From IMG/VR virus record IMGVR_UViG_3300029787_000017, positions 1 to 60,861 of that record: 60,861 nt of DNA; one strand, written 5' to 3'. The position numbers were made by a program, and so were the translations under genes. Below the pieces are notes generated by a model that saw nothing but the letters and a program-made list of their open reading frames with translations, was not told where the DNA came from and made no database searches. The DNA is from a virus. Positions 1 to 60,861 of the stretch are shown piece by piece. Numbering within the stretch: the stretch's first letter is position 1; each line of letters opens with the position of its first letter.

Positions 1-102
1 TTGAAAGGGGTCGCATGGATGGGAAAAAACTCAAAAACTCTGAACTGGTTTGGAATTAATTTGTTTTTTGTGGGAAAAGGGTCAAGCAATAACCTATTTC
101 TA

Positions 103-220
103 ATTTGACTTTTTGGGTGTTACATGGTATAATGAGGTCCAATAATGCATAAATTTGACTTTTTAGGTGTTTTTGCACAAGCTCACAATATAATGACCTT
201 TAATTTGACTTTTTGGTATT
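103..220 (+). repeat. Three TTTGACTTTTT direct repeats spaced exactly 50 bp
   Basis: AATTTGACTTTTT starts at 103, 153 and 203, and the bases just after it (GGGTGTT, AGGTGTT, GGTATT) are also similar. A fourth TTTGACTTTTTGGGT copy lies inside the acetyltransferase gene (TTGACT at 423-428). The 50-bp period is close to five helical turns, so all three boxes would face the same side of the DNA. They could be tandem promoter elements, protein-binding iterons or remnants of a duplication; the sequence alone does not decide. Confidence 0.6.
105..133 (+). promoter_or_regulatory. Sigma70-like promoter, rightward
   Basis: TTGACT (105-110) is followed after 17 bp by a perfect TATAAT (128-133). This is a near-consensus bacterial housekeeping promoter and would suit early transcription by host RNA polymerase. 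It points right, against the acetyltransferase gene that ends at 230, so its product would be antisense or a short RNA. The next repeat also has a TATAAT (189-194), but 28 bp away, too far for a normal promoter. Confidence 0.5.
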
Positions 221-229
221 ACCCTTTCT

Positions 230-721
230 TTATTCTTTTTCTCTTCTTTTTTCCCTATGTTTTAGTACCATTTCTTTGTGATTCATGACAGCTATCGTCT
301 CATCTACACTTGCAGTAGTAACTATCATCTCTTCTTGGTGACCACCTAGTTTCCTGTATAGATTGATAGCTTCTCTATTCTTTTTATTGGTCATGCCTGT
401 GATGTATGTGTATCCATCTAGTTTGACTTTTTGGGTTAATGTGTTTAGTAGTTTAAGACCTACAGCTTTAGCTCTGTACTGTTTGTGTACTGTGATATCA
501 CATATCTGTACTTTGTCTGGGAGATACTTGTTGGCTGTTATTATACCTACCACTATCTCTTGGTCTTCTCCCAAAATTTTAGCTATGAAGAAGTAATCGT
601 AGAACTTCAGGTTTGTATGCTCATGGTCAGGGAACTCCTCTGCTAGAAGTCTCTGCGCTCCTTCATACTCTTGTAATGTAGTATGACCCTTACCATAAAT
701 CTTAATGTCCCCGTACTTCAT
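230..721 (-). CDS. GNAT-family acetyltransferase
   Basis: A 163-residue protein with the layout of a GNAT N-acetyltransferase. An N-terminal mixed alpha/beta half with a central strand (EIVVGIITANKY) is followed by the acetyl-CoA-binding segment around residues 85-100 (QYRAKAVGLKLLNTL, a degenerate Q/RxxGxG/A signature) and the usual C-terminal NREAINLYRKLGG motif. It probably moves an acetyl group from acetyl-CoA to an amine; the substrate is unknown. It is the last gene of the leftward cassette, 13 bp after a 41-residue ORF, with no strong ribosome-binding site. Phages carry such enzymes as modifiers of host proteins or small molecules, but nothing here points to a particular target. Confidence 0.75.
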   Translation of the reverse strand: MKYGDIKIYGKGHTTLQEYEGAQRLLAEEFPDHEHTNLKFYDYFFIAKILGEDQEIVVGIITANKYLPDKVQICDITVHKQYRAKAVGLKLLNTLTQKVKLDGYTYITGMTNKKNREAINLYRKLGGHQEEMIVTTASVDETIAVMNHKEMVLKHREKRREKE

Positions 722-734
722 TTGACTTATTTGG

Positions 735-860
735 TTACTTCTTTTTCTTTAGCATCTTCTTCAGTAAGGCGTTCTGTTTCTTGAGTTCGTCTACCTTTGC
801 TGCCTCTCGAATTTCTTTTGATACGAGAGTAGCGTACACCATTCTTCTAATGAATCCCAT
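735..860 (-). CDS. Small basic coiled-coil ORF (41 aa)
   Basis: A 41-residue ORF starting MGFIRRMVYATLVSKEI and ending in a lysine run (LLKKMLKKKK). The middle, EAAKVDELKKQNALLKK, has leucines and hydrophobics at heptad spacing, so a short coiled coil is likely. It fits snugly between the 33-residue membrane ORF (stop at 864-866) and the acetyltransferase (start 721), which supports it being real, but the upstream sequence has only a weak ribosome-binding site. Function unknown. Confidence 0.5.
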   Translation of the reverse strand: MGFIRRMVYATLVSKEIREAAKVDELKKQNALLKKMLKKKK

Positions 861-863
861 AGT

Positions 864-965
864 CTATCTTAAAAAATTAATAAGTCCGATCATAGCTGCT
901 GAACCAAAAATGATCCATGCAACAGCTTCGATAATTACCATACTAGTTACATCGTTGTTTCTCAT
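864..965 (-). CDS. Membrane microprotein (33 aa), paralogue of the ORF at 1662-1766
   Basis: The protein starts MRNNDVTSMVIIEAVAWIIF and ends GSAAMIGLINFLR. It has a short polar N-terminus and one hydrophobic segment (about residues 9-30), so a single membrane span is expected. The start ATG overlaps the ferredoxin stop codon as ATGA, a classic translational-coupling arrangement. The ORF at 1662-1766 shares VTSMVIIEA followed by AW and a similar span, so the two are paralogues. Conservation of the duplicated reading frame is the best evidence that this tiny gene is real. Its function is unknown; a membrane anchor for the neighbouring ferredoxin or secreted protein is only a guess. Confidence 0.72.
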   Translation of the reverse strand: MRNNDVTSMVIIEAVAWIIFGSAAMIGLINFLR

Positions 966-1234
966 CCTCCCCCTCCATTAATATCATGCTCCTCTGAGAG
1001 CGATAAATTAATTTGGGTCCACTTCTCTTCTGCTTCATCATCTACGCGAATTGCATCCACAGGACACTCAGGCTCACACGCTCCACAGTCAATACACTCT
1101 TCATTGTGGATAAACATAGGGAGCATACTTGTAGCTTCTTTAGGGACTGTCTCGTAGATGCAGTCTACTGGGCATACCTCTACGCAAGCTGTATCTTTCA
1201 CTCCTACACAGGGCTCTTGAATTACATATGTCAT
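962..1234 (-). CDS. Ferredoxin with two iron-sulfur cluster motifs
   Basis: A 90-residue ferredoxin, MTYVIQEPCVGVKDTACVEV at the N-terminus. C9, C17 and C21-P match the first half of the FdxA/Thermus-type seven-iron or eight-iron fold, and the second motif CIDCGACEPECP supplies four more cysteines. The family carries single electrons in the cytoplasm. I chose the ATG at 1234: it overlaps the upstream stop (ATGA), has GGAAGGAAAGAG just before it, and MTYV is the usual start of the family. A longer frame reaching 1315 is an artefact. The insert between the motifs (ETVPKEATSMLPMF) is longer than in compact ferredoxins. Partner unknown; it lies two ORFs downstream of a B12-dependent ribonucleotide reductase. 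Confidence 0.88.
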   Translation of the reverse strand: MTYVIQEPCVGVKDTACVEVCPVDCIYETVPKEATSMLPMFIHNEECIDCGACEPECPVDAIRVDDEAEEKWTQINLSLSEEHDINGGGG

Positions 1235-1674
1235 ACTCTTTCCTTCCATCGGACCAAGATCTCTTTCTTGTTTCCGTTCTTCATTAAGGCTATTACAGCA
1301 TGAGTCTGATCCCATGGAGCTTTACTCACATGAGATATATTCTTCCACATACTGTCTACCTTGGCTACGCGCATTTGTTTTACACACGCTCTCTTGCACC
1401 TGCTCTGTGCTTCAGAGATTAGTTGGGCTCCTTTAGGGCTGTCTCTCTTGATTCCCTCTTTCTTCATCTTCTTCATCTCTGGAGTGCTATCCATCAACTG
1501 CTGCCAGTTCACTACTCCAGGCTGTGTTACCATCCTAGGCTCTTTCACTCCGCAGATATTGTCCTCTGGGGTTGCAATCCAGCCTGAATCTAATTCACTA
1601 ACCATGCAGGTGTTGGCGATCAAAGGAGGGAAACACCCCAAGCTCAAAGCTAATACTAGTGCTAACCTAACCAT
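1231..1674 (-). CDS. Exported small protein with signal peptide, unknown function
   Basis: A 147-residue protein beginning MVRLALVLALSLGCFPPLIA, a positively charged start followed by a hydrophobic stretch typical of a Sec signal peptide; cleavage after LIA is plausible. The cysteine in SLGC is a poor lipobox because residue -3 is serine. The mature part has four or so cysteines, including RCKRAC, and a basic C-terminus (EILVRWKERV). I recognise no family. The frame can be extended to a TTG at 1716, but the ATG at 1674 puts the signal peptide at the N-terminus. Its 5' end overlaps the 34-residue membrane ORF and its 3' end overlaps the ferredoxin start, so the three are probably translated together. 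Confidence 0.65.
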   Translation of the reverse strand: MVRLALVLALSLGCFPPLIANTCMVSELDSGWIATPEDNICGVKEPRMVTQPGVVNWQQLMDSTPEMKKMKKEGIKRDSPKGAQLISEAQSRCKRACVKQMRVAKVDSMWKNISHVSKAPWDQTHAVIALMKNGNKKEILVRWKERV

Positions 1675-1766
1675 CCAACTATCCCTATAAGTAGTGCAGT
1701 ACCTAAAACAGTCCAAGCAATAGCTTCGATAATTACCATAGAGGTTACATGATTATTTCTACCCAT
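1662..1766 (-). CDS. Membrane microprotein (34 aa), paralogue of the ORF at 864-965
   Basis: The protein starts MGRNNHVTSMVIIEAIAWTV and ends LGTALLIGIVGWLG. One hydrophobic span covers about residues 10-33. Its start ATG shares a base with the reductase stop codon (TAATG), and its last codons overlap the start of the exported protein. The stretch VTSMVIIEA-(I/V)-AW is shared with the 33-residue ORF at 864-965. A duplicated, frame-preserved microprotein on both sides of a secreted protein and a ferredoxin suggests a functional unit at the membrane. No known family recognised. Confidence 0.72.
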   Translation of the reverse strand: MGRNNHVTSMVIIEAIAWTVLGTALLIGIVGWLG

Positions 1767-3658
1767 TAGCAATCACCCCCCGCAAGCGAACAAACGTCAC
1801 CCGCTTGCACAGACTCAACTTTATTCTCCTCTCTCTTCATCTTCTCCTCAATGTTCTCAGGAGTGAGAGCGATTGCCTCTAGAGGTTCATTCCCCTTAGA
1901 GCCAGCACGATACACTGTAAGACCTTTGAGGTACGGAGCGTAATCCAAAGCAGCTTGAGAGAATTCTTCAGGTGATGAAGTAGTGGGAAGGTTGATTGTT
2001 TTTGAGATGCATGAATCCATGTACTTTTGGACCGTAGCTTGTACTTTAATATGATCCTCGGGGGCCACATCATAGGCTCCGACAAAGTTTTTGAGAGTGA
2101 GTCCTTTGTCGTAATACTCTTGGAATAACGGATCGACAACTAACTGCTCCTTCCAAATATTGTTTTGGCGATACCTACGGTTGTACATAGCAGAAAAAAT
2201 TGGCTCAATACCGCTACTAACACCGTGCAGCATTGAGATAGTTCCGCAGGGAGGGATCGTAAGCATGACAGCATTCCTAATGCCATGACGCTTAACGAGC
2301 ATTCTAATCCTTGCTGGAAGAGTTTTGGCGTAATCTTCATTCAGATATTTTTTGTAGTCGAATTCTGGGAAAGGCTTCTTGTCCCTTGCGAGATAGATCG
2401 ACATCTTGTACGACTCATCTCGTATGGTAGCGAAGAGTCGGTCTAAAAACTCAAGGCACTTCTCACTACCGTACTTAATTCCCAGTTTAATAAGCATATA
2501 ATGTAGACCAGTTACGCCTAATCCAATCCTACGAGATCTCTCACCCACTCTTTTGCAGGTGTCCGTAGGAAATTTATTCACAGTTAACACGTTATCTAGG
2601 AATCGGATGCCAGTTCTTACAGTCTTAGCTAACCTCTTCCAATCAACATTAGTCCCGTCATCGAGTACCATGTTAGAGAGATTAATATTACCAAGGCAAC
2701 AATTTCCATAAGAAGGTAAAGAGATCTCCCCACAGGGATTTGTAGAATCAAGGCTTTCAAAGTACGAAACATTAGTGTATCTGTTTGCTAAATCAATGTT
2801 GTAGATTCCAGGGTCTCCAGACTCTACAGAGTTTTTCCAAATGAGATCCCACAAGTCTCGCGCCTTAATATCTTTAGGCCCTTGACATACAAAAGTATCT
2901 TTCCAATCTTTTTTGTGGAAGTTATTAGCTCTTGCGAGCGCATCTTCTTCATCCAATCCAATAACGTAAACAAACTCTTCGTCATTACGAAGCATCTCAT
3001 ACGAGTGGTACTCTTTATTGTTAAAAGAAAAGTACCAATCTTCATCTAATTCAATGGCTTCAAGAAACCTGTCCGTGATGGCTACAGAAATATTGAAGTT
3101 ATTTAATTGACCCTGATCTAGCTTTACAGATAAGAACTCAAGTAAATCAGGATGAGATACGTTAAGGATACCCATAAGAGCGGTTCTACGATTTTTTCCT
3201 GCTCTGACATGCTCTCCTACCTCATTAATCATTTGAAGAACCGACACCGATCCTGGTGCTGAGTTCTTTACACTGCCAATATGGTCTCCCCGTGGACGGA
3301 TCTTGGATACATTAAATCCTACCCCTCCCCCTGCACAAGAAATCTTATACATGTCCTGTACAGTTTTTCCAATGGAATCAACACTGTCTTCAGGAATAAT
3401 AACATAACAATTGAGTAGGTTATGATTCCCACGGTTACGCCCAGCACCATAAATAATTCTACCCCCTGGAATAAAGTCTCCTGAACCCACCGCATCGTAA
3501 AACATTTTTTCAACACGTTCTTTATCCTCATCCCTTTCTGCGGAAGCTACAGTCTTAGCTACTACTTTAGCTCTGTCTGCATACTTTGTCTCCCCTGGGT
3601 ATGCGTAGCGTGATTCAAAAATTTCTTGTCCGAGTTCATTTAGTTGTGTGTTTGCCAT
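1766..3658 (-). CDS. nrdJ: Adenosylcobalamin-dependent (class II) ribonucleotide reductase
   Basis: A 630-residue reductase that converts ribonucleotides to deoxyribonucleotides for phage DNA synthesis. Visible family marks are NLLNCYV (Cys84, one of the active-site redox pair), the radical-site motif NPCGE at residues 307-311 (Asn307, Cys309, Glu311), and PPCGTISMLHGVSSGIEP in the barrel. The C-terminal CSLAGGDC is the mobile cysteine pair that is re-reduced by thioredoxin or a similar donor. There is no nrdB-like radical subunit next to it and no glycyl-radical tail, which favours class II, using vitamin B12. It lies 2 bp downstream of the gp46-like gene, in the nucleotide/recombination part of the leftward operon. 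B12 would have to come from the host. Confidence 0.9.
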   Translation of the reverse strand: MANTQLNELGQEIFESRYAYPGETKYADRAKVVAKTVASAERDEDKERVEKMFYDAVGSGDFIPGGRIIYGAGRNRGNHNLLNCYVIIPEDSVDSIGKTVQDMYKISCAGGGVGFNVSKIRPRGDHIGSVKNSAPGSVSVLQMINEVGEHVRAGKNRRTALMGILNVSHPDLLEFLSVKLDQGQLNNFNISVAITDRFLEAIELDEDWYFSFNNKEYHSYEMLRNDEEFVYVIGLDEEDALARANNFHKKDWKDTFVCQGPKDIKARDLWDLIWKNSVESGDPGIYNIDLANRYTNVSYFESLDSTNPCGEISLPSYGNCCLGNINLSNMVLDDGTNVDWKRLAKTVRTGIRFLDNVLTVNKFPTDTCKRVGERSRRIGLGVTGLHYMLIKLGIKYGSEKCLEFLDRLFATIRDESYKMSIYLARDKKPFPEFDYKKYLNEDYAKTLPARIRMLVKRHGIRNAVMLTIPPCGTISMLHGVSSGIEPIFSAMYNRRYRQNNIWKEQLVVDPLFQEYYDKGLTLKNFVGAYDVAPEDHIKVQATVQKYMDSCISKTINLPTTSSPEEFSQAALDYAPYLKGLTVYRAGSKGNEPLEAIALTPENIEEKMKREENKVESVQAGDVCSLAGGDC

Positions 3659-3660
3659 TT

Positions 3661-5262
3661 TTATTTCTTTAGGGTAGAGACTCCTTTGCTCTTTGTTATA
3701 GTCAGAGTCCGCACGTTATCCAATAAAGACTTTAGATAATTATTATGTGTAATTACAAACAAAGTCTTGTCTTTCTTTAATTCGGACAATAATATGTAGA
3801 GACCATCGAGACCATCTTGATCTAAATTTTCCGCAATCTCATCAAAGAACATTAAGTTACTCTCCTCAGTGGATGAGATGGCTAATAACTGCTGTAATCC
3901 TAGAAGCACAGCCAGATCAATCTTCCTCTTCTCACCCCCTGAGAGTGAGATATAATGCACCTCTCTGTTTTGATGCGTGATGGTTTCTTTTAGCTCTTCA
4001 TCAAACTCCAGAAAAAACTTACCCTTTGATAGGTGTGATAGATAAAAATTTACCTTGCCGTTTAAATACTTTAGAATGTTTCTTATGATATACTTAACGA
4101 GACCTGATTCAGAGAAAGCCTTCTCCCAAAAACGCATAGTCTCGTACCTGGTATTGTAGTCCTGCTTTAAATCATGAGCTTCCTGAATTTCTTGAGTAGC
4201 TTCTGCTTTTAATTCCGTGAAGGTCTCGGTTTCTTTTTTGAGTTGATTATACTCTATGATTTTGTGATACTTTGATGATGAGATGGGAATCTCTACGATC
4301 CTTGCGAACTCCTTAGAGTGATCCTCATCCAGTAGAATCATTTTCTCTAAGTAACCATCTATATCGTTTTGTAACTTCTCTGGTAAGTGGTCTTCCTCTA
4401 CTTCTTGTCCGCAGGTTGAGCATGTTTTTATTACAGGTCCTAGCTTTATCTGCTGCTTGGCATTAATAATTCTAACATCTAAATCATTCATCTGCCTTGC
4501 TAAGAGTTTCATCTCCCAGGCCGCTGAAGCATTGGCTTTCTCAGCCTCCAATACTTCTTCTAAAGAAAGAGATAAAGTTGCTTCGTCATACTTCCCCTCC
4601 ACATCCTCCCTCAATTTAGATAGGGACTTCAGCTTTTTATCAAATGACGCTAAGTTCTTTTGACGGGTTTCTATGATTGCATCTTGCTTCTTTACTGTCT
4701 GAGAATAGCTAGACTTTAGTTTCTTAACTGAATCTCTCAAGGAGAACAGATCATCCAGCTTTAAAAAATTCTTTATGATTGTTCGCTTATCGTCTGGGGT
4801 CGCGTTAATAAACCCCATGGTATTCTGTTGTCCGAATACCGTAGATGCTAGAAACACTTTGTAATTTGTATTTAAGGTCTCTTCTATAACCTTTTGAGTT
4901 TCTAAGGCATTCGCTTGGGTGCGCTCTGTGTCCCCCACTGTGAACTTTAAGTGAGTAGGCTTCCTACCTCTCTCAATTACAGTATTATCATTAACAGTAA
5001 TCTTTACAACACATCCCTTCTTGCTTTGTGAATTTACTAAAGCCTCTTCTGTAGACTTGCGGATAGTTTTACCGAACAGTCCCCACACAACAGCTTCAAT
5101 CATAGCACTCTTTCCTGAGCCGTTGGAGCCTCCTGTGTCTTTGTTCTTGCCTTCTACAAGTACAACGCCTTTAAATTTATCGAAGTTTAGGACTGCATTC
5201 TTTACCGAATAAAAATTACTTATCTCTACTTTGTTTATTTTCATGAATTGTTTGAAGCCCAT
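3661..5262 (-). CDS. 46: gp46/SbcC/Rad50-like recombination nuclease ATPase subunit
   Basis: A 533-residue SMC-type ATPase, the partner of the Mre11-like subunit encoded just upstream. Walker A is GGSNGSGKS (residues 44-52), followed by coiled coils on both sides of a CSTC zinc hook (Cys281, Cys284), the ABC signature SLSGGEKRK (near 439-447) and Walker B LMFFDE (Asp474, Glu475). T4 gp46-gp47 resects DNA ends for recombination-dependent replication. At 533 residues the arms are short, as in phage homologues. The start could also be the ATG at 5244 (MKINKVEISNF), which is closer to the family N-terminus; either start lies inside the gp47-like gene (overlap 29-47 bp), so the pair is probably translationally coupled. 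Confidence 0.92.
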   Translation of the reverse strand: MGFKQFMKINKVEISNFYSVKNAVLNFDKFKGVVLVEGKNKDTGGSNGSGKSAMIEAVVWGLFGKTIRKSTEEALVNSQSKKGCVVKITVNDNTVIERGRKPTHLKFTVGDTERTQANALETQKVIEETLNTNYKVFLASTVFGQQNTMGFINATPDDKRTIIKNFLKLDDLFSLRDSVKKLKSSYSQTVKKQDAIIETRQKNLASFDKKLKSLSKLREDVEGKYDEATLSLSLEEVLEAEKANASAAWEMKLLARQMNDLDVRIINAKQQIKLGPVIKTCSTCGQEVEEDHLPEKLQNDIDGYLEKMILLDEDHSKEFARIVEIPISSSKYHKIIEYNQLKKETETFTELKAEATQEIQEAHDLKQDYNTRYETMRFWEKAFSESGLVKYIIRNILKYLNGKVNFYLSHLSKGKFFLEFDEELKETITHQNREVHYISLSGGEKRKIDLAVLLGLQQLLAISSTEESNLMFFDEIAENLDQDGLDGLYILLSELKKDKTLFVITHNNYLKSLLDNVRTLTITKSKGVSTLKK

Positions 5263-6262
5263 TTAACAGGACTTCTTTTGATATTTTAGTTGAGGTTGCG
5301 TTTATGTAATCCTCAATCAGTGCATCGCTAACGTGAGTAATAGGACTATCGGGATCTAAGCTGCTCTGCGGAAGCTTCTCGTCTGTCACAGGTTTATACT
5401 TTACCTCAACGTAACCAACATCAAGTTTATCCATGAGCGAAGCAACACTATCCTGCTCCGCATCTACTGTATTGATTATAATTCTAAGAAGTGTAAAGTA
5501 TTTACCATCATTAATCCAATCTAGATTCTCTTCTAGAGATTCATAATCAACTACTAAATGTCTAGGACCAAACTCAATGGGCATGTACACCGCACCTCCA
5601 CTGCGGATAACTGCATAGAAGTTTTCTTTTAGATGCTCAGTAAAGTTTGTGGTGTATGGAGTACCTAATAGCGTGATATTTTTGCTAACATTGTGTCCGT
5701 GAATATGCCCAAGATAAGTAGTGTGCTTAAAATCAGAAGGAAGGAGAGAAAAATCGTTATCCCCAGCAGAATTAAGGGAACCGCAGTAACCAAAGTGACC
5801 GAATACAGTATAATCTCTAGGAACATTAGCCAACTTTGCTTTAATCTTTTCTTCATCTTCATAGTGAGGTATAAAAGCCATCTTAGTACGATGGTCAAAG
5901 AATGTTTGAGTAACAACACGAACTGCGTTGTGTCTGTTCTTTGCGTAAGGAAGGAGATCTTGACAGGGGTTCTTTTCAAACAAACTGAGTGCGGTCACAC
6001 CGTCATCAGACTTATTCTCGCTGTCGTGATTCCCCCTTATTATAGTAACCATTGCTCTAGAGGAAGCGTAATCAATCACTTCTTTAAGTGCGAGCAAGAC
6101 GCTAGGGTATGGCTTCCTATGCATCATTAGATCTCCCAAGAAGATTATGTGATCCGCTTTCGGATTGAGGTCAATGATATCTTTTATGCACTTCTTCTGT
6201 GCATCCAGCAAGCCATAAGGCTTATTGTCGAAGTGCAAGTCTCCGATTACTAATACTTCCAT
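5216..6262 (-). CDS. 47: gp47/SbcD/Mre11-like recombination nuclease subunit
   Basis: A 348-residue calcineurin-like metallophosphoesterase. The metal-binding motifs appear in family order: GDLHFD (Asp8, His10), FLGDLMMHR, IRGNHDS, IPHYED and YLGHIHGH. These coordinate the two manganese ions of Mre11-type nucleases. With the gp46-like ATPase encoded immediately downstream (overlapping reading frames), it should form the end-processing nuclease of phage recombination. The start ATG is at 6262, 2 bp after the stop of the small zinc-motif gene's neighbour frame. Confidence 0.92.
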   Translation of the reverse strand: MEVLVIGDLHFDNKPYGLLDAQKKCIKDIIDLNPKADHIIFLGDLMMHRKPYPSVLLALKEVIDYASSRAMVTIIRGNHDSENKSDDGVTALSLFEKNPCQDLLPYAKNRHNAVRVVTQTFFDHRTKMAFIPHYEDEEKIKAKLANVPRDYTVFGHFGYCGSLNSAGDNDFSLLPSDFKHTTYLGHIHGHNVSKNITLLGTPYTTNFTEHLKENFYAVIRSGGAVYMPIEFGPRHLVVDYESLEENLDWINDGKYFTLLRIIINTVDAEQDSVASLMDKLDVGYVEVKYKPVTDEKLPQSSLDPDSPITHVSDALIEDYINATSTKISKEVLLNGLQTIHENKQSRDK

Positions 6263-6263
6263 A

Positions 6264-6512
6264 TTACCACTTTTCTATGGGACATTCTTCTGTAAACCAC
6301 TTAGTTTTAAGAGGTGTATAGCACCCACACAGCTTACATTGGTCGGCCTCAAAGTGAGGACACCTGTTACATATATCGAGACGGGCTTTAGCTAGGTCGG
6401 ACACCCTAAATCCTGACCTGGCCCAGTGGTATAGTGATTTGAAGAACTGCTTCACTTGGCTTGGTCTTAAATACCTTAAGACGTAGTACAAATTAATTAT
6501 TTTTTGTTTCAT
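6264..6512 (-). CDS. Small cysteine-rich putative zinc-binding protein
   Basis: An 82-residue protein with a basic helical N-terminal half (YYVLRYLRPSQVKQFFKSLY) and a C-terminal half with six cysteines: CNRCPHF, CKLCGCYTPLK and ECP. The CxxC...CxxCGC...CP pattern is common in small phage proteins of unknown role and should bind zinc. It overlaps the polymerase gene by 4 bp (6509-6512, ATGA), so it is coupled to replication genes. Function unknown. Confidence 0.75.
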   Translation of the reverse strand: MKQKIINLYYVLRYLRPSQVKQFFKSLYHWARSGFRVSDLAKARLDICNRCPHFEADQCKLCGCYTPLKTKWFTEECPIEKW

Positions 6513-7621
6513 TGGAAGTACTTATTTATTTCAGTAATGTTATCTACCTTTCCATCCTTAAATCTAACAGGAATTGCATCTCCGAAAGACTTACCTACCT
6601 CAGCGTCAATAACCAAAGGCACATCAAAGTGTATATTAAAAAGAGATTTAATGGATGGGTAGTTTACCATCTCATTATAGACAATCTCTAGTGCCTCAGA
6701 TACACAATCTAAATCACAAACTATCTCCACACTATCGTGAACGGTAGCGACGGGACGAGCTTGAATACTATTATCCTTAAAAGACTTAGCAATACCAAGA
6801 AGAGAAGAGAGCAGGATATCAGACGCAGTGCTTTGGATAGTAAAGTTGAGGCCCTGTCTGAGAGCGCGATTAACCACTGTTCTATCACGAGAGGTAACAT
6901 CAGGCAGATTCCTGCGCCTACCAAATATTGTATAAGCATAACCATTGCGTTTAATATATTCATTTACGAACTCCATGTACTCAAAAATGCCAGGGTACAC
7001 TTTCTTGTAGTTATCAATAATCTTCTCAGCCCTCTTCATGGGGATAGCCATGGTCTCTGCTAGATTAAAAGCCCCTCCACCATACACGATCAGGAACGAA
7101 ACTGTTTTGGCAATCTGTCTCTCTTCCTTTGTGATGTCTTTCTTATTAAAGAGAAGCTCTGCCGTGTAAGTATGTAGATCCGCTCCTTGATTGAAGGCTA
7201 GTTGCATATTGCCTTCCTTGGCTATATGAGACAGCACTCTAAGCTCCATGGCTGCGTAATCAACAGTAATGAAGGCTTGACCCTTCTCCGCTGTAAAGAT
7301 GCTCCTGATGTTAGTTTCTGTGTCTCTGGGTAGAGTGTGGAAAGACACTCCCATAGCTTTCTTTGCATTGTAAGCCGCGCAAGACAATCGACCCGTTGTA
7401 GTGCCATCAAACCTGAAGTCTACATACACCTTGTCTCTTTCATTATATGCAATCGCTTTCTTAGTCCCTTGGATATAAGTCTTCGCTAACTTCTCAGATT
7501 TACGAAGATCTAATAGACCTTTTAAGAACTTTTTAGATTCTTGAAGCTGTTCCGTAGTCTTAGAGGAGATAACAGACTTGCTAACCTTCTTCCCCTCATC
7601 CCTGTGCTGCCACTTACTCAC
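6509..7621 (-). CDS. DNA polymerase family A, palm/fingers fragment of a split enzyme
   Basis: A 370-residue polymerase part. It starts inside the thumb (KLAKTYIQG) and carries GTTTGRLS, motif A DYAAMELRVLSHIA (catalytic Asp121), motif B RQIAKTVSFLIVYGG (Arg168, Lys172, Phe176, Tyr180) and motif C VHDSVE (His295, Asp296). All catalytic residues are present, so the fragment should be active if it joins the other parts. Phe176 lines up with E. coli Pol I Phe762, a position used to sort marine phage polymerases by lifestyle. The start is a GTG at 7621 that overlaps the stop of the upstream fragment (GTGAGTAA). The proofreading domain is missing and lies on two other genes. Confidence 0.93.
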   Translation of the reverse strand: MSKWQHRDEGKKVSKSVISSKTTEQLQESKKFLKGLLDLRKSEKLAKTYIQGTKKAIAYNERDKVYVDFRFDGTTTGRLSCAAYNAKKAMGVSFHTLPRDTETNIRSIFTAEKGQAFITVDYAAMELRVLSHIAKEGNMQLAFNQGADLHTYTAELLFNKKDITKEERQIAKTVSFLIVYGGGAFNLAETMAIPMKRAEKIIDNYKKVYPGIFEYMEFVNEYIKRNGYAYTIFGRRRNLPDVTSRDRTVVNRALRQGLNFTIQSTASDILLSSLLGIAKSFKDNSIQARPVATVHDSVEIVCDLDCVSEALEIVYNEMVNYPSIKSLFNIHFDVPLVIDAEVGKSFGDAIPVRFKDGKVDNITEINKYFQ

Positions 7622-8093
7622 GCTTCTTCAACTCCCCTTCAATATGCTCAAGCAATAGCTTAAGTGTAGGTGCAGATACTGAAGGCTTTCCGCTTGCTGT
7701 CTTATCGGGAGGATACAACTCCATCCCCCCCTCACGAGTGTACAATATCTCGATCAAGTGGTTGTTAGATGAGAGGTTATCTGTCTTGTGTACAGAATTG
7801 CAACTATAGAGACCGTCCTCCTCGTCCATGTTCTTAGAACTTAACGTCTTGCCTACCTTCTCTAGAGTGTTAGTGTCTACATTTAAGCCCTCGTACTCCA
7901 TCTCTGCGAACACCTCAAGTGAGGGCATGATAACCTTTTCAATCAACCTCATCATCGGACTCCCTTCAAGTTTTTCGCAAATCAAATCAAACAACTTGAG
8001 GGTGAAATAAGTATCCATAGCATTCCCTTCCACGCAATCGGAAAGAGATATACTGGACCAATCAAAAGTGTTAGGATTGTTTATAGTAAGCAT
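7614..8093 (-). CDS. DNA polymerase family A, Exo III/thumb fragment of a split enzyme
   Basis: A 159-residue middle piece of the polymerase. GNAMDTYFTLKLF (Asp27) matches the Exo III motif of the 3'-5' proofreading domain, and LIEKVIMPSLEVFAEMEYEG matches the segment that leads into the Pol I thumb (MEYEGLNVD). The end (KTASGKPSVSAPTLKLLLEH) is the conserved stretch just before the palm, so the break to the downstream fragment falls within the thumb. Upstream it directly continues the sequence of the UDG-exonuclease gene at 8580-9602, from which an opposite-strand gene separates it. It has no known activity alone. Confidence 0.88.
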   Translation of the reverse strand: MLTINNPNTFDWSSISLSDCVEGNAMDTYFTLKLFDLICEKLEGSPMMRLIEKVIMPSLEVFAEMEYEGLNVDTNTLEKVGKTLSSKNMDEEDGLYSCNSVHKTDNLSSNNHLIEILYTREGGMELYPPDKTASGKPSVSAPTLKLLLEHIEGELKKRE

Positions 8094-8100
8094 TACTATA

Positions 8101-8108
8101 TATTATAG
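8101..8108. promoter_or_regulatory. TATTATAG box between divergent genes
   Basis: The 23-bp gap between the divergent lipoprotein and polymerase-fragment genes contains TATTATAG (8101-8108), which reads CTATAATA on the other strand. On the + strand GAGGT follows and could serve as ribosome-binding site for the lipoprotein gene. On the - strand the box ends 7 bp before the ATG at 8093. Similar boxes occur in the other divergent gaps, so I take it as a candidate late promoter element. Confidence 0.45.
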
Positions 8109-8116
8109 AGGTCATC

Positions 8117-8617
8117 ATGCGAAATTTAATAATCATACTTATGTTAGTTACTCTGTCTAGTTGCAGCACCATCAAACACGCTGTAGGAGGAGCCTTAGGT
8201 GGAGGCTTAACAGCAGCCTTCCTCCCTGAGCCAGCAGCGGTCGCAGCAGGAGCAGCAGGTGGAGTCATGGTCACAGAGCTTATCCTGCCTTCAGCAAGCC
8301 CAGCAGCCCTTGTAGGGCAAGTGGCAGGAGCAGGTCCAGTACAAGGAACTACTGCTTCTACCTTACATGAAACAGGTGGGCTAATTAAGACTTTAGGTTA
8401 TTGGTGGTTAATCCTCTTTGTGTTCCTTCCACTCTTCAGAAAGAATGGACGTAACTGGTTTAAAAAGTTCGGACAGATTCATAACACCGTATCCCAAGCA
8501 GACATTGATGCAAGGGATGATGAACAGGATGTAATTATGAAGCATAATGAGAGTAGGATTGCTGCTTTAGAGCAAATGATTACAGACTCTCAAGCTCTGT
8601 CGGAAAATAAAGCTTAA
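8117..8617 (+). CDS. Putative lipoprotein with second membrane span, inserted in the polymerase locus
   Basis: A 166-residue protein. MRNLIIILMLVTLSSC is a signal sequence with lipobox LSSC, so lipid attachment at Cys16 is expected. A glycine/alanine-rich stretch (about 24-56) follows, then a membrane span TLGYWWLILFVFLPLF (about 92-107), then a basic patch (RKNGRNWFKKF) and an acidic, helical C-terminal tail. The positive residues after the span suggest that the tail lies in the cytoplasm. Lipid anchor plus span resembles a one-piece spanin of a lysis system, but that is only inference. It points opposite to its surroundings, has GAGGT before its ATG, and overlaps the UDG-exonuclease gene by 38 bp at the 3' end. 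Confidence 0.72.
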   Translation: MRNLIIILMLVTLSSCSTIKHAVGGALGGGLTAAFLPEPAAVAAGAAGGVMVTELILPSASPAALVGQVAGAGPVQGTTASTLHETGGLIKTLGYWWLILFVFLPLFRKNGRNWFKKFGQIHNTVSQADIDARDDEQDVIMKHNESRIAALEQMITDSQALSENKA

Positions 8618-9602
8618 CCAAATCCATCAAACTCTTAGGGCTGTTCTCATCTAGAAGGTGATGCATAATCTTAGTATCCCACACATTCTTAGTGTAGATA
8701 CCATGATTAATTAAGAACTTCAGATCGAACTTAGCGTTATGGAATACTTTCTTGTTAAGTGGATTCTCTAAAACTCTACGAAGATTAGCCCACATACTTG
8801 CGTACTCAGGCTCACCCTTCCTAAAGGGAGAATCTTTGTGGTCACAGGGTATGACCCAATTGGTGTCCTTAGATGATAAGGCTATCGTTTGAATCTTATC
8901 TTGCAGAAAATTAAGCCCCGTAGTTTCAATGTCTACTGCTAGAGTCTCCTCGCTGTCCCTCAACTTCTCTGCAAGATCTTTTACTTCCTCTATTGTTGTA
9001 AGGAGTTCGTATTCCAGCTTGCCTTCGTGGGTCTTCTCTAACACATACTTCTCATACGCATTTCTAATGTCAGTCTGGAATAAGAACTTGTGTCGAGGTT
9101 CCTTGGCTACGAAGAACGGGTGAAAAATAGGGACTACTACACAGCTATGCCCATTATCGGTGGTGTATGTGAAGGACTTCCCTCTTTTATCACTAATACC
9201 ACTCTTCTTAATTAACATCTTCATTGCCAGGTTTCCACAAGGTAAAATAAGCTTCGGCTTTATCTTATCCACTGTAGCCTGTAAATGCACCCTGCATAAA
9301 TTCATGTTGTCAGGAGACATGTCTGCCTCTTTGACGGAGGGACACTTAACTGAAGCTGCACACGCGAAGGACTCCTTATACGCTTCTCTAATAACTGCGT
9401 ACTCTGGCTTGGTGAATGGGAAAGTCTTCCCGTATGAGGACTTGAGTGAGTCTGACAAGAATAGAACATCAGACTGTCCAAGCTTCTCATAATCCATAAC
9501 AGAATAGCAAGGCTTATTCTTCTCTAGAATGGTACAGCCATCACACAGAGGATTCTCTGCGGTTATTTTATGGTCAGAGTAGATACTACCTAAATCAAAC
9601 AT
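8580..9602 (-). CDS. UDG-like domain fused to 3'-5' exonuclease (Exo I/II), N-terminal part of the split polymerase
   Basis: A 340-residue protein with two domains. Residues 1-185 look like a family 4/5-type uracil-DNA glycosylase: four candidate cluster cysteines (Cys20, Cys23, Cys87, Cys103), PKLILPCGNLAMKML and the IFHPF motif. Residues 195-340 are the N-terminal half of a DnaQ-like proofreading domain: Exo I DIETTG (Asp224, Glu226) and Exo II FHNAKFD (Asp293). The domain stops at LYFPTELESL, and the missing Exo III motif is encoded at 7614-8093. N-terminal UDG-like domains on family A polymerases are known in other phages (SPO1, from memory). The ATG at 9602 touches a TATTATAG box. Confidence 0.85.
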   Translation of the reverse strand: MFDLGSIYSDHKITAENPLCDGCTILEKNKPCYSVMDYEKLGQSDVLFLSDSLKSSYGKTFPFTKPEYAVIREAYKESFACAASVKCPSVKEADMSPDNMNLCRVHLQATVDKIKPKLILPCGNLAMKMLIKKSGISDKRGKSFTYTTDNGHSCVVVPIFHPFFVAKEPRHKFLFQTDIRNAYEKYVLEKTHEGKLEYELLTTIEEVKDLAEKLRDSEETLAVDIETTGLNFLQDKIQTIALSSKDTNWVIPCDHKDSPFRKGEPEYASMWANLRRVLENPLNKKVFHNAKFDLKFLINHGIYTKNVWDTKIMHHLLDENSPKSLMDLVKLYFPTELESL

Positions 9603-9611
9603 CTATAATAG
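9603..9611. promoter_or_regulatory. CTATAATAG box in a 13-bp divergent gap
   Basis: The whole gap between the divergent UDG-exonuclease and sigma-factor genes is 13 bp (9603-9615), and CTATAATAG fills most of it. On the + strand the box is followed by TTAT and then the ATG, which would place a transcription start at or next to the A of ATG. On the - strand the box abuts the ATG directly. No Shine-Dalgarno sequence fits in the gap. Confidence 0.5.
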
Positions 9612-9615
9612 TTAT

Positions 9616-9960
9616 ATGAAGAAGAAAAATTATATTGACAACAAAGAGTTCGAAGCACTCATCTTAGCTTATAAGGACAACCCTGAAGAGAATGAGGAAG
9701 AGTTAGTGAAGATGTTCGACCTTTTGATTACAAATATAATCGGATCATTCAACTTCAAAATAGATCCTGATGATGCTAAACAAGATTGCTTTGCGCTCAT
9801 ACTAAAGATCATAAAAAACTTCGCTCCTAGGAAAGGCACAGCCTTTAATTACTTCACTACAATCATAGTGAACAACCTCAAGTTGTTATACACTAAAGAG
9901 AAGAAGTACAAGCTAAAGATTGAAAATTTTATAGAAATACAATCTAAGAAGCTTGAGTAA
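9616..9960 (+). CDS. 55: gp55-like late sigma factor
   Basis: A 114-residue protein resembling the T4-type late sigma factor gp55, a minimal sigma70 relative that directs host RNA polymerase to TATA-box late promoters. Visible marks are NKEFEALILAYKDN near the start, IDPDDAKQDCFALILKII (sigma region 2-like core helix) and GTAFNYFTTIIVNNLKLLY, the DNA-melting/recognition segment that is most conserved among T4-like cyanophages. It is shorter than T4 gp55 (185). It points right, alone, with a CTATAATAG box just before its ATG, and overlaps the gene at 9944-10276 by 17 bp. It probably works with a gp33-type co-activator and a sliding clamp encoded elsewhere. Confidence 0.78.
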   Translation: MKKKNYIDNKEFEALILAYKDNPEENEEELVKMFDLLITNIIGSFNFKIDPDDAKQDCFALILKIIKNFAPRKGTAFNYFTTIIVNNLKLLYTKEKKYKLKIENFIEIQSKKLE

Positions 9961-10276
9961 CCTTAAGGCATTTGTAAACATTAGGAAGATAATCCTCAGA
10001 TATAACTTGATCTCTTCGTAGCTGGATCAAGTGTGGGGTTTTGTTAGTACCGTAAATGACAAAGCTGTGAGGCATCTTCAAGCTGTCTACTATGTACAAC
10101 GGTTCAGTCCTATCACGAGGTGATGCGTAAACTTCCTTTAGGTCTTTAACTAGCTTATCACACCACTTGTCCCAAAGAGATACAAAAAGGATGCTGCATC
10201 TACGAGGCTCTCTCTTAAATTTCTTGAGAACTTTATTAAGATCGTTCTCTTTCTTTAAGAATACTAAGTTATACAT
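9944..10276 (-). CDS. Thioredoxin-fold-like protein without CxxC, uncertain
   Basis: A 110-residue protein starting MYNLVFLKKENDLNKV. The segment SILFVSLWDKWCDKLVKDLK resembles the strand-loop-helix of thioredoxin, but only one cysteine (WCDKL) is present in place of WCxxC. KMPHSFVIYGTNK could be the cis-proline strand. If the fold is right, a disulfide role is unlikely with a single cysteine. A frame reaching 10372 exists, but the ATG at 10276 follows the upstream stop (TAGTATG) and has GGAAGAAG before it. The fold is inferred by eye and weak. Confidence 0.6.
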   Translation of the reverse strand: MYNLVFLKKENDLNKVLKKFKREPRRCSILFVSLWDKWCDKLVKDLKEVYASPRDRTEPLYIVDSLKMPHSFVIYGTNKTPHLIQLRRDQVISEDYLPNVYKCLKVTQAS

Positions 10277-10277
10277 A

Positions 10278-10709
10278 CTAGTTTTCTTCTTCCGAGTCCA
10301 TAATTCTCTGAATCTCATCATCGTGAAGCACACCTTCTTTAATTGAAGGGCCTCCTGATAGGTCAGCCTCATAACTGGCTGTCTCAGCGAGCTTCACGTT
10401 CCCATCTTCTCCTTCAAGCACAGTAATGCCTGAAGCAGCAAGCTCATCCTTGTTCTCTTCAGCATACTTTCTAACAAGATCGGCAAGCTGCTGGTTCATA
10501 GCTTCTATGCCTGTTAAAAAGATCGTCTTCATGAAGTCGCCTTGCGCTACGTCTTCGGGCTTGCAGATGTCAGAAAAGTTCTTAAAGGCTACTGCCTCGT
10601 CCTTATTTAAATTGATATGTAGTTTCATTCTATTGTTACTCCTGTCACGGACTCTAATTTTCCATGTTTCTAAGTTAAATTTGATACCTTCAGCGGTCTT
10701 GGGTTTCAT
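10278..10709 (-). CDS. Hypothetical acidic protein
   Basis: A 143-residue protein. Residues 28-75 (KLHINLNKDEAVAFKNF, then MKTIFLTGIEAMNQQL) form a compact, probably helical domain; the C-terminal half is acidic and low in complexity (DEIQRIMDSEEEN). I do not recognise the family. Two starts are possible: ATG 10709 preceded by AGGTG, or ATG 10628 preceded by AGGAGT, which would remove the basic first 27 residues. It is divergent from the resolvase gene, with a CTATTATAG box in the 31-bp gap, and is followed directly by the gene at 9944-10276. Confidence 0.65.
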   Translation of the reverse strand: MKPKTAEGIKFNLETWKIRVRDRSNNRMKLHINLNKDEAVAFKNFSDICKPEDVAQGDFMKTIFLTGIEAMNQQLADLVRKYAEENKDELAASGITVLEGEDGNVKLAETASYEADLSGGPSIKEGVLHDDEIQRIMDSEEEN

Positions 10710-10717
10710 GGTACACC

Positions 10718-10726
10718 TATTATAGT
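10718..10726. promoter_or_regulatory. CTATTATAG box between divergent genes
   Basis: CTATTATAG sits in the 31-bp gap between the divergent hypothetical and resolvase genes, followed on the + strand by TATAGAGG. AGAGG can serve as ribosome-binding site for the resolvase gene at 10741. On the - strand the box reads CTATAATAG, followed by GTGTACC and the ATG. It matches the box in the gap at 9603-9615 as its reverse complement. Confidence 0.45.
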
Positions 10727-10740
10727 ATAGAGGTTAAATT

Positions 10741-11271
10741 ATGGAAGACAATTACGATATTTCTAAACTGAAGAAAAAAAAGCGTGTGAACAGCCGAGCT
10801 AAGGGCAGCACATTCGAACGCAAGATTAGCCAGACACTCAATGATAGGCTGAACACCACAGAATTTTCGAGAAGTCCTGGATCAGGTGCGTTCGCCACAA
10901 CCCATACTCTTCCTGAACACCTTAAAATTTATGGGGATTTAATCACACCAGAGAACTTTAAATACTGTATAGAATGCAAGAAAGGATATAATAAAGAAAA
11001 CTTATATAGCTTATATAATTATAGCAGTGATTTCTGGGGTTTTCTGGAACAATGTGAAAAAGATTCAAGCAAATGTGATAGAATTCCAATGGTTATCTTT
11101 AAACAAGATAGACAACCTACACTAGCCATCATCCCTAGCTATGTACAAACAAATAAGTTACAACAGTACATAGAAATCTACAAAGAAAACCCTCCATTTA
11201 CTAAAATAGTATACAGAATATATAAGTTTGAAGATTTACTAGATGATATTGATTCTTTCTGGGTTAACTAA
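10741..11271 (+). CDS. PD-(D/E)XK endonuclease, Holliday-junction-resolvase-like
   Basis: A 176-residue nuclease. The acidic and lysine residues of the PD-(D/E)XK core can be placed as Glu26 (KGSTFERKI), Asp66 (YGDLITP) and Glu78-x-Lys80 (CIECKK). The SRSPGSGAFATTH segment before the Asp is typical of Hjc/RecU-like resolvases. It probably cuts recombination junctions or packaged branched DNA, the job of gp49 in T4. It is a lone rightward gene; its last 8 bp overlap the end of the gene at 11264-13771. An alternative is a repair or restriction-type nuclease of the same fold. Confidence 0.75.
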   Translation: MEDNYDISKLKKKKRVNSRAKGSTFERKISQTLNDRLNTTEFSRSPGSGAFATTHTLPEHLKIYGDLITPENFKYCIECKKGYNKENLYSLYNYSSDFWGFLEQCEKDSSKCDRIPMVIFKQDRQPTLAIIPSYVQTNKLQQYIEIYKENPPFTKIVYRIYKFEDLLDDIDSFWVN

Positions 11272-13771
11272 GAAGAGTTTCTAGTAATCTATTCTGTACT
11301 GAGAACAAAGTCTCTAAAGAGTGAGCGACATCAAGCTCAGAGGCTTGCTTACCTGCTAGTTTTTCGATTGTGTTTTTCGAAACATCGAAAAGAGTTCGGA
11401 CATCATACTCTGCTTTGTTTTTAGACGAGGTATACTCTGTCTTTAAACTACCTACGAATCCCTTACCATCGTCAAAGGTTACAGTGTACCCATCCACTTT
11501 CACTTGTAAATCATCACCAGCACTCATAAACTTATTAAATATTTCATTGTGTGCTATGTTATAGTTTTTCTTCCCGTCTTGTGTGAAAATACTTTGGACC
11601 ATATCCCTAGCGTTTCCTCCACAAACGAAAGCCATTCTTAGCAATGCTTGCTTTCCTGAGTTGCTTTTACTTAGTTCTTTAAAGGTAGAAGACATTTTTA
11701 ATCTTTGCAGTGCTACAGTTAGCTGTTGCTTGTCCATGTCAGTTCCTTTATAGTTTTTAAGTAAGTTCCCGAACTCAGATTCGGTCAGTTCTTCGTATCG
11801 TAGAGCCCCTATAATATGCTTTACTGTAGCGTCAGCTTGAGAACTGATGGTATGCTCTACTCCCATCTCGTCAGTCCACTTCTGGTCCCCATTAGTGTAA
11901 CTATCAATCGTCTGCAAATCGTTCTCTAACCCAGCTAAAGTCTTTTCAGTAGAAGCCTCCAATGGGAATCTATTATCTAAGGCTTCCATGAAATCATCAT
12001 CCAGGTGCTTATCTTTCTTCTGTGCAGCCTTGTCTAGTTTGGATAGCACTAAATCAAATAACCTTCTAACTTTATTAATCTCACCAATTTTACCACCTTT
12101 CAATTTAGCGTAGAGCTTCTGCCCCATCTCCATAACATGCACAGTGTCGCCCTCAACACCAGAAGACTTTAACTTAGCCTCGGTAGCTTCAGGGTTCTCT
12201 GAATTTTTTACAAAGTCTTTCCTGTCTACCTCGTAGGTGTTTACCTTCATGTTATCAGTTGCTTTCTTAGCTGCTCCTGCGTTTTTAAATACCATAAACT
12301 GATCTGCTCTACCACCTGTAGTACTAGCAAGTCCGTTGTGGATCAGCGCAGAAGGTTTGACTTTTTCGAGGAAGGGTTTCATGGCTTTATAATAATCTAA
12401 CAGGAAATTTTTAAGCAGTGGATCTCCTTTGGCTTGAGCTTGGAACAACTCATCCTCCTCGATACCTAATTCATTGGCTAAAGACTCGTCAATTGTTGCG
12501 ACACGCTCTATACCATCTTGAACAACAGACTCCTTCAAATACTTAGCGACCTCTCCTGCCTTCTGAAGCTCCGCTAGGAAGCCCTGAAGCACTGCTGATT
12601 TCTGTTCCTTTGTTCCGTCCCCCGCAAGGTTATGAAGGTCTACAAGGAAGCCAGAGAGCCTCTCATGTAGAGTTCCTTTCTTCGCATTTAATGCTGCGGT
12701 GTTTAGATCTCTTAGATCTACCTTAGGAAATACTCCATCCTTAAAACCTTCCTCTCCTTCACATCGTTTAGATGCTTTAGTCATTGCGAGCTTGTAGTCC
12801 TGAGACTGGGCAGGAATAACAATACCCTCATTGCTTCCGAACCCGTAAACTATGACCCTGTTTGCGCCTCCCTTACCAATCTTTTTACCATTCTCTCCTT
12901 TAGATTCTGTAGTGAGAGCCATACTTTTTGAGAACTTATCACAAATCTCTGGGTCATTTTTAAATTTAGATGGGTCGTTTGCAAAATCAAATAATAATTG
13001 AATGTTCGCCAATGCTGCAATCACGAGCGCGGGGCTCGCCTCCTCTGTTAATGTAATTTCTAATTCTGGGTCACCTGATCCTTGAGGATCAACAAGTTGC
13101 TGTTGAATTTTAGTAGCACTTAGAAGATTAGCTAAACCTCCTGGCTTTTTTCCGTATACTTTAGAGAACGCAGAGCGATAACACTTCCTTTCAATGTCCT
13201 GCTTCTCTCCATCAGGAACATCAACTGTCTTTCTTTTCTTTTGATACCTCTCTGTCTGATCCGTTTCACAGAACTTCACATAGTTTAAGTAAATTTTATG
13301 GAGACGTTGTTTTATATCCCCTAAATCAAACTTGGTTCCTGCTAGTTCTGCTTGTGCGAATGACTCAGGACTATCTCCTTCAACACCTTCGGCACTTGCT
13401 GCTTGCCCGTCTGCAAAGTAGCCTATTAATTGGCCTTTCTGGGGCTCAGGCATCATATCAAAGTTGCCGTTAGGAACCATTACACGGGTGTTTCTACCGA
13501 ACCCAGTCCACTGAACGATAACTTCATTCTTATCATTGCGATAGGCATAAGGCACTTCACTAGCAGCCGTAGCTTTAGATTGAGATTTAAAAGCAGTCTG
13601 GTCGCTTGTCGCTCCTGTTCCTATACCTTCAGGATTGCTCACTAATGATCGAGCCGCTGATAAAGCTTGCGCGTTTACTTGCTCCTCCTCTTGCTCTGTA
13701 AGGAATCTTAATTTAAAAGTCCTCCTCTTCAATTGAGAGTAGCTTTCTAATAGTTCATTAAAATAGTCCAT
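11264..13771 (-). CDS. Large protein of unknown function (835 aa)
   Basis: An 835-residue protein beginning MDYFNELLESYSQLKRRTFK, then a disordered, Ala/Ser/Gln-rich stretch and a globular region (PYAYRNDKNEVIVQWTGFGR). The rest is mostly helical and charged, without a motif I recognise. It comes right after the tail-tube terminator, with its own TATA box (CTATAATAC) ending 3 bp before the ATG, so it is transcribed separately from the tail operon. Size and place would fit a virion internal or accessory protein, but this is not shown. Near the middle, GGRADQFMVFKNAGAAKKA is a distinctive stretch useful for searches. Confidence 0.75.
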   Translation of the reverse strand: MDYFNELLESYSQLKRRTFKLRFLTEQEEEQVNAQALSAARSLVSNPEGIGTGATSDQTAFKSQSKATAASEVPYAYRNDKNEVIVQWTGFGRNTRVMVPNGNFDMMPEPQKGQLIGYFADGQAASAEGVEGDSPESFAQAELAGTKFDLGDIKQRLHKIYLNYVKFCETDQTERYQKKRKTVDVPDGEKQDIERKCYRSAFSKVYGKKPGGLANLLSATKIQQQLVDPQGSGDPELEITLTEEASPALVIAALANIQLLFDFANDPSKFKNDPEICDKFSKSMALTTESKGENGKKIGKGGANRVIVYGFGSNEGIVIPAQSQDYKLAMTKASKRCEGEEGFKDGVFPKVDLRDLNTAALNAKKGTLHERLSGFLVDLHNLAGDGTKEQKSAVLQGFLAELQKAGEVAKYLKESVVQDGIERVATIDESLANELGIEEDELFQAQAKGDPLLKNFLLDYYKAMKPFLEKVKPSALIHNGLASTTGGRADQFMVFKNAGAAKKATDNMKVNTYEVDRKDFVKNSENPEATEAKLKSSGVEGDTVHVMEMGQKLYAKLKGGKIGEINKVRRLFDLVLSKLDKAAQKKDKHLDDDFMEALDNRFPLEASTEKTLAGLENDLQTIDSYTNGDQKWTDEMGVEHTISSQADATVKHIIGALRYEELTESEFGNLLKNYKGTDMDKQQLTVALQRLKMSSTFKELSKSNSGKQALLRMAFVCGGNARDMVQSIFTQDGKKNYNIAHNEIFNKFMSAGDDLQVKVDGYTVTFDDGKGFVGSLKTEYTSSKNKAEYDVRTLFDVSKNTIEKLAGKQASELDVAHSLETLFSVQNRLLETLLS

Positions 13772-13774
13772 ACA

Positions 13775-13783
13775 GTATTATAG
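13775..13783 (-). promoter_or_regulatory. CTATAATAC box almost touching the start of the 835-residue gene
   Basis: On the - strand CTATAATAC is followed by TGT and then the ATG at 13771. It lies just after a strong leftward terminator (13797-13834), so a new promoter is needed here. The spacing predicts a transcript starting at or within a few bases of the start codon. No Shine-Dalgarno sequence is present. Confidence 0.5.
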
Positions 13784-13796
13784 GCGAGAAAAAAAT

Positions 13797-13834
13797 AGGC
13801 CCAGTCTAATATGTTGAGGCATAAGACTGGGCCT
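13797..13834 (-). terminator. Rho-independent terminator after the tail-tube gene
   Basis: The perfect 11-bp stem AGGCCCAGTCT / AGACTGGGCCT (13797-13807 and 13824-13834) encloses a 16-base loop and, read leftward, is followed by a run of T residues (the A run at 13788-13795). It closes the long head-neck-tail operon 26 bp after the tail-tube stop codon. Read rightward it has only TTTA, so it works mainly leftward. Confidence 0.88.
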
Positions 13835-13859
13835 TTACTAGTGGCTTAATCACTAAAAG

Positions 13860-14453
13860 TTAAGCTGGAGGATTGGCGTAGTCGTACTGGTGGATGAAGT
13901 CGTACTTAAAGTCTACCTCTAAAGTATGAAACTCATTTGTTTGATAGTTAAATTCAGCGGCTTTCCATTGGATGGGCCATACACCCATCAACTCTACGGT
14001 AGAGTGGGGGGTCATTGTATTGTCAAGCTGAACAATCTCTAGTCTATCTGCTTTAAATGTAGGTGCTCCCCCTCCTGGAAGTGCGTCCTGTGTCATCTCT
14101 CCTGTAATAGGATCGTAAATACTCTTAAAGTATCTCCACAAATCACTTGCAGTTTCTTTAAGATATAGGTTGTCAAACGTAATCTTAAGATCTTCTGTTT
14201 GAACCTTTCCAGGATAGTAAAGTTTGTCGTTAACCCTGTCAACAGTAATGAAATTATTTTTAATCCCAACACCGTTAATTTTTTTAGCGGCTAAAGTAAG
14301 ATCTTTACTATTAGTAACACCATCAGGAAGTCCGTGAAAGTGGACTTCGAATTGGTATGATCTTACTGAATCAAGTTCAGTTGAGACTACAGGCAGACCT
14401 GCTCCTGGTGTAAACTGTCTGCCGTATTCATCTTTGTAATAAGACTGTGCCAT
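13860..14453 (-). CDS. 19: Tail tube protein, gp19-like
   Basis: A 197-residue protein of the T4 gp19 family, which forms the inner tube of the contractile tail. The first part contains the characteristic RSYQFEVHFHGLP strand, followed by DLTLAAKKINGVG, the tube-forming beta hairpin region (VDRVNDKLYYPGKV), EDLKITFDNLYLKETASDLW and the C-terminal strands HTLEVDFKYDFIHQY. It follows the sheath gene by 11 bp, the usual T4 order, with AAGGAG before the ATG at 14453. It is the last gene before the terminator. Confidence 0.92.
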   Translation of the reverse strand: MAQSYYKDEYGRQFTPGAGLPVVSTELDSVRSYQFEVHFHGLPDGVTNSKDLTLAAKKINGVGIKNNFITVDRVNDKLYYPGKVQTEDLKITFDNLYLKETASDLWRYFKSIYDPITGEMTQDALPGGGAPTFKADRLEIVQLDNTMTPHSTVELMGVWPIQWKAAEFNYQTNEFHTLEVDFKYDFIHQYDYANPPA

Positions 14454-14464
14454 ATATTATCTCC

Positions 14465-16735
14465 TTATAAATTTCCTAAGTTGGCTGATTGGTTAGTTAG
14501 ATTAACTTCAAAAACAAGGATCTCAGCAGTCTTAGTTGGTTTAACAAGAACTTTGGTCCACATTTCATTTCTATCAATCCTTAATGGTGTGTTAACTGTA
14601 TCGTCACAGACAACACGGAATTCGGTGATTCCTCTTCTTCTACGGATGTCATCTAAGAAGGGGTTAAGTACTCCTTCAATTTGTGACCAAGTAAAAGCAT
14701 CGTTAGGCTCGAATACAAACCTTTGCGTTGCCGCAAGAATAACCTTTCTTATATAGATCATCAAGCGTCGAACGTTAATTCTATCTAATGCGGTAGCAGA
14801 CCTTTGAGAGGTTCTTTGCCCGAAGATAGTGATGCCTCTTTGAGGGAAGGAGACGATTGGGTTAACAACATTTCCTCCACTGTAAAGACTATCTCTATCT
14901 CCTTGGTTTAGCTTGACCTCAACCTCAGTAGGCTTAGTTAGCCTACCTCTACGGAAACCTGCTGGAGCAAACCAACTGTCGGCAACCGTATCGGTGAAAG
15001 CCATTTGCCTTGCAGCATAGATTGTAGGATCAAACCACCTGTCTTTCGCATCAAACGTGCTGAACACTTTAACGTGTGGGTAGTATACAGCAGCGTAAGA
15101 ACTATTAATGGCTGCGGTTCGTGAACCAGCAGTGCTTGATGATCTTCCATTTGTCCAATCAATTGCATCTTGAGGAGTTCCAATTCCATAAGGAGGAGAA
15201 ACAAGTGCTAAGAAGTTTTGAGTCTTTTCAGCAAGAGTAATTAGATTGTTTTGAACACTCTGGTTATAAATACCAGGGATTAAAGCAATTCCAATGTTCA
15301 GAGTGTCATCATCCAGAGCTTGCATACCTGTCTTAGGAGTTACTGTAGCGTCTCCAATCAGTGCTGTATTGTTGACAGCAGTAGAACCTGTTCCGTTGTC
15401 TCCACCTGTCATGTTGACAGTGTTTCCTACGAACTTATTGAAGCGTCCAACCACTGGGTAGTCAATTCCTGCACCCCAAACCTGATCGACTGGAGCACCT
15501 GTAGCGCCTAAGTCTGCCTGCGCTGGTTCTAGCCAACGAGTTGTAGCTTTGAAACCTCCTCCGTACATCTGATCAATTCGATCAGTGAACTGATTAAGTT
15601 TAGTGGGCGTTGTATCAGTATCACCCCTTCTAAGATTAGCCTTAATGTAATCAGATGTAGTATTGTCTTCGCCTGTATTAATTACGTCTTCAGCGAAGGT
15701 ACCAGAGGCAAGAAGGTTAATCTTAAACTGTTCCGAAACAGAGCCATCTTCTAGAGTATTAAAAGTAACATTAGGACCACCTAAAGCAGCAACTCTAATT
15801 TGGTTTCCACTAACTTCACCATTCGTCTTGTTGCCGAAGTTGTAACCCTCTCCTTCATAGAGAGACTCAACGAGGTAGTTAACAGAACTAGCTTCTGCGT
15901 AATCACTAAAGTAAGTTGAACCGTAAACAGAGGCAGCAGGAACGAAAGGATTAATAACAAGATTCGCTGCTGATCTTTGGTTTTCTGCTTGTCCCCACAT
16001 GCCGAACATGCCTGAAGCATTAGAAATTCCAGAAGCTCCAGTCGCACTACAAGGACGTAGAGCACTTAATTGTGTGCTGAACGCATCAGAGTAGGCTGAG
16101 ACTGACATAGATGCTCCTGAGCCCGCATAGGCCCCGACGATTGCACCAGAGAGGTCTAGACCTGCTTGTTCTTGTCCGTCACTATAGATACCAAAATGAT
16201 CAGCATCTAAATTTCCACCTAAAATTTGTTTTAATGCTTTCGCTTGAGAAGCTCCTGTTGCGCCTGCGGTTACAGTACCAGCGGGAATCGTAAACTGTTT
16301 TCCAGGAGCATCATACTGTGCTGTGCCACTATTGTCATAAACTTGAACCTGTAGATACAAAGCACGACCAATACCAAAGGAAGACCCTACATCAGTTACG
16401 GATGCAGGACCCGAAACAATAAGAGAAGGGCTGCTACCTAATGAAACGACTGCGGAAGCGTCAGCGGCTGTTGAGGTTGCAGCGCGAACAAAGTAAAGAG
16501 CGTTCGTCTGCTCCAAGACCTCTAAAGCACCTTCAAGCGCCTGACCATAAATGTTCTCGCTGGGTTGCCCAAAAGTTCTAATTAGATTATTCTGGCTCGT
16601 GATTAGAGTAGCTTTGTTGACAGGACCTTTTCCTGCAAAGCCTACCATACCCACGACAGAGGTATTGATTGAAGGTGCGTAATCAGAAATATCTTTTTCA
16701 ATTACATATACGCCTGGACTAACAAAATTTGCCAT
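14465..16735 (-). CDS. 18: Tail sheath protein, gp18-like
   Basis: A 756-residue contractile sheath subunit. The N-terminus MANFVSPGVYVIEKDISDYA and TLITSQNNLIRTFGQPSEN are classic for the family, as is the C-terminal domain (GITEFRVVCDDTVNTP followed by RIDRNEMWTKVLVKPT). The C-terminal core (about 540-750) is the conserved part that makes the contractile mesh; the middle (about 100-450) is a variable, Ala/Gly/Ser-rich set of outward domains. AGGAG precedes the ATG. It is transcribed with a 58-residue gene upstream and the tail tube downstream. Confidence 0.94.
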   Translation of the reverse strand: MANFVSPGVYVIEKDISDYAPSINTSVVGMVGFAGKGPVNKATLITSQNNLIRTFGQPSENIYGQALEGALEVLEQTNALYFVRAATSTAADASAVVSLGSSPSLIVSGPASVTDVGSSFGIGRALYLQVQVYDNSGTAQYDAPGKQFTIPAGTVTAGATGASQAKALKQILGGNLDADHFGIYSDGQEQAGLDLSGAIVGAYAGSGASMSVSAYSDAFSTQLSALRPCSATGASGISNASGMFGMWGQAENQRSAANLVINPFVPAASVYGSTYFSDYAEASSVNYLVESLYEGEGYNFGNKTNGEVSGNQIRVAALGGPNVTFNTLEDGSVSEQFKINLLASGTFAEDVINTGEDNTTSDYIKANLRRGDTDTTPTKLNQFTDRIDQMYGGGFKATTRWLEPAQADLGATGAPVDQVWGAGIDYPVVGRFNKFVGNTVNMTGGDNGTGSTAVNNTALIGDATVTPKTGMQALDDDTLNIGIALIPGIYNQSVQNNLITLAEKTQNFLALVSPPYGIGTPQDAIDWTNGRSSSTAGSRTAAINSSYAAVYYPHVKVFSTFDAKDRWFDPTIYAARQMAFTDTVADSWFAPAGFRRGRLTKPTEVEVKLNQGDRDSLYSGGNVVNPIVSFPQRGITIFGQRTSQRSATALDRINVRRLMIYIRKVILAATQRFVFEPNDAFTWSQIEGVLNPFLDDIRRRRGITEFRVVCDDTVNTPLRIDRNEMWTKVLVKPTKTAEILVFEVNLTNQSANLGNL

Positions 16736-16746
16736 AGTTTATTCTC

Positions 16747-16923
16747 CTAAGTGTTGGAAATCTTGAACATCTTCTTTCTCTGAAGTGTTCTAATCTGCTC
16801 TGAAATATAAGAATCAGGTACTGCCACTGTCTCTCCTGGCCTTAGCCAGTGCTCTTGGCAACCCTTTTCTGTGTTAAAATAAATAGTCATTGACTGAAGA
16901 CTATCGTTCTTTACTGTTTTCAT
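16747..16923 (-). CDS. Small beta-rich protein before the tail sheath (58 aa)
   Basis: A 58-residue ORF: MKTVKNDSLQSMTIYFNTEK at the start, then LRPGETVAVPDSYISEQIRT and a basic end (LQRKKMFKIS). It has an excellent ribosome-binding site (AAGGAGATAAAAAATG), and its stop lies 11 bp before the sheath ATG, so it is surely a gene although short. The PGE turn and strand pattern resemble the 75-residue gene at 20932-21159. A small structural or assembly role in the tail or neck is likely from context; no family recognised. Confidence 0.8.
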   Translation of the reverse strand: MKTVKNDSLQSMTIYFNTEKGCQEHWLRPGETVAVPDSYISEQIRTLQRKKMFKISNT

Positions 16924-16941
16924 TTTTTATCTCCTTATTAT

Positions 16942-16949
16942 CTACTATA
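16942..16949 (-). promoter_or_regulatory. TATAGTAG candidate late promoter before the tail sheath operon
   Basis: On the - strand GATATAGTAGATA is followed by ATAAGGAGATAAAAA and the ATG at 16923. The 13-mer GATATAGTAGATA also occurs on the + strand directly before the primase gene (58896-58908). TATAGTAG resembles the T4 late TATAAATA box; here a normal leader with a Shine-Dalgarno sequence fits between box and start. An internal promoter would give extra sheath and tube transcript. Confidence 0.5.
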
Positions 16950-16983
16950 TCTGAATAGTTTTATTGAAACTTTTTTTTGTATA

Positions 16984-17271
16984 TTATGCCCCTACCATTA
17001 CGGTGGGTTGACCCATCTTATTAACGATAGCTGCACAATGAATAGGTATGATAGGGCATGGAGCATGGGGCGTAATTATATCCCCCTGTAAAGAAGCGGG
17101 TGCTCCCTCTATGAATACTGTACTAGAGCCTGGGCCTTTAATTATACCACCGTCCACCGTTCCATCTACCATAACACGGGAAACTCCTAGCTTGTTTACG
17201 AATACCTTAGAACTTCCTGTTTGGGGAGCCAAGCAGCTTGCTAAGAGGGAGGCTGTCTCTATAGGTTTCAA
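16984..17271 (-). CDS. PAAR-domain spike tip protein
   Basis: A 95-residue protein that is one PAAR domain, the cone that caps the spike of contractile tails and pierces the host envelope. It has the repeat-like segments KVFVNKLGVSRVMVDGTVDG, SSTVFIEGAPASLQGD and AAIVNKMGQPTVMVGA, and the metal-binding residues in HAPCPIIPIHC. It starts with ATGA overlap at 17268-17271, so it is coupled to the gp15-like gene. The gp5-like spike it should cap is encoded 33 kb away at 50596-51717. Confidence 0.88.
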   Translation of the reverse strand: MKPIETASLLASCLAPQTGSSKVFVNKLGVSRVMVDGTVDGGIIKGPGSSTVFIEGAPASLQGDIITPHAPCPIIPIHCAAIVNKMGQPTVMVGA

Positions 17272-18029
17272 GGTAGCTCCACCTGAAGCTTCGCTTTCTC
17301 TAACCTGCCTGTGGAGGTGATGAGGAATTTAGGATTGGGAATATAAGTCTCAACGGTAATGTTGATTAGTTTTTGAATAACTCTGTCTTCTTTATCTCCT
17401 GCTGTTAAAGATCCATCATTATCTTCACTCTCTATATAAGCTTTCGTTATGGTTCCCTGAGATGTAGGAACTTCCATTGCAGGATTAAACTTCAACCTAA
17501 CTTGTTCTAGTATCTGGTCCATGTCTGCGTTGTACTTCGCCCAGATATTTAACCCGTACTTAATAGTAACAGGGCGAGGAGCTAAACTAACTATACGGAA
17601 TGCTCTGTTTTTGTCATTGTCCCACCCCTTTTCACTAACTATTAACGACTCGTATCTCCTTCTCTTCGTATCATTTTCACTAATAGTCTGCGAAATAGAT
17701 AGAATAGGTAATATGATATTGTTATCTTGCTTTAGTTTAGCGATGGCTCTTTCTGCATTCGCATGAATGCATAGTATATTTTTAAATTTATCTTCAGAAT
17801 CAATGTACCCTACATCGTTGAACGAAGCAATCATAGTTCTAAGTGTTTCCCTGTAGGTGTGAGATATATTGGACTCTGCGTTTGTTAACCTGAAAAGTTC
17901 TTTACGAACCCAAGCTTCTCTATCTCCCCACCTATAACTATGGCTTTGTAAAGAATCAAAAGTGCTTTCTGCAAAGGTACCTTCTGTTACATTTACCACC
18001 ATCGAAGAAGTATAATCAGGACTAGCCAT
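17268..18029 (-). CDS. 15: Tail terminator / sheath stabiliser, gp15-like
   Basis: A 253-residue protein resembling T4 gp15, the ring that caps the tail at the neck. The segment PVTIKYGLNIWAKYNADMDQ, continuing ILEQVRLKFNP (about 155-185), matches the gp15 core (YELSIFTRYEDDMFQIVEQI in T4). A preceding segment with ISQTISENDTKRRRY is also seen in cyanophage homologues. Gene order gp13-, gp14-, gp15-like supports the call. It overlaps both neighbours by 4-8 bp. Confidence 0.8.
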   Translation of the reverse strand: MASPDYTSSMVVNVTEGTFAESTFDSLQSHSYRWGDREAWVRKELFRLTNAESNISHTYRETLRTMIASFNDVGYIDSEDKFKNILCIHANAERAIAKLKQDNNIILPILSISQTISENDTKRRRYESLIVSEKGWDNDKNRAFRIVSLAPRPVTIKYGLNIWAKYNADMDQILEQVRLKFNPAMEVPTSQGTITKAYIESEDNDGSLTAGDKEDRVIQKLINITVETYIPNPKFLITSTGRLEKAKLQVELP

Positions 18030-18597
18030 TTAAAGGACCTCCTGCGTACCCACCTAAAGGATCACTTGTATCAAGCAGAGGCTCATCTTGAATCTCAGGA
18101 GCATCTCTGAGGAGTCTAGCAGAACAGACTAGGTGGTACACACCATAGACTTCAAAGCTGTCTTCGACAACCTCAAATATTTCATAACGCTGATCTTGGA
18201 ATGCAGGTTTAATGACATCTCCTGAAATAACGCTTCGCCCGATCTTGTTCTCTATATAACTTTTATTAAAAGTGAACACTTGATCGTTTACTAATTCAAT
18301 TCCGAACTGAGTTAAGTTCTCGCTCATGGCAATAGGCTCATAATAACCATGAACAACTAGAGCATTTTTAGCAATGGGTTTGTTTCTAGATTCCATGTAC
18401 ACAGGATCAAAATCTTCGCTCTGATTATACTTGTAGAAAAAAAACTTAGACCCAGCAAGACGAATCATTTCATCGTCAACTAAATTGAAAAGATTTAAAT
18501 CAGCATTATCCTGATCAAATAGACTAAGAAGACTATCCTCACCGTCAAGGTCAGGAAGGTCTGGGAGATTAGTCGTTACTTTCCAATTCTTTGCCAC
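18022..18597 (-). CDS. 14: Neck protein, gp14-like
   Basis: A 191-residue protein resembling T4 gp14, which forms the neck between head and tail. The region MIRLAGSKFFFYKYNQSEDF, then NLTQFGIELVNDQVFTFNKS, then the SGDVIKPAFQDQRYEIFEV segment follows the same order as in gp14 (QMRGVECYYVPRE, FSNFGMQVQDEVTLSI, EGDLIYFPMDNSLFEI). It starts with GTG at 18597, overlapping the upstream stop as TAGTG. The C-terminal tail is Gly/Pro-rich. Confidence 0.78.
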   Translation of the reverse strand: MAKNWKVTTNLPDLPDLDGEDSLLSLFDQDNADLNLFNLVDDEMIRLAGSKFFFYKYNQSEDFDPVYMESRNKPIAKNALVVHGYYEPIAMSENLTQFGIELVNDQVFTFNKSYIENKIGRSVISGDVIKPAFQDQRYEIFEVVEDSFEVYGVYHLVCSARLLRDAPEIQDEPLLDTSDPLGGYAGGPLNG

Positions 18598-20060
18598 TAC
18601 TTAGACTGTTCTCTCTCTGCTCTATTCTTTTCATTGGCAGCCGCAACATGTGCTTTAAACTTGGCTCGCCTCTTGTTGTGCGCTGCTTCGCCTTTCTTCG
18701 CTGCTGCTGCCGCTTCTTCGGGAGTTCTCTTTGTTGGTGTTGATCTTGATAGCTTCATACCAGCAACATCTCTATGTCCTCTATGCGCCCTTCTTCCCTC
18801 TGCAAGTCCAAGACCTTCAGCCATTAAGCTACCCATTCTCTGGTACTCAGTCCAGTCCTTCATCGCTTTAGCTTTAGCTTTTGCTTTCGCAGCCTGAGTC
18901 TTCTTGGAAGCTCGGGTTCCTGCAATCTTTTTAGCTTTTTCTGAGTGAGGAGGGGCTCCTGCTCCATAACCTTTTTCAACATTCTCCATTAACTTATTAA
19001 CATATGCACTATTCATTTGTGTTTCATCCTCCATGGATTTTTTTCTTAAATGAGACGCAGCAGCTTTTGTACCTTTTTCTACTGCTGTGTCTCCATGTTT
19101 TCTGATAGCTGCTCCTGCTCTACCACGAGCCTTTGCAATCTTACCTGTTCTTTTAGTACCCCTTACTGCTTTGCCAGCCTTTGCTGCAAGTTGTGCAGAT
19201 CTAGTTGCTTGACCCGCTACAGGAACTAAAGCAGCCGCATCTCCTGCAAGCTCTTTATTAAGTTCCTTCTTTCTCTTTGGGTCCTTAGCTTTTGCTCTTT
19301 GAGCTAATGTAATCGTACCAGCAGCAGCGTCAGCAGCGGCACCTACACCAGGAGCCATACCAGCAACCCGCAAAGCATCTTTAGTCTTTTCAATACGCTT
19401 GCCTTCGGCTTGGATTTCTTGTTTTGCTTTAAGCTCTGCTCTACGCTTCTCTTCTGCTTTCTCTTTTGCGGACTTACCTACAACTTTTTTTGCTCCCATA
19501 CTACCTACTGCGGTAGCTGCACCAGCTACCATAGAACCTAAGAGTTCATCCATTCGGTAAGCTAAATTCTTATAGGCTAACAACTTATGATCTCTTATCC
19601 CTTTTCGTGTTCTACTACCAACTTTAGGAGGAACCATACCTTGTCTAGCCAATTTTTGTTTTTCTGATGCAGCAGTAGGTCTAAACTCCTCTGCTCCAGG
19701 ATTGAACTTCTTGATTTTTCCAAAGATTCTTTGACCATCCTCGAACTTCTTCTTTTGTTCAGGGGTCATTGCCTCATCCTTTCTTTTTTTATTCGCTGCC
19801 ATAAGAGCGGCAATTCTGGCCCTCTCTTTAGCGGCTGCTCCAATAGCACTAACCTTTTTCATAGCGTCACTCTCAGCCCCTCTAACACCTCCGCCCTTAG
19901 GCTTAATGTTTTCGTGCTGCTGGAAATCGTTATCCTCTAACTCTACACCTTTGATTGTACCTTTGTTTTTAGAGGCATAAAATACATTCTTTCCTTTCTT
20001 AGAGCCGTATTCTTTTTTCATATTCTTCAAAATCTCTTCTCCTTTTTTGCTTAGTGGCAT
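18597..20060 (-). CDS. Very basic Lys/Ala-rich protein between neck genes
   Basis: A 487-residue protein with an extreme lysine, arginine and alanine content. The start (MPLSKKGEEILKNMKKEYGS, then KKGKNVFYASKNKGT) is a motif often seen in phage proteins that are packaged with the DNA. Alanine-rich stretches (GSMVAGAATAVGSMGAKK, VAGMAPGVGAAADAAAG, AGDAAALVPVAGQATRSA) alternate with highly charged helices (AKAKAKAKAMKDW). I infer a nucleic-acid-binding or ejected internal virion protein; no enzyme motif is visible. It sits between the gp13- and gp14-like genes, where T4 has no extra gene. Confidence 0.7.
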   Translation of the reverse strand: MPLSKKGEEILKNMKKEYGSKKGKNVFYASKNKGTIKGVELEDNDFQQHENIKPKGGGVRGAESDAMKKVSAIGAAAKERARIAALMAANKKRKDEAMTPEQKKKFEDGQRIFGKIKKFNPGAEEFRPTAASEKQKLARQGMVPPKVGSRTRKGIRDHKLLAYKNLAYRMDELLGSMVAGAATAVGSMGAKKVVGKSAKEKAEEKRRAELKAKQEIQAEGKRIEKTKDALRVAGMAPGVGAAADAAAGTITLAQRAKAKDPKRKKELNKELAGDAAALVPVAGQATRSAQLAAKAGKAVRGTKRTGKIAKARGRAGAAIRKHGDTAVEKGTKAAASHLRKKSMEDETQMNSAYVNKLMENVEKGYGAGAPPHSEKAKKIAGTRASKKTQAAKAKAKAKAMKDWTEYQRMGSLMAEGLGLAEGRRAHRGHRDVAGMKLSRSTPTKRTPEEAAAAAKKGEAAHNKRRAKFKAHVAAANEKNRAEREQSK

Positions 20061-20069
20061 AATTAATTC

Positions 20070-20954
20070 CTAGTATGTGCTGAATGCAGGTGGTTCCTCA
20101 ATCTCAGATAAAAGTTGTTCTTTTAATAATTTCTTTTCTTCGGTTGCAGCCTTCATCAGGTCTCCTCCATTCAGGACTGCTCCTCCTCCTGGCGAAGGAA
20201 GTGTTTTATATTTGCCTCGTATCTCACCTAGTATCTCTTTAGCACAAGCTAAAGCAAATCTTTGTATCCAATTTTTGTAGTAAGGATGCATGGTAGCGGA
20301 GTCTAATCCTCTATAAGAAAGGATTACTGTTTGTGTATTAAGCACGGGAGTGGGATAGAGAACCAATAGATTACCATTAATTATATCCCAAGATCCATCC
20401 TGGCTTAATACTTTCCTCATTGTTTCTAAGCTCTGCTGTAACAGATAAAAATCTGAGACAGAGAAATTACTGAATAAGAAGTTGTCTTGGAAGTACTTGA
20501 TGAAGAAATCAAACTCTAACGTACCTGCCATGTTTTGAATACTAAGCAAGCTCTTCTTGTACACACAGTAGTTTAAGTTGTTAGCGATATGTGTAGGTAA
20601 AATATAAGCATTCACTCCACCTGAGCACTGGAAAGTAGCCAGTTGATTGCACCAGAAAGGAGCATGATAATCTAAGTTGCTTACTGCTTCGTCTATAGCA
20701 GTCTTGATCTGAAAGTCTGTTAGCTCTACTCTAACTACTGGATGCCCTAGTCTACCTAGAATAAAACTTTTAATAGTTTCTTCGTAGGGATTAAATTCAA
20801 TGGGGTCACCTAGCTTTGCTACGTTCAGCTTACTGCCATCAATAGCGTCAGCCCATATATCTGTATCCCCAAGAAGCCTACCTCCGTAGGATCCAAAAGT
20901 ATCTCCAAATCCTAATAACTTAGGATCGACTCTAGGTGCGGCTGCTGCTGCCAT
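20070..20954 (-). CDS. 13: Neck protein / head completion, gp13-like
   Basis: A 294-residue protein resembling T4 gp13, which binds the portal and completes the head before tail joining. Visible segments: TIKSFILGRLGHPVVRVELT followed by DFQIKTAIDEAVSNLDYHAP (about 60-105), FFIKYFQDNFLFSNFS, and SYRGLDSATMHPYYKNWIQR with the helical ALACAKEILGEIRGKYKT end. This order is the same as in cyanophage gp13. Its 5' end overlaps the 75-residue gene by 23 bp. Confidence 0.82.
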   Translation of the reverse strand: MAAAAAPRVDPKLLGFGDTFGSYGGRLLGDTDIWADAIDGSKLNVAKLGDPIEFNPYEETIKSFILGRLGHPVVRVELTDFQIKTAIDEAVSNLDYHAPFWCNQLATFQCSGGVNAYILPTHIANNLNYCVYKKSLLSIQNMAGTLEFDFFIKYFQDNFLFSNFSVSDFYLLQQSLETMRKVLSQDGSWDIINGNLLVLYPTPVLNTQTVILSYRGLDSATMHPYYKNWIQRFALACAKEILGEIRGKYKTLPSPGGGAVLNGGDLMKAATEEKKLLKEQLLSEIEEPPAFSTY

Positions 20955-21159
20955 TTAATTCCTCAAATGTTGTGGTAGTAGTAAGCTTTGTTTTGGGCTT
21001 TTTCTTTTTTGTAATTTTAGAAGGGGGTGTGATTTCTTGTAAGAATCTTGAACTTACAAGAGAAACAGAAGTAAACTCTTCTCCTGGTCGGATTTCCACA
21101 ATCGCATCATCAATATGCAAAAGCATATTCCAGCGACATTTACTTCTGTATTTGTGCAT
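20932..21159 (-). CDS. Small protein after the major capsid gene (75 aa)
   Basis: A 75-residue protein: a beta-rich N-terminal half (MLLHIDDAIVEIRPGEEFTS) and a Lys/Thr-rich tail (ITKKKKPKTKLTTTTTF). GAGGT six bases before the ATG gives a good start. It is the first gene after the hairpin that follows the capsid gene, with a TATATACT box between. Function unknown; a head- or neck-associated small structural protein is plausible from its place. Confidence 0.7.
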   Translation of the reverse strand: MHKYRSKCRWNMLLHIDDAIVEIRPGEEFTSVSLVSSRFLQEITPPSKITKKKKPKTKLTTTTTFEELNGSSSRT

Positions 21160-21189
21160 GAATAACCTCTAAAGTATATAGAGAAGGAA

Positions 21190-21222
21190 GGAGGGCCAGA
21201 GGTTAGATTCCTCTGACCCTCC
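21190..21222 (-). terminator. Strong hairpin after the major capsid gene
   Basis: The 13-bp stem GGAGGGCCAGAGG / CCTCTGACCCTCC (one G-T pair) with a 7-base loop lies 24 bp after the capsid stop codon. Read leftward it is followed by TTCCTTCTC rather than a clean T run, so it may be a leaky terminator, an RNA-stabilising 3' end for capsid mRNA, or both. A TATATACTTTAG sequence between it and the gene at 21159 could start a new transcript. Confidence 0.75.
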
Positions 21223-21245
21223 TGTTAATTTTTACCTAAGCAGCC

Positions 21246-22937
21246 TTAGATGTAGCTAGGGACACTAGTGCCGTTGAAGGCAGTGTTCTTAGCGAAGGGG
21301 CTGTAGAGGAAGTTAGAGGTAGGTCCAACAATCCTGATAATTCGATAGTACCTGTTATAAGGCTCAATCGTGACCTTACCGTAACGAGTAAGGATTCCCT
21401 TCCTGGGCTGGAAGGTATCGGGATCAACAATTGTTGGCAACTGCTGGAGTGGGATGTATGGTGCATAAATTAGACCAGCATCCATGGCAGTGTCACCTTT
21501 GTAACCCATAAGAATTTCATCAGTGGGGTACATTGGGTCAACATAGAGATCATAACGACCCATAAACTTACCTTTGAAGGTGATGGCACTCTTGCTAATG
21601 TTGGTAGGACCATCATTAGGCATGATACCTCCTTCAAGCTTAGAAGCACTTTCAAGAAGTGAAGCAACTAGGGGTGAAGTAAGGATCCAATTACCTGGAC
21701 CACGCATCGTTGTCTTGTAGATGTCTTGCGAAGCAAGGTTGATCACAGCAAGAAGGTTTGCGTAGACCTCACCAACATGACGGGGGCTCATGGAGAGAGT
21801 CTCTTGAGCAAAATCAATAGTAAAGATATTGGAATCTTGCTTGAATGAGCCAAGCTCAGTAGAAGCACCAGTACCTTGTGCGCCATTGAAGTCGTAGGTA
21901 AACTGACGGGGAACAAACATTCCTGCTTCGTTCTCGTTTTGAATACCAGCGAAGGTCTCGTTATCAGTACCCATGTTAATGTAATCATTATCCATGCTCT
22001 GACCAACGGAAGCACCACCCTGAAGGGTGTTGTGGTAACCGTAAGCAATCATACGAAGATCTTCGATAAGTTCACGGTCAACTTCAAGAGCAAGCTCTTT
22101 AGAAAGAAGACCAGTAAGCTCGCGCTCAAGATCAAGGTTATGATATGCCTTAAGATCTTGAGAAGCCTCAAGAGTCCAAAGGGCTCTCATCTTACGAGTG
22201 TTAGCAACGACTGCTTCCTGCTCAATGTGGAAGGTCATCTCTGGAATACCAGTTCCAGTGAGACGCTCGCCAGCAGAAAGCTGATAACCATAAGTAGAAC
22301 TTAGGTTAGGGAATGCAGCAATTTGACCACCCATAGTACCTGAAGCGGCACCAACACCAGCAACCTGTCCACCAGTACCAGTTAATCCGTTAGGTTTGTT
22401 GAGACCACTAACGGTATCAAGGACGTTAGAAACGTCGAAGCCGTCATCAGCGTTATCACCGTCAAGACCACCTGTTGTACCTCGGAGTCCGTTGAGGCCG
22501 AAAGTACCATTACCAACGGTAGTGGTGTCTGGTGTGTTGTGTGAACCAATAGCTGAAGCTGTGAGACCTCTGTAAGTAAGGTTGAACTTACTGTACACAG
22601 TCTGGATTGTAGAGCCGTGTGCTCTGTCGTTACCAAGGTAGAATACCTGGCTTACTGGTCCTTGCATAGGCTGAACACCAACGAGGTTGTTGGCGATCAG
22701 ATTAGGGTAGACTCTCCGTACTAGAGGGAAAGCGAACTTCTGGAAAGTACCGAGTTGACCAGTAGTGGTCGTACCTGCGGTAACTGCTTCGTTCATCTTA
22801 TCCTCTACAATAGACTTAGCTTGGTTTTCAAGAAGCTGTGCTGTAACTCTACGGGTGTATTCTTCAGAAATACCCTCAAGTACAGGACTCCACTTGTCAA
22901 CTAGCTTTTCATCTGTTTGATGCATAACATCTAGCAT
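21246..22937 (-). CDS. 23: Major capsid protein, gp23-like
   Basis: A 563-residue major head subunit. The early part (KFAFPLVRRVYPNLIANNLV followed by GVQPMQGPVSQVFYL, about 67-101) is the T4 gp23 hallmark. TRKMRALWTLEASQDLKAYH, ELTGLLSKELALEVDRELIE and the C-terminal RYGKVTIEPYNRYYRIIRIV complete the family pattern. The protein should be trimmed at its N-terminus by the protease encoded upstream. AAGGAT precedes the ATG at 22937. It lies directly after the scaffold gene. Confidence 0.95.
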   Translation of the reverse strand: MLDVMHQTDEKLVDKWSPVLEGISEEYTRRVTAQLLENQAKSIVEDKMNEAVTAGTTTTGQLGTFQKFAFPLVRRVYPNLIANNLVGVQPMQGPVSQVFYLGNDRAHGSTIQTVYSKFNLTYRGLTASAIGSHNTPDTTTVGNGTFGLNGLRGTTGGLDGDNADDGFDVSNVLDTVSGLNKPNGLTGTGGQVAGVGAASGTMGGQIAAFPNLSSTYGYQLSAGERLTGTGIPEMTFHIEQEAVVANTRKMRALWTLEASQDLKAYHNLDLERELTGLLSKELALEVDRELIEDLRMIAYGYHNTLQGGASVGQSMDNDYINMGTDNETFAGIQNENEAGMFVPRQFTYDFNGAQGTGASTELGSFKQDSNIFTIDFAQETLSMSPRHVGEVYANLLAVINLASQDIYKTTMRGPGNWILTSPLVASLLESASKLEGGIMPNDGPTNISKSAITFKGKFMGRYDLYVDPMYPTDEILMGYKGDTAMDAGLIYAPYIPLQQLPTIVDPDTFQPRKGILTRYGKVTIEPYNRYYRIIRIVGPTSNFLYSPFAKNTAFNGTSVPSYI

Positions 22938-22953
22938 AGTTTTAAATCCTTAT

Positions 22954-23595
22954 TTATTGTAGATTTGAGAAAGGCATGAATTTCATGACCTCATCTGTTA
23001 AGAACTCATTATCATGAGTTCTTTCTTCGTTAATTTCTTTCTCTGCGTTAGAAATAACAATAGCTTTTTCAGATGAGACGAATGCCTCTTCCTTGGAAGC
23101 CTCAAGATTAGCAACCTCTTCTTGAAGGTGCTTATTGCTCTCTTCGGTCTCATACAGTTGAGACTCCGTAAGAGATACTTTGTTACTGAGGACCTTTACG
23201 GTGCCCTCAAGTTTTTCATTCTCAACAACAACAGAGTTAATTTGATCAGAAAGAACATCAAATTCTTCCTGAAGCTCTGTGTATTGAGAAGTGATATCAT
23301 TAACGGCATTCTCCTCGTCAGCTTCAGATAGCTCCAAAGCCATTAGGGATCTAACTGACTCAAAGAGTCTAGCATTTCTAAAGACCTCGCTCTCCTCAGA
23401 TAACTCTGTGAGTGCTTGAGTCTTAAGATCCTCTACCTTAGTTCTGAGATATGCAGTCACCTTGGATTCCAAAATACGGACCTGGGACTGAACCTGCTCG
23501 TTAATAGTAGAGTCCACGAGTTGAAAAATTGATTCGACTGTGGACTCATCAAGACCTTCAGGGAGAAGGTCTGCGATCTGTTTTACGTTATTCAT
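22954..23595 (-). CDS. 22: Prohead scaffold protein, gp22-like
   Basis: A 213-residue, acidic, almost fully helical protein with long coiled-coil segments (QYTELQEEFDVLSDQINSV and EKLEGTVKVLSNKVSLTESQ). It lies between the protease and major capsid genes, the T4 position of gp22, the internal core on which the head assembles and which is later digested. Length is a little below T4 gp22 (269). The clean C-terminus (EVMKFMPFSN) is like that of other gp22 proteins. Confidence 0.85.
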   Translation of the reverse strand: MNNVKQIADLLPEGLDESTVESIFQLVDSTINEQVQSQVRILESKVTAYLRTKVEDLKTQALTELSEESEVFRNARLFESVRSLMALELSEADEENAVNDITSQYTELQEEFDVLSDQINSVVVENEKLEGTVKVLSNKVSLTESQLYETEESNKHLQEEVANLEASKEEAFVSSEKAIVISNAEKEINEERTHDNEFLTDEVMKFMPFSNLQ

Positions 23596-23677
23596 GAATA
23601 AAATCTCCTATAGATTCATAACTATCTACGATACGGGCAGATACTTTATGATTTTTTTTTAAAAATGTAGTCGTTTC

Positions 23678-25120
23678 TTACTTATTAAAGGTTCTTCTTT
23701 TTGGCATCCTCTTCTTCTTTGGATTACCCTGGGTTTCAGAAGAAGAAGAAGAAGCGGCGTCATCTTGCTTAGATACGGACTTACCTTTTTGTTTGATAAC
23801 ACCCTTACCCCCACTACGAAGAGGTTTTCCTTTAGTTGTATTGGTATCTCTCACCCATTTACCTACCGCTTGACCTGCTTTACGCGAAAGTGAAGTTTTA
23901 TCAAATTCTCGCTGCTCTCCTTCTCGCCTTGAAACTCGTTTAGTCTTAGTGGCCTGCCTAATGCCTTCTCGGCTCTCCTTTCCTTTAGCCTGGACATCAG
24001 CCAACCTTTCGCTGCGCCTAGCTTTGCCTGCAATCTTAGCTCCTTCGGCTTCACCTTTAGCTTTAGCTACAGCCATCTTCTCTGTGTTTATACGCTCTGA
24101 ACGCTGTCTTAATGCGCGAGAAACAAAACCTTCTCTGTCTTTCTTTTCTTTATGAACAACAGTCTTATCACCGCCACCTTCAAGTTCAGCTAGGCCCTCA
24201 TTTGTACGAAGCATCTTAAAGTCTTGTGCATCAATTTTATTATTTTTGTTCTTATCTATATGTTTCTTTTGCTTAGGAGTTAGCTTCTTACCTAATCCTT
24301 CTGCAAGAGCATAGGCAATCCTATGCCAATGACCGTCAGCCTTAACAAGCTCCATAGCCTCGTTCTTAAGCATAGCTTTTAGCTGCTCGGGAGGTACTGC
24401 GACACCTAAAGCTTTATCAACTAGGTTATAATCAACGCCATTAGCCATCTCTTCACTAGATTGATCTAAACCTTTTACTACTTTCTTTTTCTTCTTAGTT
24501 TTAGCTTCATCAATCCAAGGGTTATAAGCTTCTCTCATCTTAGACTCAAGCATGGTAACAAAGTTGCTTTCTTTTTTAAGCTTACCTTGTGTTGTTTTTA
24601 CGAACTGAGACTCTCTAGACTCAGACAATCCAGGGAAAGCTCCTCTAGTGGATGGGTCGGCAACCAAATCAAATGTAACAAGATTAAAGTCTTCATTAAC
24701 AATCTTAGCTCCATCAGAGTTCTCAGAAAGAGTTCCCATTCCACGGGAAGAGATACCGATCTTAACGCCACCGTTTACTAAGGCTTGAGCAGTTAAGCCA
24801 GCAGGTGTCTTTAGGATTTCAGCCTCGCCAATCACTTCCTTGCCTTGCATGTGAAGCTTAGTAACTAAGTGAGAAGCATTAGATAGTTTAACAGTATCAT
24901 TCTGAGGGTGATCTAGCTCACCACAAAGCCTACGCTCCTCGATGAGAGGCTGCAACTTACTAATCTGTCCTTCTAGAACTTTACTAGGGTAGATTCTTCC
25001 GTTATTGTTAGCCTCTTCAGCCCTTTGAAAGGTTCCTCGAATCTTCATCTTACCGTTACTGGAACCCTCTTCAATTACTTGAAGGTTGTCCATAATAAAA
25101 ACGTCTTGTATTAATTGCAT
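23678..25120 (-). CDS. 21: Prohead protease, gp21-like, with long basic tail and EF-hand-like motif
   Basis: A 480-residue protein; the first 185 residues are a gp21-type (U9/S78-like) serine protease that matures the head. His71 lies in GELDHP, Ser124/125 in GISSRG and Asp in FDLVADPS. Residues 186-480 are an extension not found in T4: a helical part, an EF-hand or dockerin-like loop DKNKNNKIDAQDF (289-301), and a very basic tail (KKRMPKRRTF) that may be cut off during maturation. I chose the ATG at 25120, which follows the upstream stop as TAATATG and has AAAGGA before it; the frame runs to 25195 but lacks such support. Confidence 0.88.
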   Translation of the reverse strand: MQLIQDVFIMDNLQVIEEGSSNGKMKIRGTFQRAEEANNNGRIYPSKVLEGQISKLQPLIEERRLCGELDHPQNDTVKLSNASHLVTKLHMQGKEVIGEAEILKTPAGLTAQALVNGGVKIGISSRGMGTLSENSDGAKIVNEDFNLVTFDLVADPSTRGAFPGLSESRESQFVKTTQGKLKKESNFVTMLESKMREAYNPWIDEAKTKKKKKVVKGLDQSSEEMANGVDYNLVDKALGVAVPPEQLKAMLKNEAMELVKADGHWHRIAYALAEGLGKKLTPKQKKHIDKNKNNKIDAQDFKMLRTNEGLAELEGGGDKTVVHKEKKDREGFVSRALRQRSERINTEKMAVAKAKGEAEGAKIAGKARRSERLADVQAKGKESREGIRQATKTKRVSRREGEQREFDKTSLSRKAGQAVGKWVRDTNTTKGKPLRSGGKGVIKQKGKSVSKQDDAASSSSSETQGNPKKKRMPKRRTFNK

Positions 25121-25121
25121 A

Positions 25122-25556
25122 TTATTTCTTTCCTTTGTCGAGGACACCATCACTCCCACCGACACCTTTTGCTTTTCTGATGGATCTGCTTCCATAGCGT
25201 CTTGCTAATTCTTTTGAGCCCTTACCGTGCCTAAGCTCAGTTCGCGCTGCGTGTTTTTTAATACTATTCCAAGCTGAACTAGGCGTAGAGCTTCCAGGAG
25301 TAAACCCTTTTGCTATCTTACCTCTTCCGCTCTTCTTCCCCCACTTCCCTTTTGAGATGACGTATGTTCTACCAGCCCCTTTAGTTGAAAAAATCTCTCC
25401 CACCCTTCCTCCGCTCAAAGCATCCTTTATGGTGTTGTAAGTCTTAACACGACTCTTCTGAGATTTAGTTTTCTCTTTTGGCTCTTCAGCACCTTCATGC
25501 ACAAATTCCCCCTGCTTAAGCTGAGAGAGTTCGTGCAGTAAGCTACTAATCAACAT
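25122..25556 (-). CDS. Small basic prohead-region protein
   Basis: A 144-residue protein with an amphipathic N-terminus (MLISSLLHELSQLKQGEF) and a basic, glycine-rich remainder (SKGKWGKKSGRGKIAKGF, RSIRKAKGVGG). The acidic N-terminus and basic body would suit a head-core or DNA-binding internal protein. It lies 2 bp before the protease start, within the core-gene cluster, so a role in head assembly is likely. No family recognised. Confidence 0.68.
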   Translation of the reverse strand: MLISSLLHELSQLKQGEFVHEGAEEPKEKTKSQKSRVKTYNTIKDALSGGRVGEIFSTKGAGRTYVISKGKWGKKSGRGKIAKGFTPGSSTPSSAWNSIKKHAARTELRHGKGSKELARRYGSRSIRKAKGVGGSDGVLDKGKK

Positions 25557-25558
25557 TC

Positions 25559-26038
25559 TTACTTACTCATCCTAGCTCGTAAGGAGTCCTTAAGAACATC
25601 CTTGCGAGATTTCTTTTTAGGCTTTGGGTTTGAAGCGGCAGGTCCAGCAAAGTTTACACCAATAGAACCCGTTGTAGTCATTTCCGAAATCATAGACTTA
25701 ACTTCTTTTAAAAGAGATATGATAGACTCACCTTGGCTTTCTGTGAGAAGATTTGAAGACTCTACAGGCTCACCAGTTACAATGTTAGCTTCTGGCTCTG
25801 CGGCAGGAGGATCTAAATCAATTTGAGAAAGCTCATTAGAAACCCAAGGGTCTTCGGTTGACTCACCCAGGATAGATTTCATAAAACTATCAGGCACTTC
25901 TACCTGACGAATATCTTTCTGGTTTGCTTCAACTTTAGGTGTAGCTCTATCCATACGAGGAGAAACTTCTTTCCCCTCACGAATATTATCCATCTCTCCT
26001 GCGATTAAATTCGCAGCAAAATCACCGATACTCTCCAT
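25559..26038 (-). CDS. Prohead-core-region protein, unknown
   Basis: A 159-residue protein. Acidic and Pro/Ser-rich in the middle, with a helical segment SIISLLKEVKSMISEMTTTG and a basic end (KPKKKSRKDVLKDSLRARM). The start overlaps the preceding stop (TAATG). Position before the protease and scaffold suggests a prohead core component comparable in place to T4 gp67/gp68, but I see no sequence proof. Confidence 0.62.
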   Translation of the reverse strand: MESIGDFAANLIAGEMDNIREGKEVSPRMDRATPKVEANQKDIRQVEVPDSFMKSILGESTEDPWVSNELSQIDLDPPAAEPEANIVTGEPVESSNLLTESQGESIISLLKEVKSMISEMTTTGSIGVNFAGPAASNPKPKKKSRKDVLKDSLRARMSK

Positions 26039-26397
26039 TACTCTTCTTCTTCAGTGGTTCCTACTAAGAGATCTTCAAGAGCCGAATCAATAACTGCGTC
26101 AACGTCTTCGTCACCTTCATTCATTTGAGAGAGGCGATCAACAAGACCTAAGACTACATCAAGGTGCTCAAGAAGAGATTCTTCTGAGATCTCCTCGCTA
26201 AGTTCAGAAGCGCAAAGGGGGCAAGCGTGTACTGCCTCTTCAAGCTCTTCGACCTCTTCTGTTTCTTCTACTTCAACAGCCTCTTCTTCGGTTTCAACAG
26301 CCTTCTCTTCGTTCATAACGGGTGTAATACCTGCTTTTCCCCATGCGGCTGATTCTAAGAGTTGGTTGCGAAGCTCGTCTGATAAATTTGTGTTCAT
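26038..26397 (-). CDS. Strongly acidic small protein, prohead core candidate
   Basis: A 119-residue protein with a glutamate/valine-rich centre (EEAVEVEETEEVEELEEAV) followed by one CPLC motif and a helical, acidic end. It is the first gene of the head cluster after the 90-bp gap at 26398-26487. Highly acidic small proteins of the prohead core (T4 gp67) are a parallel by composition and place only. The single CxxC is unexplained. Confidence 0.62.
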   Translation of the reverse strand: MNTNLSDELRNQLLESAAWGKAGITPVMNEEKAVETEEEAVEVEETEEVEELEEAVHACPLCASELSEEISEESLLEHLDVVLGLVDRLSQMNEGDEDVDAVIDSALEDLLVGTTEEEE

Positions 26398-26487
26398 AAC
26401 ATTATTCCTTATATATTGAGATTATTATTAATCTCTACCTTTATCTAGGGATCATGCAGAAACAAGACTCTTTTATTTTATTTTTTG
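26398..26487 (-). promoter_or_regulatory. Intergenic gap with hairpin and TATATAAG box
   Basis: The 90-bp gap between the giant appendage gene and the head genes contains an A/T-rich region, a hairpin GAGATTA / TAATCTC (26418-26435) and, read leftward, AATATATAAGGAATAATGTT directly before the ATG at 26397. TATATAAG may be a promoter box and AAGGA the ribosome-binding site. No clear terminator with a T run is seen for the upstream gene. Confidence 0.4.
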
Positions 26488-29400
26488 TTAGTTGTTTCTA
26501 TTAGTCTTTGCCACTGCTACTCCCTCAGTTGCAACAGCATCAGCGGCTTGTACGTTACCAAATTTGCTAGACCAATCCTCAGTAGTTTGCGGAGGCAGCA
26601 CATACTGCCCTGTCTCTGAGGCTTTTACAGGGAAATATGTTACAGAAGGGGTAACTCCTGGTTTAATTCGTCTAATCCTAGTCTTCTTTGTGAATGTAAC
26701 ACCATCATTCTTGGTGGGAGGAATAACTTTAACATTACTTAAGACCCCATCTCGCACCCTAGGGAACAGGTAGTTTGAATTCTCTATGTATATGAGCCTA
26801 TTAAATTCAGTTATCGTCATTCGAGATAGGAGATCGAATGAATTTATCTCTGGAACTCTTACCCTGTTTTCGAACAAATCGTAATTGGATACTAGCTCTG
26901 ATATAATGTTATTGGCTAATCTAAACGAGGTAGCCACTCTAGCAGGTTGCGTTGCCCCTAAACCCTCTTTGCCAGAAGTAGCATAGCCTTCTTTGAATGC
27001 CTCATTAGTTACTACATTTATCTCTACCTTTCTCGCTTGCGTATCTTGTTCACCATAAATGTTTTTATTATTAGAAACCATACCATAGGAAACAAAGCGG
27101 TGTGAATTTGGGTCATCTTTAGTAATGTTTAAGCTGTCATAGAATGTAAGGTCTCTGCTAATCCCATCGTTATCATTAAAGTTAGAAATAGTTGACCTTG
27201 TAGGAGAGAACATGAAGTCTTGCCTGTTGGTTGGGAACAATATTATTGTAAAGGGAAGCTGTCTAGTTAGTATAGGAATTTGTTTATCGTCTTTTGCGCT
27301 GTCTAGTAGTATATCATTTTGCTTTAAAGTTAGTTCTTGATTAGCTGCTATATAATCGAACATTGGATCATCATAATACATGTAGAATGGTTTATGATTG
27401 ATTTTGTTTTTAATCCAAGCATCTAACTCTCTCCTGCCATTTTCACCCGAAGTTGCAAACAGACTATACTTAGCAGTGCTCTCAAAAACATTATCATGAA
27501 CAGTCCTAGTCGTATCTACCGAGCTAGTAACTAACTTTAGAACGTATGCGTCTTGTCTTGGAGCTTCTCCACTTAAGTTAAGAGAGGACTTAAATTCAAT
27601 TGAACTCTGCCCTGACGTTGATAAAGTAGTTACGCTCTGTGATCCTAATAGGTTCAAAGCTTGTTCTCTAGTTCTTCCACTTAAAATGAATGCATGATCT
27701 TTTTCTGACTCAAGAAGTAAGTTTTTATATCCTCCTCGAATTAATATCTTAATGTACTCTCCGTCTTGCATAGTGAAAGACCTTCCTCCAACTTGGAATT
27801 TCCCATCATCCGAGACAAAGAACTTCTTAGTTTTTCCTTTTACTAGACAAGGTAGGCCTACTTCAATATCTGTAGGAAGAGTCCTCCATAGATATGCTAA
27901 CTCTTTACGCCTACCTTGAGGCAATTTGTTAGGATCTATAGGTTTCATACTCTCTTGCATTAATCCAAAAGCGATAGTTTTGTTTACCGCAGGGTTTGAT
28001 CCTGGCATAATGTGGATAGCGTTATTCCTTCCATTATTTTTAACAAGTTCTTTTAGTTTTGATAAACTAAATTTACCTATAGTTCCTTCTAGAATCCTAA
28101 GCCTAATCATAGATAAGCTAGATGCTAAGGGGAAGGGGGCTCCTCCTAATGTTCTGAGAGAGTTAAACAGCCTAATAACTTTTGGTTGTACGATCTTCAG
28201 AAGAACCTCGTCGGTTAAACTTGCCGCAAGATTTGAATCCCAACTTTCATAAGTGTTGTTTAACCTAAACAACTGAGAGACAGCCTTAGGCACCCTTGAT
28301 CTGAACAATTTCGTATCCATGAAGGGGTCTTTGTAAGATCTAGACACATCAGGTTCAATTCTAGTTATGGCTATGGAACCATCAACAATAGCGGTAGGTC
28401 TTTTTTGCATTGCGACCCACTGTAGCATAGGGTCATTAGCGTCTAGAGTTTCTACTCCTGTTTCTTTTGATCTCTTAATATAAGTATTTGGATTTGTTAA
28501 ATCTAAAGTATCTAAATTGTTTGTAGGGTTTCGCTTACTGACACCAGCCCTAGATAAAGGTCTAGGCCCTTGAGGTCTTACATCCTTGGTTCTTACATTG
28601 TCTGCCCCAGCTACGCCTGATTTTATACCCCCAAACTCGTCAGCGTCTACAGAAGCATAGGGATTGTTGGGGTCATTATCACCTGTCTCGGTAGCAAACC
28701 CCCTGCTCATAAGCTCTCCTGCTTGTTGATTAGGTCCATTAGGAATCTCCATAGGTCCCCCTTTAAAAGAATTTGGATTAGGAGTTCCCACCTTAGGGCA
28801 ATTTGCTCTACACTCTTCTTCTGTTTTGTGGAGAGCCACTGGGCCATCCCCAACGTCAAACGACCCCTCTCTCACTTCGCTTCTACTAAATCCCTCCCGA
28901 AGACACTCATTACCGTATATGGAGCGTTTACAATACCAGCGCATATACTCACGTTCTCTAGGCTCGTCAGGTCGATCTTCAATTTCAGTTTGGTCATCAT
29001 AAGGCTCTTGTATTGGGTCATCACAATCCCCACCAACGCACTCAGCGCCATCATCTGTATCAGGTACGACAATTGTTCCTCCTGTAGGAGAACCGAATGT
29101 GCAATAAATAGTTTCTACTGTAGCATTGGGACAACAGCTTTTATTAACATTACTTTCAGTCCAATAGGTATCTTTGCAACACTCATGACGGTAATCCCCC
29201 CAACGCTCATCTTTACAACCTCCTCCTGAGTTATCCTCTTTAACTGTGCATCTAGGGTTTTCTTCACAATCATTCTTGGTATCATTGTAATCATTTTCGG
29301 GTCCCTCTGGTGCATCAGGATCCAATCCAGGGTCGTTAGTCCAAGTATACCCATACCCTGGAGAATCAACTTGTGTCCATCCTTTATCCTCGTAGTGTTG

Positions 29401-32400
29401 ATTCTGCTCTGCGTGATTACCTCCAAATGGAACATGTACTGTAAACACCGTTACACATTTTTGCCTCCAAGTTTTTAGGCTGCGGGTGCAACGAGCACCT
29501 GCTTCATTTATAAATGAACCTATACCCTCAGTGCTATGGTTACCATAAGGGTAGCACTTACATTGTTTAGTTGTCCCTCCAGCTTCTTCTGGAGGTGATG
29601 GAACGGCAGGAGGTCCTTCTGGTGTTACCACTTTAGGTTTTCCGCAAACAGCTTGACAAAGCGCAAGAGCGACAGCTAGGTTATCAGATGTATACTGGCC
29701 TCCAATAGCTGATCGACATGCGTACTCTTCTCCACCTCCTTCAACGCTCACTATGTCGCAGTTAAAAGAGAAAGTTTGTTGAACAGGAGGAGGTGTAACC
29801 GAAATAATTGTCGATCCTCCACTCCCAGTCTGTGGTCCTCGTGGTTTTTTGACGTACCTCCAGCTAACACACACATCAGAACAGCAATCATCTCCTGTAC
29901 AACACCCACCTCCAATTCTAGTTCCTGAAGATCCACATTGAGAGCCTGGTCTGCCTTGGCTGGTGGTGTCGCTCTTCAGATCATAGTTATCAGAGCCAAA
30001 CTCATTAGACCAACCATTAGGTCCCTCTTCATAGCTATTCATGTCATCAGCAAAACTTGGATCATGAAAATTATTATCAGGATTTCCTGTCTGTCCTACA
30101 TTAATACATGTTTGATTCCAACATCTAGTGACAGTTATTTCTCTAGGACCACCTACTTCATTCACGAACTCAGGAGATAAGAAGCCTCCCATGACCCCCT
30201 CACTACCAAAATCAGTTTCAGTTGTAGGATTGCCTCTAATCCTACAACTGCATTCTACTCCGCCTGTACCTGGAGGGGTAGTAGGTAATGTAAATCGACC
30301 TCCTCCTGGAGTTGTAGGCCCTATAGGTGGTCCTTGACATTGCGAATTACACATTCCAAGAGTGGGATAAGAGTTAGGCGTAGGAGGATCTAAAATATCC
30401 CTTTCTCTAGATACGCAATTCCAACTAGGTGCCCCCATGCATTGGTAATCTATAACCGTTGAGTCTGCTCCCGTTGTTGGTGGACCAGCATCCTCTGGAC
30501 CTCTTTTACAATTTACGACACAAGCTGTTAAAGTCCTATATCCTCCAGCAGGAATATCTTGCGTTATGGGGATAGTAACTTTACTACATTCCTCATTTAC
30601 AGGTAGCCCACATGTCCAGTAACTCTTAGTTCTTGTATTTATAGTGGTTGGAATACCTGGTGTAGTAGGCCCAGGAGGGGTAGGTACTGTGGGGTCAGGT
30701 CTTATTGCACCGTTAATACAATCCAAAACGCAAGCACCGTAGGTTGCATAACTATCAGGAGCACTTCTAATGGCTGTACGATCATAAACACATCGCTTAG
30801 GCTGTCCCCCTGTTGCAGTAAGACATTTATAAGCACCTAAAAGCTCTGTAGTTCCTGGAGTCGTAGGGCCAGAAGGTCTTGTTCCTGGCGTTGTGGGTCT
30901 CGTAACGCTCCCTCCTGGAGTGGTTACAGGAGGTCTCCTATCACAGTATCGGTCACACTCTTCTTTTGTTGCCCATCCTGGGAAGTTACCAGCGGGATAC
31001 AGTTCATCAGGAAAGTTCCTTTCTACACACACGCCAACATAGCCATCAAGGGGAACTAATGAAGGCGTAGATGCTTCACTTTCGCAAACCCATCTCCGAG
31101 TGTATAGTCTGGGTTCATCAGGTTTTGACGGCACTCCTGGCCTTGTATCCTTACAAGTTTCCTCACATATTTCCTCACTAGGTGATCCTCCGTCTCCTGG
31201 AGTTCCTAATCTTTCAACGCATCTAACAGATGTGCCTAAGCCTACTTGGCCTGTGACATTTCCAGTCGAAGGTCCAGTTTGAGTTTTTTCGCAATACCAC
31301 TGGTAAGCGTAATTTACTCCTCCTGGATCTTCGTTAGGTTTGGTAGGTGTTGTGGGACCTGTAGGTCTGGTGGGGTAAGTGGGGTAAGTAGGAGGCCCCA
31401 CATCAGGTCCACAGTTTGCAACACAAGCTGTTAAAGTTCTATAAGCTCCAGGCTGATTTAAAGTACCTGTTGAATCAAAGTAGCAATTCCAATATGGCGC
31501 TGGTCTACACTTATAGACTCCAACTTTTTCATAAGTTGTAGGCCTTGTGGGTGTTGTAGGACCTGTGGGGGTTGTAGGATCTATTGGTTTTGTAGGATCT
31601 TCGCAATCTCTGTCGCAAGCAGCTTTAGTTGCGTAACCTGTGCCTACTGGAGCAATTCTCTGATTACAACTTCTTCCTAGCGGGTTTGCTCCAATACTTC
31701 CTCCAGTTGAAGGTCCTCCACCATCGGGTTCACAAAACCATCTTCGTGTATATCGAGGAGGGTCTGGAATTGAAGGGTCAGGGTCACCACAGTTTTTATC
31801 ACACTGTTCTTTACTTACATAGCGTGTCTCTCCTGGAGACACTGTGTTTGTGAAAACGCACTCTTTAGATACGGCTGCCAACCCTCCTCCTCCAGTAGTA
31901 GGGCCTGTGCTTGAATCCCTACAAACATAACCTCCGCTTCCTGGAGTTGTAGGCTTTTTAGGTTCATCAAAACACTCTCTTTCGCAAGCCTCTTTTGAGG
32001 TATATCTTCGATTGTTTGGGCCGAACTCTCCTGCACCCGCTTGAACACATCTTTTTCTAGTAGAGGGGCCTCCACCAGCTACACCACCTCCACCTGCTCC
32101 AGTAAAAGGCCCTCCTCCACCTCCCCCAGTGGTAGGTAGAGAAATCTCTTCACATTTCCAAAGGGAATAAGTGGGAGGAGTGGGGACTGTAGGAGGTTCT
32201 GTGGGAACAGTAGGGTCTCCGCAGTCTTGAGGTATCACTACTACAACGTCAGGACAGCAAGGCTCCCCTCCAGTATTCGTAGCATCGTCACAACAATTTC
32301 CACCTGCACCCGTGCAGCCTTGACCTCCTTGTCCAACAGTTCCCCCAGCCTCCAGAGCTTGCGCGGCAGCAGTCTGGAAAGCTGCGGAGTTCTCAGGTGC

Positions 32401-32901
32401 GGTTAACTCTGAAAAACATTTTTGCTTAAAAGTTAATACAATAGGAGGGCATAAGTCTACCACTCCCCCGCCATTACCGCCACCATTACCTCCACCTCCT
32501 GCAACTCCAGGAGGCCCTTGGGGTCTTCCTGCTGAGGTTGTGGTCTGCCCTCCTCGGCCAAATGAGGGACTCCCTCCTGTTGTAGGACCACCTCCTCCAC
32601 CTCCGCCACCTGCGCCACCTCCACCACCTGCGCCACCTCCGCCACCTCCACCTGTTGTAGGTCCTCCACCATCTCCACCTCCAACTATGACACATACGCA
32701 GTTCGCAGTGGGTCTAGTGGGTTCAGTGGGAGGAGAAGGTCTGGTGGGCCGAGTTCCGCAACTATCTATACAAGTAGGATCAATTACCGTAGGAGGAGAG
32801 GGATGTACTGGTCCGCAATCAATGCAATCTTCACTTATAGTTCCTGGACCTCTTCCTCCAGCGAACTCTCCGCAATTAAAACTGATTGCCTCCTTTGCCA
32901 T
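26488..32901 (-). CDS. Giant Cys-rich modular appendage protein (2137 aa)
   Basis: The largest gene here. Residues 1-240 are Gly/Pro/Thr-rich with poly-glycine (about 72-115) and many cysteines. Residues 250-855 hold nine tandem four-cysteine modules joined by PTTP-type linkers, and two more copies lie near 1048-1086 and 1324-1368 (eleven in all). Each ends in an aromatic-x-S/T-x3-C-x3-C motif such as GYATKAACDRDC. Residues about 1111-1270 form another cysteine-rich region. From about 1380 onward the protein is almost cysteine-free and looks like an ordinary globular structural region. I infer a disulfide-bonded surface appendage or fibre, as it sits between fibre and head genes. No enzymatic motif is visible. 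Confidence 0.8.
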   Translation of the reverse strand: MAKEAISFNCGEFAGGRGPGTISEDCIDCGPVHPSPPTVIDPTCIDSCGTRPTRPSPPTEPTRPTANCVCVIVGGGDGGGPTTGGGGGGGAGGGGGAGGGGGGGGPTTGGSPSFGRGGQTTTSAGRPQGPPGVAGGGGNGGGNGGGVVDLCPPIVLTFKQKCFSELTAPENSAAFQTAAAQALEAGGTVGQGGQGCTGAGGNCCDDATNTGGEPCCPDVVVVIPQDCGDPTVPTEPPTVPTPPTYSLWKCEEISLPTTGGGGGGPFTGAGGGGVAGGGPSTRKRCVQAGAGEFGPNNRRYTSKEACERECFDEPKKPTTPGSGGYVCRDSSTGPTTGGGGLAAVSKECVFTNTVSPGETRYVSKEQCDKNCGDPDPSIPDPPRYTRRWFCEPDGGGPSTGGSIGANPLGRSCNQRIAPVGTGYATKAACDRDCEDPTKPIDPTTPTGPTTPTRPTTYEKVGVYKCRPAPYWNCYFDSTGTLNQPGAYRTLTACVANCGPDVGPPTYPTYPTRPTGPTTPTKPNEDPGGVNYAYQWYCEKTQTGPSTGNVTGQVGLGTSVRCVERLGTPGDGGSPSEEICEETCKDTRPGVPSKPDEPRLYTRRWVCESEASTPSLVPLDGYVGVCVERNFPDELYPAGNFPGWATKEECDRYCDRRPPVTTPGGSVTRPTTPGTRPSGPTTPGTTELLGAYKCLTATGGQPKRCVYDRTAIRSAPDSYATYGACVLDCINGAIRPDPTVPTPPGPTTPGIPTTINTRTKSYWTCGLPVNEECSKVTIPITQDIPAGGYRTLTACVVNCKRGPEDAGPPTTGADSTVIDYQCMGAPSWNCVSRERDILDPPTPNSYPTLGMCNSQCQGPPIGPTTPGGGRFTLPTTPPGTGGVECSCRIRGNPTTETDFGSEGVMGGFLSPEFVNEVGGPREITVTRCWNQTCINVGQTGNPDNNFHDPSFADDMNSYEEGPNGWSNEFGSDNYDLKSDTTSQGRPGSQCGSSGTRIGGGCCTGDDCCSDVCVSWRYVKKPRGPQTGSGGSTIISVTPPPVQQTFSFNCDIVSVEGGGEEYACRSAIGGQYTSDNLAVALALCQAVCGKPKVVTPEGPPAVPSPPEEAGGTTKQCKCYPYGNHSTEGIGSFINEAGARCTRSLKTWRQKCVTVFTVHVPFGGNHAEQNQHYEDKGWTQVDSPGYGYTWTNDPGLDPDAPEGPENDYNDTKNDCEENPRCTVKEDNSGGGCKDERWGDYRHECCKDTYWTESNVNKSCCPNATVETIYCTFGSPTGGTIVVPDTDDGAECVGGDCDDPIQEPYDDQTEIEDRPDEPREREYMRWYCKRSIYGNECLREGFSRSEVREGSFDVGDGPVALHKTEEECRANCPKVGTPNPNSFKGGPMEIPNGPNQQAGELMSRGFATETGDNDPNNPYASVDADEFGGIKSGVAGADNVRTKDVRPQGPRPLSRAGVSKRNPTNNLDTLDLTNPNTYIKRSKETGVETLDANDPMLQWVAMQKRPTAIVDGSIAITRIEPDVSRSYKDPFMDTKLFRSRVPKAVSQLFRLNNTYESWDSNLAASLTDEVLLKIVQPKVIRLFNSLRTLGGAPFPLASSLSMIRLRILEGTIGKFSLSKLKELVKNNGRNNAIHIMPGSNPAVNKTIAFGLMQESMKPIDPNKLPQGRRKELAYLWRTLPTDIEVGLPCLVKGKTKKFFVSDDGKFQVGGRSFTMQDGEYIKILIRGGYKNLLLESEKDHAFILSGRTREQALNLLGSQSVTTLSTSGQSSIEFKSSLNLSGEAPRQDAYVLKLVTSSVDTTRTVHDNVFESTAKYSLFATSGENGRRELDAWIKNKINHKPFYMYYDDPMFDYIAANQELTLKQNDILLDSAKDDKQIPILTRQLPFTIILFPTNRQDFMFSPTRSTISNFNDNDGISRDLTFYDSLNITKDDPNSHRFVSYGMVSNNKNIYGEQDTQARKVEINVVTNEAFKEGYATSGKEGLGATQPARVATSFRLANNIISELVSNYDLFENRVRVPEINSFDLLSRMTITEFNRLIYIENSNYLFPRVRDGVLSNVKVIPPTKNDGVTFTKKTRIRRIKPGVTPSVTYFPVKASETGQYVLPPQTTEDWSSKFGNVQAADAVATEGVAVAKTNRNN
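30337..32154 (-). repeat. Nine tandem four-cysteine modules inside the giant protein
   Basis: Module cysteines, in residues: 250/285/306/310, 327/348/367/371, 390/412/429/433, 465/473/493/497, 537/561/579/583, 606/625/649/653, 693/704/724/728, 764/772/794/798 and 821/829/851/855. The last pair is always C-x3-C, the C2-C3 distance is 17-24, and C1-C2 varies from 8 to 35, mostly through GP(S/T)TG loops. Linkers are Pro/Thr-rich. This is protein-level repetition; the DNA copies have diverged. Confidence 0.85.
32557..32688 (-). repeat. Glycine-codon low-complexity tract
   Basis: About 44 codons, mostly for glycine, with alanine and GPTTGG interruptions (residues 72-115 of the giant protein). On the + strand this reads as repeats of CCTCC/CCACC/GCCACC and produces false proline-rich frames. 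Such tracts are prone to length change by slippage, so the number of repeats may vary among related phages or be affected by assembly. Confidence 0.75.
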
Positions 32902-32906
32902 TTAAC

Positions 32907-35414
32907 TCAAGATTGAGGTTTGAGAGTGATGGTTGGATTAGTGCTATTGAGATTTCCGTATAGGTACTGAGAATCAGATGTGGGAACACCAATCATCTTC
33001 CAAGTAACAGTGGGGTAAGTACATTTTCCTACCCTTGGGTTTCCTGTGTATCCAAGACCATTTAGTTCACTAATAGGTGTTGTATTAGATGTTAAAATAT
33101 CGTCCACGGGGACTATAAAGCTACTAAACCTTCCTCCACCTCTCTCAGATACTGACAGAGTTTGAGTTGTTTTCTTTTTCTTTCCTGTAGTTGTAAAAGA
33201 TAATGAGTGAGGTGAGGGGAATCTGGGAACATTAGGCTCTTGATAGATATCATTAGCAGCAAATGCTACATAGATAACAAAATCATCATACCCCTTCTCA
33301 ACCCACACTCCTGCATACTGTGATGGCATGGGGTTGTTGTCATCTCTCTCATAACCTCTATGAATTTGTGGCAAACAATTAGCAAATTCGACATCCACCA
33401 TGTAGTCTGCTAACCAAGGACAAGCATCTCTATTAAACTTAATTCTCTTAGAGATGTAATGGAAGTTCACTTTACTATAAGCGTCTCCTGTTTCGGTGTT
33501 TGTAAACCCTGCTAACCTTGATGGTGCTGCTGCTCCGTCTGGTCCTGTGCCGTCTGCGTTAGTAATTTGCTTATTACTTCCTGCAACAATTGCAGCATCA
33601 GTAACACCGCCATCCTCTGTAACACCTAGGAATGTGTTAATGTAATCATTAGGGAATAGCCCTTTATCACTGATGTCCTGGAGTTGACACCATTGAGACA
33701 TATCCCAATCAGGGTATGAAGGTATGGCGATTTGAGCACCATTACTTCCTACCCCATACTTACCAATGATATATTGTCGAATATACTGTAAGCTATCGTT
33801 TGTCGTAACTGTATCCCCAGCAAACTGAGACTGGTAGAAATCGTATAAAGCACCCTCTGGCCCAAAGTTCCACCCTCCAAAGACATAGCCAGCAGCCACA
33901 ACGCTTACATTATCAGTATCGTTAGTCTCAGCAGCAAGAGCGCCGTTAAAGTGATTAACTACTTTTCGTAACTCTGTGTCAAGTTGTGCTTTTCCTACCG
34001 CTGGATTAGCTAAGGATAATTGTGGCATAGCTGCTGCAATACCTGCTCTCTCATTGTAAGCTAGTTCTGCTGTTCTAAAGAAGGGTCGGATATCTACTAC
34101 ATCAGAGTTTTCAATTACTTGAGCACCTTCAGTATCTGTTCCTCCTGCTCTTTGTACAAAGACATACGCGAGGGGAAGAATTGATTGACCTACTAGCTCT
34201 ACAGCGTTAGTCTCTAAACCCTCTGCAATTAGTGGGGCTAAGTTTAAAAGATCGTCTGGGGATGGGAATGATCCTCGAACATCTTGTGTAAGCCCATTCC
34301 CTGAAGTCGCTAGAAACCCTAAGTTTGCAGAGTTTTGGTCCGCAGCGTGAGCCAGAATCATGGGGTTGCCATACTCATCTAGTGCTGGTTCAGGCCTATA
34401 TGAGCTATCAATGTCTGTCATGCCTTGGAAATTAGCACCAATACCTGCGCCTCGAACCACCCCTAGCACTGGGGTTGTTATGTCAGAGACAACTCCATTC
34501 CTAATTACTTTAGAAGAACGAGCATCAACAGGCTTAGTATACATGAATACTAAATCAACCCTACTTTCAACACCTGTTATATTGATTCTTTCTCCGTTCT
34601 CGTTTACATAATAAAAATCGTCATCACTGAATGCTGGAATCTCTACCGATAACTCATTAGGAACATCTACTACTGCTAACCTACTCACGCCTCTCCACTT
34701 TTTAACAAAGTGGGTCTCAGCTAATGGAAGTTTTCCAAACCCTACGATAGCATTAGTGGTAGAGTAACTAGGCAAGAGATATGAGTCTAAGGTGCTGTTA
34801 AAACTCTTTGCCCAAAGTAAGGCTTGACTGATGACGAAAGGACCGTATCCTCCTGGGCCTGTACCTCCTGCATAACTTAATGGGTCTGTTGTTAAGCCTC
34901 CTGCATCTCCTGCGTAAGAGGTTTCTCGTACAGACCAAGTAAACGCTCTTTCAGATAAACCGTTCATAGCTAGTGCATCTGCTGATAACGAAGACTTAAA
35001 TCTATCTAACGCTGTAACTAGTAAACTACTATTAGTGCTTCCAGCGTTGTTTGTTACAGCAGTCCAAGCGTCAACGTCACCAAGTGCGGTACCCATAACC
35101 TCAGTGAGGTATTGTAAAGGCTGTTTTGTTGTAGCATCATTTACCCTGGCTGTGAACCTTCCAGGGTTAACTCTAACTAGTCGATCCCCTCCTGTAGAGA
35201 AAGGCTTCAACTCCGCAATGTCCTGCCTCTTAATGTCCTGCACTGAGTTTTCTGTAATAGACTGTTGAAGTTGATCTCTTAACCATAAACAGTTTTCTTG
35301 TAACTGCTTAATTGGAATGTTATCTACTTCAAAGTAGTAGGGATCATTTTGTTTAAATAATCTTACAGGTTCAGTAAACCTAAAGGAGCTTTCATTGTAT
35401 CTAAATTGTGCCAT
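32907..35414 (-). CDS. Baseplate/fibre-region structural protein (835 aa)
   Basis: An 835-residue protein. The N-terminus contains NDPYYFEVDNIPIKQLQENC, a pattern (aromatic-DN-x-P-L/I-x-x-L) seen in many T4-like marine phage baseplate or fibre proteins and shared with the next gene. The rest is beta-rich, Gly/Ser/Thr-rich and without catalytic motifs. I infer a fibre or baseplate-attached protein. Start and stop overlap the neighbours (TAATG at 35414), typical of one structural operon. Confidence 0.7.
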   Translation of the reverse strand: MAQFRYNESSFRFTEPVRLFKQNDPYYFEVDNIPIKQLQENCLWLRDQLQQSITENSVQDIKRQDIAELKPFSTGGDRLVRVNPGRFTARVNDATTKQPLQYLTEVMGTALGDVDAWTAVTNNAGSTNSSLLVTALDRFKSSLSADALAMNGLSERAFTWSVRETSYAGDAGGLTTDPLSYAGGTGPGGYGPFVISQALLWAKSFNSTLDSYLLPSYSTTNAIVGFGKLPLAETHFVKKWRGVSRLAVVDVPNELSVEIPAFSDDDFYYVNENGERINITGVESRVDLVFMYTKPVDARSSKVIRNGVVSDITTPVLGVVRGAGIGANFQGMTDIDSSYRPEPALDEYGNPMILAHAADQNSANLGFLATSGNGLTQDVRGSFPSPDDLLNLAPLIAEGLETNAVELVGQSILPLAYVFVQRAGGTDTEGAQVIENSDVVDIRPFFRTAELAYNERAGIAAAMPQLSLANPAVGKAQLDTELRKVVNHFNGALAAETNDTDNVSVVAAGYVFGGWNFGPEGALYDFYQSQFAGDTVTTNDSLQYIRQYIIGKYGVGSNGAQIAIPSYPDWDMSQWCQLQDISDKGLFPNDYINTFLGVTEDGGVTDAAIVAGSNKQITNADGTGPDGAAAPSRLAGFTNTETGDAYSKVNFHYISKRIKFNRDACPWLADYMVDVEFANCLPQIHRGYERDDNNPMPSQYAGVWVEKGYDDFVIYVAFAANDIYQEPNVPRFPSPHSLSFTTTGKKKKTTQTLSVSERGGGRFSSFIVPVDDILTSNTTPISELNGLGYTGNPRVGKCTYPTVTWKMIGVPTSDSQYLYGNLNSTNPTITLKPQS

Positions 35415-38400
35415 TAGTTATACCTCTTGAGGTCAAAGATGTTAGAGGACCTAAATCCTTTAATCGCAGAACCATCATACGCTTCTGCGCCTGTAGTGGT
35501 TTGGTCTGCCGAACGATAAATCGTCGCTCGCTTAGGTCGCCCAGACCCTCCAAACGCTGCGTTTTTGGAGTTGGCAAAGGTGTTACCTCCAGACTCATCT
35601 AAGAAGCATTGAGTAGGGTTATCGTCTAGGAACTCTTTGCAGTAATAAAAACCAGACATAGCTATTGCAGCAGGAACGTATGGATCCCCTGTATTTTTAT
35701 CACTTATCTTTAAAAGATTTGGGTATAGCGAACTTAAAGAGTTATCACCGACAGGGACAACCGCTGAGACATTGGCTGACATATTATACCCTTGAGAATA
35801 TACTTGATATGCTGCACCCGTCTCCCAATGAACGGGTTGTCCGTTATGGGGGAACGCACCTTTTGCGAAGCCCCAAGTAGCATCGTGAGCTAGGAATTTA
35901 GTGCAAGAGTTAGGTGAGAAGTAGATTCTGAATAGACCTTGATTGTTATAACTGCCTCCTGTAGACCCATATATTGTTTGAGGATTGCGAGTATAGGCAC
36001 CCGAAACAGCAAGCCCTGCCCCATGAAGCCTCTTTGCGGTATCTTCATTTACTATACCGCTGACAGGATAAAATCTTCCGAAAGGGTCATTAAGTCCGAC
36101 ACCGCTTGGGACTTGCCATAAACCCGAGACAGAACCGTTACCGAAAGTATCTAACACGCTTAGGATGCCCGTGTCAGGAGTTCCTGAAGGAGCCCCCGAG
36201 GCTGGAATATGAACTGCTGTTGCAGCCGTATTGCCAGCTTCTAAAGCCGAAGTCCATATAGCACTTGGACCATGATACCCAACATCTGAAGGGTAACACC
36301 CACTTACAGACGTAAACGCACTCTTTAATTCAGAGTTATCAGCCATGTTCCAAATCATAAGACGATCACAAACACTTCCACTTGCGTTGTACACTACTCC
36401 ATCCATTGGACTGTTAGCAGTTCCCACAGGGAAATGAACATTAGTTACATTTACCTTGCTTCCGTTTACTGCTCTAAGGCAAACTCCTCCAAGGGTTACA
36501 TTTTCTAAGGTCTGTGTTGTCATCTTAGCTGAGTTTAAGAAATCAGTAGTAATAAGATATTGGTTGTTACGAGTTTTAGCAGTAAATGTAGGGAAGGGAC
36601 TGAAGGTGAAGTTGAGCCCTGCTGCATTTCCTAAATCATCTAGGTATGCTGCGGCTACTCCTGCTGCAATCTGTGGGTTGGGGTAGAACTGGATTGATCC
36701 ATTTTTAATTAAACCACTTAAGTTAAGATTATCATTAGTTTTATAGTCCTGCGTCAATGCAAGCATTGTCCTGCCTTGATCGAACTCACCCCAGAAGTTG
36801 TGATAGTCTCCACAATCATTCATATTAATTTCTGAATTATTGTTGGCAACTAAACATGCCCTAGTGGAATGAAGCTCTACAGAGGTATGGTTTCCTCCAG
36901 AGCTAAGATCAAACCCACTTCCGTCTACAGCGAAAGAATCTCTTACCCTAGGAGGACCGATATTTAATGTAGAGTTGTCTTCTACAAGAGCGTCAATTCC
37001 AAACTGAGCTATGCATGTGGGTCCATGTAAGCCTAACTTAGATTGCCGTTGTCCTGCAATACCTGCTACGAATTGTTGCTTAGTGTAAGCATTAGGTCCT
37101 AGTAAAAGAGTGGCTCCCGTTTGCGTTCCAAAGAACTCTGCTTCTGAGGAATCTTTAGCAGCAACAAGCATTCCAGGGGAGACAGTCTTCTGGCTAACAT
37201 GTGCCGCATCTCTTTGCATTGTAGAGTGGACGAAGTTAGCGTATGAATTATTCTCTACTGCAATAGCGGGAAGAACTCCAAACCCTATGCTATCCGCATT
37301 ATTCACTACTCCGTGAGCACCACTAAAGATCATGTGTCCATAGTACTGTGGTATGTGATTTTTTCTCTTAAGATTAAAGCTAGATTGATTTCTTAAAACA
37401 ATGTGCTGTGCGTTTGCTCTGAAGTCGTACTGCTTTCTAACGGCTTGTCCAGTTGTTACACCTGGTGAGGCTGGGTCTCCATCTATTGTAAAGGTGTCGT
37501 ATTCAATATCTGTATTCTTTGCTAGAATTCCTTCGTCAGTATGATCCTCAACGCATAACTGTTCTACGCGCATATTACTATTAACAAGCTCTGAGCCTTT
37601 CTTATTTCCATAAATATCTAGAAGACCTCGTAGATACAACTTAGAATTAGATGCATGTAAGCCCTTCTTAGTATTCATCTCTAGATTTATGAACCCTCCT
37701 GTGGCTGGAAGCTCGACGGATTCTCGTGGAAGCCCTCCATCAAAAGTACTATTATTTAACTCCAAGCCCACAGTGTTTCTAGACATCGAGAATATGGTAT
37801 CATAGCCAGAGGCAGGTAAGTCTAAGCCTGGATTCCAAGCGTAAGGAGGTCTCTTCTCTGTATCAGTGCTATAAGTTCCTGACACTACAGCACTTAAGGT
37901 AATGTGGCTATTAAAAGCTAAAATACCAGTGCCTTTATCTGGGACTCTAGTTGTCGCTGTATCTCTGCTGTAATTTCTATACGCAAAGGCTGATCTAGAT
38001 AAAGTAACCTCTGAGTTATCGAAATAGAACCCTGCGTTATTGCATCTAACGGCAGCACAATTCTCTAAAACCACATTAGAGTTGTGAACTTGGACGCCAT
38101 TTTGGCGACCGCCTCCTCCGACAGCCGCTTCTCCATCAACAAAGAAATTCCTAATATAGATGGGTCCAACACAATTCCTAACACTTAAATGCGCTAAAGA
38201 ATTTCCATAAATACCTCCTCCTACTTTCTTATCAACAGTGAGAGAGTCTCTAAGTAAACGTGAGCCTGTGTACTGATCAACTGCACTAACGTCAGTAATG
38301 GGAAGCTGGTTATCTGTTCCTGCTTTTTCATAGGTTTCTATTCCAAACCTGTACGGAGTTCCTGGGAGGAACGTAGCTGAAGGATTCTTAATTCCTACAT

Positions 38401-39064
38401 TCAAACAACCAATTCTTTCATTAAACTGAGGGTACAGCACACTATTTACTGCGCTTAGTCTTGCTAACTCAGGTTTGGTCCCCCCTCCATTAACAGTGCT
38501 GCTTGTGCTTATGGCTGAAATAGAGCAGTCTTGGTTTGTGCCTGAGAAAATAGTTCCACTTACATCACCTGAGTCGTAGTAATCTACATATTGATTTCCT
38601 AGAGCAGCCTCTCTACCTTTAATGGTTGATGAAGTTGTATAGCTTTTTACATAGTTTCTATTTATAATCTCAATAGAACCTTCTTCCTCTATCCTAAAAT
38701 CATGTAATTCTAACGTACCTAAATCTCCAAAGTTAGCAACCTCAATGAATACTGGGAACCTAATAACTTTTGGTAGAGATGCAATACAAGAACTCACAGA
38801 AGTGAAGATTCTAGAGTTTGCCTGTAGATCGGCAGTAGGCGCGTCGGCAGAAACCGAAAGTGCGAACCCTGGGACTGAAGACGTAGGGAAGCCTTGCTGT
38901 TCCCACAGTTCGTATGTTCTTTCTTCTAAATCATACAGGGGAACATTATCTTCTTCCCAGTTGTAGAACGTGCTGGTATCAAACTTAGACACATAAGGAG
39001 TCCAAGAATTAAATAGGGGAGTGCTCCCACTTGCTGTATAAATGTCGCCTCGAATAAATACCAT
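35414..39064 (-). CDS. Beta-helix-type tail fibre or baseplate protein (1216 aa)
   Basis: A 1216-residue protein. The N-terminal part holds STFYNWEEDNVPLYDLEERT (about 31-50), the same attachment-like motif as in the 835-residue gene. A long middle part has short repeats of strand-turn type: VHNSNVVLENCAAVRCNNAG, then FYFDNSEVTLSRSAF, then LELNNSTFDG and LHASNSKLYLRGLLDIYGN, which is the signature of a right-handed parallel beta helix. Such helices form receptor-binding or glycan-degrading tailspikes; I see no clear catalytic residues. Adsorption role inferred. Confidence 0.75.
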   Translation of the reverse strand: MVFIRGDIYTASGSTPLFNSWTPYVSKFDTSTFYNWEEDNVPLYDLEERTYELWEQQGFPTSSVPGFALSVSADAPTADLQANSRIFTSVSSCIASLPKVIRFPVFIEVANFGDLGTLELHDFRIEEEGSIEIINRNYVKSYTTSSTIKGREAALGNQYVDYYDSGDVSGTIFSGTNQDCSISAISTSSTVNGGGTKPELARLSAVNSVLYPQFNERIGCLNVGIKNPSATFLPGTPYRFGIETYEKAGTDNQLPITDVSAVDQYTGSRLLRDSLTVDKKVGGGIYGNSLAHLSVRNCVGPIYIRNFFVDGEAAVGGGGRQNGVQVHNSNVVLENCAAVRCNNAGFYFDNSEVTLSRSAFAYRNYSRDTATTRVPDKGTGILAFNSHITLSAVVSGTYSTDTEKRPPYAWNPGLDLPASGYDTIFSMSRNTVGLELNNSTFDGGLPRESVELPATGGFINLEMNTKKGLHASNSKLYLRGLLDIYGNKKGSELVNSNMRVEQLCVEDHTDEGILAKNTDIEYDTFTIDGDPASPGVTTGQAVRKQYDFRANAQHIVLRNQSSFNLKRKNHIPQYYGHMIFSGAHGVVNNADSIGFGVLPAIAVENNSYANFVHSTMQRDAAHVSQKTVSPGMLVAAKDSSEAEFFGTQTGATLLLGPNAYTKQQFVAGIAGQRQSKLGLHGPTCIAQFGIDALVEDNSTLNIGPPRVRDSFAVDGSGFDLSSGGNHTSVELHSTRACLVANNNSEINMNDCGDYHNFWGEFDQGRTMLALTQDYKTNDNLNLSGLIKNGSIQFYPNPQIAAGVAAAYLDDLGNAAGLNFTFSPFPTFTAKTRNNQYLITTDFLNSAKMTTQTLENVTLGGVCLRAVNGSKVNVTNVHFPVGTANSPMDGVVYNASGSVCDRLMIWNMADNSELKSAFTSVSGCYPSDVGYHGPSAIWTSALEAGNTAATAVHIPASGAPSGTPDTGILSVLDTFGNGSVSGLWQVPSGVGLNDPFGRFYPVSGIVNEDTAKRLHGAGLAVSGAYTRNPQTIYGSTGGSYNNQGLFRIYFSPNSCTKFLAHDATWGFAKGAFPHNGQPVHWETGAAYQVYSQGYNMSANVSAVVPVGDNSLSSLYPNLLKISDKNTGDPYVPAAIAMSGFYYCKEFLDDNPTQCFLDESGGNTFANSKNAAFGGSGRPKRATIYRSADQTTTGAEAYDGSAIKGFRSSNIFDLKRYN

Positions 39065-39065
39065 A

Positions 39066-39692
39066 TCAGAAATTAATTGTCCATCTAAATATTAAACTAA
39101 AATCACTAGTTTTTTCTATTGCTGTAAATGTTCTATACGCCGCAAGCATAGAACTATGAGGATCTATAGTGCCTAGAGGGTCTCTCAAAAACAATCCAAC
39201 TTCTGATAGGGATGCTGTCTCTCCTGCTGAATCAACGAGTCCATTCGCAGCCTCCTCATCTACGACTAGAGTGTATCTAACCGAAGTGTCATTAATCCTA
39301 GTAATTTTTCCTGCTGGTATCAAAGCGAAAGCATTATTAGATCCCCACGACCCTGTAGGGCGCACTAAGTTAGCTTCTTCAATAAACAGGTTGCTGCCTC
39401 CTCCGTACTGAGCGTATGTCAACTCTCCTGAGAGTTGATAAGTACTGCTCACCTCTAAAATGTCTGTAGGGACCCCTGTGGCGCGGCCCGAAGTTCCTAA
39501 CTGGAATCTATCAATTTGATAATCCAGGATATTATTTGACCCAGAACCTGTGAATAAGGCTGCTAATCCTGTACCCATACCTGACACAATAACATTGTGA
39601 TCGTCAAATACGACCTCTTCTTTACCGTCAGTATATTGTTTAACGATAGTTAAGTGTCCATTAATTCCTAGCTCTTCAGTAAAAGTTTTCAT
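39066..39692 (-). CDS. Tail fibre/baseplate-associated protein (208 aa)
   Basis: A 208-residue, beta-rich protein. The N-terminus (LTIVKQYTDGKEEVVFDDHN then VIVSGMGTGLAALF) has the same plan as the next gene (VEIYEGDELIHKESNLIMDG), so the two share a domain. The C-terminus SEVGLFLRDPLG with AAYRTFTAIEKTSDFSLIFR and WTINF is a pattern found in many phage tail proteins. It overlaps its neighbour by 4 bp. Probably structural, fibre- or baseplate-bound. Confidence 0.7.
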   Translation of the reverse strand: MKTFTEELGINGHLTIVKQYTDGKEEVVFDDHNVIVSGMGTGLAALFTGSGSNNILDYQIDRFQLGTSGRATGVPTDILEVSSTYQLSGELTYAQYGGGSNLFIEEANLVRPTGSWGSNNAFALIPAGKITRINDTSVRYTLVVDEEAANGLVDSAGETASLSEVGLFLRDPLGTIDPHSSMLAAYRTFTAIEKTSDFSLIFRWTINF

Positions 39693-40870
39693 TTAAAATA
39701 TAATTTCCATTTTAGTTTTAAATCTCTATAGTGCGCTACTCCCGCATAGGTCTTTGCTGAAGCACTCTCTACAGTTCTAGCATAGCCTAGATTCTCAGTT
39801 AATGATTTTGTTGAAAACAGTCTATACTTCCTAGGATTATTTAGGGGATCAAACAAATAAGGAGGAGTATTTCCTTCTTGAAGAGTTTTTTTCATGTCAA
39901 TAGTCCAGAGACCCATGTTATATATACCTCCATAGAAATTAGAGAGACCTACATCTCCAGAGCCAATCATTACCTCATACACAATTTCCCCAGTGCTCGA
40001 CCAGCTTTCGCCTGAGTTTCTATTGTCTAAACTAGCAGATACAGTTAATCCACTGTATGAGCTACTTAGTTCGTAGCCTTGTGCGGCAGCATTCCCGCCA
40101 TGAGGAACACTAGACATTACCATATTTACAAAACCTGAAGTGTCCATGGATTCTGCTTCATTAAATATTCCTTTGTACACTCCAGAATACGCGACATCTC
40201 CAGGCAGGTAATTGCTCCCAGAGAATCCAGAAAACTGTGTTCCACCTGCACCGCTGCCTTCAGGCCAGCACCCTAGAAAAGATGCAGCTACAGACGAATA
40301 AGATGCTAGATCAGTATTATTAAAATGATTATAATGGTACTCACGAGGAACAAGATTTAAGTTCTGGCCGTTTCCTGCAACATAAGAACTCAAAATATAA
40401 GTGCTTAACACAGCAGAAACATCACTTCCCATCTCTAGGGAACTCATTGCAGGATTGGGAGGAGAGGTAAGTGCTGGCACTGGATCGTAAGAACTCACCA
40501 TCGCATAATTAAGTGCCGCACCGCTTTGCTTAATACCGTCTCCACCGTGCCTCATAAAAGCGCAAACCGCTGATGCTCCTCTAAACTTTGCTCCTGATGT
40601 TCCTGATAAAAGGGCAGCCTTATCTTCCGTGTACTCATGTGCATTCTGTTGATAGGATTGTTCTGCTGTCCCAAACGAAATAGCAGCAATGCGGTAGTTT
40701 GAAGCATCTAAGATGGCTTTGGTTGCCAAAGTAGTGTCTTCTCCTAAAGCTGAAACGGAAGGAGAGATTGTCATAATGTCAGCCATTAACTGGCTGGCTC
40801 CATCCATTATTAAGTTACTTTCTTTATGAATTAACTCGTCGCCTTCATAGATCTCTACTTCACCTCTCAT
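39689..40870 (-). CDS. Tail fibre/baseplate-associated protein (393 aa)
   Basis: A 393-residue protein. The N-terminal domain (MRGEVEIYEGDELIHKESNL) parallels the 208-residue gene after it. The remainder is Ser/Gly/Ala-rich, and the C-terminus ends AGVAHYRDLKLKWKLYF, again like a beta-strand finish seen in that neighbour (FSLIFRWTINF). No enzyme motif. The order wedge, two related small proteins, then long fibres suggests an adaptor row between baseplate and fibres; this is inference from position. Confidence 0.68.
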   Translation of the reverse strand: MRGEVEIYEGDELIHKESNLIMDGASQLMADIMTISPSVSALGEDTTLATKAILDASNYRIAAISFGTAEQSYQQNAHEYTEDKAALLSGTSGAKFRGASAVCAFMRHGGDGIKQSGAALNYAMVSSYDPVPALTSPPNPAMSSLEMGSDVSAVLSTYILSSYVAGNGQNLNLVPREYHYNHFNNTDLASYSSVAASFLGCWPEGSGAGGTQFSGFSGSNYLPGDVAYSGVYKGIFNEAESMDTSGFVNMVMSSVPHGGNAAAQGYELSSSYSGLTVSASLDNRNSGESWSSTGEIVYEVMIGSGDVGLSNFYGGIYNMGLWTIDMKKTLQEGNTPPYLFDPLNNPRKYRLFSTKSLTENLGYARTVESASAKTYAGVAHYRDLKLKWKLYFK

Positions 40871-43800
40871 CTAATTTACCACCTCTAAATCTTTAGCCTG
40901 GTTACTTAATGGAGTAGAACCAGCTATTGCGGCCTGGTAAGCAAACAATGGGTTCCAAGAGGGATGTAAACGATAGTTTAATCTACTTCCTCCTTCACGA
41001 CCCATAACTTTGAAAGTCGCCTCCTTATCTCTCGACGCAAGGACAGTCTGGTATGTTCCCACACCAGAGCCCATTAAGCCTGTAAAGAATTTTAATACTC
41101 CTTGCAATTCTTGTTTATCCAGTTCAATCTTATCTTCTTTAACGAAAGGTCTAAATGGAGTTCCTAAAGTTCTTACTCCCGTATTAGTTCCAATCGCTGC
41201 ATTCTCTCTTTGAGTTACATCTTGTAGTTTAATATCGTCAACCAAAAGATACTTACTCTCATCAGCGGTTGGGAGAAGGAAAACCTCTACATAGTAGTTT
41301 GTTTCATCCGTATGAACCCCATCATCTGCTTTGTAAACCTGCTCAGGGACAGGTATTACTTGTAAGTACTCCATGTTATTATAGATAGATCTATTTCTAG
41401 TGTCAAATTTAATATTAAGATTAGTAAATTCTTCAGACTGTATATCTTTTAAAGAAGTATTATTAATTCTAAGGGAACCGTATGCATCAATATTGCCTAA
41501 GCAAGCTTTATTTTCTCCGAACCTCTGATCTCTAGTGTAGTTGGGGAAGGTGTGAATAAAGGCCAGTTCATTTTTAACCTTAGAGATGCTCAACTCGCCC
41601 TCCTTATGCCACACCCAGCGACCATCCGCTAACCTATTCCCTTCTGAAACTAATGGAGAGTAGTTAGGAACGAAGCTCCACATATATCCTTCTGTTGGGT
41701 TAGTATGAATCCATACACCCATACTCTCTCCTCCTAGATTATTAGTGTTTTCTTCTGCAACCAAAGCACTAATGTCTAAAGAGAATACATGCTCTGGAAC
41801 AAGATGATTAGCTCTAGGGCCATAAGATGACAAATCAAATCTCATCCTGGGAAGGCCGCTTCGGGATTTTTGTTTGATTACAGTGTTATTAATTAAGAAA
41901 TTCTCTTGTCCAGCTTCTGCAAAAGCTTCATTTAATTTAAATATTCTAAACTCATTTGATGAAGGAGCACCTGAGGTTTGCACAAACTCCACACCACTTA
42001 ATATTTCAGCATTTCTAAACTCAGCGTTTAGACTCTTGCCTGGAGTAAACTCCCCAGAGAGAGGAAGCACCATATCATTCACCGCACTAGCAATATAGGT
42101 TCCTGATGCATAACCATTAGCAACCGTAGATGCGTACACCGCTGAAACCGAGAAAACACCTGAGGGTCCCCCCGCAATAGCAATGGAGTTTTCTGTGCTT
42201 GATGCAATAAAGTTTCCTAGTAACCCATTATGGCTTGTGGTGTTGGCAAATCTTCCTGCAATCTTAAAGTTTGAATTATACAGAGCCCTGCCAAAAACTT
42301 GAGCAAAGATGTTTGGGCCTGTCTCCTCTAAAGAATTTGCGCCTATGGGATGTCTTTCGTAGAAAGTGCAATAATCTTTAAAGGTTTTGTGTAGTCCTCT
42401 TCCAAACTTAAAGTCTCTGTAGGTTGCAAAAGTGTCTCCTGTATATCCACTAGCTATGGCAGAGTTAGCTATGGATTGTTCAGCATTCCACCAATCAGAA
42501 CTAGCGGAGTAAGCAGAAGGGTCACTAGCTATTAGTTCTCTAGCCGTAGCTAATGCAAGTTTCTCATTTACACTGTGCATGGCGGCATATATAGCAGGTA
42601 GCTGACCCCTATCTTGGTGGTGAGCTTGGCCTCCCACTGTGGTTACAGTATATATTTGGAAATAGTCTGTGGCAGCAGCACCTAAGGTAGCACCATCTCC
42701 ATAAACATAAACTACGTCAACCTCATAATACCAAGCATTAGCTGCTGTCGCGTTAGTAGTCTTTTTTAATTCTGGGGCATCTGTCACTCTATATACAAGC
42801 CTCTCAGACTCATCGCCTCCTGCTGTAGCTACTGCGGCAATCTTATCACCCACCACAAGGTTGCCTACGGATAACCCAGGTAAGTTGACCGCAGATGCTC
42901 CGTGATGAATACCGTCTTGATCTTTAACTCCTATTTTTATGGTGGTTGTAGATGTTCCTGCTAAATTAACCCTACCATTAGTATTAGTACTACCCCAACC
43001 AGACATCCATCTATAGTTTCCTATATTATTCCATCGCTCTTCGCCCACTCCTACAAGAGGAGAGGAGCTTAATCCACGGTAGGGGTATGTCCTGCTCGTA
43101 GCAGCCCCTGAGAAGCTCCGTGGTGAGTCCAAATCTTCACATTGATCCCAAACACCTGATAAACTCGCAGCGTCCTGAACGGGGTAGAAGGCGTTAGCGG
43201 AGTAGAGGTAACCTAAGGTTAATTCTCCAAGCCCAGAACCTGCTATGCTGTCATAGCCACCAAACTCCATCGTAGAGGCATCCCAGTTAGTAGGAGCATT
43301 AAAACCTCCCCGATCATAATAACCTTCTTCAGGTAATGTGAATCGGAAATTTCTTCTTCTTAAAGATCTTCTAGGGGCAGCAGTAGTTACGACTGAAGAG
43401 GATATTAATCTATCATCGAATGTATCTACGTTATCTCTTTTAAAGGTATTAAAGGCGTCCCTTCCGTGATGAGATCCTGGAGGACCTGTCATTAGAACCC
43501 CGCTTGCTTCAAACCCCTGCATTACGCCTGATGGATTTCCGCTTGATCCAGCATCAGTGTGGTCTAGTCCAGCGTAGTCCCAGTCTGTAGAAGACACGGA
43601 GTACTCTTCTGAAGCAGAAGCGTTAAGATTAATGCGAGGAATTGCGTGAGCAGGTACAAACTTTTTTATAACTCTAGATGCTTCAAAAAAGGAGGTCTTA
43701 GAGTCTCCTTCTAATGTAGTTTTAGCAAAATCAAAATCATCACTCTCATAATCAACAAACAAATGAGAGGATTTACCATTCCACAAACCTAAAACATCAT

Positions 43801-45757
43801 AAGGATATTTATTTATGTCTCGCAGAATAGAGTTATAGTTAGGAGGATTCTGAGAGGATAGATCAAAGAACAACCACTCATTTAAATTGCCAAGATTTGA
43901 TTCTGCTGTAACGACACTGCTTAAGACATAATCATGAAGACTGTCCGCAAAAGAGGGTTTTACGCCGAAGCACTCTAAGCGATCCTTTAAGTACGACAGC
44001 ATATTTTCAGTTATACTACTGTCTTTATAATATTTAATTTCTTCAAAGGGTGGAATAGGATAGTTTTCTCTATCTCTAAATGAGTAAACGAAGTAAGGAT
44101 CTCCTGTTGCAGATAAGTAGAGTGGCCGCTCTCCTTGAGGATGGCCTTCTCCAGCCATATATACTCCTAAACCAAAAGGTCCATAGGAGATAGAGCCTTG
44201 CCACTTCTTTAACTCACCATTCTCTTTTGCTTCTTGTCTTAGTGCTCTATAATTGCGATCAGCCCTAGAGTGGAAATGATAAGGTTTAGCTTCAGGCTCA
44301 TAAATTAAAGTATATAAATCACCAGGAGTACCGTCGCTATTAACTTCTACAAATTTGTATACAGGAAACTTGTCTCCAAAGAATATGAAGTTGTCTGGGT
44401 AAGCTTTATAAAGGTCTAGTAATATAGAGTCTACAGCTAACTTAATATTCTCAGTTAGGCTCGTAGGGTTATAAGCATAAACCCCTGAACGGTTCGATTT
44501 CTCTAGTGTCCAATCAGAAAACTTAGCGAAGTGTGAGGATTCAGTAGCCAACGCAAACCAGCACAAGAAAGGAAGGTAGGACTCCCATAGCTCCTGTACA
44601 TTGCCAGATACATCCATAACTGAATTCGAAATTAGCGAATTCATTACATACTGAATACTGTCTAGTGTTCCCTTTCGCTTGTATACTTCTACAGCATTGC
44701 GTAGCTGGTGTCTCCATTTGTCGGTTGAGTTTCCGAAAAGCTTCCAGCCAACTAACTGAGCCACATACTGTAAGTATTCATCAGGAACATTTTCAATGTC
44801 GTAAATAAGATCAAGCTCATCGACTTGATCCATTACGTCAGCCATACCAAAACCAATAGCCTCAAAGAACTTTCTTTGTGGCCCTAACGAAGCCTTAGTG
44901 TTTAACTTTGTTCCAGCAGAGATAAAATTATCCAGAGCATCTTTTACAGTAAAATCTTGATTATCTATGTAAAGAGGTGAATAGATAACCTCTAACATAG
45001 TCTCTAGCTTTTCTAAGTTTTGAAGACCGCTAGTGTAAGTTGCGGTTCCAGATAAGTAATCAGTAGGTATAAATGCAGAAAAAGAAGAACTTAAATCATA
45101 ATTTCTAAAGACTAAATTCGTTAAACCCTTTACTCCATCAACAGTAGTTAAGTCCTTACCTAGGTACAATCCATTGTATGCTGACAAGACGAACGAAGAT
45201 GGATCCCAGTCTCTGTTAAGATCGGCTCCTGCTGAAGTGTTAAGAAAGTAGAACCAGCCTAGTGCGTCTGTCAAATAGTTATGAATAGAACTAGGTTCTA
45301 GACTAGAGTTGAGAGCGGAGATAGTTGATATATTATCTCGCAAACTACTAGGATCGTTCTGAATACTTGGAAGAAGAGTTCCTGATAGATAAGTATTGAA
45401 AGATGCGCTGGTTGAGAAATCCGTTAGACTTTTTCCTAGCGGGTTAAGAATTTTGGTTTCAAAAGTATAGGGAGTAATGTTTGTCAGGTTATTCTGTTTA
45501 ACAAAAAACGGAGCGATGCCTGAGATGTTCCCCATGCTTGAGGTTTCTGAGTATGGGACTGCCGAGATAGGTAATACGGTAGCGATTGAGTCTGCTAGGA
45601 AAAGATTAGAATTAATAATGTTAGACGTATTACCTAACCCCTGGCCGCTCAAAGAGATATCTTCATTCTGATATACTTTAGGAGTGATGTTATCTAAGAG
45701 ATCAACGAAATTTCTCTTTCCGTAAACTCTTTTTTTGGGGTTAAACGAATCAGCCAT
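40871..45757 (-). CDS. Baseplate wedge protein with P2 gpI-like domain, gp7-like (1628 aa)
   Basis: A 1628-residue protein. Residues about 318-378, containing DEYLQYVAQLVGWKLFG and KWRHQLRNAVEVYKRKGT, match the core of the P2 gpI tail-protein family, which in T4-type baseplates corresponds to gp7. The remainder is long, Ser/Asn/Thr-rich and probably forms outer domains that carry the fibres. Position directly after the gp6-like gene is the expected place. It is much longer than T4 gp7 (1032), so fusion with extra domains is likely. The boundary of the extra part cannot be set by eye. Confidence 0.75.
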   Translation of the reverse strand: MADSFNPKKRVYGKRNFVDLLDNITPKVYQNEDISLSGQGLGNTSNIINSNLFLADSIATVLPISAVPYSETSSMGNISGIAPFFVKQNNLTNITPYTFETKILNPLGKSLTDFSTSASFNTYLSGTLLPSIQNDPSSLRDNISTISALNSSLEPSSIHNYLTDALGWFYFLNTSAGADLNRDWDPSSFVLSAYNGLYLGKDLTTVDGVKGLTNLVFRNYDLSSSFSAFIPTDYLSGTATYTSGLQNLEKLETMLEVIYSPLYIDNQDFTVKDALDNFISAGTKLNTKASLGPQRKFFEAIGFGMADVMDQVDELDLIYDIENVPDEYLQYVAQLVGWKLFGNSTDKWRHQLRNAVEVYKRKGTLDSIQYVMNSLISNSVMDVSGNVQELWESYLPFLCWFALATESSHFAKFSDWTLEKSNRSGVYAYNPTSLTENIKLAVDSILLDLYKAYPDNFIFFGDKFPVYKFVEVNSDGTPGDLYTLIYEPEAKPYHFHSRADRNYRALRQEAKENGELKKWQGSISYGPFGLGVYMAGEGHPQGERPLYLSATGDPYFVYSFRDRENYPIPPFEEIKYYKDSSITENMLSYLKDRLECFGVKPSFADSLHDYVLSSVVTAESNLGNLNEWLFFDLSSQNPPNYNSILRDINKYPYDVLGLWNGKSSHLFVDYESDDFDFAKTTLEGDSKTSFFEASRVIKKFVPAHAIPRINLNASASEEYSVSSTDWDYAGLDHTDAGSSGNPSGVMQGFEASGVLMTGPPGSHHGRDAFNTFKRDNVDTFDDRLISSSVVTTAAPRRSLRRRNFRFTLPEEGYYDRGGFNAPTNWDASTMEFGGYDSIAGSGLGELTLGYLYSANAFYPVQDAASLSGVWDQCEDLDSPRSFSGAATSRTYPYRGLSSSPLVGVGEERWNNIGNYRWMSGWGSTNTNGRVNLAGTSTTTIKIGVKDQDGIHHGASAVNLPGLSVGNLVVGDKIAAVATAGGDESERLVYRVTDAPELKKTTNATAANAWYYEVDVVYVYGDGATLGAAATDYFQIYTVTTVGGQAHHQDRGQLPAIYAAMHSVNEKLALATARELIASDPSAYSASSDWWNAEQSIANSAIASGYTGDTFATYRDFKFGRGLHKTFKDYCTFYERHPIGANSLEETGPNIFAQVFGRALYNSNFKIAGRFANTTSHNGLLGNFIASSTENSIAIAGGPSGVFSVSAVYASTVANGYASGTYIASAVNDMVLPLSGEFTPGKSLNAEFRNAEILSGVEFVQTSGAPSSNEFRIFKLNEAFAEAGQENFLINNTVIKQKSRSGLPRMRFDLSSYGPRANHLVPEHVFSLDISALVAEENTNNLGGESMGVWIHTNPTEGYMWSFVPNYSPLVSEGNRLADGRWVWHKEGELSISKVKNELAFIHTFPNYTRDQRFGENKACLGNIDAYGSLRINNTSLKDIQSEEFTNLNIKFDTRNRSIYNNMEYLQVIPVPEQVYKADDGVHTDETNYYVEVFLLPTADESKYLLVDDIKLQDVTQRENAAIGTNTGVRTLGTPFRPFVKEDKIELDKQELQGVLKFFTGLMGSGVGTYQTVLASRDKEATFKVMGREGGSRLNYRLHPSWNPLFAYQAAIAGSTPLSNQAKDLEVVN

Positions 45758-47367
45758 CAGTCTAAGTACTCAAAATTTATAGTTAAGTTGTTTAGCTGAA
45801 TAATCTCATTAAAATCAACTTGTATATTATTCGTCAAGTTATCAATTGAGGACATCCTGACAACATCTACCTCAAAAATAGTTCTGTTAAGATCACTTAA
45901 TACAAGTGCTTGCCCAAAATCTCTATTATCAGAATTCATATAATTTAAAACTTTATTCCTGAGTTCTGAGATAATTATACTTTGATTTTGTTTTTCTTCT
46001 TTATCAACACTTACAGTAACCACAAGATCCAATGTTCTAATTAAACCGTCTACAATCACAACCTCATCTGTTGCCATTTTTTTCTTATTAATATCTGTTA
46101 ATAGATTTCGTTTAAACGCTGGGGTTGCTTTCTGTAGTTGAAGGTCAGATGCTTTCTCTAAAATGTAAATATCTATAACATTGGCAGAGGAAAAGGCTTT
46201 TCTTGTTACAGCATTAGCTTTCCCAACAGTTCCAATCTTGCTAATATAAGTGTTAGCGAAAACAGTATAATCCTCCAAGGTTACAATCCTATCTTGCCTA
46301 GCAAAGGTTAAAGGGGCATACTTCTTAGCATGTTCAATAGACTCAGCATTTGCGCCCCCTGCGGCTATGGAAGTATTAAGAACTTGAGCAGTGGTATTTG
46401 CACCATTCGTTGTACCGTCTACTGTAAGGCTTATGGATTCAGGAAGAAGGTTTCCTCTAGCTCCACCACCTACTCGATAGGTGACAAGATAATTCGAAGA
46501 ATCGTTAGGGGACACTCCTACGGTCCCGTCTCCGAAAACTACAGTAGCAGCAAAGTTATCGTCATACAGTATCTCAAATATCTTATCCGAGGTACCTGAA
46601 GCAAAGTAAACATTATCTACTTCAGAGTAAGCTCCTGAAGCTGCTGATTGGGTGTCAGTAACAAAAACACTAACGCTACCCTCTACGACAGGTGACTGAG
46701 TTAGGGGGATCGTTTTAATACCTTCCGTTGCAGCAAACTCCCCAGAGTCGGTAACAAAAGCTCCCTCTTGAAGAACTAGATTTGAGTATACGCTGCTGGG
46801 GTTTGTTCCTGCTCCAGGATTATCTGATTCATTCCAATATAAAGTTAAGTCTCCTGTGGCGTTTGCATCATCTAAATAACCATTAACAGTTTTGTAAAGC
46901 GTGTAGGTGACTGCCGCGCCATCAAGAGGCGAGTTAACTGTTACAATTCTTTGAGAGGGTGTCAGAACGAAAGAAGGCACTGTACCAGCAGGGCTTCTAT
47001 CGAAGGTCGCCCTAGCGTCTGCTGCTGCTGACAAAGGACCTCTCATTCTAACTCCAATTAGCTCAAGTAATTTTTTAACACTCTTCTTTTGTCTTGCAGT
47101 TGCAAAGAAGTTTTCGTTAGCAAGCATGTCTGCCTTCATAGACATTACGGAACCCATATATGCTACAGTCTCTAGTAGCATCATACCTAAGTCTGACTCT
47201 GCAAAGTAGTCGTAATCTAAAGGATAGACTGCCTTAACGTATTTAATTAAGGAATCTCTTAGTGTTAAAAAATCACTAGCCGCAAAATCTATATATTGAG
47301 GCTTTTTCCATGTTGGAATCTTCGCCAACTTCATATAGTCTGAAGCAACTGTGCCTGAAAAACTCAT
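45757..47367 (-). CDS. 6: Baseplate wedge protein, gp6/gpJ-like
   Basis: A 536-residue protein of the baseplate J (T4 gp6) family, which forms the wedge ring that links to the sheath. The N-terminal part has DYDYFAESDLGMMLLETVAY and MSMKADMLANENFFATARQK, the usual start of the family, followed by KKLLELIGVRMRGP. LTFARQDRIVTLEDYTVFAN (about 340-360) is the conserved central motif, and the C-terminus is the dimerising part. It overlaps gp25-like and gpI-like genes at both ends (ATGA and TGATG types). Confidence 0.9.
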   Translation of the reverse strand: MSFSGTVASDYMKLAKIPTWKKPQYIDFAASDFLTLRDSLIKYVKAVYPLDYDYFAESDLGMMLLETVAYMGSVMSMKADMLANENFFATARQKKSVKKLLELIGVRMRGPLSAAADARATFDRSPAGTVPSFVLTPSQRIVTVNSPLDGAAVTYTLYKTVNGYLDDANATGDLTLYWNESDNPGAGTNPSSVYSNLVLQEGAFVTDSGEFAATEGIKTIPLTQSPVVEGSVSVFVTDTQSAASGAYSEVDNVYFASGTSDKIFEILYDDNFAATVVFGDGTVGVSPNDSSNYLVTYRVGGGARGNLLPESISLTVDGTTNGANTTAQVLNTSIAAGGANAESIEHAKKYAPLTFARQDRIVTLEDYTVFANTYISKIGTVGKANAVTRKAFSSANVIDIYILEKASDLQLQKATPAFKRNLLTDINKKKMATDEVVIVDGLIRTLDLVVTVSVDKEEKQNQSIIISELRNKVLNYMNSDNRDFGQALVLSDLNRTIFEVDVVRMSSIDNLTNNIQVDFNEIIQLNNLTINFEYLD

Positions 47368-47831
47368 TGTATTGTTATCTCCTCAGTAAAAACTGTCTGC
47401 TGTTCATCATTCATCTGCAACAAAAGAATAATACGCAACTCTGAAGTGCCTACACCTCCTACATCGCCTCCTGACAATATAGAAATCTTCCTAACTGTAG
47501 CCCCATCTAAATAGTTATGGCACGAGTGTAATATTTCCTCTTTTATAGCGGTGAAAGTGCGCTGATCCAAGGGCTGGAAAAGGAATTTTTTTAGGTTGCA
47601 TCCAAACTTAGGCAACATCACCCTCTCCCCGCGTTCTGTCAGTAGGATCTGATGGAGAGCCATGCGTATTTTACTTATTCCTGTTGAGTTGGAAAAGAAC
47701 CCGCCTGTATTTCTACGAATTCCAAGAGGAAAAGCTAGACCTAACCCTCCTTGTCGTTTATCAGAGATAAAGTCTTTTGTCGTAGGAGTGTAATCGGCTC
47801 CGTAATATGATGTTGTGCTATTGTTTCCCAT
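47364..47831 (-). CDS. 25: Baseplate wedge protein, gp25-like
   Basis: A 155-residue gp25/gpW-type baseplate protein with a lysozyme-like fold that nucleates sheath polymerisation. Central segment ISKIRMALHQILLTERGERV followed by MLPKFGCNLKKFLFQPLD, where the LLTERGERVMLP(K/D)FG motif is the family signature. It overlaps the gp6-like gene by 4 bp, as T4-type genes 25 and 6 are often neighbours. High confidence by motif and order. Confidence 0.92.
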   Translation of the reverse strand: MGNNSTTSYYGADYTPTTKDFISDKRQGGLGLAFPLGIRRNTGGFFSNSTGISKIRMALHQILLTERGERVMLPKFGCNLKKFLFQPLDQRTFTAIKEEILHSCHNYLDGATVRKISILSGGDVGGVGTSELRIILLLQMNDEQQTVFTEEITIQ

Positions 47832-50596
47832 TATACTTTAATATTTTTGAAGTAACCTTGCTGTGCTTCATAGTTTTTTGTTACCTCTGAACTATTTAGT
47901 GCTTTCGAATAGAATTTTAAACTACCTAAGAACCCACGAAGACCGCTTGTTCTTCCTCCATAATCTCCACCCATGAAGTTTCCATGCTCATACATACCGT
48001 CTGTGTATCCTCCTCCAACAATCCAAGGAGTGTAGAAGGGGTTTAGTCTAGGACCGTCATGTAGTGTGGTAGGAGCATCCACTGTTGTAGAGGAATACTC
48101 GAAACTATTTCTCTTATAAAAACCTGGAAGGTTTGCAGGGTAGTTAGGTTCTCCACCAAACACTTCAGGGAGGGAAGAGGTAGCCATTAAGACCCCATCA
48201 GAGTACATACGAACCTCATTTAAAGGAGGATCAACAACCAAATCAACAAGAATGAATGAAGATGATACGTCTCCAAACTTTTTATCATTTACTACCGCAG
48301 AGGCATCCACTCTCATTCCATAAAACTTCTCGTCATTTTGGCATTTATCTTTATTAATAAATGATAAGGAAGAGGCTCCCAAGGATTGAGTAGGCGCAAC
48401 AAAGAAACTTAAAGAGGAAGTAGGCAAGTTTTGGTTTATTAAATTAGTCGCTCCAATATCAGGCTTGTTTATTCTTCGATCTCTTGTGAACCCCACAAGC
48501 ATTCCCTTGACGAACTGATCTCCGTTATCTAATTTAACATTATCTTGGGTTCGTAAATTACCTACGGTATCTATCGCGCTGGCTCCAGGTTTAACTCCGA
48601 CATTCTCGCAAGCTAATACAACTTTGGTAAGCGATGATGGTGATGGAACGCCTGTAGTTGCTCCACCATGAAGCCCCTGCTCTAACCAGCCTAATTTTTC
48701 ATCCAGTATATTGGGAATGTGTGTCCAAAATTCTACAGTGAAGCCATTCCTATTGTAAGTAAGATCTCTAAACTCAGGGTTGTTTGGTAATCTAACAAAA
48801 GATCCTAAGCCAGAAGCGGCGGCTGGATCGCTATTCTTATTTTTAACTATGCCCTCTAGGTACGGAATGGATAAACCAGAGAAGAACACGTTTCTATTGT
48901 TAGCAGCCACCAACTTAGCGTTATTATAAACATCCGTAGTGGCGCAGTTAGTTACCTGAAAGTCTGTAGATGATGGGGTCAATACGTCTGAGTTCAGGAA
49001 ATTGTAAATTGCAAACAACCCATCTGATTCAATTAGATCAACTAAGGATAACATAGTTCCTGAACCTTGACCAGACGGAGTGTATATAATACTCCCTTTT
49101 CCTACCTCAGGCACGTTTAAGTGTTTTGCGGAAAGAGAAGGAGGTTTTGGAGGTGCAACTACAAAGGAAGCTCGTAAAGGAAGAACAACCCCATTCACTT
49201 CCCCTTCTTTAAATATTAGCTTTCTTTGTTTTTCTAAATCAACAACAAGATTATACTGCTCTAGATAAGAAAAATCATTAATTGGGACTTGGCCTGAGGT
49301 GAATAAAGGTCTCCCCTGTCTTCTTCCTCCAAAAACAGAGGGAGCTTTAATAGCAACTTCAATCTGCTTCTTACGTCTGTTAATCTTATTGTTGTGTGAT
49401 GCAATCTCAGAGACAATCAAGCTCCTTTGATTACTAACTATTGACGAGTCTTCTGTGTAATCAGCAATATACTCTGTTAGTATTGAGGATAAATCATAAA
49501 CATGTTTATTTTTCTGCTGAATTAACGTCTGTAGGAAGTGATCGGCGTTATAATTATCCTGCATTACCTTGCTATCATCAATTAAAGCGGGATCAAAGAG
49601 GCTGTCAGTATACTCATTCAGTGACTCTAAGGAAATTTCAGTTCCTTTTCCACCAATGTTTGGATCGTAATTATACTTCCACAAATCTCCAGCCTCTACC
49701 GTAGCGGAAATTGCCAAGTAAACGGGATCTAACCCTCCTGTTTGAGAATCATAGTACAAACCATCCTTACTTAGTAGATAATGTCCTTGGTTTGTACGAG
49801 GAGGTCCATATACAAGTCTGAAAACCTCATCTGATTGTTCAAGCTCTAGCCCTGGGTCGATAGAATCGTATCTTTCGTATGAGGTATCAGAAAGGAACCT
49901 ATCAAGTTCTCTAGTGTTTAGGAATTTAGGTTCAAGTCCAGGGTTTACCGCTCTCTGTGCTAATATCCCTTCTACGGCAGCTTGCGCGGCGTCTACTCTT
50001 TCAATAAAATCCTTGGTTGAAGCTACTTTTGCAGCCATCGAGCTATACTTACCATCTAAGAAAGCTTCAATTTGCTCATCAGATAACGCAGCCCTCTGAT
50101 TTGCTGCATTTCCTGATTGGAAGTCCTGAGTAGTCTTAAACTTATCAATACAATCAGTAATGGCACCTACTTGATTTGCAATTCCTTGATAATTAGCGTA
50201 TAGTTGTCCTCCAAATGAAGCAGCCCATTGAAAAGCTGCAAGAACTCCACCTAAATCGTTGCCAAACTGGCTCTCGTCATTCTCTAGACCAAACCAGCTA
50301 AAATCTGAGGCGAATCTAAATCGACCAGTTTCGCTATCCCATTCCATAATGCCTGTGTTTAACATTACCCATTTGAATAACCACTGTGTAGAATCATTAG
50401 CCTTGTCTTTGGCATCCTGCATGACAGCATCCATATTAATGAGGACGTTTGTAGGCAAGAGAGCCGCAACATTTAAATCATCAAAGATATTTAACATGCA
50501 GCTAGGAAGGCCATAAGCCATCCCTACAGCATCAAAAAACCCCGTACCTGTTTCTCCTGTTACCTTAAAAAATGTTTCTGCGTCAAAAGATGCCAT
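47831..50596 (-). CDS. Large baseplate-region protein with C-terminal lectin (LamG-like) domain (921 aa)
   Basis: A 921-residue protein. The first 450 residues are mostly helical and of unknown fold; residues 380-440 include a charged coiled coil (NKINRRKKQIEVAIKAP). Residues about 615-915 look like a concanavalin/LamG-type lectin fold: NGFTVEFWTHIPN, then VDLVVDPPLNEVRMYSDGVL and the closing LGSLKFYSKALNSSEVTKNY. The last motif is the hallmark of LamG-like domains. Carbohydrate binding is inferred. Placing it between the spike and gp25-like genes suggests a baseplate-tethered sugar-binding protein, possibly for host recognition. Confidence 0.75.
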   Translation of the reverse strand: MASFDAETFFKVTGETGTGFFDAVGMAYGLPSCMLNIFDDLNVAALLPTNVLINMDAVMQDAKDKANDSTQWLFKWVMLNTGIMEWDSETGRFRFASDFSWFGLENDESQFGNDLGGVLAAFQWAASFGGQLYANYQGIANQVGAITDCIDKFKTTQDFQSGNAANQRAALSDEQIEAFLDGKYSSMAAKVASTKDFIERVDAAQAAVEGILAQRAVNPGLEPKFLNTRELDRFLSDTSYERYDSIDPGLELEQSDEVFRLVYGPPRTNQGHYLLSKDGLYYDSQTGGLDPVYLAISATVEAGDLWKYNYDPNIGGKGTEISLESLNEYTDSLFDPALIDDSKVMQDNYNADHFLQTLIQQKNKHVYDLSSILTEYIADYTEDSSIVSNQRSLIVSEIASHNNKINRRKKQIEVAIKAPSVFGGRRQGRPLFTSGQVPINDFSYLEQYNLVVDLEKQRKLIFKEGEVNGVVLPLRASFVVAPPKPPSLSAKHLNVPEVGKGSIIYTPSGQGSGTMLSLVDLIESDGLFAIYNFLNSDVLTPSSTDFQVTNCATTDVYNNAKLVAANNRNVFFSGLSIPYLEGIVKNKNSDPAAASGLGSFVRLPNNPEFRDLTYNRNGFTVEFWTHIPNILDEKLGWLEQGLHGGATTGVPSPSSLTKVVLACENVGVKPGASAIDTVGNLRTQDNVKLDNGDQFVKGMLVGFTRDRRINKPDIGATNLINQNLPTSSLSFFVAPTQSLGASSLSFINKDKCQNDEKFYGMRVDASAVVNDKKFGDVSSSFILVDLVVDPPLNEVRMYSDGVLMATSSLPEVFGGEPNYPANLPGFYKRNSFEYSSTTVDAPTTLHDGPRLNPFYTPWIVGGGYTDGMYEHGNFMGGDYGGRTSGLRGFLGSLKFYSKALNSSEVTKNYEAQQGYFKNIKV

Positions 50597-51717
50597 TAGG
50601 GGTATACTCCTTCTGCTTCATAGATTCCTGTATAATTAGCTGTCACATTGGCTGTAGAAGCTTGCGCCAGCCCAGACTGGAGGTGTGTCATAAGGCCGTC
50701 TGCTGCGATAATACCTCCTGCTTTTAGGTTTAAATTACCCCCTGCGTCTATATTTATATCTGATTCTGATTTCAAATTTATAACTCCATCTGCAACCACA
50801 TCTATGTCTCCATCTGCGATCACTTCAACTTTTCCAGTGGATTTTATTCGTATTGTACTGTTCGCCCCACCTTTAGTTTCAATATCAATTACTTGATTGT
50901 CACCATTATTATCTATGGTCTCAATGAAAATTCTACCAGAATCTCGTCTCGACATTATATTTATGTCATGATTCTTACTTTCTAAGTTAATATTTCCATA
51001 TTTCAAAGGCTCATCAGGACTTCTGTTATTACCTGTAGAGTAATTTGTTATGTTCAACTCTGTGCCATTCACAACCGTCAAATCGGTCTGGCCCTGCTTA
51101 CATATGTAGTTTTGAGATCCGTGAGTCTCAACCGTAGCGGCTCTCTTCTGTGTTCCCATTCCTTCTGGGCTAGTTGATAGACGAATATAATCGTTATGCT
51201 CATTCTTTAAAATGATTGAGTCTACTCCTGGACTGTCATTAAGCGTAACCTTCTTGCCCGACTGTCCGACAAGTTCAGTTTTTATATTTGCTTTTCCTGT
51301 AGGCCCCTCATACTGTTGCGAAATAACTAAGCCGTTCCCTCTCTGTCCTTTGAATGACATCTTCATTGGCTCGTTTCTCATGGAGTATAGTTTTGGATCA
51401 GCTTTCTCTATACCAACCTCAGGCCCCGTGTCGATCTTTTCTCCACCCTCAACGCCTTCATCTGATGGAGGTAAAAAAGTAGATCCTATATAGAATAAAC
51501 GAGTTTCCCCTGCTGGTCGGCAGACCAATATTCTAGCGTCATAGCTAGGAATTGAAATAAATCCTCCTTCAGTATTAGTTGAATAAGGGCTTGTATAGTG
51601 AATAGGGAATGCTCCATCATTTAGTGCGTCTACCTTTGCCCAGAAGGTTCCTCCATCACCAAACTTACTGGTGTCTACGACTGTTGCTAATGAAAATAGT
51701 GTTACTTGTTCGCTCAT
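50596..51717 (-). CDS. 5: Central spike protein, gp5/VgrG-like without lysozyme domain
   Basis: A 373-residue baseplate spike. Residues about 1-100 form the OB-fold domain (GTFWAKVDALND, FISIPSYDARILVCRPAGE). From about 110 on, short alternating repeats (GNINLESKNHDINIMSRRDS, KSTGKVEVIADGDIDVVADG, INLKSESDINIDAGGNLNLK) predict the triangular beta-helix needle of gp5/VgrG. The T4 gp5 lysozyme domain is absent, which is common outside coliphages. A PAAR tip is encoded at 16984-17271. It lies just after the hub gene, in T4-like order. Confidence 0.85.
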   Translation of the reverse strand: MSEQVTLFSLATVVDTSKFGDGGTFWAKVDALNDGAFPIHYTSPYSTNTEGGFISIPSYDARILVCRPAGETRLFYIGSTFLPPSDEGVEGGEKIDTGPEVGIEKADPKLYSMRNEPMKMSFKGQRGNGLVISQQYEGPTGKANIKTELVGQSGKKVTLNDSPGVDSIILKNEHNDYIRLSTSPEGMGTQKRAATVETHGSQNYICKQGQTDLTVVNGTELNITNYSTGNNRSPDEPLKYGNINLESKNHDINIMSRRDSGRIFIETIDNNGDNQVIDIETKGGANSTIRIKSTGKVEVIADGDIDVVADGVINLKSESDINIDAGGNLNLKAGGIIAADGLMTHLQSGLAQASTANVTANYTGIYEAEGVYP

Positions 51718-51719
51718 GA

Positions 51720-54320
51720 TTATAGATTTTTTACTAATTTAAATTGAGAGTCTACCGTTTTTGCTGAGATAGTGTGCTTAAATCCCGAAATTCGGTATAC
51801 TCCAGAAAGAAAGCTGTCTAATGCTGAGTATGGAAGCTCCTCTGTCTGTCTGATGTTAGGGAACTGCGACAATAAAACACACTCTTTAAACAGATACGAT
51901 GAGTTTGAAAAGCTAGTGAATGGTAATGTGGTAATTGTTACCTGATTCACCATTCTATACGCTGAATTTATGAAAGAACCTAAGGCAACAGATGCATCTT
52001 CCGATGTAGGCAGGTCATCAACTTTAATCGTGATATTTAACGGATTGTTGGCATTCACCACTCGATTAGCTTCGGCAATCTTTAGGATATCAGCAACTAA
52101 ATCATCTTTAACAAACGCACTAGCTAATCCCTCATTTAAATTACTACTCTTTAAACCTTCACTTATTGCTGATCGAAGACTGTCAGGACCTAATCCCTCA
52201 GTGCTTAAGTAAGCTCTTGCTCTAGCGATTAACTGCCCTGGGCTTAATCTATTAAGATCTCTAGCGGCTCTACCTCCAACAACTCCAAGAGAGGCTTTTG
52301 TTGTTGAGTGCTGTAATGGACTTAAAGAATTAAGTGCTGCCCAAAATGCAGGGTTGTAGTTTGCTTTTACTTTTAAAATATTTGGGTTACTGGTGTTATA
52401 CTTAAAAATAGGTACTCCCTGTGTTTCAATTGATTCTTGCGCTTTCTTGCCTTCTTCAGTATCGCTAAAGGCAAAGAAGTCTGGTGACATGAGGGAACCT
52501 CCAAACATCTCTGAGGAGATAGCATCAGTGTGCTTCTTTAGTATTACTTTTCTTATCTGCTCATTTATACCCTGTGATGCTAATAAGCTATCCCCAGGAT
52601 GAAGTGGGTTATTCGCAAAACCTCGTATCAAATCATCTAAAACATTTGATTGAATCAGTTCTTTGCTTTCTAATACGTCTTCATCAAGAATATGTTTGGA
52701 TCCGTATAAGTAACCGATACACATATGCATTGCTCCAACTAGAACTACTGACTCACTTCCCGCTTCGTCCCAACTTAAAGATTCAAATGTAGGATTTTTT
52801 GACGCATGCCTAGAAAGATTTCCTGATCTTGTAGTTCTTCCTACAGAAAACTCATCGTCTCCTAACTCTCTCCACATAGAAATTATTTTATCGTCACTTT
52901 CAGATATAACATTGTAATCTGTTGAGAAGTACTGCCTTCCATACTTATTTATTTCATAAAATACTTTTGATAGTTTTACCTTTGGGTCAATCACACTCGT
53001 CTGGTTGCCTTCAAACTCTGAAGTAGAAATGGTAGCATAGAAATCTAAATAGTTTCGGGCGGCGTTAGGGTTTTCGTATGCTGTAAATCTGGTAAGGCCC
53101 CCTGGAGCAGAAACGGCTTCCTCTACTTCTCTAGCGTACTTTTGTAACTGAAGTCCTAAACTTGTAAGAACGTCATCTACAACAGCCATGGTTCTTTCAA
53201 GCTGATTAAGCTTTTTTGAGTACTGAGACATTCCAGCGGGTTGATCCCACTTATGCTCTAGCATCTTACTATAAATTAAAGGAGCTAATATAAAATTTAA
53301 GTTTGGAAACAAAGCAATAACATTTGGGTTGCCCGTGGTTTTTTGAACAAAGTTTTTAATGCAATCTACAATAACAGAATGCATATCTACTTTTTTAAGA
53401 AAAGCATTTATTTGTTCTTTAATAATTTCAGGCCGCGAGGCTGTAATAGACTCAATAATATTTTCATTAGACTCATCAAAACCATACACAACTTCTGGAT
53501 TATTCGTTAAGTCCTGTCCTGGTCTAATGTCTTTATAGCCAGTGGCTGATTGAATATATGTATTGGTTTGTCGGGGTGGCTTGAATGAGGCTACATTTGT
53601 AAATCTTTTAGAAAACCCTGTGATAGATAATTTCCCACGCGAAGGTAGCTTGACTGGTTCACCGAACGAGGTTAAATTATGTTGCTCATCAACTGTTTTA
53701 GGGGTCGCTGCTAGTTTTAAAGTTATAATTCTAGAAGCTTTAGCGTCAATGATGGCATTCATAATATACATTCTATGAGGCCCACTCCATGATGCAGGGT
53801 TGCTACCAACTCCGTAGGTAACATATATTCTTTTACCAGAGTCTAATCGCTCCTTTTTTATATTTTCTATTTCAGGACCTATAGCATCCATTATACCTTG
53901 TGGAATTTTTTCAATATATACAATCTTCTGCTGTTGATGAGGGTCGGGAAAATCCTGGTCTGGATTGTAATCTATATTATATGCAGCTAATTCAGAGACA
54001 AGAGTTCCTTTAAAAACTCTATCTTCAAACTCTCTACGAGGATCTAAAAAACTTAACGTCATTAAGTTGCCGCCTTTAAATCCTAATTCATGATTAAATT
54101 CTAAGATTTGAAGTGCGCCTCCTGCATCTACATTTGAATTTGAGTTTGAAAAACTGAAAACATCAGGCTGTATCGCTGGTGTAAAACTTTCGGCAAACGT
54201 CATCGAAGGATTTCCCGTATCCTCATTTACTTTTCTAGAAGCTATGTCCTGACCCTGTAAAAACTGGGTCATCGCTTCTCTGGTAAAGCTAATAAATACA
54301 TTTGCTGTGGGAATGCTCAT
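51720..54320 (-). CDS. Baseplate hub protein, gp27/gpD-like candidate (866 aa)
   Basis: An 866-residue protein between the gp53-like and spike genes, the usual place of the hub that holds the spike. The N-terminal region (LQILEFNHELGFKGGNLMTL then SFLDPRREFEDRVF, about 75-108) and the C-terminal end (YRISGFKHTISAKTVDSQFK) resemble hub proteins of the gp27/gpD type, which share a tube-like fold. It is more than twice the size of T4 gp27 (391), so a long helical insert is present in the middle. Assignment is from position and these two segments. Confidence 0.68.
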   Translation of the reverse strand: MSIPTANVFISFTREAMTQFLQGQDIASRKVNEDTGNPSMTFAESFTPAIQPDVFSFSNSNSNVDAGGALQILEFNHELGFKGGNLMTLSFLDPRREFEDRVFKGTLVSELAAYNIDYNPDQDFPDPHQQQKIVYIEKIPQGIMDAIGPEIENIKKERLDSGKRIYVTYGVGSNPASWSGPHRMYIMNAIIDAKASRIITLKLAATPKTVDEQHNLTSFGEPVKLPSRGKLSITGFSKRFTNVASFKPPRQTNTYIQSATGYKDIRPGQDLTNNPEVVYGFDESNENIIESITASRPEIIKEQINAFLKKVDMHSVIVDCIKNFVQKTTGNPNVIALFPNLNFILAPLIYSKMLEHKWDQPAGMSQYSKKLNQLERTMAVVDDVLTSLGLQLQKYAREVEEAVSAPGGLTRFTAYENPNAARNYLDFYATISTSEFEGNQTSVIDPKVKLSKVFYEINKYGRQYFSTDYNVISESDDKIISMWRELGDDEFSVGRTTRSGNLSRHASKNPTFESLSWDEAGSESVVLVGAMHMCIGYLYGSKHILDEDVLESKELIQSNVLDDLIRGFANNPLHPGDSLLASQGINEQIRKVILKKHTDAISSEMFGGSLMSPDFFAFSDTEEGKKAQESIETQGVPIFKYNTSNPNILKVKANYNPAFWAALNSLSPLQHSTTKASLGVVGGRAARDLNRLSPGQLIARARAYLSTEGLGPDSLRSAISEGLKSSNLNEGLASAFVKDDLVADILKIAEANRVVNANNPLNITIKVDDLPTSEDASVALGSFINSAYRMVNQVTITTLPFTSFSNSSYLFKECVLLSQFPNIRQTEELPYSALDSFLSGVYRISGFKHTISAKTVDSQFKLVKNL

Positions 54321-54628
54321 TACAAGTTTTTAGGAATTAATAGTCTCTCGTTAGTTTTAAAACTTTCATTAGGATCTGGTTTGTTGTTTATTAACATGAG
54401 TAGCCAGAACTTATCGGGAGTTCCGTTAAAAATATTAGCTATGAGATCAGGTCTGTGTTCAAACCCGTTTGGAATATAACCTACCTCATAATTATAGGCA
54501 GTATCTATATTCTTAATCAGATTATCAAACTTTGGAGTATTTAAAGTAGTTGTAACCTTACAGTTTCTATGTGTTACGACTTGGTGATCCAACGTATATG
54601 GACCTCTGTTTTCTCCTAATGTTGCCAT
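54320..54628 (-). CDS. 53: Baseplate wedge protein, gp53-like with LysM-type C-terminus
   Basis: A 102-residue protein. The C-terminal part HRPDLIANIFNGTPDKFWLL followed by MLINNKPDPNESFKTNERLL and IPKNL has the LysM-type pattern (D-L...I...Y/F-G....W..I...N.....E....G..L.IP) found in P2 gpX and in T4 gp53. These proteins link wedge and hub. It overlaps the hub gene by 1 bp and follows the tube-initiator gene by 1 bp. Confidence 0.8.
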   Translation of the reverse strand: MATLGENRGPYTLDHQVVTHRNCKVTTTLNTPKFDNLIKNIDTAYNYEVGYIPNGFEHRPDLIANIFNGTPDKFWLLMLINNKPDPNESFKTNERLLIPKNL

Positions 54629-54629
54629 A

Positions 54630-55664
54630 CTAAATTACTCCTGGGTCCATTGTCCCGTGAACAATAACCGATTCCCAACCAGCTAAGTTGTCTCTGCTTA
54701 TGGCTTGAGGTTCATCCTCACCTGCTCCAGCACGGAACTGACCAAAATCACCAGTTCGCATTTCCTCAAGCGTCATAGTCACTTTGATCCTATGAGGTAA
54801 TAACGTGTCAATATCCATGGAGGCATTGTTATCCATGGCGATATCGTATCCTGTGCATATGCATGGGATGTTTTGATAAAGAATACCATGGTTTACACGA
54901 ACTATAGGAGGTCCTAGAGTTGGATCTATGGCATTATTAGTAACACTACTTCTTATTATGTTTACCCAATACACGATCATATCTATGAGATTTGCTTTTA
55001 CTGCTATAGCATCATTCTGGTTAGAAGTTAGTACTTGATCAGTGGTAGTTTGTGTTACGTTCGCTTGACCTACAATATCCTCAATATTTCCTCCAGTCTC
55101 AAGACCGTATCTCGTAGCAAAATACTGCTCCTCTGTGACACTTAAAAAATTACCCCACTCACCTAATACTTGCTGCGCTGAATCTCTCACCTGAGTTCTA
55201 TATTCGCTAGTAAGAGCTTGAGTTTGTGACGCAGAAGGTTGTTCGGATTTCTTTTTAAATAATCTTTTTATTTCTTCTACACTATCACCTGATCGAGCAT
55301 TAATATAATCCTGAACTCCTCCTGGAGCGGCTTGAATGTTGTGGTAGGTTAAGAAAAAAGTTAGGTTAAGCTTTCTTGAGTCTGCTCCTAGGTAAGTGTA
55401 TAGGCTGCTCGATCTAGATATCGGCTTGTACGTCTGATAACGAGCCTTTTTAGCTTCAGTTATCTGAATATTCTCAAAAAATGGAAGCTTAACACTTAAT
55501 GCAGGACCTCCTTCTGCTTTCTTTGGGAATTTGAAGTCTAAAAAAGACCTCTGATCCAAGTTCCTGTCTACAACGATAGCATTTGTTACTCCTTTAGGAT
55601 CAGGAGGGTTAGCGTTGTCTACTGTAAATTGATCAAAATAATCTAATAATTTTCCTAATACCAT
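54630..55664 (-). CDS. Tail tube-baseplate junction protein, gp48/gp54-like candidate
   Basis: A 344-residue protein. The centre has a helical insert (EEIKRLFKKKSEQPSASQTQ). The C-terminal region PPIVRVNHGILYQNIPCICT then GYDIAMDNNASMDIDTLLPH and RIKVTMTLEEMRTGDFGQF follows the strand order of T4 gp48/gp54 and P2 gpU-type tube proteins. These cap the baseplate hub and start the tube. Position between the tape measure and gp53-like genes agrees. Which of gp48 or gp54 it represents cannot be said. Confidence 0.68.
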   Translation of the reverse strand: MVLGKLLDYFDQFTVDNANPPDPKGVTNAIVVDRNLDQRSFLDFKFPKKAEGGPALSVKLPFFENIQITEAKKARYQTYKPISRSSSLYTYLGADSRKLNLTFFLTYHNIQAAPGGVQDYINARSGDSVEEIKRLFKKKSEQPSASQTQALTSEYRTQVRDSAQQVLGEWGNFLSVTEEQYFATRYGLETGGNIEDIVGQANVTQTTTDQVLTSNQNDAIAVKANLIDMIVYWVNIIRSSVTNNAIDPTLGPPIVRVNHGILYQNIPCICTGYDIAMDNNASMDIDTLLPHRIKVTMTLEEMRTGDFGQFRAGAGEDEPQAISRDNLAGWESVIVHGTMDPGVI

Positions 55665-55675
55665 ATGTTCTCCAT

Positions 55676-57394
55676 TTAATCAAATGCTGGTGTGATCATA
55701 CCTGCTCCTGGTACTACTATTGGTCCTGGATCCTTCTCAACCAATTGAAGTAGTAAGTCTGCTGTCATTTCTTGGGCTCTCAAGCCTCTCTCATCTCCAG
55801 TAATTCCTACTAAACTTCCCACAGCTTGTGAGAGTGTGCTTTGGAAGAAGTTTAAGGAAGTAGGACCAGTTTCTCCTTCTCTTTCAGGCAACTTAGATGC
55901 TGTAGCTGCCGTGTTCTCCTCGATACCCGTTAAAATAGGAACAAAAGGATCAAGACCTGTTCTTAAGAAAGTTCCAAGAGTTCCTGCTGCTGCGTCGAAC
56001 TCAAATGATTCACCTGCTTTCCCTAGACCCTCTAATGCTATAGCTGCCTCTTTAGCTTTAGACGTTGCAATATCTTCCGCTATTACGCGACGATGAGAAG
56101 CGAAAGCAATCTTTGATTCTAATTCTATCCTTTCATTAAAAGCCTCTGTGAAAGGTATGTCCTCAGTAAGACTGGTTATCTCATGAACAAAAAGTTTTAA
56201 TGACAGATAGTCTTCTTTGATTCCCGCAAAAATAGCATTTAAAGTAGCTACTCCTGAATCAAAAACTGTTTTAGTGTTACTCCACACGGTAGCCCAGTCC
56301 ATATTTTTAATTGCTATGAAGAAACCGTGAGTGGCATTTCCTATATCTTCAACATAACCAGGAAGTAGTGTTCCAAATTCAATAAGTTTGGTAATACCCT
56401 GATCTAAGAAGTGAGCAAATTTGGGACCAACATCATCGGAAATTTTCTTGAACTCTCCTGCGAATCTAGTTATGATAGGAGTAAGCTTATCCATGAATAC
56501 TATCTGTAAAGGAACAAACACATCTTTTATAATTACTTTAACCGAAGCAGCAAAATCCTGAATAGATTCATTCTGGACTCTGCCGCCTTCCTCTAAAGCA
56601 GCCGCTAGGGGTACGAACGCTTTGGCTGCTGGAGTGAACAATCCCTCAGCGGTAGCAATACCTATATCATTAATACTTCCTGCGACACCCTCAAACCTAG
56701 AACCTGCAATTTTAAGAGAATCTTCAAGAAAATTCATTGCATTTGCTGTAGTTCCTGTACCTTCCATTAAGGTTTGGAAATTACCTAGTCCAAGAGTGAT
56801 CCTAGCTTGGAAAGAATCTATGCTTGTGCCAAAGAGGAGATCCATGGCTTTATTGAATTGACCACTAAGAGCAGGGTCAATCTTAGCTTGAGTCGCAACT
56901 ATGGCTTCTACGATGTGATCAGGCATACCCATCAGATCAATATCAATCATGTTGTCGCTCAAGCCCTTGACAGCGTTCACAAGGACATCTGTAGTAACTT
57001 CGAACTGTCCCCCTAGTTCTATCATGTTGGTGGCTAGAGCGTTTGTAGAGGTCCTCTGTAGTCCTCCAAGAGCTTCCAACTGAGCAAAAGACTTAGCTGT
57101 TGCTGCATACTGCGTACCAGTCAGCTTTTGCTGATTAATTAGTTGTCGGATCCCTTGGCTATTGCCCTGCAAACCCGCATTCATAGTAAGAACAGCAGGT
57201 ACTAACCTATCTGCAAGTGAGCCATTAAGACTCTTCATAGACTCAGTTAGAGGTACAGACTGCTGTTCAAAAGATGTGCCTAAAGCTCTTAAAGCCTCAT
57301 CTACGCTGTTACCTGCGGATATACCTGCTGTAAGAGTATCCTTTAACGTAGTTAATCCTTTTGCAACTGCTGTTAGTGCTAATCCTATTGCCAT
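55676..57394 (-). CDS. Tape measure protein, gp29-like
   Basis: A 572-residue, mostly helical protein that should set the tail length and be ejected through the tube. Long amphipathic and hydrophobic helices occur throughout, for example MAIGLALTAVAKGLTTLKDT at the start, KVIIKDVFVPLQIVFMDKLT in the middle and SLKLFVHEITSLTEDIPF later. The position between the tube junction genes and baseplate matches gp29. At 572 residues and about 1.5 angstrom per helical residue, a rather short tail of roughly 85-90 nm would be expected. Confidence 0.75.
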   Translation of the reverse strand: MAIGLALTAVAKGLTTLKDTLTAGISAGNSVDEALRALGTSFEQQSVPLTESMKSLNGSLADRLVPAVLTMNAGLQGNSQGIRQLINQQKLTGTQYAATAKSFAQLEALGGLQRTSTNALATNMIELGGQFEVTTDVLVNAVKGLSDNMIDIDLMGMPDHIVEAIVATQAKIDPALSGQFNKAMDLLFGTSIDSFQARITLGLGNFQTLMEGTGTTANAMNFLEDSLKIAGSRFEGVAGSINDIGIATAEGLFTPAAKAFVPLAAALEEGGRVQNESIQDFAASVKVIIKDVFVPLQIVFMDKLTPIITRFAGEFKKISDDVGPKFAHFLDQGITKLIEFGTLLPGYVEDIGNATHGFFIAIKNMDWATVWSNTKTVFDSGVATLNAIFAGIKEDYLSLKLFVHEITSLTEDIPFTEAFNERIELESKIAFASHRRVIAEDIATSKAKEAAIALEGLGKAGESFEFDAAAGTLGTFLRTGLDPFVPILTGIEENTAATASKLPEREGETGPTSLNFFQSTLSQAVGSLVGITGDERGLRAQEMTADLLLQLVEKDPGPIVVPGAGMITPAFD

Positions 57395-57396
57395 AA

Positions 57397-57825
57397 TTAT
57401 TCTCTAGGTGTTCTCCTCACTCTGTAGATGTTTCCCCAAACATTATTACCTGGTCCTTTAGTTAAGATGTAGGTTCTATATCCATGAGCGGGTTGAGCTA
57501 ACAAACTGGTCAAATTAGAAATTTTCTTCTTCTTCCAGTCATCAGCCCTCTGTTTATATAGATTATCTAGAGCTTCTTGGTCAAAATCCATCTCTGGGAG
57601 TTTGAAGCAAGTTAATAATAAGTTACCTGTGCGAACATCTTTCACCACAGGTGTTACAGCCATCACAACCCTGAAGTCTCTATTCCCTGGCATTTCATAG
57701 CGAAAAAATAGAATATCTCCAGGTCTGGCTGCTGATATAGACCTAGTGACTATGGAAACGTCTGTATCCTCGTCTTTTGAGGCTGCTTCCAAAAAATTTT
57801 GAATCTTTCTGCTGAATAATCCCAT
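57397..57825 (-). CDS. Small baseplate-region protein, unknown
   Basis: A 142-residue protein. ISAARPGDILFFRYEMPGNR with FRVVMAVTPV and TGNLLLTCFKLPE is a beta-barrel-like, ligand-free pattern found in small proteins beside T4-like baseplate genes; the C-terminus GPGNNVWGNIYRVRR is basic. It starts the leftward tail operon: AAAGGT lies 1 bp before the ATG, and TATATAATATATAAAGG forms the upstream region. Role in tail or baseplate assembly is assumed from context. Confidence 0.65.
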   Translation of the reverse strand: MGLFSRKIQNFLEAASKDEDTDVSIVTRSISAARPGDILFFRYEMPGNRDFRVVMAVTPVVKDVRTGNLLLTCFKLPEMDFDQEALDNLYKQRADDWKKKKISNLTSLLAQPAHGYRTYILTKGPGNNVWGNIYRVRRTPRE

Positions 57826-57829
57826 ACCT

Positions 57830-57846
57830 TTATATATTATATATTT
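57830..57846. promoter_or_regulatory. TATATATTATATA palindrome between divergent genes
   Basis: The 36-bp gap between the tail operon and the gp33-like gene holds a near-palindromic TTATATATTATATATTT. Both strands present TATA-type boxes (TATATAAT leftward, TATATTAT rightward). Rightward it is followed by AAGG and a normal-length leader; leftward AAAGGT lies just before the ATG. It is a candidate bidirectional late promoter. Confidence 0.45.
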
Positions 57847-57861
57847 AGATAAGGCATTAAC

Positions 57862-58161
57862 ATGTACAATGAAAATACAGATATAGATATTATTGATTTC
57901 CTAGACTTGATAAACGATACACTTAGTTCATCTTTTGTAGAAAGATGGAGATATAAGTACTCAGAAAAGTTTATAAAGCACTTCCAACTGAAGCTTCTTG
58001 CTTCACTTAACAAGCAAAAGCCTATTAAGATAGAAATGCTTTATAACTATCTAACTAAGAAATGTAAGTACTCACCAGAGCAAGTACTTCAGTTCTTTGA
58101 GTCAGTAGAAATAGATATCTATTACCCATTCATCTATGGGAAACTTAAGACTTCTTCTTAG
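57862..58161 (+). CDS. Small protein, possibly gp33-like late transcription co-activator
   Basis: A 99-residue helical protein. The end, KIEMLYNYLTKKCKYSPEQV followed by LQFFESVEIDIYYPFIYGKL, resembles by pattern the T4 gp33 region (MVEEFGMSYLEATTAFLEEN), where gp33 bridges RNA polymerase and the sliding clamp at late promoters. The presence of a gp55-like gene in the window makes a gp33 partner expected. Similarity is weak, so treat as a candidate. A lone rightward gene, it overlaps the nuclease gene end by 17 bp. Confidence 0.5.
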   Translation: MYNENTDIDIIDFLDLINDTLSSSFVERWRYKYSEKFIKHFQLKLLASLNKQKPIKIEMLYNYLTKKCKYSPEQVLQFFESVEIDIYYPFIYGKLKTSS

Positions 58162-58915
58162 CCTTAAGCTCTTCTACCTTCTTGTTTACCTCTTCTACAG
58201 TGCAGTATTCAGGACAAGCACCTTTATAAGCACACCAGTTACAGAACTCATTCCTGCTGGGTTTAAGGTCTTCCTTCTTAGCTTTACGGATCTTCCAGAC
58301 ATGATCTACAATGTTCCGTAAATGCTGATTGATCTGAGGAACCGAGTACTGGACAGTTACCAGGTTATTGGTCAAAGGATAGTAATGAGCAGCAACGATC
58401 TTATCGTAGGTAACATTGTATAGTTTAGCGATAGCATAAACATAGCCCTTTAACTGGCTATCTTGGTAAAGCTCTACTTTTGATTTTTCTCTCTTAGAGG
58501 TCTTATAATCAATAACAAGGTACCCACCGTCAGTTCCCTTCACTACACGGTCAATAATACCATTTAGCGTAATATCGTCTTTTATAGGAACTTCGAAGAC
58601 TTGCTCTGTCGAGACGGTTTCCGACAGGTTAGCATTAAATTTCAGGAAATTCTCTACACAGGTAATATCCTTGCCTGTGTACTTTTTACTGATTTTGTAT
58701 GTGCCTTTGGTCTCTTCGGCAATTTTAAGGAGTTCGTCCTTTGTCGTAGCGTTTACCCCATCTTCAAGGACTTTGTGGATATAGGACCCAAAGTGAAGGG
58801 CTTCAGTGTTAGCCTCAGAGGGCTCAGGGAGTCTTTCAACGTACCGATAACGATATTTCAGGCCACATTGGCGAAAAGTCTGGTACTTCGACTCTGATAT
58901 AGTAGATATGAACAT
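58145..58915 (-). CDS. Cas4/RecB-like PD-(D/E)XK nuclease with iron-sulfur cysteines
   Basis: A 256-residue nuclease. His47 (FGSYIHKVLEDG), Asp122 (GIIDRV) and Asp136-x-Lys138 (VIDYKTS) form the RecB-type active site. Cys17 near the start and Cys225, Cys228 and Cys234 near the end (CNWCAYKGACP) match the four-cysteine iron-sulfur cluster of Cas4/AddB nucleases. It should degrade DNA ends in recombination or host-DNA breakdown. No CRISPR array or other cas gene is near, so I do not call it Cas4. GAGGTG lies before the ATG at 58915. Its first codons overlap the divergent primase start by 8 bp. Confidence 0.88.
   Translation of the reverse strand: MFISTISESKYQTFRQCGLKYRYRYVERLPEPSEANTEALHFGSYIHKVLEDGVNATTKDELLKIAEETKGTYKISKKYTGKDITCVENFLKFNANLSETVSTEQVFEVPIKDDITLNGIIDRVVKGTDGGYLVIDYKTSKREKSKVELYQDSQLKGYVYAIAKLYNVTYDKIVAAHYYPLTNNLVTVQYSVPQINQHLRNIVDHVWKIRKAKKEDLKPSRNEFCNWCAYKGACPEYCTVEEVNKKVEELKAKKKS
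58898..58905 (+). promoter_or_regulatory. TATAGTAG box 2 bp before the primase start codon
   Basis: GATATAGTAGATATG places TATAGTAG (58898-58905) 2 bp before the ATG at 58908. The same 13-mer GATATAGTAGATA precedes the tail sheath operon. The box lies inside the first codons of the divergent nuclease gene. If it is a promoter, the primase transcript starts at or just inside the ATG, giving no leader. Confidence 0.48.
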
Positions 58916-59900
58916 TTTGTCACCTCAATACATTAAAGACTATCTTCTTGAGAATTTTGGAGATAGTGGGAAACTGTCGGCTAGTCAGGCAGAATTCATC
59001 ATGCCCTCCTTATTTACTAAGGATGACTGGAAAAGACACATGAGTGTTAATGTAGACACAGGGCTGTGGCAATGCTTCAAAACAGGCAAAAAGGGTAATT
59101 TCATATCTCTATACGCAGAAGCGGAGGATATCACCTACCATAAAGCTCAGACCGATCTTATTATAAAAAACTTTGGATTTTTAGGAACTGAGCCTCTCAA
59201 GCCTGTAAAAGAAGTAAAACGCAAAAGCGCAGAGATTGACGCTTCTTCTTTGATACCCGTCAGTATTGAATCAGCATACAGTGAAAACCCCGCAGTTGCT
59301 TCTGCTTGGTCTTTTGTCTTTGGCAGGAAGCTTTTCAACGAGGTTGATTTAGAAGAAGAGCCTTACTATCTTTGCACAGAGGGAAGGTTCGCAGGTAGGT
59401 TGATCATCCCGTTCCGAAAGGATAATAATGTTTATTACTTCCAAGCCAGAGCTTTGAATGGCGAGGAGCCTAAGTATCTCAACCCTGCCTCTGAAGGCGC
59501 TGTACGCTCCTCTGACGTTGTTTATCCTTTCAACGAGTCAGAAGACTATGTAGTGGTCTGTGAAGGCCCCCTGGACGCTGTGGCACTTCAGAGGCAAGGC
59601 GTGAATGCTACCTGTACTATCGGAAGCACTTGCTCTCGCGCACAAGCCGAAATCCTCTGCGAGTTCGGTGGGAAAGTTATCCTAGGGTATGATAATGATG
59701 CCGCTGGAGAGAAAGGAATTAAGCGTTTCGATCAACTCAGAAAAGAATTGAGGATGGCAAGCTTTGAGGTTTGCCCACCACCCTCAGGATACAAAGATTG
59801 GAACGATGCTCATATTGATGGGTTTGATCTGTTTAGTTGGATTACAGAAAAAACCCAGACATATGATTTTGAGTACTTGGTTAGATCGTTACTAGAGTAG
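58908..59900 (+). CDS. DNA primase, TOPRIM type
   Basis: A 330-residue DnaG-like primase that would make RNA primers for replication. The TOPRIM domain is clear: VVVCEGPLDAVAL (Glu219) and ILGYDNDAAGEKG (Asp262, Asp264). The N-terminal part (MNILSPQYIKDYLLENFGDS to WQCFKTGKKGNFISLY) has the outline of the zinc-binding start of phage primases, but only Cys56 is present, so the zinc ribbon is degenerate. No helicase domain follows, so a separate helicase is expected elsewhere. ATG chosen because the N-terminus fits the family; its last 20 bp overlap the opposite gene. Confidence 0.88.
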   Translation: MNILSPQYIKDYLLENFGDSGKLSASQAEFIMPSLFTKDDWKRHMSVNVDTGLWQCFKTGKKGNFISLYAEAEDITYHKAQTDLIIKNFGFLGTEPLKPVKEVKRKSAEIDASSLIPVSIESAYSENPAVASAWSFVFGRKLFNEVDLEEEPYYLCTEGRFAGRLIIPFRKDNNVYYFQARALNGEEPKYLNPASEGAVRSSDVVYPFNESEDYVVVCEGPLDAVALQRQGVNATCTIGSTCSRAQAEILCEFGGKVILGYDNDAAGEKGIKRFDQLRKELRMASFEVCPPPSGYKDWNDAHIDGFDLFSWITEKTQTYDFEYLVRSLLE

Positions 59901-60480
59901 GATCGAAGAACTCTAAGCTCGCAGCGCAGTCTTGAATTACTCTTTGGAAATCAGTTGCAAACGTAGCCGAACTGTCAAACGCAGAACTGTATAGATATGC
60001 ACCAGGTATTCTAGATGTTTCTGTATTACCTTCCGACTGGTCAACACTCTGTTTGGGATCAGATGCTAAAGCCTTTCTTCGATAATAACCCGCAGTCGCT
60101 GTCCAGAAGGTTCCCGAAACACCGAAGCCTCCAAAAGATTCATCTGATGCATAGTCTATATCCATTGCAGATGCTGCTCCACTACAGAAAGAAGCCCTAA
60201 CAACTCTGTCATCCGTAGCTCCCCACCAATTGACATCGCAATAAGAGTATTCAATAGAAGGGCAGCCTGACGCGATATTACTAGCACCTATGGTGGGTGT
60301 TGGATTATAAACCCAATATCTTTGCCACATGCCTCCCATGACCTGCAAGTGAAGAGACCAATCTGCAAACTCGCAAGATGAGCTATCACCTGAAGATTGT
60401 AAAGATTGTGTTCCTGGCAGGAAAACGGAACCTCCTGTGGCGTTACTAATTAATGATCGTTGTGCTGGTACCTGTGGCAT
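59881..60480 (-). CDS. Unassigned protein (199 aa), possibly structural
   Basis: A 199-residue protein rich in Ser, Ala, Gly and aromatic residues, with several cysteines (SSSCEFADWSLHLQVMGGMW, YCDVNWWGATDDR, SFCSGAASAMDIDYA). No signal sequence, helix-rich region or known motif. Composition and the beta-rich look suit a virion surface or fibre-tip protein; not proven. Its ATG immediately follows the T run of a terminator hairpin, and the only ribosome-binding sequence (AGAGGA) lies within that hairpin. Confidence 0.6.
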   Translation of the reverse strand: MPQVPAQRSLISNATGGSVFLPGTQSLQSSGDSSSCEFADWSLHLQVMGGMWQRYWVYNPTPTIGASNIASGCPSIEYSYCDVNWWGATDDRVVRASFCSGAASAMDIDYASDESFGGFGVSGTFWTATAGYYRRKALASDPKQSVDQSEGNTETSRIPGAYLYSSAFDSSATFATDFQRVIQDCAASLEFFDPTLVTI

Positions 60481-60486
60481 AAAAAA

Positions 60487-60518
60487 AGTCCTCTAAACTA
60501 TGTACTAATTAGAGAACT
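60487..60518 (-). terminator. Terminator hairpin with embedded ribosome-binding site
   Basis: The 10-bp stem AGTCCTCTAA / TTAGAGAACT (one G-T pair, 60487-60496 and 60509-60518) has T runs on both sides, so it can end transcripts from either direction. Read leftward, the T run leads straight into the ATG at 60480. The right stem arm on that strand contains AGAGGA, the only Shine-Dalgarno-like sequence for that gene. Confidence 0.78.
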
Positions 60519-60542
60519 TTTTTTGTGTATTCTTTTCTTTAA

Positions 60543-60861
60543 TTATTTTAATTCAAAAAAGAACGGACCTTGTACATAGTTCTGATCAAGGATGGTGTAA
60601 GCGCAGGTAAGAGCGTAAGTTCCTGTAACACCTCCTAAGGTAGCTGCATTTGCCGCAGTAGAAATAACCTGAGTGTTGAGAGCATACAGCATGGTGTTAT
60701 CGGAAGTAATAGTAATCAAGCCTGATGTGTCAGAGTAGTCTAGAATCGTAACCCTAGAAGGGAGGTTTACGGTTCCTTCATTAATTTTCTGAAGCTTAAA
60801 CTGTGCGTTCCTAATAGCAGACTGTTCAAGTATTGCTTTAGTGGCAGGTTCTAGGCTCCTA
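60543..60861 (-). CDS. Partial gene cut by the right window edge, unknown
   Basis: An open frame of 105 codons runs from the window edge to a TAA at 60543 and has no start inside. The visible part, for example RNAQFKLQKINEGTVNLPSR then VTILDYSDTSGLITITSDNT, and the end TILDQNYVQGPFFFELK, is beta-rich without a recognisable motif. It is followed by the terminator at 60487-60518. Probably another structural or accessory gene of the same leftward block. Confidence 0.7.
   Translation of the reverse strand, partial: RSLEPATKAILEQSAIRNAQFKLQKINEGTVNLPSRVTILDYSDTSGLITITSDNTMLYALNTQVISTAANAATLGGVTGTYALTCAYTILDQNYVQGPFFFELK

Follow-up and report, generated by a model that had tools for sequence, protein, structure and literature searches.

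A family A DNA polymerase encoded by three genes, with a slot for gene exchange at the break in its exonuclease domain, in a clade of marine phages

We analysed a window of 60,861 nt (the whole stretch of DNA considered here) within the 77,263-base IMG/VR record IMGVR_UViG_3300029787_000017 and found three minus-strand genes, here called U, T and P, which judging from their sequences are jointly one family A DNA polymerase. This three-gene arrangement is old and conserved across a large clade of marine phages, and we consider it likely that the family A replicative polymerase of this clade is a three-chain enzyme whose break between U and T is ancestral and later became a slot for gene exchange. 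The three genes would be translated separately and their products would assemble non-covalently into the fold that is made by a single chain elsewhere, with a composite exonuclease site that would be completed only once U meets T and that may be active in proofreading with a glycine substituting for the Exo III tyrosine.

The polymerase locus

Gene U (8580..9602, minus strand; 340 aa) combines a UDG-like domain (about residues 1-195) with the first part of a 3'-5' exonuclease that includes Exo I (D224, E226) and Exo II (D293). It matches PF03167 (E 9e-6) and PF01612 (E 4e-22), the latter spanning residues 198-336 and ending ahead of Exo III. Gene T (7614..8093, minus strand; 159 aa) comprises an Exo III segment (G23-x3-D27, with the tyrosine lost) and part of the thumb; a Pfam search of this fragment gave zero matches, and its profile aligns with the E. 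coli Pol I Klenow fragment from ahead of Exo III into the thumb (chain 161-292, E 8e-6). Gene P (6509..7621, minus strand; 370 aa) carries the remaining thumb, the fingers and the palm, with matches to Pol I structures in the PDB (E 3e-55) and to PF00476 (E 4e-77, 260 bits), the latter being the single occurrence of this family in the 77,263-base record. Its motifs A (D121), B (R168...K172...Y180) and C (H295-D296) are kept and invariant in the alignment. All three proteins match consecutive stretches of phrog_17 (DNA polymerase, length 1445), with U at 543-785 (E 3e-41), T at 797-929 (E 1e-6) and P at 927-1243. Since the exonuclease is variable within family A, the membership in this polymerase family that is indicated by motifs A, B and C of palm and fingers stands despite the loss of the Exo III tyrosine.

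Klenow alignments place the break between U and T (U|T) after the Exo II segment and before the Exo III segment, at approximately Klenow residues 459-484, and the break between T and P (T|P) in the thumb, where the clade has extra residues compared to Klenow and to the unsplit polymerase of Caudoviricetes ctfzr933. At the latter break, the T stop and the GTG start of P overlap by 8 bp (7614..7621, minus strand) in the +1 frame, the most frequent size among 143 overlapping T|P junctions, and a Shine-Dalgarno-like AAGGGGAG lies inside T (7632..7639, minus strand), 10 nt ahead of the P start; its equivalent is GAGGAG in most relatives. AlphaFold gave a good model of U (pLDDT 87.5), with structural matches to family 4 UDGs and to Pol I/apPol-type exonucleases; the single-chain model of T is helical and of modest confidence (pTM 0.45), with Pol I as its best, weak structural matches (probability 0.99, E 0.027). 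The initial annotation had described a polymerase in three genes at this locus, and its outline is borne out by the confirmed reading frames and their consecutive phrog_17 matches: Exo I and Exo II at the end of U and Exo III at the opening of T agree with the extent of PF01612 and the Klenow alignment, palm and fingers in P with the PF00476 match, and a second break in the thumb again with the Klenow alignments.

As a separate observation, motif B of P (residues 175-181; window ~7079-7099, minus strand) reads SFLIVYG compared to NFGLLYG in both unsplit outgroups, with a Leu replacing the Gly that follows the Phe.

Conservation among relatives

Relatives were collected by IMG/VR scans with the polymerase pieces, amounting to several hundred loci, and each distinct junction sequence was counted once. 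None of the 143 distinct U|T junctions is fused: stop and start share 1 nt in 90 (TAATG in 84, TGATG in 3 and TAGTG in 3), an insert separates U from T in 50, and three are of other types. At T|P, 145 of 146 distinct junctions have two genes (143 overlapping and two with a gap); in the single fused case, locus L200, T and P share one frame, which shows that T-P fusion is tolerated but could alternatively be an indel. Whether relatives have one, two or three genes at this locus, a point raised in the initial annotation, is answered by these junctions, which show separate genes and no single-frame polymerase. The arrangement persists in relatives with a U only ~40% identical to that of the window, and the sole relative from the genome_contigs set, a 130,604-base contig of a single-cell Prochlorococcus assembly, has the same two breaks and gives the sole hint of a host. 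No unsplit close relative was found in the polymerase-based scans of viral contigs and genome contigs, and the nearest unsplit relatives share about 25-34% identity. In every pair with estimable dS, each of U, T and P has a dN/dS of 0.01-0.11 (T 0.01-0.10 in close pairs), pointing to strong purifying selection on all three and arguing against any of them being a relic. In one relative (L020, 7590-8005), the frame of T changes near residue 88, which is either an indel error or a further split.

The insert slot between U and T

The slot at the U|T break measures 486 bp in the window (8094..8579) and is absent or 151 to 2403 bp long in relatives. Here it contains a plus-strand gene (8117..8617) for a predicted lipoprotein of 166 aa with the lipobox LSSC and a hydrophobic segment, for which we obtained zero Pfam matches and a PHROG match at chance level. 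The initial annotation had reported a convergent gene in this gap; a rightward open reading frame is indeed present, but it is convergent with U only (the 3' ends overlap by 38 bp, 8580-8617) and divergent from T, with 23 bp between the start codons. Similarly, the opposite-strand gene is there as described but is not what defines the break, given that 90 of 143 junctions are insert-free.

Slot genes in relatives belong to the lipoprotein family or to a MNDYELIGESIWDTYRNM-like family, or encode a 91-aa membrane protein, a 62-aa predicted coiled-coil-like protein, a GT2 glycosyltransferase, a 2OG-Fe(II) oxygenase-like protein or, once (L377), an HNH_3 protein. Both breaks are occupied in one locus, L389, where the U|T insert is a 2OG-Fe(II) oxygenase-like gene and the T|P insert a DUF6445 gene. 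The MNDYELIGESIWDTYRNM-like proteins of L011 (6515-7504), L014, L016, L021, L022 and L034 have a common N-terminus followed by unrelated low-complexity tails; the one member tested has no Pfam match, and the shared N-terminus might be a virion-targeting leader.

On the tree of the clade, inserts are lacking from the basal lineages, and no fewer than 17 insert gains or losses are required; the exact number is soft, since the tree came from a quick search and its outgroup branches are long. The insert-free base implies that the lipoprotein gene entered a pre-existing break and rules out a recent break made by this gene. DNA of the 91-aa cassette is 84-92% identical between distant lineages with polymerase pieces that are 51-72% identical, and the lipoprotein cassette shows the same trend relative to the flanking polymerase, though weaker. 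Cassette identity that exceeds polymerase identity and the many slot changes on the tree show repeated movement of cassettes into one slot.

It is plausible that the original break came about by insertion of a homing endonuclease. A full scenario of this kind, in which a free-standing homing endonuclease split the gene and was later lost to leave TAATG before other genes reused the slot, is one that we regard as possible but would not favor. It is supported by the HNH_3 protein of L377 (E 5e-10), which sits in exactly the U|T slot, by the movement of slot cassettes between lineages and by the precedent of Aeh1 nrdA, which was split by homing endonucleases (PMC2988022). Yet this HNH protein is the only one among 50 inserts, with none in the window, the base of the tree is insert-free, and the polymerase gene may already have been split when the HNH gene arrived, as has been discussed for phage 25 (PMC2988022). 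Elsewhere in IMG/VR, no relatives of the L377 HNH protein were found.

The exonuclease site and the UDG-like domain

Residues D224, E226 and D293 of U are invariant (31 rows, mean column identity 60%), as is D27 of T (mean column identity 53%), and N289 of Exo II is nearly so; invariance of the exonuclease carboxylates across two genes would be expected if both meet in one active site. U and T together thus supply every acid of a DEDDy 3'-5' exonuclease of Pol I type, but the Exo III tyrosine (Y-x3-D) is replaced by Gly in 37 of 37 aligned rows, whereas both unsplit outgroups have Tyr. The initial annotation had considered all catalytic residues intact, which holds for the acidic residues and fails for this clade-wide substitution, and with the tyrosine missing throughout, proofreading could be weak or lost.

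The UDG-like domain at the N-terminus of U (9018..9602, minus strand) had been overlooked by the initial annotation. Its invariant Cys 20, 23, 87 and 103 follow the spacing of the Fe-S cysteines in family 4 UDGs, and we take them to be Fe-S ligands. The top fold matches of the U model are 4zby/4zbx (E about 1e-8), in line with a family 4 UDG fold, but the GExPG of motif A is not kept and LFLSDSLK is found there instead (ctfzr933 has GEAPG). By fold and motif content, we describe the domain as UDG-like and do not class it as an active UDG.

Both the lost tyrosine and the missing GExPG would also fit a dead exonuclease, with P and T forming a non-proofreading polymerase and U kept as a DNA-binding UDG-like factor. 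We consider this unlikely because the four metal-binding acids are invariant over two genes, with Exo II N289 nearly so, and because dN/dS of U and T equals that of P or is only slightly above it. Short of a full complex, U and T could also act apart from P.

Expression of the three pieces

At insert-free junctions, T starts at the U stop, and a Shine-Dalgarno-like sequence (strict pattern) is found in the 3' end of U in 47 of 90 cases; ahead of T, such a sequence is seen in none of 31 opposite-strand inserts. In the window, a near-palindromic, AT-rich and apparently promoter-like core, CTATATATTATAG (8096..8108), lies between the start codons of T and the divergent lipoprotein gene, and its minus strand reads TATAATATATAG, ending 2 nt ahead of the T ATG. 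A TATATAG-like box ending 2 nt before the T ATG occurs in all 31 opposite-strand inserts and in none of the 19 same-strand inserts, where the class of each of the 50 inserts is the strand of its T-proximal gene; in L377, the HNH gene overlaps T and runs past its start. From its sequence and position, this box may be a promoter that would put the transcript start near the T ATG, so that T may come from a short-leader or leaderless transcript. Same-strand cassettes mostly retain stop/start coupling to T, and opposite-strand cassettes supply a promoter-like element directly before it. Similar AT-rich near-palindromic cores are also found at the divergent pairs 9602/9616, 10709/10741 and 57825/57862 and are possibly bidirectional promoters of this phage.

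A more far-reaching version of the three-chain reading, to which we would give close to an even chance, is an obligate three-subunit family A replicase with a shared exonuclease site, in which proofreading would be regulated or reassorted by subunit supply and the break would permanently offer a docking site to mobile cassettes, which trade the translational coupling of T for a promoter of their own.

That a single polypeptide is still produced through programmed frameshifting or through splicing, either of the insert or of the protein, seems very improbable to us. The pieces do adjoin with few or no residues missing, and an open overlap of frames is present, though short, but inserts of 151-2403 bp, many of them on the opposite strand, block read-through, insert-free junctions, too, have U and T in different frames, and the pieces have ribosome-binding-like sites of their own. 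Programmed frameshift, intron and intein are ruled out by these frames and opposite-strand inserts together with the lack of any match to Rfam introns in the window or four relatives and of intein-like extra residues at the piece ends. Finally, the window is a metagenomic contig, but the chance of an assembly or sequencing artefact, the case that the initial annotation had named as a refutation, is negligible, and misassembly is ruled out because the same two breaks recur in independent contigs from many metagenomes and on the 130.6-kb single-cell Prochlorococcus contig.

Comparison with known systems

Phage polymerases in two pieces are already known for families A and B. Aeromonas phages 25 and 44RR, as here, encode their replicative polymerase in separate genes (PolB, 43A/43B) with an endonuclease gene or an untranslated spacer at the break (PMC2988022), and the two halves from phage 25 purify together and show activity (PMC2988022). 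Those enzymes are family B polymerases in two pieces in few phages, whereas here we see a family A polymerase in three pieces across a clade and a slot that holds mostly non-endonuclease genes. The NrdA of Aeh1 is a different enzyme but likewise essential and split at an HNH-holding slot; its chains reassemble and it is fully active despite the mobE insertion (PMC2988022), though the content of its slot is the endonuclease itself. OM43 phages MEP401 and MEP402 resemble our clade in being marine and in having a family A polymerase in two ORFs with a small gene in between, a layout shared by most of their group and for which the authors suggested an intron (PMC10580990). Unlike here, there are only two pieces, the break falls inside PF00476, and the exonuclease domain is whole in one ORF. 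Lysinibacillus phage LysYB1 (891 aa) and Caudoviricetes ctfzr933 (804 aa) have single-chain UDG-Exo-Pol proteins with the same domain order, alignable over all three pieces, but each is one gene and has the Exo III tyrosine. Cyanophage S-TIM5, included as a comparator, has one annotated DNA polymerase gene of 2685 bp. In the full texts that we searched, mainly of papers free of subscription, we found no report of a three-piece polymerase or of one broken between Exo II and Exo III.

If our interpretation is true, this family A replicase would naturally consist of several chains, broken inside an active site and maintained that way across a diverse marine clade, allowing direct tests of subunit assembly, proofreading control and tolerance to gene fission. 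The slot also shows that unrelated genes can enter time and again where an essential gene is broken. Given that the T fragment has no Pfam match, surveys based on polA can count, misname or lose split polymerases.

Genomic neighbourhood

Next to U, a plus-strand gene at 9616-9960 encodes a small protein weakly similar to a phage late sigma factor (phrog_234, E 9e-5), and its position adjoining U is conserved in most relatives. Further on, the plus-strand gene at 10741-11271 encodes a PDDEXK_15 endonuclease (E 6e-26) that is also matched by the RusA-like resolvase family. On the other side of the locus, a DUF6171 protein is encoded on the minus strand (6264-6512) between P and an SbcD-like gene. 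It is found in part of the relatives only, and with the distance from P to the SbcD-like gene being variable, this may be another insertion site.
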